Positions 1 through 64,000 of a stretch of 64,000 nucleotides of DNA are shown in pieces. The position numbers and the translations under genes were made by a program. Origin of the DNA: Beggiatoa leptomitoformis. Its GTDB lineage: Bacteria; Pseudomonadota; Gammaproteobacteria; Beggiatoales; Beggiatoaceae. The notes beneath the pieces are model-generated. The model did no database searches and had not been told where the DNA came from. It worked only from the letters and a program-made list of their open reading frames with translations. Each line of letters begins with the position of its first letter. The stretch's first letter is position 1. The stretch lies in assembly GCF_001305575.3 (NCBI RefSeq), contig NZ_CP012373.2:1798001-1862000 (forward strand). The letters run 5' to 3'.

Positions 1-720
1 AATGATTTGTTGATATGCCGCGTGCCAACGGGTTTTATCCATTTCGCGGGTAATTTGGCTATTTCCCCACACTGCGTATTCTGTCGTGATACGGTTAAGA
101 TGGTAAAAACGGCAGTGTGTTGATAGGCGTATGAGCATATCCCAGTCTTCAAACGCGTCAAATTGTTCATCAAAGCCATTCAGTTCTAACCATAAATCAC
201 GGTCTATCAGTAAGTTAATCAATGGGATATAGTTTTCATAACGGAGGCGATTGGCATCAAAACCATCATTAAAAACTTTTAGCGGGTTTTCTTGGAGGAG
301 TACTGTTTCACCTAATAAATCCCGCTGCATTAAACGGCAACCTGAGTAAACCACAGGCGCATCAAAATGTAGTGTAACTTGTTCTAAACGTTGTAAATGG
401 TCAGATAGATAAATATCATCATCATCTAAAAAGCCAATCATATCGCCTTGTGCCGCTAAAACACCAATATTTCCTGCTTTCGCACGTCCTTGACTGGTTG
501 CATGATTAATTAAATGTAAATTTAAATCAGGAAATTGGGCAATCACATCATCCAGTGCAACGCCGCCATCATTGACCACGATAATTTCATCAGGACGACG
601 TTTCTGTTCCGTTAAACTGCGCAGACTGCGGGTTAATAATTGGGGACGGTCTTTGGTACGAATAATAATAGAAAGACGTAAAGCAACGGTGGTGGTTCTA
701 CGACGACGGATTTTTAGCAT
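1..720 (-). CDS. Family 2 glycosyltransferase (C-terminus beyond window)
   Basis: The minus-strand frame is open from an ATG at 718-720 to the window edge, about 240 codons. The N-terminus has the GT-A family 2 pattern: a basic start, a beta strand SIIIRTKDRP, then RPDEIIVVNDGG, and an acidic DXD-type motif GFLDDDDIY that would bind the nucleotide-sugar and metal. Further on, LNGFDEQFDAFEDWDML is the family's usual acceptor-side ED motif. No membrane segment is visible, so it probably acts in the cytoplasm on a lipid- or protein-linked glycan. Donor and acceptor cannot be read from the sequence. The 3' end is missing because the window starts here, not because of a visible defect. Confidence 0.85.
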   Translation of the reverse strand, partial: MLKIRRRRTTTVALRLSIIIRTKDRPQLLTRSLRSLTEQKRRPDEIIVVNDGGVALDDVIAQFPDLNLHLINHATSQGRAKAGNIGVLAAQGDMIGFLDDDDIYLSDHLQRLEQVTLHFDAPVVYSGCRLMQRDLLGETVLLQENPLKVFNDGFDANRLRYENYIPLINLLIDRDLWLELNGFDEQFDAFEDWDMLIRLSTHCRFYHLNRITTEYAVWGNSQITREMDKTRWHAAYQQII

Positions 721-881
721 AATGGATATGAGTAGATAATGAGATTATGGCAATTGTAAGGGCGGTGCATCTGCCATTCGGCTAAGCTGAATGTAGGCGC
801 GGCGTTATATGCACAAAACCGTTTTAATAGTTGGTATGCGCGAGGATAAACCGCACCAGATTAATGGAGTAGCGTCTGTGC

Positions 882-2099
882 TTATGGTGTGTGATTGGCG
901 GATTCTAGGGGAACATCAAACCAGAAATTACTCCCTTCACCCAAAACACTTTCTAAACCAATGCGTCCCCCCATATTTTCTACAAATAATTTAGCAAGGG
1001 CGAGTCCCATGCCCATGCCTTCATGAATACGGGTTGTTGAACTGTCTGCTTGTGTGAAAGGGTCAAAAACATGCTGTTGTTTTTCAAGCATAATACCTAT
1101 ACCCGTATCGATAATTTCAAGGTGTATCCATAAATCACGTTGTTCACCTTCAATTTGTTCTAAAGGCATTACTTTAATAATAACACTACCTTGACGGGTA
1201 AACTTGACTGCATTATCTACTAGTTTAGTCACCGTTTCAAAAAGGTAATCATGATTACCGCGCACCGTTTTATTTAAGGCTGGAGCAACATCGATAATAA
1301 TATTTAATTGTTTCACTTCGGCACGTTCAGTTAAATCCCCTTGTAATACATTACGAATTAACTCATCAATCCGAAATTCAGAAATAACTTGACGCGGGTC
1401 ACCTTTAGACTGTTGGGAGAAATTTAACATATCCGTCAAAATTCCCATTAATTGTTTACCCGCTTTGCGCACGGCTTTAGCGCAATGTATTTGCTCGTCG
1501 TCTAAATTAGTATCTTCAATAAGGGTGTCTGTCATGCCAAGAATGACATTCATGGGTGTACGAAATTCATGACTGATTTTATGTAAAAACTCTGATTTCA
1601 TCACCGAGGCTTGTTGCGCTCGGTCATAAGATAAGTGTAAAACTTCTAATAACGATTGGATTTTTTGGGTTTTATAAAGCACTTCACGCTCTAAATTTTT
1701 CCGTAAATGCGCCAGTTCCAAATGGGTACGCACTCGTGCCAATAATTCGTCTTCTTGAAAGGGTTTACTGACATAATCCACGCCACCTGTCAGAAATGCC
1801 CGAACTTTATTTTCCGTATCATCTAAGGCTGAAAGAAATAGAACAGGTACTTGTTCTAAGCTAGGAATGCGTTTTAATCGCTGACATGTTTCATAACCAT
1901 CCCAGCCTCCCGGCATAATGACATCTAAAAGAATTAAATCAGGATTGTATTTAACGGCGGCTTCTAAGCCAGCATCACCATGATGGGCAATAATGACCTC
2001 AAAATTGTGCTTACGCAAAATGACATCCAAAATCTTTAAATTCAGTGAACTGTCATCAATGATGAGGATAAGAGGGCGGTTAGAAAGTTGGTCTATCAT
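882..2099 (-). CDS. Response regulator receiver-histidine kinase hybrid
   Basis: A 405-residue signalling protein. Residues 10-125 form a receiver domain with acidic pair D15/D16, phospho-acceptor D59 in LILLDVIMPGG and the conserved lysine in VSKPF. A coiled linker (130-165) leads to a HisKA domain with H177 in KISHEFRTP, and an HATPase_c domain follows with N-box DNAVKF, DTGIGI and a GMGMGLALAK lid. There is no membrane segment or sensory domain, so the receiver at the N-terminus probably controls kinase activity, with input from a separate kinase. The downstream partner is not in the window. It lies just upstream of the glycosyltransferase gene on the same strand, but a 161-bp gap argues against a tight operon. 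Confidence 0.88.
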   Translation of the reverse strand: MIDQLSNRPLILIIDDSSLNLKILDVILRKHNFEVIIAHHGDAGLEAAVKYNPDLILLDVIMPGGWDGYETCQRLKRIPSLEQVPVLFLSALDDTENKVRAFLTGGVDYVSKPFQEDELLARVRTHLELAHLRKNLEREVLYKTQKIQSLLEVLHLSYDRAQQASVMKSEFLHKISHEFRTPMNVILGMTDTLIEDTNLDDEQIHCAKAVRKAGKQLMGILTDMLNFSQQSKGDPRQVISEFRIDELIRNVLQGDLTERAEVKQLNIIIDVAPALNKTVRGNHDYLFETVTKLVDNAVKFTRQGSVIIKVMPLEQIEGEQRDLWIHLEIIDTGIGIMLEKQQHVFDPFTQADSSTTRIHEGMGMGLALAKLFVENMGGRIGLESVLGEGSNFWFDVPLESANHTP

Positions 2100-2136
2100 A
2101 GTTCACTACATGCTGTAAGGTGAGGGAAGGGAAAAC

Positions 2137-2595
2137 CTATTGTCTGCCAGTATGTCCAAATCCACCTTCACCCCGTTGGCTCATTTGGCTAAAGGTATCA
2201 ACTAGCTGTAACTGTACTTGGATAATTGGCACAAACACCAATTGACATAGACGTTCACCGGGGTTAATTGTAAAGGCTTGCTGACTGCGATTCCAGACAG
2301 CAATTTGAATTTCGCCTTGATAATCAGAATCACATAGCCCAACCAAATTGGCGAGAACAATACCATATTTCGTGCCTAAACCTGAGCGGGGTAATAATAC
2401 TGCCGCCAGTGTTTTATCATGAATATTAATGGCAATCCCACTACCAATTAATCGTGTTTCCCCTGCTTCAAGAATGACTGGCTCACTTAAACAAGCCCGC
2501 AAATCCATGCCCGCTGCACCATCCGTTGCATAAGTGGGTAAAGGAATGCTATTTCCAATCAGTGGATTAATAATTTTAGCTTCAATCTGTCGCAT
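2137..2595 (-). CDS. dut: Deoxyuridine 5'-triphosphate nucleotidohydrolase
   Basis: Trimeric dUTPase: hydrolyses dUTP to dUMP and pyrophosphate, keeping uracil out of DNA and supplying dUMP for thymidylate. All five family motifs are visible in 152 residues: GAAGMDLRA (1), PRSGLG (2), [12 protein letters not shown] with the catalytic-loop Asp (3), the GERLCQLVF strand (4) and the C-terminal flexible [10 protein letters not shown] (5). Length matches the bacterial enzyme (about 150). In many gammaproteobacteria dut lies beside coaBC; here it is followed 38 bp downstream by the receiver-kinase gene. Confidence 0.96.
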
Positions 2596-2848
2596 AGTTG
2601 TTATATTAAGTGCAGATACTCAACCATATCTGCTTATTTTAATTATAAAAAGGAGAGGACGAAAAGAAAATTCGCAATCACTTTAAGAGGTCGTCATCAA
2701 CTAACAAATACTGAAGCGATAACATTAACATGGTAAGGGTAATCACAGAACCTAAGCACGCTCCTCAACCCTTTACATGAACAAGGATAAAATTGCCACC
2801 GTTTAGAAATTGTTTAGCCTTATCAATGATGTTATTTGATGATAATCC

Positions 2849-3598
2849 CTAATAAGGTTTAGTCCCCACATAATTACCGGGTGGGTTGTAATTACAAACC
2901 CATACTTCCGTATTGCCACAACTGGCTTTACCACACCCAATTTCTGCACTCGCCTGCCACACGACTTGAGTGTAATGCCCGCAAACCTTACCCGCTTTGC
3001 AACGATTATTAACATAATCATAATCTTCAACTTCACTTGCCCACAAATCAACAACACGCTCAGGGGTAAGACCCATACCTGTGCTAGCGGCGATATTTTC
3101 ACCATATCCGCCCTGATAGCTATGTTCTAAAGGACATCCCTTTGTTTGTAATTGATTTGCCCAGCGTTGCGCAACACTTGCAACATCCACAGACCAGCGA
3201 ACGGCAGAAACATTTACCTTTTGCCGCCAACGATTATGCGCTGCAACCATTCCCTTAAACGCAGCGGGTTCATTAACATCTTCTGTTACAGTAGAGGATT
3301 GTAACACGGGCGTTGCAAGGGTTGGTTGTGGTTCAACTGAAACAGGGGCAGGAATGGCGGGCGGTGGAGTCGGTGTTGTTGGCACTGCGACACCCTCTAC
3401 AGCGGGTTTATTTTTTAGCTCATCGGCTAATGCAGGGTCGAGTTGACGTGGCGATTCTACAACGGGGTCAATCACTTTTGATTCTGTTGGTTGTGATTGA
3501 CGGGTTGCCGTATTCATCGATGGTTTATGATTACTACAGCTACTGGTTATACTCAATACGATTACTATCGCCATCTTATAAAAAACAGATTTTTGCAT
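2849..3598 (-). CDS. CAP (SCP/PR1-like) domain lipoprotein
   Basis: A 249-residue exported protein. The N-terminus is a hydrophobic signal ending SITSSC, a lipobox, so a lipoprotein anchored through that Cys is likely. A Pro/Thr/Val-rich linker (about 25-105) joins it to a C-terminal CAP domain (about 112-249) with VAAHNRWRQKV, the LEHSYQGGYGENIA segment, the signature GHYTQVVWQ and the final CNYNPPGNYVG. Several cysteines near the signature (GCG, SCG, VCNY) could form disulfides, fitting a periplasmic or surface location. Bacterial CAP proteins have mostly unknown functions; none is claimed here. Confidence 0.9.
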   Translation of the reverse strand: MQKSVFYKMAIVIVLSITSSCSNHKPSMNTATRQSQPTESKVIDPVVESPRQLDPALADELKNKPAVEGVAVPTTPTPPPAIPAPVSVEPQPTLATPVLQSSTVTEDVNEPAAFKGMVAAHNRWRQKVNVSAVRWSVDVASVAQRWANQLQTKGCPLEHSYQGGYGENIAASTGMGLTPERVVDLWASEVEDYDYVNNRCKAGKVCGHYTQVVWQASAEIGCGKASCGNTEVWVCNYNPPGNYVGTKPY

Positions 3599-4032
3599 GA
3601 TGATTTCCAGTCCCCCAATGATTCAATAAATACGCAATATCCACCTGCAAAATAGACCATTTTGCCTTTTACAACGAGAAAATAAAGCACAAAGTGAGCA
3701 AGTTATCTGCTGTGTTATTAAGAAACAGATTGAATTCTTGTTATATACATAAGCATTTATTAATACCTATTTAGATATTAACCTTGAAACTAAGGATTAA
3801 AGCTGAACTTGACCACACTTTTTTCTTTAGCCCTATTCCGCAGTTATGTTTTTTTCATCTCTCTCCTGACGGAAAAAGGTATTCTCAAAACAAGGATTGG
3901 CATTAAACAGTGGTATTAGTAAAGTCGCATTGCTAATTCGGTAGTTAAAACAACTAAACGATGTCATTTTGCCACAGAACATCGTGGATAAACAGCTAGA
4001 CATCAAGACTCCTTTCTAGGCATGGCATACTC
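3599..4032. other. Intergenic region between divergent CAP lipoprotein and marR-type genes
   Basis: A 434-bp AT-rich stretch separating divergent genes, so it should hold promoters for both. I see no open frame with a ribosome site, no strong hairpin, and no palindrome that I can assign to the MarR-family protein with confidence. Confidence 0.4.
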
Positions 4033-4521
4033 ATGATAAATAAAAATACACAAACGTTGAACTTAGAAGACTTATTCTCTTTTCAACTGATGCGTTTATC
4101 CAACGTGTTAGCACTTGGAGCATCTCGTTATTACACAACACGTTTTAATATTGGTTTAACAGAATGGCGTGTATTAGCAACTATCGCTCGTTATGCGCCC
4201 ATTTCAGCACAAGAGGTAAGTAAACGCACAGGGGTTGATAAAGGTTGGGTGAGTCGCGCAGTGAATAGTTTACTCAGCCGTCACTGGATTATTCGTGAGC
4301 CGAATCCTGAAGATGGACGTATTTTAAAACTGACCTTAACAACTGAAGGGATTGCTGTTCATCAAGAAGGCATAAGCGCGGCTACAAAGCGACAGAAACG
4401 ACTGCTTACCAATGTTTCTATTACAGAACAACAATTATTAATGGATTTATTGATTCGTTTACATCAACAAGCAGTTATTATGCTAGAAGAACAAGAATCA
4501 TTAGATAAACAAGGAGGATAA
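4033..4521 (+). CDS. MarR-family transcriptional regulator
   Basis: A 162-residue protein with the MarR winged-helix layout: helix FSFQLMRLSNVLALGASRYY for dimerisation, then LTEWRVLATIARY, the recognition region SAQEVSKRTGVDKGWVSRAVNSLL, and the wing REPNPEDGRILKLTLTTEG with the family's D-x-R-x-x-x-L/V signature. C-terminal helices complete the dimer. MarR proteins bind palindromic operators and are usually released by small ligands; neither operator nor ligand can be named. It is monocistronic and convergent with the sulfur globule-like gene, sharing a bidirectional terminator. Confidence 0.92.
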   Translation: MINKNTQTLNLEDLFSFQLMRLSNVLALGASRYYTTRFNIGLTEWRVLATIARYAPISAQEVSKRTGVDKGWVSRAVNSLLSRHWIIREPNPEDGRILKLTLTTEGIAVHQEGISAATKRQKRLLTNVSITEQQLLMDLLIRLHQQAVIMLEEQESLDKQGG

Positions 4522-4541
4522 GGCAAGTAAACCAGAAATGC

Positions 4542-4570
4542 AAAAGGGGCAAATACATCACCCCTTTTTT
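4542..4570. terminator. Bidirectional intrinsic terminator
   Basis: AAAAGGGG (4542-4549) pairs with CCCCTTTT (4561-4568) across an 11-nt loop, followed by T residues on the plus strand; on the minus strand the arm CCCCTTTT also ends in T. It lies between the convergent marR-type gene and the sulfur globule-like gene, and can serve both. Confidence 0.7.
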
Positions 4571-4593
4571 CTAAAAATAACACTGCATTATTT

Positions 4594-5049
4594 TTATTTT
4601 GCTTCAGGCGCGGCGGGGGCAGGAACACTCGCTGGAGGAACTGCACCATAAGGGGCGACACCATAGCCTGCGTAGGGCGCGGGTGCATAACCACCACCAT
4701 AAGGCGCAGCACCATAACCTGCATAAGGCGCGGGCGCAACACCATAACCAGCATAAGGCGCAGGTGCGTAACCACCATAAGGTGCAGCACCGTATGCAGG
4801 TGCAGGCGCGTAGCCACCGTAATAACCGGGATAGCCACTATAGTTGTAATTGTTATATTGACGACCATAACCACGACCGCCACCGCCCATGCTCATGTTG
4901 AAATCACCCCAACCTGAACCATCAAAGGGACCCCATTCATTGTTGCCCCAACCTGAACCAGGGCCGCCCCACCATGCATGAGCAGGCGCAGCCACAAAAC
5001 CTGCACCAAGAACGGTAGATAATGCTAACACTTTGGCAATTTTTAACAT
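4594..5049 (-). CDS. Putative sulfur globule protein (Gly/Tyr/Pro/Ala-rich, secreted)
   Basis: A 151-residue protein with a clear Sec signal ([20 protein letters not shown], cleavage after AHA), giving a mature protein that begins [10 protein letters not shown] and continues [19 protein letters not shown]. The rest is low-complexity: [18 protein letters not shown] and about five PAPYAGYG(A/V)APYG-type repeats, without Cys. This composition and the Trp/Gly/Asn N-terminus resemble structural proteins of the envelope around intracellular (topologically periplasmic) sulfur globules, such as the Sgp proteins of Allochromatium. AGGAG lies 8 nt upstream of the ATG. The assignment rests on composition and signature, so another structural Gly/Tyr-rich surface protein remains possible. 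Confidence 0.65.
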
Positions 5050-5344
5050 TAGACTTCTCCTAAGGTTTTGTTTGTTTCAATTAATACGTAACATAAGCAA
5101 CGACCACTTAGACCATTGTGCTAAATATAGTAAGCACAAATCTTGTCCAGTCAGTAATAATATAGCGTCACTGGTCAATGCAGAAATCATCTATTAGAAA
5201 CATCTAATATACGCTTTGAACTATACACCTATAGCAGAATATTAGCAATAACTAATAATTGGCTTTTTTGATATAACAAGTTGAATTTTTTCATAGGTTA
5301 CTTCGCTATCAACGACAGTTTAATGCAAATTTAAGGAGAATAGT

Positions 5345-5662
5345 GTGAAAAAAATAATATGGGCATTTATTGCGTTTTTTTTGAGTGCGCATCCTCTGCT
5401 AGTAACAGCAGAAACTGATGACGCAATGATAGAAATAACAGGAAAAGTTGTCAGTTTATCCATAGAAGGTGGATTTTTTGGCATAGAAGGTACACAGGGA
5501 GAGAAAATAAAACCATTGAATTTACCTGTTTTATTACAAAAAGAAGGGCTGTTGGTTTGGCTAAAAGCCCGCAAAACCGAAACAACCGTCGGAATTCATC
5601 AATGGGGACAATATGTAAATATACTAGAAATCAGTGTATTACCTGAAAACTGTATAAAATAA
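5345..5662 (+). CDS. Small exported protein of unknown function
   Basis: A 105-residue protein. Start is GTG at 5345 with AAGGAG about 7 nt upstream. A signal peptide (KKIIWAFIAFFLSAHPLLVTA) precedes an about 80-residue domain with the pattern ITGKVVSLSIEGGFFGIEG, KPLNLPVLLQKEGLLVWLKA and IHQWGQYVNILEI, suggesting a small beta-barrel. I have the impression of similar short domains in other exported bacterial and archaeal proteins but cannot name the family. It is divergent from the sulfur globule-like gene with 295 bp between them. A single Cys lies near the C-terminus. No function is assigned. Confidence 0.7.
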   Translation: MKKIIWAFIAFFLSAHPLLVTAETDDAMIEITGKVVSLSIEGGFFGIEGTQGEKIKPLNLPVLLQKEGLLVWLKARKTETTVGIHQWGQYVNILEISVLPENCIK

Positions 5663-5914
5663 AGGGATACATTGAAGGACAATTACCAAATTTGCCCGCT
5701 CTTTAACCTACTTCGTTTACAGAGCGGGAATAAGCACCTGAATAAATCCTTCTTAAAAGCAGCAGCTTAAAAAGCATTTTTTTAACTTTGATTACCTAAT
5801 GCTACTCATGCACGAAAATTATTCATAGTTAAATCATACTGGTTACGGCGGAGATTGCACACCGTTTTACTGATAAACACTTTATAGAAGCTTATTAAAC
5901 GTATTTTACTTATT

Positions 5915-6781
5915 CTACAACGGAAAAACGGTTTTACACTGTGGATAATGACTACATGCTAAAAAATGCCTTCCTGCATACTGTCCATTTTTTGGGGAAA
6001 CACGTTTCATAGTTGCTCCACAAGTAGGACATAATTTTTCTGTAACTGTATTAACAGCTTGTAGTGATAACTTCAATATTTTTGTCAATTGTGCCTGTAA
6101 TTCTTGGCTATCATATTGCTCACGTAACACAATATGCACAATAGGAATATTTGCCGTTTCTAATACCTTATCAACAAATTTATCATGCAACTGCGTACTT
6201 AACGGTTTTTCCGCATCAAATACCTCCTCAACAGCAATAACCCCACATATCGATGCCGTGTCGCTTGAACAAATAACAAAATCTAACCGTTTTTGTCGTA
6301 GCCGTTCAAGGGCGATTCGTTTCGCCTTCACCTCCAAATCAGGAATAGTTTCTAACACCTCAGCAAGATGTACTTTAGCCAATAAGATATATGGTTGCCG
6401 CTGCAATGCTTGCTGTAACGCATTGAATAACACCATTTCTGCGACGGATAGTAATGTTAATTTTGCCTGATAAGGATAACTATGCTCGCCTAAATGCCCT
6501 GTTTGTAGCTGTTGTGCTATTGGATATTCTGATGTAATTACAGCGGGATGTGTTAATACCTGCTTCTTATCGCTTTCGCCATAAATAGCAACATCAGGTA
6601 AATTAGTCCGATATAAATTTCTATACCACCAAAAACCCTTACGATTTTTATAACCTGCACGCGGTGTATTAATAAAAGCTAAACTATCCTGTTGTCGCTG
6701 ATAATACCCATAAATCAATATGATAACTAACAACAATCCCAATACAACCAAACCAATTAATTTAATATCCATAATTTCCAT
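5915..6781 (-). CDS. Membrane-anchored DUF2726 protein with C-terminal topoisomerase-type zinc finger
   Basis: A 288-residue protein. Residues 5-26 form one transmembrane helix. Residues about 95-225 match the DUF2726 pattern: LTLLSVAEMVLFNALQQAL, YILLAKVHLAEVL, then RLRQKRLDFVICSS and a VIAVEEVFD strand, a restriction-endonuclease-like arrangement in which the acidic and basic residues could be catalytic. The C-terminus is a four-cysteine zinc ribbon, CPTCGAT...CSHYPQCK, of the kind found at topoisomerase I C-termini. A nucleic-acid role at the membrane is likely, but the activity is not known. The C-terminal architecture parallels the NERD protein at 23509-24201. Confidence 0.8.
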   Translation of the reverse strand: MEIMDIKLIGLVVLGLLLVIILIYGYYQRQQDSLAFINTPRAGYKNRKGFWWYRNLYRTNLPDVAIYGESDKKQVLTHPAVITSEYPIAQQLQTGHLGEHSYPYQAKLTLLSVAEMVLFNALQQALQRQPYILLAKVHLAEVLETIPDLEVKAKRIALERLRQKRLDFVICSSDTASICGVIAVEEVFDAEKPLSTQLHDKFVDKVLETANIPIVHIVLREQYDSQELQAQLTKILKLSLQAVNTVTEKLCPTCGATMKRVSPKNGQYAGRHFLACSHYPQCKTVFPL

Positions 6782-6840
6782 TCAATAATCTTAATATAAA
6801 TAATATCTTATACGTATCATCTGAATAAAACCGAACAAAT

Positions 6841-6885
6841 AAAAAGGCAAGTTATAAAGGGTTCTTCCCTTAATGACTTGCCTTT
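6841..6885 (-). terminator. Terminator downstream of the TRAP binding-protein gene
   Basis: Read on the minus strand, AAAGGCAAGT (6885-6876) pairs with ACTTGCCTTT (6852-6843), followed by further T residues. It sits just after the stop of the TRAP gene and would separate it from the DUF2726 gene. Confidence 0.65.
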
Positions 6886-6905
6886 AACAACATTAATAAT
6901 ACCGC

Positions 6906-7979
6906 TTATTCTTTCAACGCGTTGCTATAAGCATCATCTGAAACAACGGTCCATGCGTCATTATCTGCTTGGAATGCCAAGAAAGAATCATAAACTTTTT
7001 TAAACAAAGGGTCTTTTCCTGCTTCTTCGGCTAAAACCTCTTTTGTTAAACGATGCAATTCCTTTAACACATCAGCAGGAAAGGGCAATATTTGTACTTT
7101 GTATTTCTCTTTCAACTCACGCAGTGCTTTATTATTAGAAGCCTCAAATTCTGCGTACATGGTAACATTTAAAGAACTTGCCGCACTTTCCACAATTTTT
7201 TGTAAATCAGGTGGCAAAGAATCCCATGCCTTCTTATTAACAATAACCTCTAATACCGTACCGGGTTCATGCCAACCGGGATAATAATAATATTGTGCTG
7301 CACGATACAACCCTAAGCGTTCATCATGGAAAGGCCCAACCCATTCCGTTGCATCGATAGTTTTCCGTTCTAACGCCGTATAAATCTCACCACCCGCGAG
7401 TAAAACAGGTGTTCCCCCTGCTTTAGCAATAACTTTGCCACCTAAACCGGGAATCCGCATTTTCAGACCTTGTAAGTCTTTAACACTATCAATTTTCTTA
7501 TTAAACCACCCGCCCATTTGTACGCCCGTATTCCCACCGGGAAAAGGCACAACCCCAAATGGAGCATAAACTTCCTGCCACAATTTTAACCCATCACCAT
7601 AATAAAACCATGCGTTCATGGCTTTTGCCGTCATCCCAAACGGAACGGCGGTCATAAACTGCGCTGCAGGCACTTTACCCGCCCAATAATACGCAGCCCC
7701 ATGTCCTAACTCGATAGTACCTTGCGAAACGGCATCAAATGTTTGTAATGCAGGCACTAATTCGCCACCAGCAAACACCTGAATTTTGATGCGTCCATTA
7801 CTCATGGTTTCGACATCTTTGGCAAAACGCACAACCCCTGTTTGAAAAATAGGGAAATTAGGTGGCCATGTCGTCACCATTTTCCAATTAAACGTATCAG
7901 CGGCATAGCTTGGCAAGGCAGCCGTTAGCATTGTTAATGCACCTAACAAGGGCATTAACCAGCGGGTTATCTTAATCAT
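6906..7979 (-). CDS. TRAP transporter solute-binding protein (DctP family)
   Basis: A 357-residue periplasmic binding protein. Residues 1-26 are a Sec signal ending SYA|A. The mature part has the DctP/TakP-like series NWKMVTTWPPNFPIFQTGV, IKIQVFAGGELVPALQTFD, MRIPGLGGKVIAKAGG and ATEWVGPFHDERLGLY, with the conserved Arg in the MRIPG segment that usually binds the substrate carboxylate. The TTWPPNFP start is typical of the subgroup that binds 2-oxo acids or similar carboxylates; the exact ligand is not readable. AAGGAG precedes the ATG. No DctQ/DctM membrane genes are adjacent, so it must use a permease encoded elsewhere or act alone in sensing. Confidence 0.92.
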   Translation of the reverse strand: MIKITRWLMPLLGALTMLTAALPSYAADTFNWKMVTTWPPNFPIFQTGVVRFAKDVETMSNGRIKIQVFAGGELVPALQTFDAVSQGTIELGHGAAYYWAGKVPAAQFMTAVPFGMTAKAMNAWFYYGDGLKLWQEVYAPFGVVPFPGGNTGVQMGGWFNKKIDSVKDLQGLKMRIPGLGGKVIAKAGGTPVLLAGGEIYTALERKTIDATEWVGPFHDERLGLYRAAQYYYYPGWHEPGTVLEVIVNKKAWDSLPPDLQKIVESAASSLNVTMYAEFEASNNKALRELKEKYKVQILPFPADVLKELHRLTKEVLAEEAGKDPLFKKVYDSFLAFQADNDAWTVVSDDAYSNALKE

Positions 7980-8355
7980 AAAAACTCCTTTGGGGGTTCA
8001 CTTTTATTGTGTTATCTCAAACGGCTTAGTTTGAGTCGCCCTATTATTGTCTTAATTCATCAAAATTAAAACCCTACAAAAAAAACTAAAATAACCTGCA
8101 TTCGACGCGTAATTTTTTAAACTTCAGCCTGTAGGGTGGACATTGCTCACGGCTGTGTTTGTCAGACAGAAGTTTTTGGGCTATAGTTGCGAAACTCTAT
8201 GTTTACTAATAGTTATTTTATACAAGTAGGATTTTGGAGTGCGGTTAGACCGCAGAATTGCGGTTTCATTCAACGGTGGATTTCTTCAACAATTAGCTGA
8301 CCACAATCTACGAGTACGGCAGATAACCCACATTTTAATTTATGAGGTGCATTTT
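7980..8355. other. Intergenic region upstream of TRAP gene and interrupted antitoxin gene
   Basis: 376 bp with no supported gene. A frame runs from 8239 into the antitoxin remnant, but the ribosome site GAGGTG at 8344-8349 marks the real start at 8356. No terminator is evident. Confidence 0.4.
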
Positions 8356-8407
8356 ATGCTGGCAACAACGGTTAAAATTTCAGGGCAAGGGCGGGTGATT
8401 ATCCCTA

Positions 8408-8424
8408 GAGCCTGTCATCAAATA
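8408..8424. repeat. IS terminal inverted repeat (transposase 3' side)
   Basis: GAGCCTGTCATCAAATA; differs at one position from the opposite end at 9242-9258. Confidence 0.85.
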
Positions 8425-8439
8425 AGAAGGGTTAAAGGT

Positions 8440-9188
8440 TCAAGCTAAAAGAATCAAGGTAGAAGCCAAATAAACCCCACTTAAGAAATTCCTAGCGCGT
8501 TTATCATATCGTGTAGCTATTGCACGATATTGCTTTAATTTACCAAAGAAATGCTCGATTAAATAACGTGCCTTATAAAGAGCTTTATCATAATCAGGTG
8601 GATTTAAACGATTTTTCCTGAACGGAATCACAGGTTCTATGCTTTTCTGTTTTAAAACATCTCTAACCCGTTCATCAGCATCATAAGCCTTATCAGCCAA
8701 TAAAGCGTTTGCCTTTATCTGAGGAATAAGAGCATCAGCCCCTTCAAGGTCGCTTGCCTGTCCCGCAGTCAAAAAAAAAGGGTCGGATTGCCCAGTGCGT
8801 CAACAACGGAGTTAATCTTGGTACTTAAACCCCCTGCGCTACGTCCAATGGCTTCATCCGCGCCACCACCACTACTATGTTGATGCGCTCTAACTATAGT
8901 GCTGTCTATCATGGCATATTCGTTATCAGCATCGGCACTTAGTATCTTGAAAACACGTTCCCAGACACCTTTCTGAGACCAACGACTGAAGCGGGTATGG
9001 ACAACACGGAAATCACCAAAGCGTTCGGGAAGGTCGCGCCAAGGAATGCCACTGCGATAACGGAATAGAACAGCATCAATAAACAAGCGGTTATCTTTAG
9101 CCGTCATCCCGACATGTCCTTTACGCCCAGGGAGTAGCGGTTCTAGTTTTGACCATTGTTCATCGGTTAAGGCATAGCGACGACTCAT
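8440..9188 (-). CDS. IS5/IS427-type transposase made by -1 frameshift
   Basis: DDE transposase in two frames. The first (9188 down to 8769, start chosen at MSRRYALTDEQW rather than a start inside the terminal repeat) has the DUF4096-type helix-turn-helix part, RSGIPWRDLPERFG, and the first catalytic Asp in YAMIDSTIVRAHQH. It ends NPTLFF-stop. The second (8772 to 8440) has LLADKAYD (second Asp) and LIEHFFGKLKQYRAIATRYDK, which carries the C-terminal Glu. The frames overlap at nine T residues (8779-8771 on the coding strand); a -1 slip there gives NPTLFFLTAGQ, restoring the usual family sequence. It looks functional rather than decayed. Confidence 0.88.
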
Positions 9189-9241
9189 TGTTTTATCCTT
9201 GGCGATATCTGGGTATATACCTATAATATAACACTTTTTAC

Positions 9242-9258
9242 TATTTGATGACACGCTC
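9242..9258. repeat. IS terminal inverted repeat (transposase 5' side)
   Basis: On the minus strand it reads GAGCGTGTCATCAAATA, matching the other end with one mismatch; TA follows at 9259-9260. Confidence 0.85.
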
Positions 9259-9376
9259 TAAGAATATTGTTGATTCACTGCATTTCGAGCAGCTTTGCAA
9301 GCCTGCTGCCAGACGGTTTTACGAAGTTTCGTAGCAGGTAGAACGTGGCTAAGTTTTGACGTTAGAGGAATTATTT

Positions 9377-12364
9377 ATGCTTGAGCAAGACATCGAAGAT
9401 TTATTGATTGAAAAATTAAACGACCTTAAATATATCTATCGTGCTGATATTCGTGACCGCGCAACCTTAGAACAAAACTTTCGCCAGCATTTTGAAGCGT
9501 TGAATCATATTCAACTAACGGATAAAGAATTTAGTCGGCTGTTAAATCAAATTACTCTCCCCGATGTTTTTACGGCGGCCAAATATTTACGTGAACGGAA
9601 TAGTTTCGAGCGGGATGATGGTACGCCACTACATTATACCCTTGTTAATATTAAAGATTGGTGCAAAAATACCTTTGAAGTTGTCAACCAATTACGCATT
9701 AATACTAATAATAGTTATCATCGTTATGACGTGATATTGCTGATTAACGGTGTGCCTGTGGTACAAATTGAATTAAAAACCCTCGCCATTAGTCCCCGAC
9801 GCGCAATCGAACAAATTATTGATTATAAAAACGACATCGGCAACGGCTACAGTAAAACCCTGCTTTGTTTTATACAACTGTTTATCGTTAGCAACCGCAG
9901 CGATACATGGTATTTTGCTAATAATCACCATCGGCATTTTAGTTTTAATGCGGATGAGCGTTTTTTACCCATTTATCAATTCGCTAATGAACATAATCAA
10001 AAGATTACCCATTTAGATAGTTTTGCTAAAGAATTTTTATCTAAATGCACATTGGGCGAAATGATTAGCCGTTACATGGTGTTGGTAAACAGCGAGCAAA
10101 AATTGCTGATGATGCGCCCTTATCAAATTTATGCGGTTAAAGCCATTGTCGATTGCATTCATCAACATTGTGGCAACGGTTATATTTGGCACACGACAGG
10201 CAGCGGCAAAACATTAACCTCGTTTAAAGCCGCTACCTTACTCAAAGATAATCCTGATATTGATAAATGCCTATTCGTGGTTGACCGCAAAGATTTAGAC
10301 CGCCAAACACGAGAAGAATTTAATAAATTTCAAGAAGCTTGTGTTGAAGAAAACACCAATACAGCCGCCCTAGTACAACGATTGCTTTCTGATGATTACG
10401 CCGATAAAGTCATCGTTACCACCATCCAAAAGCTCGGGCTTGCGCTTGATGACAATAGCAAACACGACAACGGAAAAAAGAAACACAACTATAAAGCGCG
10501 TTTAGAAACACAACGGAATAAACGCATGGTATTTATTTTTGATGAATGCCACCGCTCGCAATTTGGCGAAAATCACAAAGCAATTAAAGCCTTTTTTCCC
10601 AATGCGCAATTATTTGGCTTTACAGGCACACCAATTTTTGAAGAAAATGCCAGTTATCAACAGGTAGAAGGACAACAAGCCTCTCATAAAACAACCAAAG
10701 ATATTTTTCAAAACCAACTACATGCCTACACCATCACCCACGCGATTGAAGACCGTAATGTCTTACGCTTTCATATTGATTATTACAAAGCTGAGGGCGA
10801 AAACGCCCCAAATGCAGACACCATTATTGCCAAGCAAGCCATCGTCGATGCGATTTTTACCAAACACAACACTGCCACGAATGAACGCAAATTTAACGCG
10901 ATTTTGGCAACGGCTTCAATTAATGATGCGATTGAATATTATGAATTATTTAAAACCTTACAAACACAAGCGCACAGCGAACATAATGATTTTCAACCGC
11001 TGAATATTGCCTGTATTTTTTCGCCACCTGCGGAAGGCAACAAGGATGTAAAACAATTACAGGATGATTTGTTACAGGAAAAAGCGGATAACGAACAAAA
11101 CCCCGAAGAAAAGAAAGCCGCGCTTAAAATCATCATTGACGACTATAATGCCCGTTATAGCACTAATCACAGCATTAACGAATTTGATTTGTACTATCAA
11201 GACGTACAAAAACGCATTAAAGACCAACAATATCCTAATAGCGATTTGCCACACACGCAAAAAATAGACATCACTATTGTTGTAGATATGTTATTAACGG
11301 GTTTTGATTCTAAGTATTTAAATACGTTGTATGTTGATAAAAAACTTAAATATCATAATCTTATACAAGCATTTTCGCGTACAAATCGCATTCTCAATGA
11401 TACTAAACCTTATGGCAATATTTTGGATTTTCGCCAGCAACAAACCGCTGTTGATACGGCTATCGAATTGTTTTCTGGACATACGGCTAAATCGGCTAAA
11501 GAAATTTGGTTAGTTGATGATGCTGCGACGGTGATAACAGCGTTAGAAGATGCCATCAGAAACTTGGATAATTTTATGGTTTCTCAGGGGTTAGAGAATA
11601 CACCCAGTGCAGTGCCTAATTTAAAAGGCGATGTGGCCCGCAGTCAGTTTATTAAAGCATTTAAGGAAATACAGCGCGTTAAAACGCGACTTGACCAATA
11701 CACCGATTTAACGGCAGAGAATAAAGCATACATCGAGCAAATGTTGCCCAAAGACCAGTTGCAAGGTTTTAAAGGGGTTTATTTAGAAACGGCGCAACAA
11801 CTGAGAGAATTACAAGATAAAAAAGGCAATACAGCCCCCGCAGAAGTGCAACAACTTGATTTTGAGTTTGTTTTATTCGCATCTAGCATTATCGATTACG
11901 ATTACATTATGTCGTTGATTGCGCGCTATTCGCAACAACCGCCTGATAAACAGGCAATGAGCCGTGAAGAATTGATTAATTTGATTCAATCCGATGCTAA
12001 ATTTATCGATGAGCGTGAAGATATTGCCGAATATATCAAAACCTTAGAAACAGGCAACGGCTTGGATGTGCAGAACATTCGCACGGGTTATGAACATTTT
12101 AAGGCAGGGAAACAAACGCGCCAATTAATGACGATTGCAGATAAATATGGTTTAGAACTGAGTAGCTTACAAAGTTTTGTAGATGCTGTGTTGCGTCGAA
12201 TGGTTTTTGATAGTGAACAGCTTAATGAATTATTCGCTCCCTTGGGTTTAGGTTGGAAAGCCCGAGGACAAAAAGAGTCGGCTTTAATGGATGATTTAAT
12301 TCCATTATTGCATAAATGTGCTAAAGGTCGGGAAATTTCGGGGTTAGTGGTGTATGAACAGTAA
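9377..12364 (+). CDS. hsdR: Type I restriction enzyme, R (motor/nuclease) subunit
   Basis: A subunit of about 995 residues that translocates and cleaves unmethylated DNA in complex with HsdS and HsdM. The ATG at 9377 is chosen over an upstream TTG because AGAGGA lies just before it. The N-terminal nuclease domain has the PD-(D/E)xK pattern ending VVQIELKT, followed by a conserved RRAIEQI helix. The SF2 motor has Walker A TTGSGKT, FVVDRKDLDRQT, DEAD-box-like DECHRSQFG, the GFTGTPIF motif and the second RecA domain VVDMLLTGFDSKYLNTLYVD with AFSRTNR (motif VI). A helical C-terminal region follows. Its stop overlaps the hsdS start by 11 nt, indicating translational coupling. Confidence 0.95.
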   Translation: MLEQDIEDLLIEKLNDLKYIYRADIRDRATLEQNFRQHFEALNHIQLTDKEFSRLLNQITLPDVFTAAKYLRERNSFERDDGTPLHYTLVNIKDWCKNTFEVVNQLRINTNNSYHRYDVILLINGVPVVQIELKTLAISPRRAIEQIIDYKNDIGNGYSKTLLCFIQLFIVSNRSDTWYFANNHHRHFSFNADERFLPIYQFANEHNQKITHLDSFAKEFLSKCTLGEMISRYMVLVNSEQKLLMMRPYQIYAVKAIVDCIHQHCGNGYIWHTTGSGKTLTSFKAATLLKDNPDIDKCLFVVDRKDLDRQTREEFNKFQEACVEENTNTAALVQRLLSDDYADKVIVTTIQKLGLALDDNSKHDNGKKKHNYKARLETQRNKRMVFIFDECHRSQFGENHKAIKAFFPNAQLFGFTGTPIFEENASYQQVEGQQASHKTTKDIFQNQLHAYTITHAIEDRNVLRFHIDYYKAEGENAPNADTIIAKQAIVDAIFTKHNTATNERKFNAILATASINDAIEYYELFKTLQTQAHSEHNDFQPLNIACIFSPPAEGNKDVKQLQDDLLQEKADNEQNPEEKKAALKIIIDDYNARYSTNHSINEFDLYYQDVQKRIKDQQYPNSDLPHTQKIDITIVVDMLLTGFDSKYLNTLYVDKKLKYHNLIQAFSRTNRILNDTKPYGNILDFRQQQTAVDTAIELFSGHTAKSAKEIWLVDDAATVITALEDAIRNLDNFMVSQGLENTPSAVPNLKGDVARSQFIKAFKEIQRVKTRLDQYTDLTAENKAYIEQMLPKDQLQGFKGVYLETAQQLRELQDKKGNTAPAEVQQLDFEFVLFASSIIDYDYIMSLIARYSQQPPDKQAMSREELINLIQSDAKFIDEREDIAEYIKTLETGNGLDVQNIRTGYEHFKAGKQTRQLMTIADKYGLELSSLQSFVDAVLRRMVFDSEQLNELFAPLGLGWKARGQKESALMDDLIPLLHKCAKGREISGLVVYEQ

Positions 12365-13526
12365 TAAGAATTTGTTAGTGCCTAAATTGCGCTTTCCTGA
12401 GTTTTTGGGGGCGGGGGGGTGGGAGGGGGAAACATTGGGGGAAATAGGAGAAAATTTAGACTCTCAAAGAGTTCCTATAACAGAACAATATCGAATTAAA
12501 GGTAAAATTCCATATTATGGTGCATCTGGCATCATAGATTTTGTTAAAGATTTTATTTTTGATGAGGATTTACTCTGTATCTCAGAAGATGGCGCGAATT
12601 TAGTTACACGTACATATCCTATTGCATTTTCAATATCGGGAAAAACATGGGTAAATAATCACGTGCATATTTTAAGATTCAAAAATAAATCAACACAGTC
12701 AATGGTAGAAAACTATTTAAACTCAATAAGATTAGACTCATATTTAACAGGAATGGCACAACCTAAATTAAATAGGGCTAAATTAGATATTATTCCTGTT
12801 CCTTTACCTTCTCTCCCCGAACAACAAAAAATTGCCGATTGTCTCACCTCGCTTGACGACCTCATCATTTCAGAGACGCAACAGCGCGACGCGCTTAAAC
12901 GTCATAAAAAGGGATTGATGCAACAGCTTTTTCCCGCAGAAGGCGAAACTGTTCCTAAATTGCGCTTTCCTGAGTTTTTGGAGGCGGGAGAGTGGGAGGG
13001 GGAAACGTTGGGGGAAATAGGAGAAAATTTAGACTCTCAAAGAGTTCCTATAACAGAACAATATCGAATTAAAGGTAAAATTCCATATTATGGTGCATCT
13101 GGCATCATAGATTTTGTTAAAGATTTTATTTTTGATGAGGATTTACTCTGTATCTCAGAAGATGGCGCGAATTTAGTTACACGTACATATCCTATTGCAT
13201 TTTCAATATCGGGAAAAACATGGGTAAATAATCACGTGCATATTTTAAGATTCAAAAATAAATCAACACAGTCAATGGTAGAAAACTATTTAAACTCAAT
13301 AAGATTAGACTCATATTTAACAGGAATGGCACAACCTAAATTAAATAGGGCTAAATTAGATATTATTCCTGTTCCTTTACCTTCTCTCCCCGAACAACAA
13401 AAAATCGCCTCCTGCCTCTCCTCCCTTGACGACCTCATCACCGCCCAAGCCCAAAAAATTGCGGCACTGAAAAAACACAAAAAAGGACTGATGCAACAAC
13501 TCTTTCCCAAAACGTCTGAACTGTGA
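12354..13526 (+). CDS. hsdS: Type I restriction-modification specificity subunit with two near-identical target recognition domains
   Basis: HsdS (390 residues) selects the DNA sequence for both methylation and cleavage. It has two TRDs separated by conserved helices. Here the halves are copies: residues about 10-160 repeat at 201-351 with a period of 191 residues (573 bp). Each runs PKLRFPEFL-WEGETLGEIG to LPSLPEQQKIA and is followed by a conserved helix (SLDDLI...HKKGLMQQLFP). The DNA copies differ by only four bases, all in the first 55 nt. Normal HsdS proteins carry two different TRDs and recognise asymmetric bipartite sites; two equal TRDs predict a site with inverted equal halves. A G7 tract lies at 12413-12419 near the 5' end. 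Start overlaps hsdR. Confidence 0.93.
   Translation: MNSNKNLLVPKLRFPEFLGAGGWEGETLGEIGENLDSQRVPITEQYRIKGKIPYYGASGIIDFVKDFIFDEDLLCISEDGANLVTRTYPIAFSISGKTWVNNHVHILRFKNKSTQSMVENYLNSIRLDSYLTGMAQPKLNRAKLDIIPVPLPSLPEQQKIADCLTSLDDLIISETQQRDALKRHKKGLMQQLFPAEGETVPKLRFPEFLEAGEWEGETLGEIGENLDSQRVPITEQYRIKGKIPYYGASGIIDFVKDFIFDEDLLCISEDGANLVTRTYPIAFSISGKTWVNNHVHILRFKNKSTQSMVENYLNSIRLDSYLTGMAQPKLNRAKLDIIPVPLPSLPEQQKIASCLSSLDDLITAQAQKIAALKKHKKGLMQQLFPKTSEL
12381..12832 (+). repeat. Direct repeat copy 1 within hsdS
   Basis: 452 bp matching 12954-13405 with four mismatches, all at or before 12434; 12435-12832 is identical to 13008-13405. Period 573 bp, a multiple of three. Confidence 0.95.
12954..13405 (+). 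repeat. Direct repeat copy 2 within hsdS
   Basis: Second copy of the 452-bp unit. After the shared end the sequences diverge to ordinary conserved-helix similarity, so only the recognition domain and its edges are homogenised. Confidence 0.95.
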
Positions 13527-13625
13527 TTTATATGATTTATGCGGTTTATCTGATTTATATGATTAACTGATTAAAATCGTTATAATCATACTAATCATCT
13601 TAATCAAAAAAATCACAGTTTAGAC

Positions 13626-14051
13626 ATGATTAAAGAACAATACAAATACTCCGATTTAACCTCAAAAATTATCGGATGTGCCATGAAAGTACACTCCACG
13701 TTAGGCAGTGGCTTTCGAGAAGTCATTTATCAAAGAGCCTTAGCAATAGAAATGAACTTAGAAGGCATCGCCTTTAACAGAGAATTCGAAATGCCCATTT
13801 TCTACCGTGAACAACAAATTGGCACGCGAAGAGTCGATTTTTTAGTTCAAAATGTTATTTCTGTAGAATTAAAAGCCACCACCCAATTAGAAAATGTACA
13901 TTTTGCCCAAGCTATCAACTACCTAGAAGCCTACAACCTAGAAATTGGCTTATTAATAAATTTTGGAGAACTCAGCCTAAATTTTAAACGACTGAATAAC
14001 AAAAAATATAAAGCCCCCCTCACAAAAATCCAAAGTAAAAACCCACAATGA
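13626..14051 (+). CDS. GxxExxY family protein (PD-(D/E)xK-like fold)
   Basis: A 141-residue protein with KVHSTLGSGFREVIYQRAL, matching the naming motif of the GxxExxY family (G-F-x-E-x-x-Y), then RRVDFLVQNVISVELKAT, which supplies the D...E-x-K residues of a nuclease-like core, and a QAINYLEAYNLEIGLLINFG segment. The family is widespread and often scattered near repair and mobile genes; its substrate is not established. Here it lies inside a restriction-modification operon between hsdS and hsdM, overlapping hsdM by 4 nt (ATGA), so it is co-translated with the methylase. Whether it takes part in restriction is unknown. Confidence 0.88.
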   Translation: MIKEQYKYSDLTSKIIGCAMKVHSTLGSGFREVIYQRALAIEMNLEGIAFNREFEMPIFYREQQIGTRRVDFLVQNVISVELKATTQLENVHFAQAINYLEAYNLEIGLLINFGELSLNFKRLNNKKYKAPLTKIQSKNPQ

Positions 14052-15655
14052 CCGACCAAGACCAAAAACAACTAGGTACACTACTCTGGAGTATCGCCGA
14101 CCAGCTACGCGGCGCAATGAATGCCGACGACTTCCGCGACTACATGCTGTCCTTCCTGTTCCTCCGCTATCTCTCTGATAACTATGAAACAGCCACCCAA
14201 AAAGAACTGGGACAAGATTATCCCCATTTAGCAGAAGACGACCGCCGTCCGCCCTTAGTCGTTTGGTACGAACAAAATAAAGAAGACGTTGCCGAATTTG
14301 AAAAACAAATGCGTCGCAAAACGCACTACATCATAGAACCCAACTATCTATGGAGTAGCATTGCTGAACTGGCGCGCACGCAAAACAGCGAACTATTACA
14401 CACCATAGAAAATGCTTTTAAACATATTGAAGATGAATCTTTTTCTAGCACTTTTAACGGCTTATTCTCCGAAATTAACTTAAATTCGGAAAAACTCGGC
14501 AAGAATTACGAAACGCGCAACGCAAAACTTTGTAATATTATCAAAGCATTGGCAGAGGGACTTGCACAATTCTCAACCGATAAAGACACGCTAGGCGATG
14601 CCTACGAATATTTAATCGGACAATTCGCCGCAGGCTCGGGCAAAAAAGCGGGCGAATTTTACACCCCGCAACAAATTTCTAGCATTCTATCGGGCATTGT
14701 GACCTTAGACAGCCAAGACCCCGCAACAGGACAAAAGAAAAATTTATCGTCTATTTTAGATTTTACCTGTGGCTCAGGCTCGTTACTGCTAAATATCCGC
14801 CACCGTATGGGCATAAAAGGCATCGGCAAAATTTACGGACAAGAAAAAAACGTCACTACCTACAACTTGGCACGGATGAACATGCTATTACACGGTGTGA
14901 AAGATTCCGAATTTGAAATTCATCACGGCGATACCCTCATGAATGAATGGGATTATTTACGCGAAATGAATCCCGCAAAAATGCCAAAATTTGACGCAGT
15001 CGTTGCAAATCCACCCTTTAGCCTCCGCTGGGAACCTACCGACGCATTGGGCGAAGATATGCGGTTTAAAAATTATGGACTCGCGCCAAAATCTGCCGCC
15101 GATTTTGCCTTTTTACTGCATGGCTTTCATTATTTAAAAAATGATGGCGTAATGGCAATTATTCTGCCACATGGCGTGCTATTTCGCGGCGGTGCAGAAG
15201 AACGTATTCGTACCAAATTATTAAAAGATGGCAATATCGATACTGTTATTGGTTTACCACCTAACTTATTCTATTCTACGGGGATTCCTGTGTGCATTCT
15301 CGTGCTGAAAAAATGTAAAAAACCTGATGATGTGTTATTTATCAATGCGTCAGAATATTTTGAGAAAGGTAAACGTCAAAACCGTTTATTACCCGCACAC
15401 ATAGACAAAATTGTAGAAACGTATCAATTCCGCAAAGAAGAAGAGAATTATGCGCGCCGTGTGTCAATGGAAGAGTTAGAAAGCAACGGCTTTAATTTGA
15501 ATATTTCACGCTACATCAGCACGACACAACCCGAGGAAGAGATTGATTTATTAGCCGTTAATGCGGAACTGGCAAGCATTAACCAAGCTATCGCAACGGC
15601 TAAAGACCGCCACAATGCTTTCTTAAAAGAATTGGGCTTACCTATTTTGATTTAA
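14048..15655 (+). CDS. hsdM: Type I restriction-modification DNA methyltransferase subunit
   Basis: N6-adenine methyltransferase, 535 residues. An N-terminal helical HsdM_N domain (LLWSIADQLRG...DYMLSFLFLRYLSD) is followed by GEFYTPQQISSIL, the SAM-binding motif I DFTCGSGSLLLNI, and catalytic motif IV in VVANPPFSLRW (NPPF). C-terminal KGKRQNRLLPAHIDKIVETY is typical of the family. It works as M2S for modification and as R2M2S for restriction. The order R-S-x-M is unusual (M-S-R or R-M-S are commoner), and the start overlaps the preceding gene. No obvious terminator follows. Confidence 0.95.
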   Translation: MTDQDQKQLGTLLWSIADQLRGAMNADDFRDYMLSFLFLRYLSDNYETATQKELGQDYPHLAEDDRRPPLVVWYEQNKEDVAEFEKQMRRKTHYIIEPNYLWSSIAELARTQNSELLHTIENAFKHIEDESFSSTFNGLFSEINLNSEKLGKNYETRNAKLCNIIKALAEGLAQFSTDKDTLGDAYEYLIGQFAAGSGKKAGEFYTPQQISSILSGIVTLDSQDPATGQKKNLSSILDFTCGSGSLLLNIRHRMGIKGIGKIYGQEKNVTTYNLARMNMLLHGVKDSEFEIHHGDTLMNEWDYLREMNPAKMPKFDAVVANPPFSLRWEPTDALGEDMRFKNYGLAPKSAADFAFLLHGFHYLKNDGVMAIILPHGVLFRGGAEERIRTKLLKDGNIDTVIGLPPNLFYSTGIPVCILVLKKCKKPDDVLFINASEYFEKGKRQNRLLPAHIDKIVETYQFRKEEENYARRVSMEELESNGFNLNISRYISTTQPEEEIDLLAVNAELASINQAIATAKDRHNAFLKELGLPILI

Positions 15656-15770
15656 TTTATTTCCCCTAATTATCGCGTTCTGTAAATAGAACGCGGTTAT
15701 CCATCAAGTTAAAACCATTTACCAAATTAAACCTGCTCGCCATTAAAAATCTAAGGTATTTTCTTGATTA

Positions 15771-15795
15771 ATACTTGAGTATTTTACTATGATAT
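15771..15795. promoter_or_regulatory. IscR type 1-like operator
   Basis: This 25-bp segment matches 20 of 25 positions of the type 1 IscR consensus (ATASYYGACTRWWWYAGTC-RRSTAT), beginning ATACTTGAGT and ending GATAT. It overlaps a promoter with TTGAGT (15775-15780), a 16-bp spacer and TATTAT (15797-15802). This predicts repression by holo-IscR of its own operon. Confidence 0.6.
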
Positions 15796-15802
15796 ATATT
15801 AT
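15775..15802 (+). promoter_or_regulatory. Predicted sigma-70 promoter of the isc genes
   Basis: -35 TTGAGT and -10 TATTAT separated by 16 bp, about 145 nt upstream of iscR and overlapped by the IscR-like operator. Confidence 0.5.
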
Positions 15803-15945
15803 AAGAACAGAACAGGGATAAAAAAATGAGAAAAACACGAACTTATTACCTGAGTAATTTAATTGGTATTTTACTTGATTGTTTTAGTAGGTGATGTAAT
15901 ACTTGCACCTGCAACTATTCACACACTATTCCAAGGTAATTAAAA

Positions 15946-16425
15946 ATGAGATTAACCACAAAAGGACGGTATGCCGTCACCGCAATGTTAGATTTAGCCA
16001 TTCATCGCGAACAAAAGTCTGTGACACTGGCAGATATTTCTCAACGGCAAGGTATTTCTTTATCTTATTTAGAACAATTATTCTCTAAATTACGCAAGCA
16101 TAACTTAGTTGACAGCGCGCGCGGGCCCGGTGGCGGTTATCGCTTAAGTCGTGGTGCTGACGAAATTACAGTTGCACAAGTGATTTCTGCGGTTGATGAA
16201 TCAGTTGATGCAACCAAATGCCAAGGCATGAAAAACTGCCATGATGCCCACACCTGTTTAACGCATGAATTATGGGAAGATTTAAGCGACCAAATTCGTG
16301 AATTTTTAAGCAATATTTCTCTTGCTCAAGTCGTTGATAAACGCGCTAAAGAAGTGAATAGAGACATTGCCACTATTAGACAAGACTATACACAACACAT
16401 AGAAAGCCGTGTTGCTCACCGCTAA
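15946..16425 (+). CDS. iscR: Iron-sulfur cluster regulator IscR (Rrf2 family)
   Basis: A 159-residue Rrf2 regulator. The winged helix ([30 protein letters not shown]-type recognition helix, [10 protein letters not shown] wing) is followed by three cysteines in [20 protein letters not shown], spaced C-x5-C-x5-C as in E. coli IscR C92/C98/C104, so a [2Fe-2S] cluster is expected. This distinguishes it from cluster-free Rrf2 proteins. AAGGT lies upstream of the ATG. It heads a run of two cysteine desulfurases and iscU, and probably represses them when Fe-S is sufficient, through the operator at 15771-15795. Confidence 0.95.
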
Positions 16426-16445
16426 CCTACGGTAGATAATGAAGT

Positions 16446-17582
16446 ATGGGTATTTATCTGGATTATAACGCAACCACACCCCTAGACCCGCGTGTCTTAG
16501 AAGTGATGTTGCCTTATCTACAAACCATCCATGGCAATGCCTCCAGCGTCCACCACTTTGGACGGCGCGTTCGCACCGCCATAGACCATGCGCGTGAACA
16601 AGTTGCCAATTTAGTAAATGCCCACCCTTCAAACATTATCTTTACCAGCAGCGGCACCGAAGCCAACAACCTCGCGCTTAAAGGCACAGCCTGCCATGCT
16701 GAAGTTGGACGGCTGATGATTAGCCGTATCGAACATGCGTCCCTCTATACCCCCGCGCTGAGTTTAGAACGACAAGGTTGGATAGTTGACTATTTGCCCG
16801 TAGATAACACAGGACGGGTTAAACAAGACTACTTAACCATTCCGCCTGATACACGCCTTGTTTCTGTGATGACTGCAAATAACGAAACAGGCGTGATACA
16901 ACCCATTGCTGATATTGCCGAATACTGTCGCACACACAATATTGTATTTCACACCGATGCAAGCCAAGCCATTGGTAAAATTCCTGTTGATTTTACTGCA
17001 ACAGGCGCAAATCTGATGACCCTATCAGGACATAAATTTTATGCTCCTTTAGGCAGTGGCGCGTTAATTACCGATAAAACCACGCTACTAGAACCCTTAC
17101 TTCATGGCGGTGGACAAGAAAAAGGACTGCGCGGCGGTACAGAAAATGTCGCGGCAATTGTCGGGCTGGGTAAAGCGGCAGAACTTGCCACAGACGAACT
17201 AGAAAAACGCCAACGCCATACCCGACAACTACGCGACACCTTAGAAACACTTTTACACACTTTAAGCAGTGTTAATATTTTCGCTGAATCCGTAGAACGC
17301 TTGCCTAACACGCTGATGATAAGTGTCGCAGGTTTTACGGGTGAAACCATCCTCATGGGCTTAGACCGTTTAGGCTTCGCCGTTTCTAGCGGTTCTGCCT
17401 GTCATAGCGAAAAAACTGAACCCAGCCACGTCCTAATGGCAATGGGTATAGACGCAACAACCGCTAAAAGTGCGATTAGAATTAGTTTAGGTAATCAAAA
17501 TACACCAGAAGATATTCAACAGTTTTATCAGGCGCTTAAACAACAAATTGAACAAACACAATTATTAATGGCATTGGGTTAA
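16446..17582 (+). CDS. Second cysteine desulfurase (NifS/IscS-like)
   Basis: A 378-residue class V PLP-dependent aminotransferase-fold enzyme that would release sulfur from cysteine as a protein persulfide. It shows IYLDYNATTPLDPRVLEVM, FTSSGTEANNLALKG, NNETGVIQPI, HTDASQAIGK, the PLP lysine in LSGHKFYAPLG, and the active-site cysteine in SSGSACHSEKTEPSHVL. It is shorter than IscS and lacks the IscS C-terminal tail, so is a distinct paralogue, close to proteins annotated NifS. It starts 20 nt after iscR and precedes iscS by 59 nt. Its acceptor could be IscU or another sulfur carrier. Confidence 0.9.
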   Translation: MGIYLDYNATTPLDPRVLEVMLPYLQTIHGNASSVHHFGRRVRTAIDHAREQVANLVNAHPSNIIFTSSGTEANNLALKGTACHAEVGRLMISRIEHASLYTPALSLERQGWIVDYLPVDNTGRVKQDYLTIPPDTRLVSVMTANNETGVIQPIADIAEYCRTHNIVFHTDASQAIGKIPVDFTATGANLMTLSGHKFYAPLGSGALITDKTTLLEPLLHGGGQEKGLRGGTENVAAIVGLGKAAELATDELEKRQRHTRQLRDTLETLLHTLSSVNIFAESVERLPNTLMISVAGFTGETILMGLDRLGFAVSSGSACHSEKTEPSHVLMAMGIDATTAKSAIRISLGNQNTPEDIQQFYQALKQQIEQTQLLMALG

Positions 17583-17641
17583 TGTCATACAAAACAACTA
17601 CCGATTTCCAGAGACTTAAACCTTAAAATGAAAGGTGAATT

Positions 17642-18856
17642 ATGAATATTCCAATTTACATGGATTACTCCGCAACCACACCCGTTGACCCCCGAGTTGC
17701 TGAGAAAATGATGCAATGCCTGACGATGCAAGGTTATTTCGGTAATCCCGCTTCTCGCTCCCATAAATTTGGCTGGGATGCAGAAAAATTAGTTGAAGAA
17801 GCCCGTGAACACGTTGCCGCACTACTCAATGCTGATGCAAAAGAAATCGTCTGGACATCGGGCGCGACCGAATCCAATAATTTAGCCCTCAAAGGGGCAG
17901 CCCACTTTTACCAAAAAAAGGGCAAACACCTCATTACCTGTAAAACCGAACACAAGGCAGTTCTTGATACCTGTCGACACTTAGAACGCGAAGGCTTCGA
18001 AGTCACCTATTTAGACCCCGAACCTAACGGCTTAGTTGACCTCAAAAAATTAGAAGCGGCTATTCGCAAAGACACTATTATTGTCAGCATTATGCACGTC
18101 AACAATGAAATTGGCGTTGTCTCCGACCTTCAATCGATTGGCGAAATCACCCGTGCGCGTGATGTTCTCTTTCACGTTGATGCAGCACAAAGTCCGGGAA
18201 AAGTGCCTATAGACTTAGAAAAAATGCAAGTTGATTTAATGTCCCTCTCTGCCCACAAAGTTTATGGCCCTAAAGGCATGGGTGCATTATACGTGCGTCG
18301 CAAACCCCGCGTGCGCCTAGAACCCCAAATGCACGGCGGTGGACATGAACGCGGTATGCGCTCAGGCACACTCGCTACCCACCAAATTGTCGGCATGGGA
18401 GAAGCCTTTCGCCTTGCTAAACTAGAAATGGCAGACGAATGCAAACACCTTCAATACCTACGCGATAAACTGTGGAATGGCATCAAAGACATGGAAGAAG
18501 TCTATATCAATGGCGACTTACAGCACCGTATTCCCGGTAATCTCAATGTCAGCTTTAACTATGTTGAAGGCGAATCGTTAATCATGGCACTCAAGGATTT
18601 AGCTGTTTCCTCTGGTTCTGCCTGTACTTCAGCGAGTTTAGAACCGTCCTACGTGTTACGTGCGTTAGGACGTGATGACGAATTAGCTCACAGCTCTATT
18701 CGTTTCACGCTCGGACGCTTCACGACAGAAGAAGATATCGATTACGCTATCCCTTTAATTCGTGACAAAATTGCCAAATTACGCGCCTTATCCCCTTTAT
18801 GGGACATGTACAAAGCAGGTATAGACATTAAAAGCGTCCAATGGGCAGCACATTAA
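17642..18856 (+). CDS. iscS: Cysteine desulfurase IscS
   Basis: 404 residues, exactly the size of E. coli IscS. Features: [47 protein letters not shown] lysine in [12 protein letters not shown], the mobile-loop cysteine in [17 protein letters not shown], and the C-terminal KSVQWAAH tail that contacts IscU. It provides persulfide sulfur for Fe-S assembly and for tRNA thiolation. iscU follows after 36 nt with AGGAG upstream. Confidence 0.97.
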
Positions 18857-18892
18857 TTTATTTTATTTTCAGTTGCATGTAGGAGAATACAA

Positions 18893-19297
18893 ATGGCATA
18901 CAGCGACAAAGTTATCGATCATTATGAAAACCCCCGTAACGTGGGTACATTTGATCAACAAGACCCCTCAATTGGCACGGGGCTAGTTGGCGCGCCTGCT
19001 TGCGGTGACGTAATGCGCTTACAAATCAAGGTTAATGAGCAAGGCGTGATTGAAGATGCAAAATTCAAAACGTATGGTTGTGGCTCTGCTATTGCGTCCA
19101 GTTCGTTATTAACCGAATGGGTAAAAGGCAAAACCTTAGAAGAGGCCGCTTCTATTAAAAACACCCAAATTGCAGAAGAACTGGCATTACCCCCCGTGAA
19201 AATCCATTGCAGCGTTTTAGCAGAATCCGCAATTAAAGCAGCGATTAAGGATTATCAAGAGAAAGCCGTAACAGAACAATCGGAAGGCGTGGTTTAA
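18893..19297 (+). CDS. iscU: Fe-S cluster assembly scaffold IscU
   Basis: 134 residues. Three cluster-ligand cysteines are in GAPACGDVM, YGCGSAIASSS and KIHCSVLAE, with the Asp after the first. The LPPVKIHC segment is the HscA chaperone recognition motif, implying an HscA/HscB pair in the genome although neither is adjacent. In most gammaproteobacteria iscA-hscBA-fdx-iscX follow; here the operon ends after iscU at a hairpin. Confidence 0.97.
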   Translation: MAYSDKVIDHYENPRNVGTFDQQDPSIGTGLVGAPACGDVMRLQIKVNEQGVIEDAKFKTYGCGSAIASSSLLTEWVKGKTLEEAASIKNTQIAEELALPPVKIHCSVLAESAIKAAIKDYQEKAVTEQSEGVV

Positions 19298-19305
19298 CAA
19301 GCAGG

Positions 19306-19342
19306 GTGTGTTATCAGTGTGTCTTTTTGCACTGTAACACAC
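19306..19342 (+). terminator. Hairpin after iscU, possible terminator
   Basis: TGTGTTATCAGTG (19307-19319) pairs with CACTGTAACACA (19330-19341) with one bulged base and a T-rich loop. There is no T-run after it, so it may be a weak terminator or an mRNA 3'-end stabiliser. Confidence 0.45.
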
Positions 19343-19653
19343 TCATTGGTCACATATTACGCTATTAATCGGGCGAAATATTAAGCAACGCATCAATACT
19401 TGTCACTATATCCGCTATAAAATCAATCATATCACTGACTAGTTTGTATTCCATAGACAGATAAAATCAACGAACCCCACGCGCCCCAAGTCACTCCCCC
19501 GCTAAAACAACGCTAATAAGCTATTTTATCTGCATAATATTGCTTTACTACAGCGTAAAAATATAAAAATCTGCTACACTTTCAATATGAAATAAAAAAC
19601 AGCTTTAATTCATTGGATTAGATTTTTCCATTTTGAATTATTGGGGGTTCATT

Positions 19654-20853
19654 ATGCGTATGTTTAAAGCAAATATAATGTTTTTACTGTTATTTATTAG
19701 CGTAAATGCAAATGCGTTACCGTTATCAATCCCCATCTATTGGGGCGGTGGTGACGGGCATTACTATGATGTGGTGCAATATCGGGCTGATTATGCAACG
19801 GCAGAAAGGTTAGTTGCGTCAATGGGTGATCCGACTGTGCATTTAGCTAAAATTGACAGTGCTGAGGAAAATAATTTTATTATTCAGAATCATCCCATGT
19901 TATGGTTCTGTAATAACGATGCGGATTGTCGGGCTACTTTTACGCATGGTGTGTGGCTAGGGGGTAAACAAGCCAATGTGGACAATGAACCAGCAGGCGC
20001 GTGGGGATGGTCTGATGGAACAAGTTTTACCTATAGCCTATGGAAAGCAGGCGAACCGAATGACACGGATAATAATGAAAATTGCCTAGCAATGACCTTA
20101 TCTGGCGAGTGGAATGACCAGAACTGTAACGCGATATTAGAAGGATTTGTCATTGAGTATGAAACCCCACCCGATAAATCAGGCTATATTGTCACAGTAC
20201 CGTTACAATGGCGCAAAGCAGAAGGTGGAAATGACCATTGGTATCAGCGAATCATAATCAACTCTATTGATTGGAACAGCGCGAGAATAGCGGCAGAAGC
20301 TGCAACATGGGAAGGGATGAGAGGACATTTAGTAACCATCACCAGCGCGGAAGAAAATGCGTTTTTAGTAACCGCTTTTTTGGGAGAGAGAAGCAATAGT
20401 CTTTGTATTGTTCCTAGCTTAATTTGTAGTAGAGTTTGGTATTCTTATTGGTTAGGCGGACAATGGGATAATACCTTAAAAGTAGCGTGGATAACTGGGG
20501 AAGAAAATACGTTTAGTTTGCCCCCATTCCCAGCATATTATTCTGAAGAACCTACGTTTCAAGGATTCATTCCCTTGATGACAGCCAGCACCTATGAGTT
20601 AGCTTGGTATAACCCAGTAACGCAGCCGCTGTTTGCGAATGGATACCTTATTGAATATGAAGAGCTGATGACAGAAAATCCGCTATCAAAAAATGAATGC
20701 ACGGCAACCTATTCACCCGCAACGGGTAAATTAGTGATTCCTTGTTTAGCCGTTAAAATTAATGAGAATAATACGCCCTACTATCAATTACAAATGCAAC
20801 AAGGGCAAAATTTCACGTTTGGTGTCGAGTGGGACACGTTTAATGCACGTTGA
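19654..20853 (+). CDS. Secreted C-type-lectin-like protein, probably two CTLDs
   Basis: A 399-residue protein with start at ATG 19654, preceded by a GGGGG ribosome site; the upstream TTG is less likely. Signal peptide to about residue 22. The first domain (about 30-170) is a good C-type lectin fold: DYATAERLVAS, HLAKIDSAEEN, VWLGGKQ, WGWSDGTSFTYSLWKAGEPND (EPN motif), NCLAMTLSGEWNDQNC and FVIEYE. EPN and WND are the calcium/sugar residues of mannose-type lectins. The second domain (about 180-345) has IDWNSARIAAE, HLVTITSAEENAFL, YWLGGQWDN and ANGYLIEYE but has lost the EPN/WND residues. A tail with two Cys follows. It may bind extracellular glycans or another cell; ligand unknown. Confidence 0.8.
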   Translation: MRMFKANIMFLLLFISVNANALPLSIPIYWGGGDGHYYDVVQYRADYATAERLVASMGDPTVHLAKIDSAEENNFIIQNHPMLWFCNNDADCRATFTHGVWLGGKQANVDNEPAGAWGWSDGTSFTYSLWKAGEPNDTDNNENCLAMTLSGEWNDQNCNAILEGFVIEYETPPDKSGYIVTVPLQWRKAEGGNDHWYQRIIINSIDWNSARIAAEAATWEGMRGHLVTITSAEENAFLVTAFLGERSNSLCIVPSLICSRVWYSYWLGGQWDNTLKVAWITGEENTFSLPPFPAYYSEEPTFQGFIPLMTASTYELAWYNPVTQPLFANGYLIEYEELMTENPLSKNECTATYSPATGKLVIPCLAVKINENNTPYYQLQMQQGQNFTFGVEWDTFNAR

Positions 20854-20964
20854 TATTTTCTATAATGCTGCGTGTAATGATTACACCCAAGACGTTCAGA
20901 AAAAAACTTCCCGCCCACATAATTGTGAAATTGCCATACTTCATCCATAATTAAGCCTGTATCG

Positions 20965-20982
20965 CCCGTTAAACCTAACGGG
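20965..20982 (+). promoter_or_regulatory. Perfect hairpin in the leuC leader
   Basis: CCCGTTA-AACC-TAACGGG, a 7-bp stem with a 4-nt loop, 35 nt upstream of the leuC ATG. It lacks a T-run. It could end the lectin transcript weakly or affect leuC expression; no leucine-rich leader peptide is visible. Confidence 0.35.
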
Positions 20983-21017
20983 TGTTGATAGCAACAAAAA
21001 GTCAGGAATAACACAGC

Positions 21018-22424
21018 ATGTCTGGAAAAACTTTATACGATAAATTGTGGGATGAACACGTTGTACGGATTGATGAAAATGGCTTTGCTTTACTTTATAT
21101 TGACCGTCAACTCGTTCATGAAGTGACTTCTCCCCAAGCCTTTGAAGGGCTTCGTTTGGCAAACCGCAAACCTTGGCGCGTGGGTGCAAATCTTGCCGTT
21201 CCCGATCACAATGTTCCCACCACCGCAGAACGCAGTGGCGGCGTTTCTGCGATTGTTGATCCTGTTTCTCGTCTGCAAGTGCAAACGTTAGATGAAAATT
21301 GCCAATTCTTTGGCATTACCGAATTTACTATTAACGACCCACGTCAAGGGGTTGTACATATTATTGGCCCTGAACAAGGTGCAACACTGCCCGGTATGAC
21401 TATTGTTTGTGGTGATTCACACACCGCAACCCATGGCGCATTTGGCGCGTTAGCTTTTGGTATTGGGACTTCAGAAGTAGAACATGTTTTAGCAACGCAA
21501 TGCTTAATCCAGAAAAAATCTAAAAATATGCTGATTAGCGTTGATGGACAAGTTAATGCTGGTGTCACTGCAAAAGACATTATTCTTGCAATTATTGGCG
21601 AAATCGGGACTGCAGGCGGTACAGGCTATGCGATTGAATTTGGCGGTACTGCCATTCAAGCCTTATCAATAGAAGGTCGCATGACGGTTTGTAACATGGC
21701 GATTGAAGCAGGCGCGCGCGCGGGCATGATTGCGGTGGATGATAAAACCATCGAGTATGTGCAAGGTCGTCCCTATTCTCCTAAAGGCGCAGACTTAGAC
21801 AAAGCGATTGCTGTGTGGCGTAACTTACACAGCGATGCAGATGCTGTGTTTGACCATGTGTTACATGTAGATGCAAGCAAGATTAAACCACAAGTGACAT
21901 GGGGAACTTCTCCCGAAATGGTATTGCCCATTGATGGAAATGTACCTGACCCCGCTAAAATTAGTGACCCAACCCGTGCAGATGGCGTGCGTCGTGCCTT
22001 AGACTACATGGGGCTGATTGCAGGCACACCGATTAGCGAGATTAAACCCGATAAAATTTTCATCGGTTCCTGTACCAATGGACGCATTGAAGATTTACGC
22101 GCAGCGGCTGACGTGGTAAAAGGTAAAAAAGTGGCCAGTAATATCAAACTTGCCCTAGTCGTACCGGGTTCTGGGTTGGTAAAAGCCCAAGCAGAAAAAG
22201 AAGGGCTGGACAAAATTTTTAGAGCGGCAGGTTTTGAATGGCGTGAACCAGGTTGTTCTATGTGTTTAGCCATGAATGCCGATTATTTACAACCCGGTGA
22301 GCGTTGTGCTTCTACCTCTAATCGGAACTTTGAAGGTCGGCAAGGTCAGGGCGGACGGACGCATTTAGTCAGTCCTGCGATGGCGGCAGCAGCAGCAATT
22401 GCAGGACATTTTGTTACCGTCTAA
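21018..22424 (+). CDS. leuC: 3-isopropylmalate dehydratase large subunit
   Basis: 468 residues. With LeuD it isomerises 2-isopropylmalate to 3-isopropylmalate in leucine synthesis. The [4Fe-4S] ligands are visible in [14 protein letters not shown] and [10 protein letters not shown]. Other aconitase-family motifs are [30 protein letters not shown] and the C-terminal [12 protein letters not shown]. Length equals the enterobacterial protein (466). leuD and leuB, normally adjacent, are absent: a terminator follows and the next gene is kdsA on the other strand. Confidence 0.97.
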
Positions 22425-22450
22425 TCCCTGATGTGTTGCAAAGCGTATTA

Positions 22451-22486
22451 AAGGCTGGCAGTGCTTTAAAACTGCCAGCCTTTTTT
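22451..22486 (+). terminator. Intrinsic terminator after leuC
   Basis: AAGGCTGGCAGT (22451-22462) pairs with ACTGCCAGCCTT (22471-22482) across an 8-nt loop, with six T in all from 22481. It also confirms that leuC is the last gene of its transcript. Confidence 0.88.
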
Positions 22487-22510
22487 GTTACCGATAATGG
22501 ATAAATAGAA

Positions 22511-23344
22511 TTACATTGTTTCTTCTATAAACGCTTTTTTCTTCACGGTATCATCTAATTCTTTTAAAGTTTCCAATAACTCTGCCATTCTGTGCAAGTG
22601 CCATGAGTTTGCACCATCACTTAAAGCGGTTTCAGGGGTTGGATGGGTTTCCATAAATAATCCTGCAACGCCTACCCCTACAGCAGCCCGCGCAAGAACA
22701 GGCACAAATTCACGTTGTCCCCCCGATGAATGCCCTTGTCCACCGGGTAGTTGCACGGCATGGGTTGCATCGAAAACCACAGGACAAGCTGTTTTACGCA
22801 TGATGGCTAAGGAACGCATATCGACAATGAGGTTGTGATAGCCAAAAGAAACACCGCGTTCACACACCATAATATTATGATTTCCAGTATATTTTGCTTT
22901 TTCTACTACATTTTGCATATCATCAGGCGCGAGAAACTGTCCTTTTTTAATATTCACTGGTAAGCCTTGACGGGCAACATTTTGAATAAAATTAGTTTGA
23001 CGACATAAAAACGCAGGGGTTTGTAAGACATCCACAACGCTTGCAACTTCATTTAATGGACTGTCTTCATGCACATCAGTTAAAACGGGAACACCAATTT
23101 GTTGGCGAACAGTGGCTAAAATAGCCAGTCCTTGTTCAATGCCTAACCCGCGAAAACTATTGTGTGATGAGCGATTTGCTTTATCAAAAGAGGATTTATA
23201 GATAAACGGAATACCTAATTTTTGGGTAATTTCTTTTAAAGTACCCGCTGTATCTAAGGCAAGCTGTTCAGATTCAATAACGCAAGGACCTGCAATAAGG
23301 AAAAGTGGGCTATTTAAGCCAATGGGAAAACCACATAGATTCAT
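22511..23344 (-). CDS. kdsA: 3-deoxy-8-phosphooctulonate synthase
   Basis: Condenses phosphoenolpyruvate with arabinose 5-phosphate to Kdo-8-phosphate for LPS inner core and lipid A modification. Family sequence is continuous: [91 protein letters not shown] and [14 protein letters not shown]. The open frame reaches 23458, but homology begins around [10 protein letters not shown], so a start at 23344 (or the adjacent ATG at 23347) gives 277-278 residues, the usual length. No good ribosome site separates the two. The pyrG/eno genes that often accompany kdsA are not here. Confidence 0.95.
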
Positions 23345-23508
23345 CATGAAAATCATCAAATTAAAAGTAAAAGGGGTCGGCGATACACAGATAACTATTT
23401 GCTTGTAATGGCTAAAATACGCAGCGAGTAAAACGCAATGGTTACACAGCGTTGTCATTTATAATAGATAACGTATCATTAAATGTCTTTTATAATTTTG
23501 GGGGGATT

Positions 23509-24201
23509 ATGAAAAGTTTGTTTACTGCTATAAAAGGACACGTTGGGGAGTTTTTAGGGGCATTTAGTCAATTTATTTTCTTAGATAACTCAATTTATCA
23601 TGTTTTTAATAATGTGTTACTTCCGCGTGTAAATGGCGATACAACGCAAATCGACCATATTATTGTGTCTAAATATGGCATATTTGTAACAGAAGCTAAA
23701 AATATGAAAGGTTGGATTTTTGGCGATGAAAAACAAGCAACTTGGACACAAACGTTATTCAAAGAAAAATATACTTTTCAAAACCCGCTTAGACAAAATT
23801 ATTTACATATTAAAACATTATCCGAACTACTTGCATTAGAAGAAAACAAATTCCACTCCGTTGTGATGTTTTGGGGAACGGCTGAATTAAAAACGGCGAT
23901 GCCTGATAATGTACTAACCCATTCTTATACCAGTTATATAAAAAGTAAAAAAGTCGTTTTATTATCTGACAGTGAGGTTAAAACAATTTGTGACAAATTA
24001 AGCACGGGAAAATTAAAAAACAGTTTTGCAAATACACAAAAACATGTCGACGCATTAAAAAAACGCTTTGAATCTACAGATATTTGCCCTCAATGCGGTG
24101 CAAAATTGACATTAAGAACTGCAAAAACAGGCAGCCATCGCGGACAACAATTTTTAGGCTGTAGTCGTTATCCAACCTGTCGTTATATTAAAAACTTATG
24201 A
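23509..24201 (+). CDS. NERD-domain protein with C-terminal topoisomerase-type zinc finger
   Basis: About 230 residues from the ATG at 23509, preceded by a G6 ribosome site. Residues about 25-140 match NERD (nuclease-related domain): VLLPRVNGDTTQIDHIIVSKYGIFVTEAKNMKGWIFG, containing D and E-x-K at the expected nuclease positions, then the NPLRQNYLHIKTL helix. The C-terminus is a C4 zinc ribbon, CPQCGAKL...CSRYPTCRY, like topoisomerase I tails. A DNA-processing role is likely, with substrate unknown. Divergent from kdsA, with about 160 bp between starts. Confidence 0.85.
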   Translation: MKSLFTAIKGHVGEFLGAFSQFIFLDNSIYHVFNNVLLPRVNGDTTQIDHIIVSKYGIFVTEAKNMKGWIFGDEKQATWTQTLFKEKYTFQNPLRQNYLHIKTLSELLALEENKFHSVVMFWGTAELKTAMPDNVLTHSYTSYIKSKKVVLLSDSEVKTICDKLSTGKLKNSFANTQKHVDALKKRFESTDICPQCGAKLTLRTAKTGSHRGQQFLGCSRYPTCRYIKNL

Positions 24202-24269
24202 AAAATCAATGTGTATATATTCACCGCTGTTAAACTCTCACCCACTTATTTTAAGATTTAATTCTTAAT

Positions 24270-25964
24270 ATGCTACATGCGCTTCACATAGAAAATCTCG
24301 CCGTTGTTGAAAAACTCACTTTACCCTTAGCCACTGGTTTAACCATTATTAGCGGGGAAACAGGGGCAGGTAAATCTATCTTAATTGATGCGTTAGGCTT
24401 GGCATTGGGCGAGCGGGCGGAAAGTCATTTTGTCCGACAAGGGGCAAACAGTGCGCTAGTTGAAGCCACTTTTCTGTTGTCGCCAACATTACAAACATGG
24501 TTACAACAGCATGATATTTCTCTACAAGTTAAACATCCAGAACAGTGTGTAATACAACGGATTATCAGTAATAATGGTCGTTCTAAAGCCTTTATTAATC
24601 AACAAGCGGTAAATGTACAGTTATTGCGGGATTTAAGTGCATTACTTATTGATATTCATGGACAACATGCGCATCAGTCTTTATTAAAACAAGAAGTTCA
24701 ACGGCAATTATTAGATGATATGAGTGATAATCAAGGCTTGCTGACAGCGGCGACTCACGCCTATCAACACTGGAAGCAGTGCAAAACAGACTTGATAGCA
24801 TTAGGCGGTAATGCTGCGGATAGAGAAGCACGATTAGATTTTTTACGTTATCAGGTACAAGAATTAGAAAATTATACCTTGACCGATGAAGCCATTACGC
24901 AATTAGACAGTGAACATCGCCGACTTGCAAATGCCAGTCAATTATTGGAAAACGGACAACGCGCGTTGCAATTATTAGATGCAGATGAGGGCTATGCTGT
25001 GCTGTCTAGCTTGGTACAAGCAGGACAAGAAATCAGTAGCGTTCAACAACATGATGCACAATTAACCAGTATTAACACCTTGTTAGACAGTGCCATTATT
25101 CAAACACAAGAAGCTATTAGTGAGTTACATAGCTATTTAAATCATTTAGATATTGATGCCAGTCGGTTAGTGCAATTAGAACAAGAAATTGCAGGTTTGC
25201 AAACCTTAGCACGCAAACATAAGGTAAAAGTACAAGCCCTACCTCAAGTTTACGCGCAGTTATGCGAGCAGTTAGACGGATTAGAAAATTATGAACAACG
25301 CGCCCATTTGTTAGAAATTGAATTAAAACAAGCATTACAAACCTATCAACAGGCAGCACTTGTCTTGTCGCAACAACGCAGCCAAATGGCGATTACCTTA
25401 GCCGCACAAATCACGCGCAATATGCAATGTTTAGGAATGCCCAGTGGTCAGTTATCAATAGTGGTTACACCCGATATTGATGCAAGCCCAAGCCCTTTGG
25501 GAATGGATAAAATTGAATTTCTCGTCAGTGCAAATCCCGGGCAAGCCCCTAAATCCTTGCAAAAAGTGGCATCGGGTGGCGAGTTATCCCGTATTAGTTT
25601 AGCTATTCAAGTGATTACTGCTCAAAAAAGCGGTGTGCCTACGCTGGTATTTGATGAAGTGGATGTTGGGATTGGCGGCGGGACGGCGGAAATTGTTGGG
25701 CAATTATTGCAAAAACTGGGTGAAAACCGTCAAGTGTTGTGCATTACGCATTTACCCCAAGTTGCTTGTCAAGGACATCATCATTTACAAGTGAGTAAAA
25801 CCGTTCGTAAACAAGTGACTCAAACCCAAATCAAAGCCCTTAATGTGCAACAACGGATTGAAGAAATTGCGCGTATGTTGGGCGGTGTGGAAATGACACC
25901 GCAAACGCTTGCTCACGCAACAGAAATGTTGCAACGTGGAACTCACTCAATGATAGGGGATTGA
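24270..25964 (+). CDS. recN: DNA repair protein RecN
   Basis: SMC-like ATPase of double-strand break repair, 564 residues. N-terminal half of the ATPase: MLHALHIENLAVVEKL and Walker A ISGETGAGKSIL. A Q-loop region includes DIHGQHAHQSLL. Two long coiled-coil stretches (about 160-380) surround a short hinge. The C-terminal half has LQKVASGGELSRISLAIQ (ABC signature), Walker B TLVFDEVDVGIGGGTAEIVG and CITHLPQVACQGHHHLQV. Usually LexA-controlled; no clear SOS box was recognised upstream. The membrane GTPase gene starts 3 nt after its stop. Confidence 0.96.
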   Translation: MLHALHIENLAVVEKLTLPLATGLTIISGETGAGKSILIDALGLALGERAESHFVRQGANSALVEATFLLSPTLQTWLQQHDISLQVKHPEQCVIQRIISNNGRSKAFINQQAVNVQLLRDLSALLIDIHGQHAHQSLLKQEVQRQLLDDMSDNQGLLTAATHAYQHWKQCKTDLIALGGNAADREARLDFLRYQVQELENYTLTDEAITQLDSEHRRLANASQLLENGQRALQLLDADEGYAVLSSLVQAGQEISSVQQHDAQLTSINTLLDSAIIQTQEAISELHSYLNHLDIDASRLVQLEQEIAGLQTLARKHKVKVQALPQVYAQLCEQLDGLENYEQRAHLLEIELKQALQTYQQAALVLSQQRSQMAITLAAQITRNMQCLGMPSGQLSIVVTPDIDASPSPLGMDKIEFLVSANPGQAPKSLQKVASGGELSRISLAIQVITAQKSGVPTLVFDEVDVGIGGGTAEIVGQLLQKLGENRQVLCITHLPQVACQGHHHLQVSKTVRKQVTQTQIKALNVQQRIEEIARMLGGVEMTPQTLAHATEMLQRGTHSMIGD

Positions 25965-25967
25965 TAA

Positions 25968-27527
25968 GTGACCTCTTTTGTACGTTTTCTTATTGCATTC
26001 GGTTTGCTGATTACACCATTTGTTATTTTATTGATTTTAGGTGGTTTATGGCTATGGGAACAGCAGTTATTAATTATGTGGCTAGGCTTGGGCGCGGCTT
26101 GGGCTGGGCTGGCGTGGTGGTGGATAGTTCATCTTAAACAAGAATATATAAAAAAATATAACCCCGAGACAAACGACGCTGTTTTTCCTGCTTACATTCC
26201 AAGCAATACGGCAACCCAAGCACTATGGCAAGACATCTTAAACATGGCTAATACTGTTAAGGTTGAAGATTATCCGATTGAAGATACAAATAAATTATTT
26301 ATGCTAGGACAGCGTGTTTTATCTAAAGTTGCACATCATTATAAACCTGACTCAGCGCATCCCGTCTGGGATATTCCTTTACCGCATTTGTTAAAAATCA
26401 TTGAATTAGTCAGCGCGGACTTACAAAAATATGTTGCTGAAAATATTCCGATGAGCCATATCACGAGTTTGTCAGATGTCTTTCAAGGGTATCAATGGGC
26501 GACCTCATTAGAAAAATATTATAATGTTTATCGGGTTGCATCCTTTACACTCAGCCCTGTTGCGGCAATTATTCGTGAATTAAAAGGTATCGCAACGGAA
26601 AAAATTATTAATTCCGTCAGTGATGAGGTGAAAAAGAAGCTCTTAAAAATGTATGTAGAAAAAGTGGGCTATTACAGTATTCGCTTATACAGCAATACCT
26701 TAATCTTGACAGAACCAAGCGATTTTATTAGCAATATCAGCCGAAAAGATTTAAATCTACCGCCGATTATTGTGGCAGAACCATTGCGGGTTTTGGTGAT
26801 TGGACAGGTTAATGCAGGTAAATCCAGTTTAATTAATGCGTTATCAAATAATGTACAGGCAGAAACTAATCTATTACCCACCAAACAAGAAGAGGCAGTG
26901 ATACCCTATCAAATGTTGTTAGCGGATAGATTGACCTTATTACTTGATACAAAAGGGTATGATACGGTAGAAAATGCACAACAATTAGCCGTTCAGTTGA
27001 CATCACAAATATTAAATGCGGATGTTATTCTTCTGGTTTGTGCGGCTAATACGGCTGCACGAAGTGCGGACAAAGCGATATTGCAATGTATTCATACGAT
27101 TTATCAAACTGACAATTCACATGCTTTACCACCGATTATCATTGCATTAACGCAAATTGATAAACTCAGCCCTGTTAAAGAATGGCAACCGCCTTATGAT
27201 TTATTAAATCCTGAAAACTCGAAAAAAGCACAAATGATTTGTGCGGTTATTGATGTTGTTAAAACCGAATTACAGGATGCTGCTACAACCATCGTGCCTG
27301 TTAATACACATCCCGATAGACACTATAATATTGAAGAAGGCTTAATGCCTGCGATACTGCATCATCTGCCTCATGCGCAGGAACATCAATACCTACGGTG
27401 TGTAGATGAGTATAAAAAAGTTGAACAGCGACAATTACTAATGACACAAACGAAAAATGCGGGACAATTCTTTGTTGATACGCTTAGTGGTTTTGTTAAG
27501 AAAGTAGATGCGTTTAAAAAGAAATAG
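25968..27527 (+). CDS. Membrane-anchored P-loop GTPase of unknown role
   Basis: 519 residues from a GTG codon 3 nt after recN. Residues 5-55 form two adjacent transmembrane helices. A helical middle region (80-265) has no recognised family. The GTPase domain begins at about 280: G1 VIGQVNAGKSSLINAL, G3 LLLDTKGYD (DTKG in place of DxxG with hydrophobic start), and G4 IALTQIDKL (TQID where many have NKxD). It resembles the YfjP/YeeP-like and dynamin-like GTPase families more than Era or Der. The C-terminus is helical and basic. Coupling to recN and cca suggests a shared transcript but not a shared function. Confidence 0.75.
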   Translation: MTSFVRFLIAFGLLITPFVILLILGGLWLWEQQLLIMWLGLGAAWAGLAWWWIVHLKQEYIKKYNPETNDAVFPAYIPSNTATQALWQDILNMANTVKVEDYPIEDTNKLFMLGQRVLSKVAHHYKPDSAHPVWDIPLPHLLKIIELVSADLQKYVAENIPMSHITSLSDVFQGYQWATSLEKYYNVYRVASFTLSPVAAIIRELKGIATEKIINSVSDEVKKKLLKMYVEKVGYYSIRLYSNTLILTEPSDFISNISRKDLNLPPIIVAEPLRVLVIGQVNAGKSSLINALSNNVQAETNLLPTKQEEAVIPYQMLLADRLTLLLDTKGYDTVENAQQLAVQLTSQILNADVILLVCAANTAARSADKAILQCIHTIYQTDNSHALPPIIIALTQIDKLSPVKEWQPPYDLLNPENSKKAQMICAVIDVVKTELQDAATTIVPVNTHPDRHYNIEEGLMPAILHHLPHAQEHQYLRCVDEYKKVEQRQLLMTQTKNAGQFFVDTLSGFVKKVDAFKKK

Positions 27528-27553
27528 TGTTTTTATATCAAGGTTATAAATAA

Positions 27554-28792
27554 ATGGATATTTATCAAGTGGGGGGGGCGGTTCGTGATAAGTTATTGAA
27601 TCGTCCTGTTAAAGACCATGATTGGGTTGTGGTTGGGGCAAGCCCTGAACAACTTCAACAGTTAGGTTACACACAAGTAGGCAGAGATTTCCCTGTTTTC
27701 TTACATCCTGAAACTAAAGAAGAATATGCCCTAGCCCGCACTGAACGAAAAACAGGCAAAGGCTATACAGGCTTTGATGTTCATGCCTCGCCCGATGTCA
27801 CGCTTGAAGACGACTTGCAACGACGCGATTTAACCATTAATGCCATTGCGCAAGACCATAAAGGGCAACTATATGACCCATTCAATGGACAAGCTGATTT
27901 AGCATTAGGGTTATTGCGCCATATTTCCCCTGCTTTTGTAGAAGACCCTGTGCGAATTTTACGGGTTGCTCGGTTTGCTGCGCGTTTTGGTTTTACCGTT
28001 GCAGAAGAAACCCAACACTTAATGCAAACAATGGTAGAAAATGGAGAGGTGGACGCACTAGTCCCTGAACGAGTATGGCAAGAAACTCAAAAAGCCTTAA
28101 CCGAAGAAAATCCGCAACGTTTTTTTCAAGTATTACGTGAATGTGGCGCACTAGCCCGTATTTTCCCCGCCATTGATAAACTATTCGGCGTTCCGCAACC
28201 TGAAAAATATCACCCTGAGATTGATACGGGAATTCACACCCTATTGTCTTTGCAAGCGGCGCGTCGGCTGACGAATGAACCAAGTGTGCTATTTGCCGCA
28301 GTAACCCATGATTTGGGGAAAGGCGTAACCGCGCCTGAGATTTTACCGCACCATTACGGGCATGAGGGTGCAGGCGTGCCACTGATCGAAAAATTATGCA
28401 CCCAATACCATGTGCCGACAGACTACCGCGAATTGGCGGTTTTAGTGGCGCGTTACCATACACATTGTCATCAAGTAACGGCTTTAAAAGCTAAAACGTT
28501 ACTGGAAACGTTGCAAGCATTAGATGCGTTTCGCCGTCCACAACGGTTTAAGCACTTTTTATTAGCGTGTGAGGCAGATGCAAAAGGACGGACGGGTATG
28601 GAGGATATTGCTTATCCACAAGCAGAAATCTTTCAACAAGCCTTTATCGCTGCCAAAAATGTTAGCGTGCAAACGATTATTGCGGAAGGCATAACAGGGG
28701 CAGCCATCAGCGAGGAATTAAAACGTCGACAGTTATCGGCAATTAGACAGTGGAAAAAAGAATCCGCAACGCTGACAATGGAAGATAATTAA
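27554..28792 (+). CDS. cca: Multifunctional CCA-adding protein
   Basis: 412 residues, the same length as E. coli Cca. The class II nucleotidyltransferase head has [25 protein letters not shown], the tRNA-binding and [10 protein letters not shown] motifs and the [16 protein letters not shown] segment. An HD phosphohydrolase domain follows ([22 protein letters not shown]), typical of the gammaproteobacterial enzyme with phosphatase and 2',3'-cyclic phosphodiesterase activity. It adds and repairs the 3' CCA of tRNAs. A run of eight G at 27571-27578 encodes VGGA near the N-terminus and is a possible slippage point. Confidence 0.96.
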
Positions 28793-28881
28793 ATCCTCCT
28801 CATTCCATACAAAACACCTGCTTACGGACAAGTTAAAAAACATCGGCAGAACAACAATTGTTTAATCGCATGTTTTGTGTG

Positions 28882-29436
28882 TTAGGCTTCACTAGTTAAT
28901 TCGTGTAAAACAATGGGATAGTCAGGCCATTTATTCTTAAGTTGTAATATTCGTAATTTTGCATATTCGGCATCACGAAAACGTGTGCCTTGCCCTGCTT
29001 CGCGCCATCCTAATGTTTCATCATTCCATTCACTAACAGGAGTGTTTTTAGAAAATTGAAAGCGAATTACATAATTACCTGTTAAAACAGGTTCAGCAAT
29101 TTCTGTGTCCAACCCTAATAGCATTGTGTTCGTATCGATATTCGGAATTATCTTATCCCGACGATTATCTATAGCGGGCATATTGGCTAAGGCTAATGCG
29201 GTTTCTTCATCAATCACTTTAGCCAATGAATCATCGCTAACTTCAATCAAAATATTTCCTAGTTCCAAATCCTCGCCAAATAAATCCGTTGCTTCATGAA
29301 AAGCAAGGGTAATTTCGGTTACATCTTTCTGCTGACGTAGTTGTTCTACTTCAATCGCAGTGACTCGCTTGTCCAGTGGAACACCTTTTTGTAAGTGTGT
29401 TATCACGGATTTTTCATTATTATTGTGTTTAATCAT
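28882..29436 (-). CDS. Hypothetical protein, 184 residues
   Basis: No family recognised. It is acidic in the middle, has no signal peptide, no membrane segment and no Cys. Visible segments are an N-terminal charged helix (VEQLRQQKDVTEITL), an EDLELGNILIEVSDDSL strand region, and a C-terminal part with YVIRFQFSKN, EWNDETLGWREAGQG and a final helix of LKNKWPDYPIVLHELT. Convergent with cca, and divergent from the first TerB gene with 314 bp between. The frame is well separated from other genes and codon use is like its neighbours, so it is probably real. Confidence 0.6.
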   Translation of the reverse strand: MIKHNNNEKSVITHLQKGVPLDKRVTAIEVEQLRQQKDVTEITLAFHEATDLFGEDLELGNILIEVSDDSLAKVIDEETALALANMPAIDNRRDKIIPNIDTNTMLLGLDTEIAEPVLTGNYVIRFQFSKNTPVSEWNDETLGWREAGQGTRFRDAEYAKLRILQLKNKWPDYPIVLHELTSEA

Positions 29437-29750
29437 GGTACTATTCCCTGTTTTGAAAATACATTATGTCGTATAAATGATGTATTTGTCGTTATTAAAG
29501 TACGGCACAAGTATAAATAATCATGTTGAAAGTGTAGCAAGGATACATACCGCTGTGCTAAGGGATAAACAGGATTAGTCCTGTTTCAGCGTCATGAGGA
29601 ATATCTGCATTTTTAGCAATTTGTAGTAATATATTTAATTGTTTATATTAACAATATTTATCTTTATCTTCGCAGTATAAATCTTATTCGAAGTTAAGTT
29701 AATCCATAATATTATGTCAATCAGTTATTTTATATAGGGGTATCATTGAA
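29437..29750. other. Intergenic region between divergent genes
   Basis: 314 bp, AT-rich. It contains one perfect hairpin, AAACAGGA-TTAG-TCCTGTTT (29567-29586), without a T-run. No gene is visible. Confidence 0.4.
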
Positions 29751-30251
29751 ATGGGTTTATTTGATGCGTTTAAAACGGATGCAGGGACTACAATGACTCC
29801 GCATTTAGCCTTTGCAATTGCATTGATTTATATGATGTATGCAGATGGGGAAGTGGATAATGAAGAGGTAGGACAGTTGCTTTCTGTGTTAGGTGGCAAA
29901 AAGAAGAATAATGTGATTGGTGTTGGCGAAAATGGTCGACAATTATTGGAAAGTGCCAAACGTTACGTAAAAAGTCATACTATGCAACAGTTTATTGCTG
30001 ATACTGCTTCGTTATTAAGTGATGCACAAAAAATGTGTATTCTCGTCAACTTGATAGATGTTTCTTTTGCTGATGGCGAACCCGAATCAGAAGAACAAAC
30101 TCTTTTTGGTAAATTGTTACATGCTTTTGGCATCAGTGAAACACGCTTCACTCCTTTCTTTGAAGTTATCGCGTTAAAAAATGACCGTTCTGTTTTTACC
30201 AATCCAGCGCATCCAAAAAATGCACTTAGCCATGTAGAACTGAATTATTAA
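29751..30251 (+). CDS. TerB-like protein, first paralogue
   Basis: 166 residues. The N-terminal half has the TerB/DjlA-type acidic helical pattern, MTPHLAFAIALIYMMYADGEVDNEEVGQLLSVLGG, repeated in looser form as LLSDAQKMCILVNLIDVSFADGEPESEEQTLFGKLLHAFG. In this fold two D-G-E/x-x-x-x-E motifs lie on opposite helices and may bind metal. Known TerB proteins belong to tellurite resistance and related stress modules; the molecular role is unclear. It is a clear paralogue of the gene at 30525, sharing the C-terminal ETRFTPFFEVIALKNDRSVF. Confidence 0.8.
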   Translation: MGLFDAFKTDAGTTMTPHLAFAIALIYMMYADGEVDNEEVGQLLSVLGGKKKNNVIGVGENGRQLLESAKRYVKSHTMQQFIADTASLLSDAQKMCILVNLIDVSFADGEPESEEQTLFGKLLHAFGISETRFTPFFEVIALKNDRSVFTNPAHPKNALSHVELNY

Positions 30252-30524
30252 ATAGATAGATTGTGGCAAACACCCCATTGTTTTAATTCTGGAAGTTTTA
30301 ATAGCCCAGTAAATTCTAATGCGGATAAAAACAATAGTGGTGTATGACATAGGGGATGAGTGTCTGTTGTAATCCGTTAAAAAGTGTTTTGTCTTTGTGA
30401 ATTCCCCCTTGACTTCATTTTTATCAGCCATATTATGTCAAAGCTATTTATGATGTGTATGTTTTTAGCTACTTCTGTGTTTAGCAATATGACCATAACT
30501 ATTTTTGATTAAGGAGTCTTAAAG

Positions 30525-31031
30525 ATGGGTTTATTTGATATGTTTAAAGGGGATTCAGGCGCGGCAATGACACCACACTTAGCCTTTGCAACCTCCTTGC
30601 TTTACATGATTAGTGCTGATGGAGAAATTGATAACGAAGAAGTCGGACAACTGCTGGCAGTATTAGGCGGGGAAGAAAGTGGCGGAACGATTGGTGTCGG
30701 GGCAAATAGTCGGCAATTGTTAGACAGTGCGCAACGCTATACGAGAAGCCATTCTGTTGACCAATTTTTAACAGAAGCCACGCCCTTACTCAGTGACGCG
30801 CAAAAAATGTGTATTCTTACTAATTTAATTGATTCTTCTTTATCTGATGGACAGGCAGAACCCCAAGAACAGGCTATGTTTGGGAAATTCTTACAAGCCT
30901 TCGGTATTAGTGAGGCACGCTTCACGCCGTTTTTTGAAGTTATCGCGTTAAAAAACGACCGTTCTGTCTTTACTAACCAATCTAACCCAAAGAATGACCC
31001 CAGTTATCAAGTCACCTTATCTAAAGGCTAA
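30525..31031 (+). CDS. TerB-like protein, second paralogue
   Basis: 168 residues and colinear with the previous gene: MGLFDMFKGDSG, MTPHLAFATSLLYMISADGEIDNEEVGQLLAVLGG, GVGANSRQLLDSAQRY, LLSDAQKMCILTNLIDSSLSDGQAEP and TPFFEVIALKNDRSVFTN. AAGGAG precedes the ATG. The two copies differ throughout, so the duplication is old. The 273 bp between the two TerB genes contain no further gene. A strong terminator follows. Confidence 0.8.
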   Translation: MGLFDMFKGDSGAAMTPHLAFATSLLYMISADGEIDNEEVGQLLAVLGGEESGGTIGVGANSRQLLDSAQRYTRSHSVDQFLTEATPLLSDAQKMCILTNLIDSSLSDGQAEPQEQAMFGKFLQAFGISEARFTPFFEVIALKNDRSVFTNQSNPKNDPSYQVTLSKG

Positions 31032-31064
31032 TCTCAGTCATTTAGTAGAACAAGATTTTTAAAT

Positions 31065-31111
31065 AACACTGCCCCATTTTGCATAAGACAAAGCGGGGCA
31101 GTGTTTTTTTT
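31065..31111 (+). terminator. Intrinsic terminator after the second TerB gene
   Basis: AACACTGCCCC (31065-31075) pairs with GGGGCAGTGTT (31095-31105) and runs into eight T ending at 31111. It also lies 13 nt beyond the stop of the convergent VWA gene. Confidence 0.85.
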
Positions 31112-31123
31112 GCGCGTCGTTGG

Positions 31124-31861
31124 TTAAAACGTTAGCAGTTGTGAGGCTGAACCCGTACCCAGTGCTTGGCTTTGTGAACGAATGCTTTTATCTACAAACG
31201 CCGCCAATTTTGCTAATTTATCAGGCGTTGCCGCGTCAATTTCAACAAATTGATTTAACCCTGCTTCGGTTTGAAAAAGCTGTAAATATCCTGATGACGT
31301 ACTGTTAGCCGTATTCACGCCAACCAAGACGGTAATCATCGATTCTAAAAACTCATCTTTGCTAATATCATGCACTTGTTTAGCAATCATTTTCGGCGTA
31401 ACGGTTGAGCGATTATCTTCACCATCCGTGATAATGTAAACGGCTGCATTCACTCCAAAATCTTGGTCAAACAGGGTTTTTCCATAGGTATTGGTTGCCG
31501 CAATAGCATCGTAACACGCATCATAAAGGGCAGTTGCACCACTACATTGCAAGGCTGCGTAACTGTTTGGGTCTATCTGATTCAGCGGAACAAAGCCATG
31601 TATTTCTTGACGACTATCATTAAACGTTAATAAACGTACCATCAAATTATCCGCACGTGGACTGCGCTGACAACCTTGAATAATAGATTTAATACAGTCC
31701 AATAAGGCTTTTTTAAAGCTATTCACGCTAGAGCTAACATCTACAACGATAGAGACTAAAGTATATTCTGTCGCGCCCAACTTATCAGGACGAATTGCGG
31801 AAAATTGGAAATTGCCACCGCCTGCTAATACCGTAGTTTGCATATTGTCAAATTTAGGCAT
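31124..31861 (-). CDS. von Willebrand factor A domain protein
   Basis: 245 residues, almost all one VWA domain. The MIDAS is complete: SIVVDVSSSVNSF (DxSxS), a threonine in SGATALYDA, and ITDGEDNRS. No signal peptide is evident, so it is probably cytoplasmic, as in TerY-like and chaperone-associated VWA proteins. It shares strand and a short 43-bp gap with the upstream cysteine hydrolase, suggesting a two-gene unit, and is convergent with the TerB pair. Partner and function are unknown. Confidence 0.85.
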   Translation of the reverse strand: MPKFDNMQTTVLAGGGNFQFSAIRPDKLGATEYTLVSIVVDVSSSVNSFKKALLDCIKSIIQGCQRSPRADNLMVRLLTFNDSRQEIHGFVPLNQIDPNSYAALQCSGATALYDACYDAIAATNTYGKTLFDQDFGVNAAVYIITDGEDNRSTVTPKMIAKQVHDISKDEFLESMITVLVGVNTANSTSSGYLQLFQTEAGLNQFVEIDAATPDKLAKLAAFVDKSIRSQSQALGTGSASQLLTF

Positions 31862-31904
31862 GATATATTCTCCTTTAAAAACAGTGTAATAAAAAGACGA
31901 TTAT

Positions 31905-32696
31905 TTATATTAAAAACTCAGTGGACTTCGCTGTCCGCATTCCACGTCCTTTCATTTCACGTAAAAATTGTTCTGCCATCGCCTCAAAACCCGGCACAGG
32001 GGAACTTGTGTCATCAATAAGCACCATTTTAGAAATATTCGCTTCGCCAAAATTATTGGCAATATCCCGAATGGTATTTGCGACACAATGCGATAAGGCT
32101 TGCCCCGAAAGGGCGATTAAATCCGCTTCCTCTAGGGTATTAATCAAGCGTGTATTTAACTGTGTGCTGGGGTCTTCTGGGTCGGGTACGTCGGCTTGTA
32201 CCGCACTGTAATGTTCTGTCCAAGGGTTTGAACCTTTAGTTACCATATCCACGATGGCTAATTGGTTTTCCCATTCAATTAACATTTTCGCAATTGGGTC
32301 AACTACATTGTGTCCATAATGCCCAATCAAACAATGGGGTGGCCAAATAGTTAAATCATAACGTCCGCCCAATTTTAACGCTTGTACATAAGCCAACGCG
32401 CGTGCTTGACAGTTAGGTTGCGTCGTTCGCCATTTACCGTTTTTTACATCATCCTCAGTAATGGTCGTAAAAGGTGCAGGATGATTGCCTTTGCTATCCA
32501 TCCAAAAAATGGGGTGCGCAATATCCATCCAGTGATGAGAATCAAGCGTTACGTGAATATCATCAATTTTGCTGATATGCCGCTTTAACATGGCAGCAAG
32601 GCGTTCAGAATCCTTATCTGCACCTGTAACGAATAAGCTACCTTTCGGATTCGCAAAATCATTTTGCGGGTCTATGATAAGAAATTGTAAATTCAT
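31905..32696 (-). CDS. Isochorismatase/nicotinamidase-like cysteine hydrolase
   Basis: 263 residues from the ATG at 32696, which has GAGG 11 nt upstream; the GTG at 32708 overlaps that site. The catalytic triad of the superfamily is visible: Asp in FLIIDPQNDF, Lys in VDMVTKGSNPW, and Cys in LSGQALSHCVANTIRDIA. A metal site typical of nicotinamidases may be supplied by LDSHHW and the HPAPF region. The protein is larger than PncA (about 213) with insertions around 60-120, so the substrate may differ from nicotinamide. It lies upstream of the VWA gene on the same strand. Confidence 0.85.
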   Translation of the reverse strand: MNLQFLIIDPQNDFANPKGSLFVTGADKDSERLAAMLKRHISKIDDIHVTLDSHHWMDIAHPIFWMDSKGNHPAPFTTITEDDVKNGKWRTTQPNCQARALAYVQALKLGGRYDLTIWPPHCLIGHYGHNVVDPIAKMLIEWENQLAIVDMVTKGSNPWTEHYSAVQADVPDPEDPSTQLNTRLINTLEEADLIALSGQALSHCVANTIRDIANNFGEANISKMVLIDDTSSPVPGFEAMAEQFLREMKGRGMRTAKSTEFLI

Positions 32697-32999
32697 GATA
32701 ATACTCACCTCTGGGTTATTAAATAATCTAACTGCCCGACCTTATTTTCTATACGAAACTATCTTAGTTTAGAAATGCAACTTTGTAAAGTGAGAGAAAA
32801 TACCTACGCTATCAAATCCTATTTTACGATTTAATTTATTATTTTTTATGGATAAAAATATTAGCAGGGATTAGTACAAATTGCGGAGATAAATCTAAAA
32901 ATCGGTTGAATAAACTTTTTGCAACAGCAGCACGGAGAACGCTGCGTTATGCAGAATTCTCCGTTATTCATTTTTACTTTATACGCTAAAAAGATTCTG

Positions 33000-33437
33000 C
33001 TATTTACTTTTTGGAATATGCACCAACTGTGTGCAAGAGGCAATGTCGTGCCATGTGCGTTTTTGTTTATCAAATAACAACCAAAAAAAACCTAACCCAC
33101 AACAAGCAATGGATAAAAATGCAACTGTAAAACGGATAACCACTTGTTTCCACGTAATACGTTGACCATCTACAGAGCGTATTTTAACTCGCCATGCTTG
33201 CATGGCTAAAGTGCATCCTTTACGCCAATGCCAAGCAAAATATCCAAAGCTCACCAATAATAAGTAAAGGGTATAAAAAATGCTTGGATTACCCCGTGTC
33301 ACTGGCAACACTAATAAGCCCGCGATAAACAAAACGGCAAAGAGTAACAAACTCTCATAAACGAGAACGGCGACATGACGTGCCAAACTGACAGGTTGAC
33401 CCGCAAAAAATTCTGTGGGATTTATACACGGTGACAT
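33000..33437 (-). CDS. RDD-family membrane protein
   Basis: 145 residues with three hydrophobic helices (about 25-48, 55-70, 100-125). RDD signature elements are present: an Arg early in LARHVAVLVYE, the conserved W-R-K-G-C-T-L-A-M-Q-A-W-R-V-K-I-R-S-V-D-G loop, and DKQKRTWHDIAS with the second Asp. It is probably an inner-membrane protein; some RDD proteins are linked to ion antiport but no function is proposed. Confidence 0.85.
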   Translation of the reverse strand: MSPCINPTEFFAGQPVSLARHVAVLVYESLLLFAVLFIAGLLVLPVTRGNPSIFYTLYLLLVSFGYFAWHWRKGCTLAMQAWRVKIRSVDGQRITWKQVVIRFTVAFLSIACCGLGFFWLLFDKQKRTWHDIASCTQLVHIPKSK

Positions 33438-33655
33438 ACTTGAAATCTCTACGCTTGAATATAAACTTTGATCAAAAGCCGTTAGATAATTTTAACGGTG
33501 AATAATAGACTGATTATGAAAAAGAATTGTATTGTAAAATCCTTTAGTTAGCTACCAAATAGACAGAGCCGTAGGGATTGTCAGATAGTAGATAACCAGA
33601 TACGCTGATATACAACCTCCCATTTCATAGTTGAATTTTATAGTAATTGATACGT

Positions 33656-33976
33656 ATGGCAAATTTACCAACACCCCAGTTAGATGACGATCTTAGCGTT
33701 CAAGAGTCCAAACCAAAATTAAAACGTCCACCGCTTTATAATGTTGTACTGTTGAATGATGATTACACGCCAATGGAATTTGTCGTGCATATATTAGAAG
33801 TTTTTTTCACGATGAATCGGGAAGCCGCGACCCGTGTGATGTTGCAAGTCCACACGCAAGGGAAAGGCGTTTGTGGTACTTACACCCGTGAAATTGCTGA
33901 AACTAAAGTAGCCCAAGTAAATAACTACTCTCGTGAAAGTCAGCACCCCCTCCTCTGTACGATGGAGACGGCTTGA
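33656..33976 (+). CDS. clpS: ATP-dependent Clp protease adaptor ClpS
   Basis: 106 residues from ATG 33656; an in-frame TTG at 33647 is possible but less likely. Core motifs are [23 protein letters not shown] (N-degron pocket), [17 protein letters not shown] and [17 protein letters not shown]. It delivers N-end-rule substrates to ClpAP. clpA follows after 33 nt. Confidence 0.96.
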
Positions 33977-34009
33977 TAAGCGCGTAATTGATTAGAGGTC
34001 ATAAAAAAC

Positions 34010-36304
34010 ATGTTAAGTAAGGAACTAGAGGCAACTTTAAACGCCGCCTTTCAAAACGCCCGTCAAAAGCGGCATGAGTTTATGACGGTTGAACATTTAT
34101 TATTAGCCCTGCTAGACAACTCGTCTGCTGTGCAGGTATTACGCGCTTGCGGTGTCGACATGAACATGTTAAGGCGTGATTTAAGTAACTTTTTAGAAGA
34201 AAGTACGCCAAAACTGTCGAAAAAAGACGACCGTGATACTCAACCAACGTTAGGGTTTCAACGGGTTTTACAACGAGCCGTTTTTCACGTCCAATCCTCT
34301 GGTAAAAAAGAGGTGACAGGCGCAAATGTGTTAGTGGCTATCTTTGGTGAGCGTGAATCACAAGCTGTTTATTTCCTAGATAAACAAAATGTTGCCCGCT
34401 TAGATGTCGTGAATTTTATTTCTCACGGCATTTCTAAAATTGAAAACAACCCCGAACATACGGATTTATCCCCTTCACAAGATGAAGAAGCAACGGTTGA
34501 ACCTTCAGGCAGTAAAAATCCGTTAGAAGCCTATACCGTAAATTTGAATGAACAAGCCATCATGGGCAAGATTGACCCCTTGATTGGACGGCAAAATGAA
34601 ATCGAACGCACGTTACAAATTTTGTGCAGACGACGGAAAAATAACCCCTTATTTGTTGGGGAAGCAGGTGTCGGCAAAACGGCCATTGCAGAAGGATTAG
34701 CTAAATTAATCACCGATGGTAAAGTACCAGAATTGCTTTTAAATAGCGTTATTTATTCGCTAGATATGGGCGCATTGTTGGCAGGAACTAAATATCGTGG
34801 TGATTTTGAGAAACGCTTAAAAGCCGTTTTAGCACAACTCCGTAAAGAACCCAATGCAGTGTTATTTATTGATGAAATTCATACCATTATTGGTGCAGGT
34901 GCTGCATCGGGTGGGGCAATGGATGCGTCTAATTTAATTAAACCTGCGTTAGCCTCTGGTGAGTTAAAATGTATTGGTTCAACCACTTATCAAGAATATC
35001 GTGGTATTTTTGAGAAAGATCGTGCATTGTCACGTCGTTTCCAAAAAATTGACGTGCCAGAACCCTCTGTAGAAGAAACGATTCAAATTCTAAAGGGCAT
35101 CAAATCACGCCTTGAAGAACACCACGATATTAAATACGCCAGCCAAGCCCTACGTGCAGCCGCAGAACTTTCTGCACGTTATATTAACGACCGTCATCTG
35201 CCTGATAAAGCCATTGATGTGTTGGATGAGGCAGGCGCGAAACAACGGTTACAACCTGTTTCTAAACGCAAAAAGATTATTAATGTTGCGGATATTGAAA
35301 ATATCGTGGCAAAAATTGCCCGTATTCCACCGAAAAACGTTTCCCTGTCCGACAAAGATGTTTTGTTGAATTTGGAACGTGATTTGAAAATGGTTGTTTT
35401 TGGACAAAATGATGCAATTGGTATGCTTGCCGCCGCTATCAAAATGTCACGTTCTGGCTTAGGACATCAAGAAAAGCCGATAGGTTCATACTTGCTTGCA
35501 GGCCCTACAGGGGTGGGTAAAACGGAAGTAACACGCCAATTAGCCCGTATTCTTGGCATAGAATTGATACGTTTTGATATGTCTGAATACATGGAACGCC
35601 ACACAGTATCACGCTTGATTGGCGCGCCGCCCGGTTATGTGGGATTTGACCAAGGTGGTTTATTAACAGAATCCATTAATAAACATCCGCATTCTGTGTT
35701 ATTACTGGACGAAATTGAAAAAGCCCATCCTGATGTGTTTAATCTGTTACTCCAAGTGATGGATCATGGCGCATTGACCGATACAAATGGGCGCAAGACA
35801 GATTTTCGTAACGTAATGATTATCATGACAACTAATGCAGGGGCGGAACAAGTCAGCCGTTCTTCTATTGGTTTCAATCAGCAAGACCATACGACAGATG
35901 GAATGGAGGCGATTAAACGCTTATTCAGTCCTGAATTTCGTAACCGTTTGGATGCTATTATCCAGTTTAAGTCCTTAGCAGAAGATACGATTAGTAGCGT
36001 GGTTGATAAGTTTGTTATTGAGTTAGAAGCGCAATTAGCTGATAGAAACGTGACGATTGAAGTTGAAGATGCGGCGCGTAAATGGTTGGCAAAACATGGT
36101 TATGACCCCTTAATGGGCGCGCGTCCAATGGCTCGCTTGATTAAAGATAAAATCAAGAAACCCATGGCAGAAGAATTGCTATTTGGTAAGCTAGAGAAAG
36201 GCGGACATGTGATTGTGAAAGAAGAAAAAGACGATATTGTCTTACGCTTTGAAGCGGATGAAAAACGCTTGATGGTGAAAGAAGAAGAACCAGCAGATAT
36301 GTAA
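34010..36304 (+). CDS. clpA: ATP-dependent Clp protease ATP-binding subunit ClpA
   Basis: 764-residue AAA+ unfoldase. The N-terminal double Clp repeat starts MLSKELEATLNAAFQNA. D1: Walker A VGEAGVGKTAIAEGLA, Walker B AVLFIDEIHTIIGAG. D2: Walker A LAGPTGVGKTEVTRQLA, Walker B VLLLDEIEKAHPDVFN and the sensor FSPEFRNRLD. No M-domain lies between the modules, separating it from ClpB. It works with ClpP (not in window). A terminator follows. Confidence 0.97.
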   Translation: MLSKELEATLNAAFQNARQKRHEFMTVEHLLLALLDNSSAVQVLRACGVDMNMLRRDLSNFLEESTPKLSKKDDRDTQPTLGFQRVLQRAVFHVQSSGKKEVTGANVLVAIFGERESQAVYFLDKQNVARLDVVNFISHGISKIENNPEHTDLSPSQDEEATVEPSGSKNPLEAYTVNLNEQAIMGKIDPLIGRQNEIERTLQILCRRRKNNPLFVGEAGVGKTAIAEGLAKLITDGKVPELLLNSVIYSLDMGALLAGTKYRGDFEKRLKAVLAQLRKEPNAVLFIDEIHTIIGAGAASGGAMDASNLIKPALASGELKCIGSTTYQEYRGIFEKDRALSRRFQKIDVPEPSVEETIQILKGIKSRLEEHHDIKYASQALRAAAELSARYINDRHLPDKAIDVLDEAGAKQRLQPVSKRKKIINVADIENIVAKIARIPPKNVSLSDKDVLLNLERDLKMVVFGQNDAIGMLAAAIKMSRSGLGHQEKPIGSYLLAGPTGVGKTEVTRQLARILGIELIRFDMSEYMERHTVSRLIGAPPGYVGFDQGGLLTESINKHPHSVLLLDEIEKAHPDVFNLLLQVMDHGALTDTNGRKTDFRNVMIIMTTNAGAEQVSRSSIGFNQQDHTTDGMEAIKRLFSPEFRNRLDAIIQFKSLAEDTISSVVDKFVIELEAQLADRNVTIEVEDAARKWLAKHGYDPLMGARPMARLIKDKIKKPMAEELLFGKLEKGGHVIVKEEKDDIVLRFEADEKRLMVKEEEPADM

Positions 36305-36347
36305 TTGTTTTTGAATAAAAGCGAAACAATTCACGCGAAATATTAAT

Positions 36348-36382
36348 AAAGACTTGATGTTTAACGACATCAGGTCTTTTTT
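36348..36382 (+). terminator. Intrinsic terminator after clpA
   Basis: AAAGACTTGATGT (36348-36360) pairs with ACATCAGGTCTTT, followed by T residues. One G:T pair in the stem. Confidence 0.85.
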
Positions 36383-36455
36383 ATTTGATGCGTAGATAAC
36401 GTTTATTTAATAGTCGTTGTGAATTATTTGCTGTTACAGTAAACCATCAACAAGC

Positions 36456-36488
36456 ACGGATAGCACGGCTTTAAGCGGTGTTATCCGT
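36456..36488 (+). repeat. Palindromic GGATA...TATCC repeat, copy A
   Basis: Arms ACGGATAGCACGGCTT and AAGCGGTGTTATCCGT, two mismatches, followed by TTTATTA. Related to 37391-37419 and, inverted, 48377-48405. It lies between the clpA terminator and uppP. Confidence 0.6.
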
Positions 36489-36528
36489 TTTATTATCTAT
36501 AACATCTGTATTAAAAAAGGAAAAAAGA

Positions 36529-37332
36529 TTGGAACTTTCACATATTATCATCTTGGCTGTTATACAAGGGCTAACAGAGTTTTTGCCTATTTCTAGCTCG
36601 GCGCATTTGGTTTTTATTCCGCAATTATTGGGTTGGAAAGACCAAGGATTAGCTTTTGATGTTGCCGTGCATGTTGGGACGCTGACCGCCATTTTATGGT
36701 ATTTTCGCCATGATTTACGCCCCTTATTGGTCGCGTGGTGGCAATCATGTCTAACACGTCAATTAACGGATGAGAGTCGTCTGGTATGGGGCGTAGGATT
36801 AGGAACAATACCTGTCGCATTAATTGGTTTAATTATGTCGGTATTAGATGTAGATGAAGCACTGCGCACAACTTTAATTATTGCTATTACAACAATTATA
36901 TTCGGTTTATTATTGGGTTATGCAGATAAAACAGGAACACATCGGCGGACAGAATATCAATTAACATGGCGTGATATTGCGATTATTGGGATTGCTCAGG
37001 CAATAGCCGTTATTCCCGGTGTGTCGCGTTCAGGTATTACAATGACGGCTGCATTATTGGTGGGGTTAAATCGCACTGCTTCAGCTCGATTTTCTTTTCT
37101 ATTATCTATCCCGATTATTATTTTGGCGGGGGGAATGGAAACATTGAAATTATTAAAACAGGCTGACCAATTAGTTTGGTTAGATATGGGGTTAGGTGTT
37201 TTATTTTCTGCAATAAGTGCGTATTTATGTATTCGCTTATTTATGGGGTTATTAGAAAAAATGGGAATGATGCCATTCGTTATTTACCGTTTGGTATTGG
37301 GTGCTTTTTTATTGATATGGATATCACAGTAA
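36529..37332 (+). CDS. uppP: Undecaprenyl-diphosphate phosphatase
   Basis: Recycles undecaprenyl diphosphate for peptidoglycan, LPS and O-antigen synthesis. The start is taken as TTG 36529, with AGGA 8 nt upstream and homology beginning right there (LSHIIILAVIQGLTEFLPISSSAHL); the frame opens earlier at 36478. BacA motifs: QGLTEFLPISSSAHL (glutamate and serines), and IPGVSRSGITMTAALLVGL with the catalytic-region Arg. About eight membrane helices. 267 residues, normal for the family. Confidence 0.94.
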   Translation: MELSHIIILAVIQGLTEFLPISSSAHLVFIPQLLGWKDQGLAFDVAVHVGTLTAILWYFRHDLRPLLVAWWQSCLTRQLTDESRLVWGVGLGTIPVALIGLIMSVLDVDEALRTTLIIAITTIIFGLLLGYADKTGTHRRTEYQLTWRDIAIIGIAQAIAVIPGVSRSGITMTAALLVGLNRTASARFSFLLSIPIIILAGGMETLKLLKQADQLVWLDMGLGVLFSAISAYLCIRLFMGLLEKMGMMPFVIYRLVLGAFLLIWISQ

Positions 37333-37390
37333 TAGTTTGTTTTTTATGATTGGCACTAAATAAAGCATCAGAACGGTCTAAATAATACAG

Positions 37391-37426
37391 GGATACTACC
37401 GTTTTAGGCGGTGGTATCCGTTTTTT
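37391..37426. terminator. Palindromic repeat copy B, acting as terminator
   Basis: GGATACTACCG (37391-37401) pairs with CGGTGGTATCC (37409-37419), then GTTTTTT. It sits between convergent uppP and ntrC. Second member of the palindromic repeat family. Confidence 0.7.
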
Positions 37427-37482
37427 ATAACGCTAAACGAAAATAATGTTTAATTTTATCTGTCAAATTAAGCCTATATCCA

Positions 37483-38895
37483 TTATTCCGTTTCTTCACC
37501 CATTCCTAGTTCTTTAATTTTTCTGGTTAATGTATTACGTCCCCATCCTAATAATTTTGCGGCTTCTTGTCGTCTGCCGCCTGTGTATTTGAGTGCTGTA
37601 TTAATCATTACGGTTTCAAAACGTGGCAGAGCATCATTTAATAAGCCTTCTTCTCCCAATGCAAGCCGTTGTTCTACCCATTGATTTAGGCTTTCTTCCC
37701 AATTTAGTCGGTCTTGGATTTGAACGCTGGGTAAACGTAATTCTGGCGGTAAGTCATCTAATAAAATTTCTTGTCCTGATGCCATGACGGTCAACCAACG
37801 ACATGCGTTTTCTAATTGGCGAACATTACCCGGCCAATCTAATTGGGTAAGATAACGTTCTGTATTGGCGTGTAGTGTCTTTACTTCTACGCTGAGTTCT
37901 CGAGCGGCTGAAAGAAGAAAGTGTCGCATAAGTGCGGGTATATCTTCACGACGCTTACGTAATGGTGGCAGGTGAATCCGAATAACATTGAGTCTGTGGT
38001 ATAAATCTTCGCGAAAAGTGGATTCTTGTACACGTAGTTCTAGGTTTTGATGGGTTGCTGCAATAATGCGAACATCTACTTTTAGGGGGGTGTGTCCACC
38101 CACGCGAAAGAATGTACCATCCGCAAGTACACGCAGGAGGCGCGTTTGCAGTTCTGCGGGCATATCGCCAATTTCATCTAAAAACAGTGTTCCCATATCA
38201 GCTTGTTCAAAACGTCCACGCCGTTGGGTTAATGCGCCTGTAAATGCACCGCGTTCGTGTCCAAATAATTCGGATTCTAGTAGTTCGCGCGGAATAGCGG
38301 CTGTATTTAAGGCAATAAATGGTTTTTCGGCGCGCGGGCTATGACGGTGTAATGCACGGGCAACCAGTTCTTTGCCTGTACCTGAGTCGCCTGTGATGAG
38401 AACGGTAATATTAGAACGTGAAAGCCGTCCTATCGCGCGGAAAACTTCTTGCATTGCGGGTGCAGAGCCAATTATCTCGCTGGCTTTGACATTGGGGTCA
38501 ATTTCAGGCGTAGGGCTACTTTCTTCACTTTTTTGAATAGCACGGCGTACAAGTTCTGCTGCATCGTCCACATCAAACGGTTTAGGTAGGTATTCAAAAG
38601 CACCGCCTTGATAAGCCGCAACCGCACTTTCTAAATCGGAATAAGCTGTCATGATAATAACAGGAATATGTGGATACAAATCATGCAGTTTTTCTAAAAG
38701 CGTAAATCCGTCCATGCCCGGCATCCGAATATCACTCATGATGACTTGTGGCTGTTGTTGATTGAGCTTTGCTAAAATACCATTCGCGCTGTCATAGCAG
38801 GTGACATTAAACCCGCCTTGGGTGAGGGCTTTTTCTAATACCCAACGAATTGATTTATCATCATCAATAACCCATACATCTGCTGATTTTTTCAT
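37483..38895 (-). CDS. ntrC: Nitrogen regulation response regulator NtrC
   Basis: 470 residues from the ATG at 38895, which overlaps the ntrB stop as ATGA; the longer frame to 38928 is less likely. Receiver domain with D11-D13 and phospho-Asp D55 in VIMSDIRMPGMDG. The AAA+ sigma-54 activator has Walker A TGDSGTGKELVARALH, the sigma-54 contact loop GAFTGA, and Walker B LFLDEIGDMP. The Fis-type C-terminus ends GGRRQEAAKLLGWGRNTLTRKIKELGM. It activates RpoN promoters under nitrogen limitation. The rpoN gene is at 60.7 kb. Confidence 0.96.
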   Translation of the reverse strand: MKKSADVWVIDDDKSIRWVLEKALTQGGFNVTCYDSANGILAKLNQQQPQVIMSDIRMPGMDGFTLLEKLHDLYPHIPVIIMTAYSDLESAVAAYQGGAFEYLPKPFDVDDAAELVRRAIQKSEESSPTPEIDPNVKASEIIGSAPAMQEVFRAIGRLSRSNITVLITGDSGTGKELVARALHRHSPRAEKPFIALNTAAIPRELLESELFGHERGAFTGALTQRRGRFEQADMGTLFLDEIGDMPAELQTRLLRVLADGTFFRVGGHTPLKVDVRIIAATHQNLELRVQESTFREDLYHRLNVIRIHLPPLRKRREDIPALMRHFLLSAARELSVEVKTLHANTERYLTQLDWPGNVRQLENACRWLTVMASGQEILLDDLPPELRLPSVQIQDRLNWEESLNQWVEQRLALGEEGLLNDALPRFETVMINTALKYTGGRRQEAAKLLGWGRNTLTRKIKELGMGEETE

Positions 38896-39962
38896 ACCCC
38901 ATTTTCTCCATATTCCATTGGTAACCATAAGGTGAACACCGTTTCACCGGGTTTGCTGGTACATTCAATTAAGCCACCATGTTGATTGACCAGCGATTGA
39001 GCTATTGAGAGTCCTAGCCCTGTTCCTTGTGCGTGTCCTGTCACCAGTGGATAAAATATATGGTCAATCATGTCCGCAGGAACGCCCGGACCGTTATCGA
39101 TAATTTCTAAACGAATAACTAATCTGTGGCGTTTATTGCCGATGCTCATTTGCCGAGTGATACGGGTACGCAGGATAATATCGCCAATGCCATTCATGGC
39201 TTGTACGGCATTACGCATGATATTTAAGACGGCTTGAATCAGTTGGTCAGCATCTGCCCATATTTCGGGAATGCTGGGGTCAAAATCGTGTTCAATGGTA
39301 ATGCATTCTCGTGTTTCTGAGGCGATGAGTTGGCTAACACGGATTAAAATCTGGTGAATATTTGCCCATTTTTTGTGCGTTGCAGTATTAGGGACTAGCA
39401 TACGATTGACTAAATTCTGTAATCGGTCAGCCTCACCAATAATAATCGTGGTATATTCTTTCAGTCGTGGATCAGGGAGTTCCCGTTCTAAGAGTTGTGC
39501 TGCACCGCGCAATCCACCCAAGGGGTTTTTTATTTCGTGGGCGAGTCCACGCACGATATTGCGTGCGGCTTGTTGTTGTAGTAGCAAGTTTTCTTCTCTT
39601 GCAATGCGCAGGTGTTGGTCAATCGCTGTGAATTCTACAAGAAAATGGGTTTGCGCGTGTTCGTCTAATATCGGGGTAATACTGCAATCTACGGTAATCA
39701 TTCGCGCCAATGGCAAGCGTAAACGGATACCATGTTCAATTACTGCACGATGGTGTTGCATGAGTTCAACCAGTGGTTTGCCTGATAATGTCATGTCAGG
39801 AAACAATTCATTAACAGACTGTCCTTTCGCTTGCTTTGCACTAATTTCGAGCAAGGTCTCAGCGGCAGGATTCATGGCTTGCAAGCGCAATTGCTGATTA
39901 AACCATAAAACTGCAATAGTGAGATTTTCTAAAATAGTCTGTGCGAGTTTTGCTTGTATCAT
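38892..39962 (-). CDS. ntrB: Nitrogen regulation sensor kinase NtrB
   Basis: 356 residues, soluble. A PAS domain (about 8-115: ILENLTIAVLWFNQQLRLQAMNPAAETLL) is followed by HisKA with H142 in RGLAHEIKNPLGGLRGAAQLLERE, and HATPase_c with NIMRNAVQAM, IDNGPGVP and GTGLGLSIAQSLV. It phosphorylates NtrC and is controlled by PII. GGAA precedes the start. Upstream there is a -24/-12 element and an NtrC-type palindrome, so ntrBC is probably autoregulated; glnA, often adjacent, is not here. Confidence 0.95.
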   Translation of the reverse strand: MIQAKLAQTILENLTIAVLWFNQQLRLQAMNPAAETLLEISAKQAKGQSVNELFPDMTLSGKPLVELMQHHRAVIEHGIRLRLPLARMITVDCSITPILDEHAQTHFLVEFTAIDQHLRIAREENLLLQQQAARNIVRGLAHEIKNPLGGLRGAAQLLERELPDPRLKEYTTIIIGEADRLQNLVNRMLVPNTATHKKWANIHQILIRVSQLIASETRECITIEHDFDPSIPEIWADADQLIQAVLNIMRNAVQAMNGIGDIILRTRITRQMSIGNKRHRLVIRLEIIDNGPGVPADMIDHIFYPLVTGHAQGTGLGLSIAQSLVNQHGGLIECTSKPGETVFTLWLPMEYGENGV

Positions 39963-39994
39963 GCCTATGTTCCAAAATAAATCGTGGCTAATGT

Positions 39995-40010
39995 CGCAAT
40001 AAGTATGCCG
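39995..40010 (-). promoter_or_regulatory. Predicted sigma-54 promoter of ntrBC
   Basis: On the minus strand the segment is CGGCATACTTATTGCG: GGCA and TTGC with exactly 10 nt between GG and GC, as in the -24/-12 consensus TGGCACG-N4-TTGC. Transcription would start about 12 nt further, around 39983, leaving a leader of about 20 nt before ntrB. Confidence 0.6.
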
Positions 40011-40094
40011 ATTGAAAAAATAGCATTATTTTATTGAATTTATTTAATATAAATGAAAAGCTGTGCTGCATAAAATGCGGTTGCATGATAAGGT

Positions 40095-40111
40095 TGCACT
40101 AAAATAGTGCG
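40095..40111. promoter_or_regulatory. Predicted NtrC binding site
   Basis: TGCACTAAAATAGTGCG matches the 17-bp NtrC palindrome (TGCACY-N5-RGTGCA) except at the last base. Its centre is about 120 bp upstream of the predicted ntrBC start, a usual enhancer distance. It could also influence acs. Confidence 0.6.
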
Positions 40112-40439
40112 TTTCAGTTGAGAAATTTTCCATAAATAATCACATTACATCTATCAAAAATATTATGAAAACCATTAAAATTTATTTATATTAAGGAAGC
40201 ATTATAAAAAGCGGATTACAATAAAACGTGCTTTCTGGGATAATGCTTGTAATGTATAATAAAATCAATTTGTTATTTCTATAAAAACAAAAAATAGATG
40301 TAACGTACTGTTAAAGTAGAAAAACTACCTGCTAAGAAAGTAGATATGTCAACTAGTCTGGCATTAAAATAAGATTTTTTGGTCACTTACCAACCCTGCC
40401 CCAAGGGGTGGAGCTACAACACAACAAAGGAGAATAAGC

Positions 40440-42377
40440 ATGTCTGAAAAGGTCTATGATGTGTTACCACAAGCCGCCGCTAACGCCTACATCAATGCCG
40501 AGCAATACAAGGAAATGTATGCGCGTTCAGTGAATGATTCAGACAATTTTTGGGCTGAACAGGCGGATGCGTTTATTTCTTGGTTTAAAAAGTGGGATAA
40601 AGTCCAAGATTGGAATTACCATGAAGGGAAAATTCGTTGGTTTGAAGGGGCTAAATTAAACGTATCTTACAACTGCTTAGATCGTCATTTAGAAAAACGC
40701 GGTGATCAAGTCGCTATCATTTGGGAAGGTGACAATCCTCAATCTGATAAAAAAATTACTTACCGCGAGTTATACGAAAAAGTTTGCCGCTTAGCCAATG
40801 TGTTAAAAGCACAAGGGGTTAAGAAAGGCGATCGCGTTTGTATTTATCTGCCCATGATTCCAGAAGCCGCCGTTGCCATGTTAGCATGTACACGAATTGG
40901 TGCGGTTCATTCTATTGTATTTGGTGGATTTTCTCCTGAAGCCCTAAAAGACCGCGTATTAGATTCTGGTTGTGAAGTTGTTATCACTTCTGATGAAGGC
41001 TTACGGGGTGGTCGTCCTGTCCCTTTAAAAACCAATGTCGATAAAGCCGTAGCCCATTGTCCTAATGTGCGCACAGTGATTGTTGTACGTCATACAGGTC
41101 GTCACATGGATATGGTTGCTGGACGCGACGTGTGGTATCACGAAGAAATAGAAAAAGTTTCCGCCGAATGCGCGCCCGAAGAAATGGACGCAGAAGACCC
41201 GTTATTTATCCTCTATACCTCTGGTTCTACAGGTAAACCTAAAGGCGCATTGCATAGTACAGGTGGTTATATTCTTTACACCGCGATGACGCATAAATAT
41301 GTTTTTGATTACCATGATGGGGATATTTACTGGTGTACCGCTGATGTAGGCTGGGTAACTGGTCACTCTTACATCGTCTATGGTCCACTGGCTAATGGTG
41401 CAACTACCTTAATGTTTGAAGGTGTACCCACCTACCCAGACGCAGGACGATTCTGGCAAGTTATTGATAAACATCAGGTTAATATATTCTATACTGCACC
41501 CACCGCCATTCGTGCGTTAATGGGACAAGGTAATGAATTAGTCACTAAAACAAGCCGTAAGAGCTTACGTTTACTCGGTAGCGTTGGCGAACCTATTAAT
41601 CCTGAAGCATGGGAATGGTACTACCATATTATTGGTGAAGACCGTTGTCCTATTGTAGATACTTGGTGGCAAACAGAAACAGGTGGTATTTTAATTACCC
41701 CATTACCGGGTGCAACCAAGCTGAAACCCGGCTCAGCTACCCTGCCTTTCTTTGGTGTCGTTCCTGCGTTAGTGACCAATGAAGGGGATATATTAGAAGG
41801 GGCAACTGAAGGTAATTTGATTATTACTCGTCCTTGGCCAAGCCAAATGCGGACAGTATTTGGTGATCATGACCGCTTTATTGATACCTATTTCAAAACC
41901 TATCCGGGTAACTATTTTACAGGTGACGGCGCACGTCGTGATGAGGATGGTTACTATTGGATTACGGGTCGGGTTGATGATGTTATCAACGTTTCTGGAC
42001 ACCGTATGGGAACGGCAGAAGTAGAAAGTGCGCTGGTATTACACGAAGCCGTTGCGGAAGCTGCAGTTGTCGGCTATCCACATGATATTAAAGGACAAGG
42101 TATTTATGCTTATGTTACTTTAATGGCAGACATCGAACCCAGTGAAGAATTGAAAAAAGATTTAGTTCGTTTAGTCCGTGAGGAAATTGGCCCTATTGCA
42201 TCGCCTGATGTGATTCAATGGGCACCTTCATTACCTAAGACCCGTTCAGGTAAAATCATGCGCCGTATTTTGCGCAAAATTGCCGCGAATGAGGTAGAAA
42301 ACTTAGGGGATACCTCCACCTTAGCAGACCCAAGCGTTGTTGATCATTTAGTGACGAACCGCGCAGTTAAATCATAA
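40440..42377 (+). CDS. acs: Acetyl-coenzyme A synthetase
   Basis: 645 residues. Activates acetate to acetyl-CoA through acetyl-AMP. Motifs in order: [13 protein letters not shown]-loop-like [60 protein letters not shown], and C-terminal [18 protein letters not shown] with the lysine regulated by acetylation in this family. Length 645-652 is standard. Strong ribosome site AAAGGAG. A terminator follows closely. Confidence 0.98.
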
Positions 42378-42399
42378 TGGGTTAAGGTTGCTCCAAAGA

Positions 42400-42434
42400 T
42401 AAGCGTGTGATTTTTAAAGGTCACACGCTTTTTT
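42400..42434 (+). terminator. Intrinsic terminator after acs
   Basis: AAGCGTGTGA (42400-42409) pairs with TCACACGCTT (42420-42429), followed by T residues to 42434. Confidence 0.88.
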
Positions 42435-42501
42435 TATGGCTGTTATCACAACAAGCAAGAATACATGAAAACGGGAAAGCATTTGAAGCGGTAATATCTT
42501 T

Positions 42502-42879
42502 CTACCACTCCAAAATATACGAAAAATCAGCCCCTTTATCTTCTGTGCCTATGGAGGCTTCAACACCCCATTTACGGCTTAATTCATAGCGAATGTTAAA
42601 AATTCTATTTTGATTAACCAAACTCAGCCCGTAACCTACATATAGTTGAGGTGTTAAATACGTGCCTAAACTTAACATAGCGTTGCTTACATCTTCACCT
42701 AATGCAGTGCCTGTCACAATGTAGGATAAAATATCGCCTTCTGGCACGGGTGGGGTTGAAAAAAGAGTCAATTGAGGGGCTTGCGCAGTGCCATGAATGC
42801 GCACACCCGCAGATTCTACTTTTTTGGTTCGGTCACGAATTTTCCGAATAGCTTCAATATTTAATACAGGATTATCCAC
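42502..42879 (-). CDS. tamB: C-terminal fragment of TamB, split off by frameshift
   Basis: About 125 residues that complete the TamB C-terminal domain: DNPVLNIEAIRKI, GVRIHGTAQAPQLTLFSTP, DILSYIVTGTAL, LTPQLYVGYGLSLVNQNRIFNIRYELSRKWGVEAS. It is in the frame next to the main tamB frame, which stops just past a run of nine G on the coding strand (42887-42879). The putative GTG start is only the edge of that run. Insertion of one G would rejoin FAGGG to VDNPVL. Alone it would not be exported. Confidence 0.85.
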   Translation of the reverse strand: MDNPVLNIEAIRKIRDRTKKVESAGVRIHGTAQAPQLTLFSTPPVPEGDILSYIVTGTALGEDVSNAMLSLGTYLTPQLYVGYGLSLVNQNRIFNIRYELSRKWGVEASIGTEDKGADFSYILEW

Positions 42880-45800
42880 CCCCCCCCTGCAAAAATAATT
42901 CGTCCGCGTTCAATTTCTAAATCTTGTCCATACGCGCGATATGTGCCGTCTAAAATTTGTAATTCGCCTGTTGCTCTGGGCATGGTTTGATTTGGGCTTA
43001 AGGTAATGGATAACGCCCCTGTGAAACTGCTATTAAAGTCCATAACGGCAAGATGAATATCATTTCCAAGCACAACGTTAATTGTACTCGTGATTTCCCA
43101 GCCTTTTGTGGCTTTTTCGGCAGTGCTGGGTTTATCAGGGTTGATAATGACAACATCGGGCGAGATACCAATCACACTACCACCGCCAGTGCCACTAATC
43201 GCTGCACCTGTTGGTGTGATATTCGCGTAGGGAATCAGGACTTTTCCGCTTAAATCTATTTTGCCCGCACTCATGGTTAGGCGTAAATCGGGGGTGATTT
43301 CGGCGATTGCGTCAGGGGTATTAACGACTTGAACATTTTCGCCATTGATGGCGATAGCCGCTTGCCAATCCGTTAGGGTGAGTAATTTAACGTTGCCTGT
43401 TATTTTTAGTTGTCCCTTGCCTGATTGTAAACCCATATTAATATCTATTGTGTCACGGCTAGTGGTTTTTATATCGGCATTAAAGTCTTTAATTTCTAAG
43501 CCTAAATCGGGTAAACCAACCTCGACTTTTTTGATTAAAAACTGTCCTTGTACTATCGGGTCGGCAACTGTTCCTGCAATGGTTAGATTAAAATTCGCCG
43601 CGCCTTTCGCTTTTTCTGCTTGCGATAAAATATCGGGTAACAACCCTAAATCATTAAAGTTTGCTTGTAAATTTGCTTGAATAGGTTGGTCGGGACGCAG
43701 GGGAAGACGATTAAATCCTTGCATGGTGATTGTGCCATTAATCGTATTTTGTTTAGCTAAGTCTAAAAATATGCTGCCATTTAAACCTGTATTATCAATA
43801 ATTAGCTTTATTTTGCCGCCATTGTGTGCAATGGGCTTGGTGGCAGGATCATCCGTTGCGGGGAGCAATCGACCGGGCGAAACATCCAGCAGGGCATCGG
43901 CACGGAGTGTGCCATCAGGTTGATATGTACCGCTTAAATGTCCTTCTATTGTGCCTGTTACGGTAGGCACGAGCAGCCGTAAAGGAATTTTGCTCAACAC
44001 AATATCGCCTTTCGCGCCTGTTTTGGCTTGCCAACCACTTGTTACACAAATGCTAGTCAAACTATCGGGTTGACGACGGCTTAAATAGCCTTGAACGCAG
44101 AAATTAGACAGCTGCGCCGCGTCTGCTGAGGCGTTGATAGGTGCAGGTTTTGGGAGTGACCATTGCCCCGCTTTTTCTAAATTAGCGGTTACTTGGCTGA
44201 TTTGTCCTTGCCAGCGTAAGGGGGTAAGGACTAGACCACCGTCAATTTTGACGAATAAATTATTCTCAGGGGCTTTAATGGTCGCTGTTAGGCTATGTTG
44301 TGCCAGTTGCCCCTGCCCATTAACTTCTATTTTATCAATAACTTTTTCATTACTTTGAAAAAAATCGGCGGCTTGTAACGATAGGTTTAAACCTTGTTTG
44401 CCTTGTAAATCCGCGTCGATTTTTACGTCTAAGCTGGCTAGGCGGTTTTCTGCATAGGCGAGTTGTTTGGCTTGTAAGGTCGCATTAATTTTGGGGTTAT
44501 TGAGTGAGCCATTAATTTTTCCACTACCTTGTAAGCTACCACCCGCTTGTGGCAGGAGTTCTGCTAGTGCGGGCGCGTCAATCGTCCACATTGCATTGAT
44601 GGTTTTATCATAGTCTGCTTGGGCAATAATGTGATTTTTGCCTGAAACAAAATTGAATTTTTTCAGGTTATAACGCTCGCCTTGTGCAGTGGCTTCCGCT
44701 TGTAGTTGTAATGGATATGTGCCAATTTTACCCTTGATATCGACGATTTTTACTTCAGCATTTAATTGATTATTTTCTAATTTTCCTGTGGAGCGTATAT
44801 CTAAATCAATATTACTTTGTTGTTGGGTGTAGGGTGCGAGATTAAGTTTTTTCCCCATAAGGTTCATGGACCATTGCACAGCCGGTGACCATGCAACTTG
44901 CCCTGTTAAATTTAGCACACCGTCTAGTAACTTACCTTGTAATTGTTTAAGTTTAAAGCCTTTTTTATCGCCATTACCTGTCGCAGTCACGCGCCCTGAT
45001 GGAATTTGCTCTTGTCCGACAATATCGGCTAATAACGCCAGTTGGTAATCATTCGCCGTCCCTTTTAGCTCGATATTGCCTTTTGCATCTTTTAGTAATA
45101 ATTGCTTACCTTCTAGTGGATAACGTAAACCTTGCCAAGTTAGTTGACTTGTAAAGCTTGGATTGGTTGCATCGTTGAGATTTACATCCGCTTGCGCTCC
45201 AATGTTGATATTGCTAGGCGGTAATGTCAGTTTAAATTCAGCAAGGTGAAGTTGTTGGTCGGCAAATTCGGCGCGGAGTTGACTGCTGAGTTTATGGGTA
45301 GCGGGAACGTCGGGAATAAGTGTATTTAAGACCAGTTTATCTAAGGAAAGTAATAGAGTGGCTTTTAATGGTTGTAATTCTAGTTTGCCATTTGCCGTCA
45401 CCAAGCCTTGCAATAATTCCCCTTGTAATTTTTGTAGTTCAATATGTTGTGTGTCGCCATTTATTTCAGCTTGCCATTGTCCTTTAGGCAGTTGTTGTCC
45501 GCTTAAGTCACTGTCTAAGGTTAATTGGTAGGCTTGCAGTGTGCCTGAAAGTTTAACCGTGCCTTGTTGGGTTTGTACTTGTGGTTCGCCAATGAGCGGA
45601 AATTGCAGGTTTTTCCATGTTAAATCTGCTTGAAAACTGGGGTTATCCGCAGGGGTTAATAAGCCTTCACCTGCCAACGTTATTTGGGCAGCGGTTGGCG
45701 GTAAACTGATTTGTCCTTGTTGAATCTTAACTTTATCGTTTTGTAAATTTGCAGAAAAAGCAGCATTTAGTTTAACGCTAGGCGGCAATTCTGCCATGAA

Positions 45801-47378
45801 GGGTGCAAGGGGTATTTCTGATACTTGTACATCGAGCATGGCTTGCAGTTGGTTTGCCCATTGCGCGTTGACGTTTGCAACGATTTGTCCTTGCAGCAGT
45901 TCGCCTTTTAATTGCCCTTGTTGAAGTTGGTTTAAATCACCTTGTGCGGTTAATTTCCATTGACTATCGGGGATTTGGGGGGTTTTTACTTGGGTTGTGA
46001 GTTCTAGTTGATAGTTTTGGAGTTGTCCTGCAAGTGTGGCTTTTCCTGTTGGAATGTTGATTATACTTTGTCCAACAAGGGGATATTGCACATTTTGCCA
46101 ATCAAGCACGACATTAATATCAGGGTTGTTAAGGTCAACGAGTGTGCCTTTTCCTGTCAAATTTAATTGTGTTGTGGTGTTACTGAGTTTGGTTTGTTGA
46201 TTTATTGTCCAGTTTTTGTCGGTCAGTGTCGCGCTTAACTGGTTATTTAACCGCACATTTTCTGGCAGGTTAGGAATATAATTGTTAAGTTTTAACTGGC
46301 TAATATCCAGTTGTAAATTCGCTTGTAGTAGGGTTTGCCAGTCAATTTTCCCTTGTGCTTGAATGACCCCCTCTAGTAATGCCAGCCGTAGTTTTTCTAG
46401 CGTCAAACTGTGTAAATCGCCGTTTGCATTGAGTTGTAAGGCGGTTGCAGGAACGTCTTTACCGCTTAGTGCTGTTTGAATAGTCAGTTGATAGGCTTCT
46501 AAATTGCCATTGGAGGTAATTTTTCCTGCTTGACTGCGAATCAGTTTTGGCGAGTTATCTAAGGGGTAAAATATATCTTGCCATTGAATATCAGCTTGCC
46601 AACCTAATTTGTTGAACAATTCGGTTACATTGGCGTTAAGTTGTAAGGCTATCGGTTCGCTAACGTGGTGTGTTAGTGATAATTTATTAATATCACCGTC
46701 AATTTTCCCTTGACCATTAATCTCGCCGATTTGTGGTAGTTGTGCTGTCCATTGTAAATCTAGTAAAACGGCATGGGGACGTGTTAATCCGTAATGTCCT
46801 TTGGCTTGTAACCCTGCATGAATACCTTGTGTTTGTACGCCTGTCATAGATAGATTTAAAAGGCTTATTTGTTCTTTAATTGTCGCGCCTAATTGGGCTT
46901 GTTCTAGGGTTAGGGTAAACGGCGTGCTTTTATCCCCTGTTTGTAAAGTGAAGTTTTTTAGTTGTACATCGTCAATTGTAATGCCAACGGGCAGGCGGAT
47001 TTCGGGTAGTGTGAATGGGTCTTTTGAGGGGGGGGATGTGGTTGTGCTGGGCGGGATAATGACATTGACATTTTCCGCCATGATTTGTTGCACATGTACG
47101 TTTAAATCAAATAGGTCGGTTGGTTGCCACGCAAACACAAGGGTTTCTGCGTCAACGATTGCACTTTCTTGTTGATAATGTACGTTTTTTAATACCAGCC
47201 GATTTAATAAACTGCCATCAATTTGTTGGATAGTTAATTCACCGGGTATCCAATGTTGAACAAGGCGAATCATCCAGTGTGAGCCTGTTTCTGTCCCTGC
47301 TCCCCAACCTGCCATGAGTAGCACAAGGATTAAACCAATCAGTAAAACCAGCAATAAGCGTTTGAGCCAACGTTTCAT
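42861..47378 (-). CDS. tamB: Translocation and assembly module protein TamB (C-terminally truncated by frameshift)
   Basis: About 1505 residues from ATG 47378 (MKRWLKRL), with one N-terminal membrane helix. The rest is a long repetitive beta-rich periplasmic body of the AsmA/TamB lipid-transfer type, with recurring units such as LQGELLQGLVTANGKLE and VTANGNGD-like strands, and DUF490-type sequence in the last 300 residues (INGTITMQGFNRLPLRPDQPI; VNVVLG-like strands; ELQILDGTYRAYGQDLEIERGRIIFAGG). TamB moves phospholipid or helps outer-membrane protein insertion with TamA; tamA is not adjacent. The frame ends WIILY-stop immediately after G9, losing the final 125 residues encoded at 42502-42879. 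A C8 run on the coding strand also lies at 47028-47035. Confidence 0.9.
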   Translation of the reverse strand: MKRWLKRLLLVLLIGLILVLLMAGWGAGTETGSHWMIRLVQHWIPGELTIQQIDGSLLNRLVLKNVHYQQESAIVDAETLVFAWQPTDLFDLNVHVQQIMAENVNVIIPPSTTTSPPSKDPFTLPEIRLPVGITIDDVQLKNFTLQTGDKSTPFTLTLEQAQLGATIKEQISLLNLSMTGVQTQGIHAGLQAKGHYGLTRPHAVLLDLQWTAQLPQIGEINGQGKIDGDINKLSLTHHVSEPIALQLNANVTELFNKLGWQADIQWQDIFYPLDNSPKLIRSQAGKITSNGNLEAYQLTIQTALSGKDVPATALQLNANGDLHSLTLEKLRLALLEGVIQAQGKIDWQTLLQANLQLDISQLKLNNYIPNLPENVRLNNQLSATLTDKNWTINQQTKLSNTTTQLNLTGKGTLVDLNNPDINVVLDWQNVQYPLVGQSIINIPTGKATLAGQLQNYQLELTTQVKTPQIPDSQWKLTAQGDLNQLQQGQLKGELLQGQIVANVNAQWANQLQAMLDVQVSEIPLAPFMAELPPSVKLNAAFSANLQNDKVKIQQGQISLPPTAAQITLAGEGLLTPADNPSFQADLTWKNLQFPLIGEPQVQTQQGTVKLSGTLQAYQLTLDSDLSGQQLPKGQWQAEINGDTQHIELQKLQGELLQGLVTANGKLELQPLKATLLLSLDKLVLNTLIPDVPATHKLSSQLRAEFADQQLHLAEFKLTLPPSNINIGAQADVNLNDATNPSFTSQLTWQGLRYPLEGKQLLLKDAKGNIELKGTANDYQLALLADIVGQEQIPSGRVTATGNGDKKGFKLKQLQGKLLDGVLNLTGQVAWSPAVQWSMNLMGKKLNLAPYTQQQSNIDLDIRSTGKLENNQLNAEVKIVDIKGKIGTYPLQLQAEATAQGERYNLKKFNFVSGKNHIIAQADYDKTINAMWTIDAPALAELLPQAGGSLQGSGKINGSLNNPKINATLQAKQLAYAENRLASLDVKIDADLQGKQGLNLSLQAADFFQSNEKVIDKIEVNGQGQLAQHSLTATIKAPENNLFVKIDGGLVLTPLRWQGQISQVTANLEKAGQWSLPKPAPINASADAAQLSNFCVQGYLSRRQPDSLTSICVTSGWQAKTGAKGDIVLSKIPLRLLVPTVTGTIEGHLSGTYQPDGTLRADALLDVSPGRLLPATDDPATKPIAHNGGKIKLIIDNTGLNGSIFLDLAKQNTINGTITMQGFNRLPLRPDQPIQANLQANFNDLGLLPDILSQAEKAKGAANFNLTIAGTVADPIVQGQFLIKKVEVGLPDLGLEIKDFNADIKTTSRDTIDINMGLQSGKGQLKITGNVKLLTLTDWQAAIAINGENVQVVNTPDAIAEITPDLRLTMSAGKIDLSGKVLIPYANITPTGAAISGTGGGSVIGISPDVVIINPDKPSTAEKATKGWEITSTINVVLGNDIHLAVMDFNSSFTGALSITLSPNQTMPRATGELQILDGTYRAYGQDLEIERGRIIFAGGGWIILY

Positions 47379-47479
47379 GGTGTATTGGGAGCTTAAAAAG
47401 AGGGAACAGGTTAGGTGCAAATGACTTCGCACTGGTGAGGTTTACGGTTTAAGTTATTTATATAAACCTATAATAATAG

Positions 47480-48142
47480 TTACAAAACATCATCAAAACC
47501 TAATACTTCTTGGACTTTTTTAATGAGTGGTTTGTTTTCAGGCGCAAGATTTAAAAATAAGCAACCTACGCAGTTAAATTCGGGGTTTGCATCAGGACGT
47601 GACCAGCGAATTTCGACTTCTGCTTCTATCGTTTGTTTTGTAAATTCTTCTATATCGGGTAGTTTTATGATGATATCGCGCGATTCTCCTAATGGCATGG
47701 TATAGGATGTAATCAGCATAATGCCACTGTCCGATATGTCGCCCAAATGGCCTAATAATTCTTCGCTATCTTTTTCAAGAACATCAAGATAAAACAATAA
47801 GTTTTTACGTGTACTGCGTTTTGCACCAAATTGGCGAATTAACATTTCTAATTCAGCACGGTCTGTTTTTACAAATTGGCAACCAACACGGTAGAGTTCG
47901 TGTTGTGTTTCATCAGGTTTTACCCATAAAGGGTCTATGTCTAGTGGGATAACTTCTTGATAAAACGCATCGCTGGCAGGTAAGCGGATAATAACTTCTC
48001 TGGTTTGGTTCAGAATTAATGGTTTGGTGGTTAGTAACATAATGCCATCTTTAGAAACATCACCAAGTTGTCCTATATGCTCACGACTGTGCTTATCTAT
48101 TACCTCAAAGATTGAGAAACTATCTATTTTTGTATCAGCCAT
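47480..48142 (-). CDS. Protein with two tandem PilZ domains
   Basis: 220 residues formed of two similar halves (about 8-105 and 113-212). Each has the PilZ D/N-x-S-x-x-G element (LGDVSKDGIMLLT; LGDISDSGIMLIT) and a closing strand with W-x-[KR]-P-D and GCQF/GCLF. A basic KRSTRKNL segment precedes the second half; the first has only EVIDKHSREHI, so c-di-GMP binding by the second domain is more likely than by the first. No output domain. It would link c-di-GMP to motility or surface behaviour, but the target is unknown. Confidence 0.8.
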   Translation of the reverse strand: MADTKIDSFSIFEVIDKHSREHIGQLGDVSKDGIMLLTTKPLILNQTREVIIRLPASDAFYQEVIPLDIDPLWVKPDETQHELYRVGCQFVKTDRAELEMLIRQFGAKRSTRKNLLFYLDVLEKDSEELLGHLGDISDSGIMLITSYTMPLGESRDIIIKLPDIEEFTKQTIEAEVEIRWSRPDANPEFNCVGCLFLNLAPENKPLIKKVQEVLGFDDVL

Positions 48143-48443
48143 GATGAAATCCTTTTATGTATAAAATAGGATATATAGTGCTTATCTGTGAATGATGTGG
48201 TGCATTTTGTCGCTACTATAACGTATTTTAGTGGTTTTTGGGGGGGGAAATCTGTTGTCTATCATGTTGTGACGATGTCATCACTATTCTTATGGATACT
48301 GAAAATTAACAGGTTATTGAATACTAAACAATGTGTTATATATTGATAATACTTGGATATGTTGTTCTTTAAAGAGGGATACCACCGCGTAAAGCAGTAG
48401 TATCCTAAATTCTGACTATTTTAAGTGCAATTAGTATTGATGA
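48143..48443. other. Intergenic region with G8 tract and palindromic repeat
   Basis: 301 bp between co-oriented genes. It holds a G8 run at 48240-48247 and the palindromic repeat copy C. No gene is visible. Confidence 0.4.
48377..48405 (-). repeat. Palindromic GGATAC...GTATCC repeat, copy C
   Basis: Arms GGATACCACCGC and GCAGTAGTATCC. Read on the minus strand it ends GTATCC-CTCTTT and matches copies A and B in orientation relative to the upstream gene. It follows the SPFH gene and is likely its terminator. Confidence 0.6.
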
Positions 48444-49592
48444 TTAATGAGGAGGCAAGGGGGGCGGCATACTTGAAAATAGGCTGGCTAGTTCCATGAT
48501 TTGTCCCGCCGCTGTCCAGTTTGCCATCCCTTGTTTCCAGACTAGGGTATCGCGGGTTAATTGCCCTGTCTTTACATAGTGTTGTAATGCAGGTAATTCA
48601 AAGGGTCCTTGTGTTTGTCCTGCAATGGCAAGGTGAAATGCAAGGGCTTGTGGTAAGGGAGGGGGCGCACTTGGGCTTGCGTGTTGGGGTTGTTGCATGG
48701 CGTTGTTCATTTGATTTGCCATGTTCATGCCCATTGCCATTCCCATACCCGCATCCATTGCTGTACCTGCCATGCCACCACCGCCGTGTTCTGCGGCTTT
48801 GCCTATCGCTTCGGCGGTTTGGTATTGGGTGTAGGTTTGCATGTTGCCTAAAATTCCCATGCTACTGCGTTTTTTAAAGGCGGCATCAAGTTCTGGTGGT
48901 AAGTTAATATTGGTGATAACCACTTTTAGCAGTTCTACGCCTAATTCAGCAAATTCAGCTTTGATTTTTTCTTTAACAAAATCGCCCAGTTCATCGTGTT
49001 TTGCCGCCATATCTAGCACGGACATGCGGCTTTCACCCATCGCATCGGTAAAACGAGAGACGATGAAATCACGCAGTTGTTTGTTAATGTCTTCGGTTTT
49101 AAAACTACCCGCTGTGCCGACAATTTCTTTAATAAAATAAGCAGGTTTAATAATACGATAGGAGTATGTACCAAAAGCACGAATTTGTACCATTTGAAAT
49201 TCGGGGTCGCGCAGAATAATAGGGTTAGGTGTTCCCCATTTTTGGTCAAGAAAACGGCGGGTATTAACAAAATAGACTTCGGCTTTAAAAGGGCTGTCAA
49301 AACCGTATTTCCAACCCATTAAAGTTGATAGAATGGGTAGGTTTTTTGTGTCTAGGGTGTACGTTCCCGGTGTAAAGGTATCGGCAGGTTCAAGAATATC
49401 CATGTCGATAGTGCGTTTATGTTGTCCTTCTTTAATAAACACAGCTTCTTGTCCTTCACGCACAATAAGTTTTGCACCGTTTTTGATTTCGTTATCGTGC
49501 CGTTCAAAACGGTAAACAAGGGTATCTTGTGAATCATCTAGCCATTCGATGATGTCAATGAATTCGCCCGTCAGACTTTTCCAGAAAGACAT
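48444..49592 (-). CDS. SPFH-domain protein with C-terminal GYF_2 domain
   Basis: 382 residues. The N-terminal MSFWKSLTGEFIDIIEWLDDSQDTLVYRFER is typical of the YdjI-like SPFH subgroup ('virion core protein' in some annotations). An SPFH/band 7 domain spans about 35-240 and ends in an amphipathic ELLKVVITNINLPPELDAAF. A Met/Gly/Ala-rich linker (MAGTAMDAGMGMAMGMNMAN) and a Pro-rich stretch lead to a GYF_2 domain (about 317-370: GQTQGPFELPALQHYVKTGQLTRDTLVWKQGM.NW). There is no membrane helix. Probably a scaffold that assembles at membranes; partners not evident. Confidence 0.88.
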   Translation of the reverse strand: MSFWKSLTGEFIDIIEWLDDSQDTLVYRFERHDNEIKNGAKLIVREGQEAVFIKEGQHKRTIDMDILEPADTFTPGTYTLDTKNLPILSTLMGWKYGFDSPFKAEVYFVNTRRFLDQKWGTPNPIILRDPEFQMVQIRAFGTYSYRIIKPAYFIKEIVGTAGSFKTEDINKQLRDFIVSRFTDAMGESRMSVLDMAAKHDELGDFVKEKIKAEFAELGVELLKVVITNINLPPELDAAFKKRSSMGILGNMQTYTQYQTAEAIGKAAEHGGGGMAGTAMDAGMGMAMGMNMANQMNNAMQQPQHASPSAPPPLPQALAFHLAIAGQTQGPFELPALQHYVKTGQLTRDTLVWKQGMANWTAAGQIMELASLFSSMPPPLPPH

Positions 49593-49800
49593 TTATTATT
49601 CTCCCTATGGGTTGATATGCCTAATAATTTATGTAGGTAGTTTTATTAGGGGTAGTTAATTTTGACATAATATGGCGGTTTTTGACAGTTGGAATAGGCG
49701 TAATACCCATTTCATCTAACAATATCGTTATCTGTACGACCGAGTTTATCCTGCTTGATGTGCATAACATCACATCGTTTAATGAGTTAATCATACAATT

Positions 49801-50724
49801 ATGGTCAATAAACCACTGCAAGCAACATTTTTATTATTATTGGCATCCTTTATATGGGGTACAACCTTTGTTGCACAACGGATAAGCATGGGACATATTG
49901 GTCCTTTTATGTTTACCGCACTTCGCTTTGCGTTGGGTGGCTTGTTGTTAATGCCTGTTTTTCTTTTTTTGCGCGCAAGACAGCCGATAGCCTCTGTCGT
50001 AGCAATTGATAAGCGAATGGCTTTATTAGGTGGGGGATGTTTGGGCATTCTGCTTTTTTCTGCGGCAACGATTCAACAGGTTAGTTTAATTTATACCGCA
50101 GCGGGTAAAGCAGGCTTTATCACAGGCTTATATGTAATTCTTGTGCCTTTGTTGGGGTTAGTTTGGCGACAATATCCTGATTTAGGGACGTGGGTGGGTT
50201 CAATGTTGGCGGTGATGGGTTTGTACTTGTTGAGTGTTGGCACAGATTTTAGTTTGGCGTATGGGGATTTTTTGGTGCTGATTAGTACGATTTTTTGGGC
50301 ATTACACGTGTTGGCAATTGCGTGGTTTGTGCAAAAAGTGGATGCCTTATTGTTAGCCATTACCCAATTTTTGGTGTGTGCTTTATTGAGTTTTTTGGTG
50401 GCGGTGGTGGTGGAAACAATAACTTTACAAAGTATGATGAATGCAGGTATTCCAATTTTATACGGTGGTTTGTTATCCGTTGGTATTGCTTATACTTTAC
50501 AAATTATTGGACAACGCCATTTACATCCTACCAGTGCCGCATTAATTATGAGTACAGAAACTATTTTTGCAGCGTTAGCAGGGTGGCTTATTTTGGGTGA
50601 AACTTTTTCGGAGCGCGGCATAATAGGTTGTATTTTAATGTTGACGGGAATTATTTTGTCACAATTGCAAATAACTTATTCACGGCTACAGCGGTGTTAT
50701 GGATGGTTAATTGCTAAAGTTTAA
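49801..50724 (+). CDS. EamA/DMT-family transporter
   Basis: 307 residues, ten predicted membrane helices in two EamA repeats. The first starts FLLLLASFIWGTTFVAQRISMGHIGPFMFTALRF, the second starts YGDFLVLISTIFWALHVLAIAWFVQKVD and includes PTSAALIMSTETIFAALAGWLILGE. Members export amino acids or metabolites; substrate not readable. 45-bp gap to the phosphatase gene. Confidence 0.92.
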   Translation: MVNKPLQATFLLLLASFIWGTTFVAQRISMGHIGPFMFTALRFALGGLLLMPVFLFLRARQPIASVVAIDKRMALLGGGCLGILLFSAATIQQVSLIYTAAGKAGFITGLYVILVPLLGLVWRQYPDLGTWVGSMLAVMGLYLLSVGTDFSLAYGDFLVLISTIFWALHVLAIAWFVQKVDALLLAITQFLVCALLSFLVAVVVETITLQSMMNAGIPILYGGLLSVGIAYTLQIIGQRHLHPTSAALIMSTETIFAALAGWLILGETFSERGIIGCILMLTGIILSQLQITYSRLQRCYGWLIAKV

Positions 50725-50769
50725 ATTCTTTTTAGACCGTTTATATTATTCAATACAGGTGATAATACG

Positions 50770-51249
50770 ATGATTCAGGTTCTTTTTGTTTGTATGGGAA
50801 ATATTTGTCGTTCCCCCACCGCAGAAGGCGTGTTCCGTTATTATGTGGAACAGGCAAAATTAGCGGATGATATTAAAATCGATTCAGCGGGTACACATGC
50901 TTATCATGTGGGGGAACAACCTGACAGCCGTTCCCAGATGGCGGCATTAAAACGCGGCTTTAATTTAAGCACTATTCGTGCTCGACAAGTACATCTACAG
51001 GACTTTACAACGTTTGATTATGTTTTAGCGATGGATAAACAAAACCATAAAATTCTACAGTCTTTATGTCCACCCAGTGAAAAACAGCGTTTGCACTTAT
51101 TTTTGGATTTTGCACCACAGCTCATGACCAGTGAAGTGCCTGACCCTTATTATGGGCAAGGTCAAACGGGGTTCGAACATGTATTAAATCTAGTAGAGGC
51201 GGCAAGTAAGGGGCTATTAGACCACTTACGCGCTAAATTGAATGAGTAA
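50770..51249 (+). CDS. Low-molecular-weight protein-tyrosine phosphatase
   Basis: 159 residues. The P-loop VCMGNICRSPTAEGVF is the CX5R(S/T) active site at the N-terminus, and the general-acid Asp is in the VPDPYYGQ motif near residue 120. Length is normal. It hydrolyses phosphotyrosine or arginine in its family; there is no capsule tyrosine-kinase gene in the window. Ends 10 bp from convergent infA. Confidence 0.95.
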   Translation: MIQVLFVCMGNICRSPTAEGVFRYYVEQAKLADDIKIDSAGTHAYHVGEQPDSRSQMAALKRGFNLSTIRARQVHLQDFTTFDYVLAMDKQNHKILQSLCPPSEKQRLHLFLDFAPQLMTSEVPDPYYGQGQTGFEHVLNLVEAASKGLLDHLRAKLNE

Positions 51250-51259
51250 TCGGGGAAGG

Positions 51260-51478
51260 TTAACGCGCTCGGTAAACGATACGACCTTTGCTTAAATCGT
51301 AAGGGGTTAATTGCACAGTTACTTTATCGCCCGTTAAAATACGGATGTAATTTTTGCGCATCCGACCAGAAATATGGGCAGTAACAACATGACCATTATC
51401 TAATTGCACTCGAAACATGGTGTTTGGTAGGGTTTCAATAACCGTTCCTTCCATTTCAATATTATCTTCTTTCGCCAT
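51260..51478 (-). CDS. infA: Translation initiation factor IF-1
   Basis: 72 residues, the full IF-1 S1/OB fold: [69 protein letters not shown]. Binds the 30S A site with IF-2 and IF-3. Monocistronic. Confidence 0.98.
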
Positions 51479-51518
51479 ATTTGCTCTTTAAACGTCCTAT
51501 CCGTTGCTAGAAAAACGT

Positions 51519-51548
51519 ATATTATGCACCACTCTAGCAAAATAACAA
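51519..51548 (-). promoter_or_regulatory. Predicted infA promoter
   Basis: On the minus strand, TTGTTA (51548-51543) and TAATAT (51524-51519) with an 18-bp spacer, about 40 nt upstream of the infA start. Confidence 0.35.
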
Positions 51549-51752
51549 GATTAGACGCGGTCTTAATATCAAAGTAATCAGATTAAGATAATTATTTTTG
51601 ACGCTTAAGCACTATAAAAAAGCACTGTATTTGAAGGCAGATAATCCCATTCTGCTTAAGCCAAAGATTGCCAAGGTGTAAATAAGCAATAGAAACCATA
51701 AAAAATTTTCATGAAAACAACGGTTTTTACGGCTTTTATCGCTTATAGCAAA

Positions 51753-52874
51753 TCAAGCTAATGCAGTTAATGCGTCTAAGTAATGATGACCTAAGGCATT
51801 TGCGACTTGATGATGAGTCACTTTTCCTTGATAAATATTTAATCCTTGACGTAAATAAACATCATCTAACAACGCTTGGCGATAACCCTTATCAGCTAAC
51901 GCTAATACGTGCGGTAAGGTTGCATTATTTAAAGCAACAGTGGACGTGCGCGGTACTGCACCCGGCATATTTGCTACACAATAATGAATAACTTGGTTGA
52001 CCAAGTAAGTAGGTTCAGCGTGGGTTGTCGGATGTGACGTTGCAAAACAACCGCCCTGATCAATAGCAACATCAACAATAACAGCACCTGCTTTCATATT
52101 TTGCACATGCTCTTTTGTAACCAACTTAGGGGCGGCAGCCCCCGGAATCAGTACGCCCCCAATCACCAAATCAGCACTTAATACATGCTGTTCTATAGCA
52201 TCGGTTGTTGAATAAACCGTTTCAATACTCGCCCCAAATTGTCGCCACAATCCACGTAACACATCGATAGAACGATCAATAATAACAACTTCCGCCCCCA
52301 TGCCCACCGCAATAAATGCCGCATTAGAGCCGACCACGCCACCGCCTAAAATAACGACTTTCGCAGGTTTTACACCGGGGACACCGCCTAGTAATACACC
52401 TAACCCCCCATGCGCCTTTTCTAAGCAGGAAGCACCCGCCTGAATCGACATACGTCCTGCAACTTCTGACATTGGAGCAAGGAGCGGTAACCCCCCTGTT
52501 GCTGATGTAACCGTTTCATAAGCAATACAGACAGCACCACTATTTAATAAAGCTTTAGTCTGTTCAGGATCAGGGGCTAGATGCAAATACGTAAACAACA
52601 CTTGGTCTGTATGCAACATGGCACATTCTGCGGGCTGGGGTTCTTTCACCTTCACCACCATTTCAGCATTAGCAAAGATTTCAGCAGCGGTATCCACAAT
52701 ACTCGCGCCTGCTTTTTGATAAGCCGCATCATCCATACCGATGCCATCGCCCGCATGACGCTCAACTATGACACGATGCCCATGCGTTACTAACTCGCGC
52801 ACCGTTGCAGGGATTAACCCAACCCGATATTCATGGGTTTTAATTTCTTTAGGAACACCTATTAACATAGCCAC
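51753..52874 (-). CDS. ald: Alanine dehydrogenase
   Basis: 373 residues. NAD-dependent oxidative deamination of L-alanine to pyruvate and ammonium. Conserved parts: IGVPKEIKTHEYRVGLIPATVREL, VVKVKEPQPAEC with the substrate lysine, FTYLHLAPD with the catalytic His, the Rossmann nucleotide fold VVILGGGVVGSNAAFIAVGMGAEVVIIDRS, and VDVAIDQGGCFATSHPTTH. Length is standard. Confidence 0.97.
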   Translation of the reverse strand: MAMLIGVPKEIKTHEYRVGLIPATVRELVTHGHRVIVERHAGDGIGMDDAAYQKAGASIVDTAAEIFANAEMVVKVKEPQPAECAMLHTDQVLFTYLHLAPDPEQTKALLNSGAVCIAYETVTSATGGLPLLAPMSEVAGRMSIQAGASCLEKAHGGLGVLLGGVPGVKPAKVVILGGGVVGSNAAFIAVGMGAEVVIIDRSIDVLRGLWRQFGASIETVYSTTDAIEQHVLSADLVIGGVLIPGAAAPKLVTKEHVQNMKAGAVIVDVAIDQGGCFATSHPTTHAEPTYLVNQVIHYCVANMPGAVPRTSTVALNNATLPHVLALADKGYRQALLDDVYLRQGLNIYQGKVTHHQVANALGHHYLDALTALA

Positions 52875-52972
52875 ACACTCCCCGTAGTAAAAAGATGAGT
52901 TACCTGACAGTTAGTAATGTAACGTCTGTTAAGGCAATTCCCTAGATGTTTTATCAACTTTTCACTTAAAAA

Positions 52973-53716
52973 ATGATGACTGCTTATTTAATTGCCTTTA
53001 TTCAACGCTTAAAACAAAAACTGTGGGCTTTACTAACGGTACTGATGGGAGCTGGCATTATCATCGTACTGTTTCTGGGTATTGCTTACATCACACAATG
53101 GTTTCTTCCTGCTAGTGTTATTCACTTTCGTGACTTACTAAAAGCACAAGATATTGAAGCTATTCGACAGTTTTTTCTTTCTTTTGGTGAATGGAGCGCG
53201 CTGGTTTTTATTGGCACACAGATTTTGCAGGTTTTTTTTGCACCCCTACCGGGGCAACTATTTGGTTTATTAGGCGGGGTTATTTTTGGTTTTTGGAATG
53301 GATTACTCTTGACTATGATAGGCTTAAGCATAGGCTCACTATTGGCCATAGGTCTGAGCCGTTTACTCCGTGAAACCCTCGTACAGCGATTTGTTCCGCC
53401 TGCTATTTTTAACAAATTTGACTATTTAATCGAACAAGGAGGACTATTCAACTTTTTCATTATTTTTCTCCTACCCGTTTTTCCTGACGATGCCGTTTGT
53501 TTTATAGCAGGACTCACACGCCTCCCACTCTGGAAACTAGTAATCGTTTGTTTAATTGGGCGTTTACCGGGAATGGCGGTTTTAACTTTTGTAGGAACTG
53601 CATTACACAGTGATATGACATTAGCCTATCTTGTCTTTAGCATTGCCATGTTGATTTCTCTAATTATTTGGCTTTTTGACAAAGAAATTATGAACTATTT
53701 AAATCCTAAAAACTAA
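52973..53716 (+). CDS. VTT-domain (TVP38/TMEM64-like) membrane protein
   Basis: 247 residues with about six membrane helices. The VTT/DedA core shows QVFFAPLPGQLFGLLGGVIFGFWNGLLLTMIGLSIGSLLAIGLSRLL and FFIIFLLPVFPDDAVCFIAGLTRLPLWKLVIVCLIGRLPGM, with the family's conserved Pro/Gly and PDD. Homologues may scramble lipids; role here is unknown. Divergent from ald. Confidence 0.88.
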   Translation: MMTAYLIAFIQRLKQKLWALLTVLMGAGIIIVLFLGIAYITQWFLPASVIHFRDLLKAQDIEAIRQFFLSFGEWSALVFIGTQILQVFFAPLPGQLFGLLGGVIFGFWNGLLLTMIGLSIGSLLAIGLSRLLRETLVQRFVPPAIFNKFDYLIEQGGLFNFFIIFLLPVFPDDAVCFIAGLTRLPLWKLVIVCLIGRLPGMAVLTFVGTALHSDMTLAYLVFSIAMLISLIIWLFDKEIMNYLNPKN

Positions 53717-53871
53717 CACGTAAATAAGAATTAAAAATAACAACACCTAATTTCAATAATTTCACATAAAAATTTTATGCTGAAATGTATTTACAAGTTT
53801 GGTGCGCTAACCTTGAAAGCCCTATATAAACAACTATATTTACTAGACGCTCATCCCTAACCGTGCGAATA

Positions 53872-53909
53872 ACTGCCCTAGAATAAAGCAGGGCAGTTTT
53901 GCTTTTTTT
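53872..53909 (+). terminator. Intrinsic terminator upstream of rpsU
   Basis: ACTGCCCT (53872-53879) pairs with AGGGCAGT (53890-53897), then TTTGC and T7. It ends the VTT gene transcript. Confidence 0.8.
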
Positions 53910-53927
53910 GCAACGCCTTACTATAAT
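53899..53927 (+). promoter_or_regulatory. Predicted rpsU promoter
   Basis: TTGCTT (53899-53904), 17-bp spacer, perfect TATAAT (53922-53927). The -35 lies in the T-tract of the preceding terminator. Confidence 0.6.
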
Positions 53928-53973
53928 GAGCGGTTTCATAACCCTATTCAACCATTAAGGAGTGTCGCTTTCA

Positions 53974-54189
53974 ATGCCTAATGTCCGCGTCAAAGAAAAT
54001 GAACCTTTTGAAGTCGCTATTCGTCGTTTCAAACGCTCTTGTGAAAAAGCAGGTGTTCTTGCTGAAGTTCATCGCCGTGAATTCTACGAAAAACCCACCT
54101 CTGTCCGTAAGCGTAAAGCTGCTGCTGCTGTCAAACGTCACATGAAGAAACTTCAACGTGATGTAACGCGCAGAGAGCGTCTTTACTAA
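53974..54189 (+). CDS. rpsU: Ribosomal protein S21
   Basis: 71 residues, the usual length: [32 protein letters not shown], then a very basic tail [18 protein letters not shown]. The start is 53974, with AAGGAG upstream; an in-frame GTG at 53962 overlaps the ribosome site. First gene of the macromolecular synthesis operon. Confidence 0.98.
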
Positions 54190-54367
54190 GCCTTCTTTCC
54201 AGCGTTTTTATGCAAAGTCAGGTTGTAATAATTCGACATTGTAAAATGGGTAGTTATCTGGAAACACTTTCTATAACCGCTAATTATTATAATCATTAGA
54301 CTTTGCATCAACTGTTGTTTTTCTAATCTATACTACTCTCATAACCTGAAGTAGAGGTGGTTCATTT

Positions 54368-54817
54368 ATGACTGATTCTCTCAAACTGCGTATTCAAGAA
54401 GACATGAAAACCGCAATGCGGGCGCAAGAAAAAGAGCGTTTAGGTACGATTCGCATGTTAATGGCGGCGATTAAACAACGTGAAGTTGATGAACGCATTA
54501 CCCTAGATGACACACAAATCGTGGCTGTGCTTGATAAAATGATTAAGCAACGCCGTGATTCATTCAGCCAATTCTCTGCCGCAGGTCGTACCGATTTAGC
54601 GGACAAAGAATCCCGCGAAATTGAAGTTCTCCAATCCTACATGCCTCAAGCACTAAGCGAAGCCGAATTGACCGCTTTAATAACGGCTGTCATTGCCGAA
54701 ACGGGCGCGACTTCTATCAAAGATTTAGGCAAAGTCATGGGTTTATTAAAACCCCAAGTACAAGGGCGGGCTGACATGTCCGTTGTCAGTACCGAATTAA
54801 AAAAACGCTTAGGATAA
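54368..54817 (+). CDS. YqeY/GatB-like domain protein
   Basis: 149 residues: LKLRIQEDMKTAMRAQEKERLGTIRMLMAAIKQREVDER, an EIEVLQSYMPQALSEAELTALI segment, and the final DLGKVMGLLKPQVQGRADMSVVS. The family resembles the tRNA-binding tail of GatB; its function is not settled, but it commonly lies between rpsU and dnaG, as here. Confidence 0.95.
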   Translation: MTDSLKLRIQEDMKTAMRAQEKERLGTIRMLMAAIKQREVDERITLDDTQIVAVLDKMIKQRRDSFSQFSAAGRTDLADKESREIEVLQSYMPQALSEAELTALITAVIAETGATSIKDLGKVMGLLKPQVQGRADMSVVSTELKKRLG

Positions 54818-54881
54818 GCACAAAACAACCCTTGCTATTAGCGAGTGAGCGATTTTCCGTTATTAATACAGGTCGTTCAAA

Positions 54882-56633
54882 ATGCGTATTGCTCGAAGTT
54901 TTATTAATGATCTGGTTGCGCGTGCCGACATTGTAGAAATTATAGATAGTTACGTTCCTTTACGTAAAGCAGGACGTAATTATGTTGCTTGTTGTCCTTT
55001 TCACAATGAAAAAACACCTTCTTTTTCAGTCAGTGCCGAAAAACAGTTTTACCACTGTTTTGGTTGTGGTGTGCATGGAACAGTGCTGACTTTTTTGGTA
55101 GAACATGGACGGATGGATTTTTATGAAGCCGTACACGAACTATCATCCCGTTTAGGAATTAACGTTATTTATGAAGAAGGTAGCGACAATAAATCCACTT
55201 TTATAGAAACACACAGTGATTTATATGCCGTGATGGTGGCTGCTGCACGTTATTATCAACAACAGCTACATCAACCTGTTGGACGCGAAGCCCTCGCCTA
55301 CCTACAACGACGCGGTTTGTCCGATACAGTGATTGCAGAATTTGAAATAGGTTACGCGCCCGCTGAATGGGATGGTTTGTTAAAAGCCTTAAAAGTTGAT
55401 AGTGCTACCTTATTACAAGCGGGTTTATTAACTGAACACGAATCGGGTAAACAATATGACCGTTTCCGTCATCGAGTCATGTTTCCGATTCATGACCAAC
55501 GCGGACAAGTCATTGCTTTTGGTGGACGTGTATTAGACGACAGTAAACCAAAATACTTAAACTCACCAGAAACCCCTTTATTTTCAAAAGGAAAAGAGCT
55601 GTATCATTGGGATAAAGTTCGCAAAGCACGTGCTTTAAAACGGGTTGTGGTGGTTGAAGGCTACATGGATGTTGTTGCATTAACACAACATCATGTAACA
55701 AACGGGGTGGCAACCTTAGGGACGGCGACAACGCCAGACCACTTGCAACGCTTGTTTCGTAGTGTGAGCGACATTGTTTTTTGTTTTGATGGTGACGAGG
55801 CAGGACGTAAAGCCGCATGGCGAACGGTAGAGACGGTGTTACCCTTATTACAAGATGGACGACAAATCAGTTTTGCCTTTTTACCAGAGGAAGATGATCC
55901 TGATAGTTTTGTCCGTCGGCAAGGAACGGACGCATTTAACACTTATTTGGATGAAGCCTTGCCATTATCACAATTTTTGCTCAACACCCTTACCCAACAA
56001 GTAAAACTCGATAGCATTGAAGGACAAGCACGTTTAACAGAACTCATTAGACCCTATATTAATCAACTACCTGATGGCACATATCGAGAGTTATTATTAA
56101 AAAATTTGAAAAAATTAGTCCCTGTAGATTTAAAAAAATCGACTACACTTAAGGACATTGGTAAAAAAACAGAAAATGCTTTTAATAGAACACCTAAGAA
56201 AGCAAACTTCAAAGAACTTTCATTAGTTGAACAACTCATTGTTTATCTACTACTTTACCCACAATTTGCTCAAGAAATTGAGTACCCAAATAAAAAATTA
56301 TCAGGACTTTACTTAGAAAATATCGATTTATTGATTCATATCCTTGTTTTAGTCAGAAACAATCCAACATTGACGCTTGCAGGTATTTGCGAACAGTGGC
56401 GAGACACGGATTATGCGGAGCTTGTTAATCGGTTCGCAATTTATCAACCACATTTTTTAGAAGAACAACGCTGTTTTGATGTAAAACAAGAATTTAATGA
56501 TGTTATTCAGCGTTTATACGCAGAGTATGAAAGACAACGCTGGCAGTTTTTGCTACAAAAGTTTCAAAAAGGCACAATTACAGAAGAAGAAAAACAAGAG
56601 TTTAAAACGGTAAACCCCAAAGGGGTTCGTTAA
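54882..56633 (+). CDS. dnaG: DNA primase
   Basis: 583 residues. The CHC2 zinc ribbon is in CCPFHNEKTPSFSVS...YHCFGCGVHG. The catalytic core has DRFRHRVMFPIHDQRGQVIAFGGRVL, and the TOPRIM domain RVVVVEGYMDVVAL with acidic DGDEAGRKAAWR. The C-terminal helicase-binding domain is shorter and diverged. Synthesises RNA primers at the fork with DnaB. Confidence 0.97.
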   Translation: MRIARSFINDLVARADIVEIIDSYVPLRKAGRNYVACCPFHNEKTPSFSVSAEKQFYHCFGCGVHGTVLTFLVEHGRMDFYEAVHELSSRLGINVIYEEGSDNKSTFIETHSDLYAVMVAAARYYQQQLHQPVGREALAYLQRRGLSDTVIAEFEIGYAPAEWDGLLKALKVDSATLLQAGLLTEHESGKQYDRFRHRVMFPIHDQRGQVIAFGGRVLDDSKPKYLNSPETPLFSKGKELYHWDKVRKARALKRVVVVEGYMDVVALTQHHVTNGVATLGTATTPDHLQRLFRSVSDIVFCFDGDEAGRKAAWRTVETVLPLLQDGRQISFAFLPEEDDPDSFVRRQGTDAFNTYLDEALPLSQFLLNTLTQQVKLDSIEGQARLTELIRPYINQLPDGTYRELLLKNLKKLVPVDLKKSTTLKDIGKKTENAFNRTPKKANFKELSLVEQLIVYLLLYPQFAQEIEYPNKKLSGLYLENIDLLIHILVLVRNNPTLTLAGICEQWRDTDYAELVNRFAIYQPHFLEEQRCFDVKQEFNDVIQRLYAEYERQRWQFLLQKFQKGTITEEEKQEFKTVNPKGVR

Positions 56634-56751
56634 GTCAGGAGAAACGGGATAATACGGGCAAAATAAACAAGTCTCTATACATGTTTTCCCCTTTAATACG
56701 GGGGGGCAAGCGTAAAGATAAGGGCGTTTTTTTGCCTACACGGACTAAAAT

Positions 56752-56794
56752 ACAACAAAAGTTGTGTAAAAGACTCAACTACACAACTTGTTGT
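56752..56794 (+). promoter_or_regulatory. Long hairpin between dnaG and rpoD
   Basis: ACAACAAAAGTTGTGTA (56752-56768) pairs with TACACAACTTGTTGT (56780-56794) with two bulged A and an 11-nt loop. No T-run follows, so it is more likely an mRNA processing or stability element, or an operator, than a terminator. It ends 41 nt before rpoD. Confidence 0.5.
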
Positions 56795-56835
56795 ACCTTT
56801 AACACAAACTTCATCACAGGTGCGCGTCAACCACT

Positions 56836-58695
56836 ATGAACTACGAACAAGAAGACTCTCAGTTAAAACTACTCATTGCAAAGGGTAAGGAACAAGGTTT
56901 TCTAACTTATCATGAAGTCAATGATCATTTACCTGATGATCTCGTCGACCCTGAGCAGATTGAAGGTGTCATTAGCATGATCAATGATATGGGAATCATG
57001 GTGCATGATGAATATGTGCCAGACGCGGATTCCCTATTAATGAGTGATAATGCGGTTGCACCCGACGATGATGATGCAGCAGAAGAAGCCGCCGCCGCCC
57101 TTGCTAATGTCGACAGTGAATTTGGACGTACAACTGACCCCGTGCGGATGTATATGCGCGAAATGGGAACAGTGGATTTATTAACCCGCGAGGGTGAAAT
57201 TAAAATTGCGAAACGGATTGAAGAAGGCTTAACCCAAGCCCTTACCGCATTAGCAACCCATCCAGATATTATTGGAGAGTTTCTAGGTCTTTACGATAAA
57301 GTTGCTATTGAAGAAATTAAATTGTCCGATTTGATTTCTGGTTTTGCTGATCATACCAATCCTGATGATGAAGTCCCTGCTTCCGCACTTGCGGATAATG
57401 CGGAAGACATTGATGAAGATGAAATTATAACCGTCGCAGGTGCGGGCGGGGAAGAAGATGAAGAAGGGGGCATGTTAGAAGAAGTCACGCTAGATATGGA
57501 AGAGGCTTCTAATCGGTTTAATCGTTTGCGCGAAGCGCATCAACAGATGGTAGCTACCTTAGAAAAACACGGTTTAAGCTCCAACGAATTCCAACAAGCC
57601 CGCCAAGATGTGACCGATGTTTTCTTACAATTTAAACTGGTAACAAAATTAATTGATGATTTAAGCCTGCGTTTACAAAACGATGTCGCTACCATTCGTG
57701 AGCAAGAAAATATCATCCGTGACATTTGCATCAAAAAAGTGCAGATGGATAAAAAAGAGTTTTTAAGCTCTTTCAAGAACAACATGACGAATCCTGAATG
57801 GATTCCTAACTTGTTAAAGGGTAACAAAGCGTATGTAGAAAACTTGAAAAAATACGCTGATGACCTGATGCAACACCAAAGCAAGTTGATTGCGATGGAA
57901 AAACAATCGCGTTTAGACCTTGCTGAAATCAAGGAAATTAATCGTCGCATGTCAATTGGGGAAGCAAAAGCCCGCCGTGCAAAAAAAGAAATGATTGAGG
58001 CAAACTTGCGTCTAGTTATTTCCATCGCCAAAAAATACACCAATCGTGGGTTACAATTTCTTGATTTAATTCAAGAAGGTAATATCGGCTTGATGAAAGC
58101 GGTGGATAAGTTTGAATACAAGCGCGGTTATAAATTCTCTACCTATGCGACTTGGTGGATACGCCAAGCAATTACCCGCTCCATTGCTGACCAAGCCCGC
58201 ACAATTCGTATTCCTGTTCACATGATTGAAACTATTAATAAACTTAATCGTGTTGCACGGCAAATTCTACAAGAAAAAGGTCGTGAAGCCACCCCTGAAG
58301 AATTAGCCGAAAAAATGGAAATGCCTGAAGATAAAATTCGCAAAGTGTTAAAAATTGCGAAAGAACCCATTTCTATGGAAACCCCTATCGGTGATGATGA
58401 AGATTCGCATTTAGGCGATTTTATCGAAGACACCAGCATTCCTGCCCCCTTAGAATCCGCCACATTTGAAGGCTTACGCCGTGCAACACAAGAAATGTTA
58501 CACAGCCTAACCCCACGTGAAGCAAAAGTATTACGGATGCGTTTTGGCATTGACATGTCCACCGACCACACATTGGAAGAAGTGGGCAAGCAATTCGACG
58601 TAACCCGCGAGCGTATTCGCCAAATTGAAGCGAAAGCCCTCCGTAAATTACGCCATCCCAGCCGTTCCGAGCAGTTACGGAGCTTTTTAGATTAG
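56836..58695 (+). CDS. rpoD: RNA polymerase sigma-70 factor (housekeeping)
   Basis: 619 residues. Region 1.1 starts [22 protein letters not shown]; region 1.2 [22 protein letters not shown]; a long acidic non-conserved region; regions 2.1-2.4 [37 protein letters not shown] and [22 protein letters not shown] (-10 recognition); region 3; region 4.2 [30 protein letters not shown] (-35 recognition). Confidence 0.98.
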
Positions 58696-58711
58696 TTTTT
58701 TCCTATTTTGC

Positions 58712-58750
58712 AAAACAAGGGGATAGTCATAGACTCCCCTTGTTTTGTTT
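58712..58750 (+). terminator. Intrinsic terminator after rpoD
   Basis: AAAACAAGGGGA (58712-58723) pairs with TCCCCTTGTTTT (58735-58746), then GTTT. Confidence 0.85.
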
Positions 58751-58793
58751 TATAGCAGTCGCAACGCTTAGACTGGAAACTATTGGATAACTT

Positions 58794-59357
58794 ATGGATA
58801 AAGAACAATGGGCTGGTTGGACTTTATTATTGCTGGTTGCGGGATTTTCTACGATATGGTTATATCGCATGGAAAAAGACTCAGCCATTATGTCAGAAGA
58901 AGATTTATCCCGTGTTCCAGACTATACCCTAGGTCGTTTTACGGCGACACAATTGGATAAAACAGGGTTGTTACAACATCGTTTAACGGCTGAAACGATG
59001 GTACATTATCCCGTAATAGAAACTGAATTACGTGCGCCTGTGCTGTTTTTCTATGATAAAGGGCAACCTGCATGGCAAATTGTCGCTGAACAAGGACGAG
59101 TTTCACCTGATAATAAAAACCTATGGTTATTAGGAGAAACAATCATGGAACGACAATCTGTTGCGCCCACAGAGCAGTTACGTCTGATAAGTAGAGATGT
59201 GTGGATACAAGTCGAGCCACAAACCGCAGAAACTATTGAACCAACAACGATTTTAGGGCAAAATGCGGAAACACACAGTGTTGGCATGAAGGTCTATTTA
59301 CCGACGCACGTGTTAGAATTACGTTCACAAGTAAGAGGGCGATATGTCTATCAATAA
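58794..59357 (+). CDS. lptC: LPS export ABC transporter periplasmic protein LptC
   Basis: 187 residues. One N-terminal membrane helix (WTLLLLVAGFSTIWLY) and a periplasmic LptC/OstA-like beta-jellyroll: DYTLGRFTATQLDKTGLLQHRLTAETMVHYP, PAWQIVAEQGRVSPDNKNLWLLGE. Bridges LptBFG and LptA. Overlaps lptA by 14 nt. Confidence 0.92.
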   Translation: MDKEQWAGWTLLLLVAGFSTIWLYRMEKDSAIMSEEDLSRVPDYTLGRFTATQLDKTGLLQHRLTAETMVHYPVIETELRAPVLFFYDKGQPAWQIVAEQGRVSPDNKNLWLLGETIMERQSVAPTEQLRLISRDVWIQVEPQTAETIEPTTILGQNAETHSVGMKVYLPTHVLELRSQVRGRYVYQ

Positions 59358-59847
59358 GTGGCTATTGGGGATAAGCATGACGATGATAAGTCATTCTGTG
59401 TTTGCCCTTGCAACGGATAAAGACCAACCAATTAATATCACAGCAGAACAAGCAACTATTGATGATTTAAAAGGCGTTGCGATTTATGAGGGTAATGTTA
59501 TTGTTACACAAGGAACAATTCGTATAGAAGCGGACAAAGTTACTTTGACCTATACGCAAAAACAAACCCTAGATAAAGTCATCTTAGATGGTAATCCCGC
59601 CCGTTTTAAACAACGTCCTGATAATAGTAAAGAAGATTTAAATGCAAAAGCAAGTAAAATGGAATATTTTGCCACTGAAAACCGTTTACAATTGACTCAA
59701 AATGCAGAGGTTTGGCAAGGAAAAGATACCTTTACAGGGCAACGTATTACTTACGATACGGAACGTGGTATCATTAAAGCCAATCAGAAAGTGCAAGTGA
59801 CTATTCAACCACGTCAGCAATCATCATCTTCAACACCTGCCAACTGA
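59344..59847 (+). CDS. lptA: LPS transport periplasmic protein LptA
   Basis: 167 residues with a signal peptide ([14 protein letters not shown]) and the OstA fold: [42 protein letters not shown], then [34 protein letters not shown]-like strands. Forms the periplasmic LPS bridge. Last base overlaps the lptB start (ATGA). Confidence 0.95.
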
Positions 59848-60572
59848 TGAGTAAACTATCCGCACAACACTTAGCGAAACGATATAAATCTCGCCAAGTC
59901 GTCAAAGATGTTAGCCTACATGTAACCAGTGGTGAAGTCGTTGGTTTATTAGGACCCAACGGTGCAGGAAAAACCACCAGCTTTTATATGATTGTTGGGT
60001 TGATTCCCTGTGATGAAGGAAAGATTTTTCTGGATACACAAGAATTAACGTACGCACCTATGCACCGTCGCGCGCAATTAGGCATGGGGTATCTTCCACA
60101 AGAGGCTTCAATTTTCCGTAAATTGAGTGTTGCGGATAACATCATGGCAATTCTGGAAGTGCAAAAACAGTTGACTAAAGCGCAACGAAAAACCCGTCTA
60201 GCACAATTATTAGAAGAATTGCATATTGCGCATTTACACGATAATGTAGGCATGAGTTTATCGGGTGGAGAACGTCGGCGTGTTGAGATTGCCCGCGCGC
60301 TCGCGGCAGAACCTCGTTTTATGCTATTAGACGAACCCTTTGCAGGGGTTGACCCTTTATCTGTTGCAGATATTCAACGCATCATTGCACATTTGTGTAG
60401 TTTAGATATTGGTGTGTTAATTACTGACCATAATGTTAGAGAAACGTTAGATATTTGTCATAGAGCTTATATTGTCAATGAAGGGGTATTAATTGCCGAA
60501 GGCTCACCCGAAAGTATTCTGCACAATGCCCAAGTAAGAGAAGTCTATCTGGGACAGAACTTTCAGTTATAA
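59847..60572 (+). CDS. lptB: LPS export ABC transporter ATP-binding protein LptB
   Basis: 241 residues. Walker [19 protein letters not shown]-loop region [22 protein letters not shown], signature [18 protein letters not shown], Walker [17 protein letters not shown] and the H-loop [19 protein letters not shown]. Powers LPS extraction with LptFG. Confidence 0.98.
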
Positions 60573-60686
60573 TTTGGCACGCTATACTTCTTAATAGGAA
60601 AGCTTAAAATCAAGTGTGTGTATTCATGATAATGATCAATACATCACACCCCATAAACAGGATTGGTAGTCACTTTACAACATGCT

Positions 60687-62243
60687 ATGAAACAAAGCCT
60701 TCAACTACGCTTAGGTCAGCAAATTACCATGACACCACAATTGCAACAGGCAATCCGCCTATTGCAACTGTCCACGCTGGATTTGCAACTAGAAATTCAA
60801 CAAGCGTTAGAATCAAATATCATGTTGGAAACCGCAGAAGGTGAATATGATGATGGCGTTGATGATTACGACGACAGCATCACAACTGCACCTGACGTAG
60901 AAGAAAATTTTAAACAAGAAGTAGAACGCGCGCTCATTGCTGAAGCCGAAGTCACCCATCATGAAAATGATGAAGAATATAGCCCTACTGATGATAGCCG
61001 CGAACTGGTGATGGATAACGCCAATGACATCCCTGAAAATTTAGCCGTTGATTCTGATTGGGAAGATATTTACGACGGCGCATTACACGACTATCCAACA
61101 GCAAATGCGGATGGAAATGGTAAAGACCTTTTATTTAACCAAAATGCAGCAGAACAAACCTTATCAGATCATTTATTGTGGCAATTAGACCTTACGCCCT
61201 TTAGTGACCAAGACCGCGCCATTGCAACCGCTATTATTGATGCAATTGATGGTGACGGCTATTTGCGAGCAACGATTGAAGACATTATGCAAAGCTTGGG
61301 CGAAGGTGTTATCGTTGAAGCTGATGAAGTAGAAGCTGTTTTACACCGTGTACAACACTTTGACCCCGTAGGTATTGGGGCGCGCGATTTATCTGAGTGT
61401 TTATTATTACAACTAGGAGAACTACCCGCCCAAACGCTTTGGTTGGCAGAAGCGAAAATGCTGGTTAAAAATCACTTAACTATATTAGCGGATCATGATT
61501 ATCCACAACTTGCCAAACTCATGAAATTCAGCCGTGATGATTTACGCGATGTTATTAATCTTATTCAATCACTTAACCCACGTCCCGGTTCACAAATAGA
61601 AGTACATCAATCCAATTATGTAGTACCTGATGTCTATGTGAAAAAAGTAAAAGGGCAATGGCGCGTTGAATTAAACTCAGAAATCGCACCAAAATTAAGA
61701 ATTAACCGTTACTATGCCGATTTAATTTCACGCTCAGACAGCAATCGCGCAGACGTAAGCAACCTCAAAAATCATTTACAAGAAGCCCGTTGGTTTATCA
61801 AAAGTCTTAAAAGTCGTCACGAAACCTTATTAAAAGTCGCAAACTGCATTGTTAAACGGCAAACTGCTTTTTTAGAATATGGCGAAGAAGCCATGAAACC
61901 ACTAGTACTACATGATATTGCCAGTGAATTAGAAATGCACGAATCCACCATTTCTCGCGTCACTACGCAAAAATATATTCATACAGCTCGTGGCATTTTC
62001 GAACTAAAATATTTCTTCTCCAGCCATGTCAGCACGAACACGGGTGGAGAATGCTCTTCTACGGCAATTCGTGCGCTCATCAAAAAACTCATCGCAGCAG
62101 AGAATGCTGCAAAACCCCTTAGTGATAGCAAAATAGCCAATATACTATCCGAAAGAGGTATTAATGTCGCCAGACGCACGGTCGCCAAATATAGGGAAGC
62201 GATGGTGATTCCACCATCCAATGAGCGCAAGCGTCTGGTTTAG
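60687..62243 (+). CDS. rpoN: RNA polymerase sigma-54 factor
   Basis: 518 residues from ATG 60687. Region [45 protein letters not shown] (activator response); acidic region II; core-binding region with [22 protein letters not shown]-binding domain [31 protein letters not shown] and the RpoN box in [12 protein letters not shown]. An upstream TTG start at 60663 is unlikely. Confidence 0.98.
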
Positions 62244-62267
62244 CACACATCTGTAAGGAGAACATTA

Positions 62268-62594
62268 ATGCAACTCACCCTCAGTGGTCATCATATCGAC
62301 ATCACGCCCGCTTTACGGAGTTATGTAACATCAAAAATTGAACGCTTGGAACGTCATTTTGATCACGTTACTAACATTCATGTTGTTTTGGGTGTTGAGA
62401 AATTGCGCCAAAAAGCAGAAGCAACCTTGCACGTTAGCGGTGCAAATTTATTTGCAGATGCTGAACATGAAGACATGTACGCAGCAATTGATGCCCTGAC
62501 CGACAAATTGGACAGACAAATTAAAAAACATAAGGAAAAACTGAAAGACCATCACCAAGCCGAAGGTGGTGTTAAAGCACAGTCCCTTGAATAA
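62268..62594 (+). CDS. hpf: Ribosome hibernation promoting factor (short form)
   Basis: 108 residues: MQLTLSGHHIDITPALRSYVTSKIERLERHFDHVTNIHVVLGVEKLRQKAEATLHV and DMYAAIDALTDKLDRQIKKHKEKLKDH. Binds the 30S decoding centre in stationary phase to form 100S dimers. AAGGAG upstream; next to rpoN as in E. coli. Confidence 0.96.
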   Translation: MQLTLSGHHIDITPALRSYVTSKIERLERHFDHVTNIHVVLGVEKLRQKAEATLHVSGANLFADAEHEDMYAAIDALTDKLDRQIKKHKEKLKDHHQAEGGVKAQSLE

Positions 62595-62776
62595 GTCCAG
62601 TCCGCAGTTATCAGAAGTAGTGTTGTAATGCCTGAATCTTCACAAGGGAAGGCTTAGACAACTCCCTGTTTCTCCAGTTTATACCGTTTATTGGAGAAAC
62701 AGACACTCAACAGTCACAATATGTACTGCATAGCGTCCTCACTACTTTCTAATAATTGCACACTGTCAACCGAATT

Positions 62777-63277
62777 ATGCGTATTTTAGACATCCTATCG
62801 CCTGAACGAATGTTATGTAATGTACAGGCCTCTAGTAAGAAACGAGTATTAGAATATTTTAGCCGTTTACTTGCGACAGAAACGTCTAGCCTGACAACCC
62901 GAGAAATTTTTGAAAGTCTGTTGTCACGCGAACGCTTAGGGAGTACAGGTTTAGGTAAAGGCGTAGCGATTCCTCATGCCCGTGTACCCGACTGTCAATT
63001 AACGCTTGCTGCTTTTGTTCAGTTAGAGAAAGGTATTGATTACGACTCAATTGATCGGCAGCCTGTTGACTTACTATTTGCCCTGATGGTGCCTGAAAAC
63101 TGTACGGAGGAACACCTGCAAATTTTGGCAATGCTAGCAGAAATGTTTAGCGATGATGAATTTCGTGAAAAATTGCGTAGCCTACCCGATTGTCAAGCAA
63201 AATATGCGTTGATGGTGCAATGGCAGGCGGCTCAACCACAAGACGTATCATCTGATTCTCTTTCTTCTCCATTATAG
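62777..63277 (+). CDS. ptsN: Nitrogen PTS EIIA component
   Basis: About 166 residues. EIIA-Ntr fold with phospho-acceptor His in GKGVAIPHARVPD. Conserved parts are MLCNVQASSKKRVLEYFSRLLA, LLSRERLGSTGLG and LLFALMVPENCTEEHLQILAMLAEMF. Starts at ATG 62777; an in-frame TTG lies at 62756. Part of PTS-Ntr, which with PtsO controls potassium and nitrogen responses. Confidence 0.95.
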   Translation: MRILDILSPERMLCNVQASSKKRVLEYFSRLLATETSSLTTREIFESLLSRERLGSTGLGKGVAIPHARVPDCQLTLAAFVQLEKGIDYDSIDRQPVDLLFALMVPENCTEEHLQILAMLAEMFSDDEFREKLRSLPDCQAKYALMVQWQAAQPQDVSSDSLSSPL

Positions 63278-63286
63278 TGACTCTTT

Positions 63287-64000
63287 ATGACCCTGTTAAG
63301 CGTTACTGAACTCTATGAAAATCATGCGGATAACTTAGGACTTCATTGGTTAGCAGGGAAAGAAAATAACCGCTTTTTGCAATTGCAAACAGATCAACGG
63401 ATTGGAAATGTAGGTTATCTCAACTTAATTCATCCCCATCAAATTCAAGTTATTAGTCTCTACGAACTCGCCTATTTAGAAGCCTTATCGGATAACGTGT
63501 ATGAGGATGCACTCAAACAACTATTTGAAAATGCTAACCTCGCTTGTATTATCGTTGTTGATAGTCCACGTGTACCCGACGATTTAAAAGGACATGCTGA
63601 ACATTATCATGTTCCCTTATTTATGGCTCAAGTGTCAGGTGAAGCTTTAATGAACTACCTACACGGTATTTTGGGGCGTATGTCAGGTGAAAAAGTAACC
63701 TTACATGGTGTATTTTTAGACGTTTTTGGGATGGGTGTATTAATTACGGGAGATAGTGGTACAGGTAAAAGCGAACTTGCGTTAGAACTAGTCAGTCGTG
63801 GACACCGTTTAGTTGCAGACGATGCACCCGAATTTTCTCGTATAGACCAAGATGTTATTCGTGGAACTTGTCCTGTACAAGGGATGACACCTTTTTTAGA
63901 AGTGCGCGGATTAGGTATTTTAAATGTACAAGCATTGTTTGGTGATAGTGCGATTAAGAGAGATAAATATCTTCGTCTTATCATTAAACTAGAACACATG
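63287..64000 (+). CDS. hprK: HPr kinase/phosphorylase (C-terminus beyond window)
   Basis: Open from ATG 63287 to the edge (238 codons). N-terminal MTLLSVTELYENHADNLGLHWLAG; the P-loop in GVLITGDSGTGKSELALELVSRGHRLVADDAPE is characteristic and complete, and VRGLGILNVQALFGDSAI follows. It phosphorylates a Ser of HPr-like NPr in proteobacteria. Starts 9 nt after ptsN. Confidence 0.95.
   Translation, partial: MTLLSVTELYENHADNLGLHWLAGKENNRFLQLQTDQRIGNVGYLNLIHPHQIQVISLYELAYLEALSDNVYEDALKQLFENANLACIIVVDSPRVPDDLKGHAEHYHVPLFMAQVSGEALMNYLHGILGRMSGEKVTLHGVFLDVFGMGVLITGDSGTGKSELALELVSRGHRLVADDAPEFSRIDQDVIRGTCPVQGMTPFLEVRGLGILNVQALFGDSAIKRDKYLRLIIKLEHM

Follow-up and report, generated by a model that had tools for sequence, protein, structure and literature searches.

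A type I specificity subunit of Beggiatoa leptomitoformis with one target recognition domain present twice, and its probable split-palindromic site

Symmetric type I specificity subunits (HsdS) are uncommon but already in print, and several resemble the subunit that we analysed. Btr188II of Bibersteinia trehalosi, whose M and S genes were cloned and methylate m6ACGN6CGT (PMC4996451), is likewise a type I S with one target recognition domain (TRD) present twice and a palindromic bipartite m6A site. In Helicobacter pylori JHP1422/JHP1423 (M.Hpy99XV), the identical TRD2 and TRD3, when co-expressed, modify the palindrome AAGN5CTT (PMC3936762). Natural and engineered half-size HsdS proteins (JHP0785, the CC398 half-S and EcoR124INT) use a single TRD twice and so also read a palindrome. 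In DOMO, the movement of TRDs within S genes of H. pylori, TRD-flanking repeats let a TRD sequence shift between positions 1 and 2 (PMC3077401).

The window, the whole 64,000-nucleotide stretch that was analysed, comes from B. leptomitoformis, almost certainly strain D-402. Judged by its genes, the region 9356–15655 (hsdR, hsdS and hsdM) is a complete type I restriction-modification system, with the following features:

9356–12364, + strand: hsdR, 1002 aa, type I restriction/translocation subunit; Pfam HSDR_N, SWI2_SNF2, T1R_D3-like and EcoR124_C
12354–13526, + strand: hsdS, 390 aa, specificity subunit with one TRD present twice; open ORF, Methylase_S in two stretches (Pfam)
12381–12434, + strand: conserved box ahead of TRD copy 1 (PKLRFPEFL...), at the 5' end, containing all four mismatches to copy 2
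12435–12832, + strand: TRD copy 1, 398 nt identical to copy 2; G+C 31%
12833–12953, + strand: central spacer, most of coiled-coil helix 154–192 and the linker after it; G+C 50%
12954–13007, + strand: conserved box ahead of TRD copy 2 (PKLRFPEFL...)
13008–13405, + strand: TRD copy 2, identical to 12435–12832
13406–13526, + strand: C-terminal spacer, most of coiled-coil helix 345–383; G+C 50%
13626–14051, + strand: GxxExxY / PDDEXK_3 gene between hsdS and hsdM; TIGR04256 135.4 bits (cut-off 35), PF13366 6e-39
14048–15655, + strand: hsdM, 535 aa, adenine methyltransferase subunit; N6_Mtase 2e-101 and HsdM_N (Pfam)

The hsdR product scores 388.7 bits against NCBIfam TIGR00348 (cut-off 284.55) and has nuclease, SF2 motor and C-terminal domains, the hsdM product lies above the curated cut-off of TIGR00497 (381.8 bits, cut-off 242.75), and HsdS, which matches PADLOC Specificity_I at 2.6e-118, has two TRDs linked by long spacer helices. 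The last 11 bp of hsdR are also the first 11 bp of hsdS. For the GxxExxY / PDDEXK_3 gene at 13626–14051, we found no evidence of membership in the type I enzyme.

The two TRD units of hsdS lie 573 bp (191 codons) apart and in frame, and a repeat search gives the same spacing. At this offset, 12381–12832 and 12954–13405 mismatch only at 12409, 12416, 12418 and 12434, all within the first 54 nt, after which 398 nucleotides are identical (12435–12832 and 13008–13405); the doubled TRD reported in the first-pass annotation is thus correct. The identity corresponds to a divergence of at most 0.75% (0/398 differences, 95% upper bound). Past position 12832 the copies diverge abruptly, differing at 32 of the 103 sites in 12833–12935, and had the TRDs diverged to the extent of the spacers, the chance of seeing 398 identical sites would be ∼1e-64. 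At the protein level the halves share 174 of 186 residues. As in Btr188II, two copies of one TRD therefore sit in one full-length S. When the hsdS gene DNA was searched against the 4,265,317-bp single-contig genome (E ≤ 0.001), its own locus was the sole match, so that neither a TRD donor hidden in the genome nor the alternative or silent TRD copies of a phase-variable hsdS appeared as a second DNA match; the Pfam search found three S genes, and the other two show weak protein matches to hsdS (E 4e-6 and 1.5e-5).

The predicted structure of HsdS (mean pLDDT 92.4) places helices at residues 154–192 and 345–383. Over its full length the model superposes on solved HsdS structures, 1ydx (Z 25.8, 357 aligned, r.m.s.d. 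5.7) and 7bst_A of the EcoR124I complex (Z 20.6, 340 aligned, r.m.s.d. 3.5). Two hand-chosen alignments were used, A1 with 36 other S proteins and A2 with 18 other TRDs; the TRD profile from A2 gave only weak S matches among solved structures. For the type IC (EcoR124I-like) subfamily the signs are mixed: HsdR has EcoR124_C and the S model matches 7bst_A, but by sequence the A2 profile listed no EcoR124I chain at E ≤ 1.

Equal TRDs had been predicted in the first pass to recognise inverted identical half-sites. For D-402, the presumed strain, a 2018 paper reported three m6A motifs, all bipartite, and gave each to one S gene: its table assigns ACAYN5RTGT to S.Ble402ORF7560P (96.4% of sites in D-402), CAAYN4RTTG to ORF6900P (71.8%) and CAGN5RTAAT to ORF1460P (96.9%). 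In strain D-401, ACAYN5RTGT was missed by the pipeline and then confirmed by hand (2018). Our Pfam search placed the three S genes of the genome near 331, 1663 and 1810 kb. Dividing these positions by tag numbers 1460, 6900 and 7560 yields 227, 241 and 239 bp for each unit of the tag, which puts the hsdS at 12354–13526 at tag 7560, and by gene order we infer that it is S.Ble402ORF7560P. The split palindrome of this enzyme is very probably ACAYN5RTGT, and the prediction of inverted half-sites agrees with the published motif at this gene-order position. It agrees also with the comparison of all three S genes: the halves are homologous in the 1663-kb S (74/168), whereas the 331-kb S gives a short match only (24/78), and the two S proteins with homologous halves are those assigned palindromes, while the 331-kb S is assigned the asymmetric motif.

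We estimate as improbable, but the strongest of the alternatives, an exchange of the two palindromes, in which HsdS is symmetric and reads CAAYN4RTTG while ACAYN5RTGT comes from the 1663-kb S. Such an exchange would suit the homologous halves of both proteins, and the 2018 motif–gene links are indeed headed 'gene predicted', with cloning of this S described in neither the 2018 nor the 2015 text. However, gene order places our hsdS at tag 7560, and the 2015 table already links CAAYN4RTTG to a named S, ORFB, which we take to be the later ORF6900, and lists ACAYN5RTGT as type II with no gene. A swap would still leave the hsdS at 12354–13526 palindromic. In site-avoidance counts uncontrolled for composition, the genome has 192 copies of ACAYN5RTGT and 250 of its reversed pattern, and 559 of CAAYN4RTTG and 468 of its reversed pattern. 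Other published motifs with an ACAY half include ACAYN5GGT (Staphylococcus), AGGN5RTGT (Pseudomonas aeruginosa) and more, the likeness being at the level of the motif alone.

How ACAYN5RTGT specificity may have arisen is suggested by an orthologous system in the same genus (hsdR 73.9% and hsdM 81.1% identical), whose S gene has two TRDs unrelated to ours, with short chance-like matches only. The central spacer of our hsdS is 80.5% identical to the orthologue's first spacer and 65.5% to its second, and the C-terminal spacer is 82.0% identical to the orthologue's second spacer and 70.8% to its first. Since each spacer matches its own counterpart, it was a TRD cassette that was copied and not half a gene; this supports the recent duplication or gene conversion proposed in the first pass, and narrows it to cassette copying within a pre-existing two-half gene. 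The same reasoning makes it very unlikely that the gene arose when a half-size HsdS gene, with its TRD and spacer, was duplicated in tandem. In favour of that route, a short S ORF of this TRD family exists (227 aa, L029), and none of four S marker strings occurs in the 900 nt after it, searched in three frames, but the spacers of our gene differ at 32/103 sites against 0/398 for the TRDs, and the spacer identities run to the own counterpart and not crosswise.

For the cassette copying, the boxes ahead of both TRDs are present in the orthologue too; across 49 nt, 44 are alike between its halves and 45 between ours. Compared with the two boxes of the orthologue, the N-terminal and middle boxes of our gene agree at 39–40 of 45 positions, and these near-equal values are silent on the direction of copying. 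No hsdS allele with the earlier second TRD was found, and we therefore infer the recency and direction of the event. A recent change in hsdS specificity is likely.

That the doubling is an assembly duplication, concealing a single TRD or a different second one, is unlikely in the extreme: repeats are prone to mis-assembly, but the copies differ in their 5' boxes and sit in different flanks, the D-402 genome paper reports a closed PacBio assembly (HGAP3/Quiver, 422x, 10- and 20-kb libraries), the second strain, D-401, has a separate assembly of its own and is described as having the same methyltransferase genes, and the assigned motif is a palindrome.

We hold with considerable confidence that this HsdS became symmetric by TRD cassette overwrite, and that the type I enzyme acts on a split palindrome, very probably ACAYN5RTGT. 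One cassette would have been copied over the other, most likely by homologous recombination that began within the ∼50 nt of nearly identical box ahead of each TRD and ended at the conserved LPEQQKIA segment after it, converting one TRD to the sequence of the other and leaving both coiled-coil spacers unchanged. The antiparallel spacer helices would then hold equal TRDs in inverted orientation, presenting the same half-site on opposite strands. Two HsdM with one HsdS (M2S) would methylate the split palindrome, presumably, by analogy, at A3 of ACAY, and added HsdR would be expected to restrict unmethylated sites. The earlier suggestion that specificity could change again through recombination of the repeats finds no support in that form, as identical copies would only delete or amplify the TRD: crossing-over would yield a half-size or three-TRD gene with the same half-site, and a new specificity would require a foreign TRD.

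The wider TRD family was surveyed in the best 80 of at least 552 loci, a set biased toward this TRD and its conserved boxes. Among 27 relatives with an ORF of at least 350 aa (five shorter ORFs set aside), the family occupies position 1 in 11 and position 2 in 16, and its weakly supported tree (6/29 inner branches starred) has at least 8 position changes. Half-to-half comparison left out 12 of the 80 loci (ORFs < 350 aa), and in none of the 27 relatives does the second-best match within one protein exceed a score of 104 (33/112, L041). Control S genes (n = 42) were picked by eye among the matches listed. In a draft relative (G024), broken ORFs contain parts of this TRD family, too fragmentary to inform on the direction of copying. 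A tblastn search with the TRD matched 124 plasmid records, and among the 25 listed three have two places; in these three, the S halves align at 69/166 residues (Enterococcus gilvus) and 60/169 (Lactiplantibacillus plantarum) and the Klebsiella stretch has a 202-aa ORF, so that none is a recently made pair of copies. Matches to the TRD DNA in E. coli are only partial: 23 of 5426 genomes have one, and not one covers more than 80% of the query.

The genome offers a clean natural test of the TRD code, as it combines identical TRDs and a published m6A palindrome with two further S proteins, one symmetric but diverged and the other asymmetric. From the S sequence, the geneless 'type II' motif could have been predicted to be a palindrome read by a type I enzyme. 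It also catches TRD cassette copying, one step in type I specificity change, before mutations blur it. Of the organism's three type I S proteins, two are symmetric: ours by fresh TRD copying, the other old and diverged but, going by the published table, with a motif that is still a palindrome; on this basis we tentatively suggest, as a less favoured possibility, that HsdS symmetry is recurrent in this organism, tolerated and perhaps favoured, with the two proteins as early and late stages of one route. If true, this would be a route by which type I enzymes gain palindromic sites.

Set against the known systems, our hsdS differs from each. The Btr188II copies are described as imperfect, compared with 398 identical nucleotides here, and the half-site and spacing differ (PMC4996451). 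In natural JHP1422 the identical pair is joined by a different third TRD, and there are two sites (PMC3936762), whereas ours has the TRD pair only. In half-size HsdS two short chains are thought or shown to dimerise, whereas ours carries both copies in one chain. The inference of DOMO drew on many strains of a single species (PMC3077401), and ours draws on a single allele, a single orthologue from the same genus and the flanking boxes. Within the same genome, the 1663-kb HsdS (CAAYN4RTTG by the published table) shares homologous halves and a palindromic motif with ours, but its halves have diverged (74/168 residues), which indicates an older symmetry. Among symmetric HsdS proteins, that encoded at 12354–13526 is a new and unusually clean member.

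The type I specificity gene hsdS lies in a cluster ordered hsdR-hsdS-GxxExxY-hsdM, with all genes on the + strand.

9356-12364, + strand, hsdR of the type I system
12354-13526, + strand, hsdS of the type I system
13626-14051, + strand, GxxExxY (PDDEXK_3) gene, between hsdS and hsdM
14048-15655, + strand, hsdM of the type I system

The first-pass annotation had described two copies of one target recognition domain (TRD) in hsdS, and this doubling was confirmed. The two units (12381-12832 and 12954-13405) are in frame at a spacing of 573 bp and are mismatched only at 12409, 12416, 12418 and 12434, leaving 398 nt identical. Identity stops sharply after 12832, within the codons of a conserved LPEQQKIA segment, and beyond the TRD 32 of 103 sites are mismatched (12833-12935). 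The absence of differences across the 398 nt places TRD divergence below 0.75% at 95%. Since synonymous sites are identical too, the likeness reflects a recent copying event or ongoing conversion and not protein-level selection. The G+C content is 31% in the TRD unit and 50% in the spacers. The predicted HsdS structure (mean pLDDT 92.4, pTM 0.83, from a 37-row alignment) is modelled as two TRDs, each followed by a 39-residue helix, and aligns nearly full length with solved HsdS structures, the best being 1ydx (Z 25.8, r.m.s.d. 5.7, 357 aligned); for 7bst_A, Z is 20.6 and the r.m.s.d. 3.5, with 340 aligned.

A same-genus genome (G001) has an orthologous system, ordered hsdR-hsdS-(another gene)-hsdM, with identities of 73.9% for HsdR and 81.1% for HsdM. 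Its TRDs give only short matches to those of the window (5/23 and 10/20 residues). The first spacer of the window gene is 80.5% identical to the first spacer of G001 and 65.5% to the second, while the second is 82.0% identical to the second and 70.8% to the first. Because the spacers pair position by position, the two-half scaffold predates the TRD pair and the TRD cassette alone was copied. The proposal of a recent duplication or gene conversion is therefore supported, narrowed to this cassette. Each TRD is preceded by a box that hardly differs between the halves (45/49 nt alike in the window gene, 44/49 in G001) and would offer a handle for recombination; these boxes resemble the repeats of DOMO in H. 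pylori, as outlined in an excerpt of PMC3077401.

Crossing-over between the TRD copies would either remove 573 bp, giving a half-size S, or produce three TRDs. Half-size S proteins are described, in excerpts, as reading palindromes, presumably as dimers, and at locus L029 a TRD of this family is found in a short S ORF. Neither crossover product would add a new half-site, so a changed specificity should need a foreign TRD, and the earlier expectation that recombination of the repeats could change specificity again is not upheld as worded.

Equal TRDs had also been taken to predict a palindromic split site, and published methylation data support this. The closed PacBio genomes of strains D-402 (4,265,296 bp and a 6,185-bp plasmid; presumably the genome analysed here) and D-401 (4,266,286 bp) are in print (PMC4675945, PMC5920184). 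ACAYN5RTGT was entered in 2015 as type II, without a gene (PMC4675945). In the 2018 table, S.Ble402ORF7560P is given the motif ACAYN5RTGT (detection in D-402, 96.4%), S.Ble402ORF6900P the motif CAAYN4RTTG (71.8%) and S.Ble402ORF1460P the motif CAGN5RTAAT (96.9%); in D-401, ACAYN5RTGT was missed by the pipeline and confirmed by hand (PMC5920184). By Pfam search, the genome has S genes at about 331, 1663 and 1810 kb, three in all. Dividing position by tag number (1460, 6900, 7560) gives 227, 241 and 239, respectively, which matches the window hsdS to ORF7560. A comparison of halves, which makes no use of tag numbers, gave 174/186 aligned residues identical for the window HsdS, 74/168, through the TRD, for the 1663-kb S and only a short match (24/78) for the 331-kb S. 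Two S proteins with homologous halves and one without thus fit two palindromic motifs and one asymmetric motif, and were the two palindromes swapped between genes, the motif of the window HsdS would still be palindromic. The 1663-kb HsdS is a second symmetric S of this genome, with diverged halves and the published palindrome CAAYN4RTTG (PMC5920184). An excerpt of PMC10030836 gives position 3 as the modified base of ACAYN5GGT in Staphylococcus xylosus; by analogy between the motifs, A3 is expected to be methylated on each strand of ACAYN5RTGT, 8 bp apart.

The TRD belongs to a module that is widespread. With five shorter ORFs set aside, the better matches include 27 S proteins (at least 350 aa) that contain it, 11 at position 1 and 16 at position 2, and the TRD tree, with 6 of 29 inner branches well supported, needs at least eight position changes. 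None of the 27 carries a close copy twice, the second-best internal match scoring at most 104 (33/112 residues, L041). The survey took the best 80 of at least 552 loci, a set biased towards this TRD and its conserved boxes, and 68 of these have an S ORF that reaches 350 aa; among the 68, only L097, from Bacteroidetes, has strongly similar halves (162/196 residues; next best 79/183), and the longest exact internal repeat is 95 nt. As a control, 42 S genes were taken by eye among the matches listed from a search of 115 same-class genomes; none has halves more than 50% identical, and exact repeats reach 51 nt at most. A repeat as long as that of the window hsdS was not met in these 110 other S genes. 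Symmetry in itself does not set this S protein apart, since L097 and the 1663-kb gene share it. The L097 gene (5941-7206) encodes a natural symmetric HsdS with halves 83% identical and a TRD weakly similar to the window TRD. An Enterococcus gilvus plasmid S (L157, 2407-3546) also has similar halves (69/166 residues), both resembling this TRD family and separated by a stretch of TAEL repeats.

Several features lie in or beside the type I cluster. Of four GxxExxY family matches in the genome, three are strong and one is weak; the corresponding slot in G001 holds another gene (352 aa, L152 4093-5151), by eye perhaps an ATPase. An AT-rich imperfect inverted repeat (13514-13625; 51-nt arms, 71%) separates hsdS from the GxxExxY gene. 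Parts of this repeat have matches close to type I S genes at loci L042, L097 and L060; at L060 (Saprospiraceae) these lie beside each end of the S ORF. It is possibly a repeat travelling with GxxExxY genes or their neighbours. An IS4/5-type transposase in two overlapping frames (8440-9254, - strand) adjoins hsdR.

The B. leptomitoformis papers (PMC4675945, PMC5920184) do not mention TRD identity. In full-text searches, whose scope stops short of subscription journals and REBASE, the exact string ACAYN5RTGT occurs in these two papers only, and the matches listed for identical or duplicated TRDs include no paper on this hsdS. The doubled TRD is a confirmed observation, its main interpretation is supported by published data, and its kind is already known: Btr188II (PMC4996451) and JHP1422 (PMC3936762) are, as described in excerpts of these papers, symmetric S proteins with palindromic sites.
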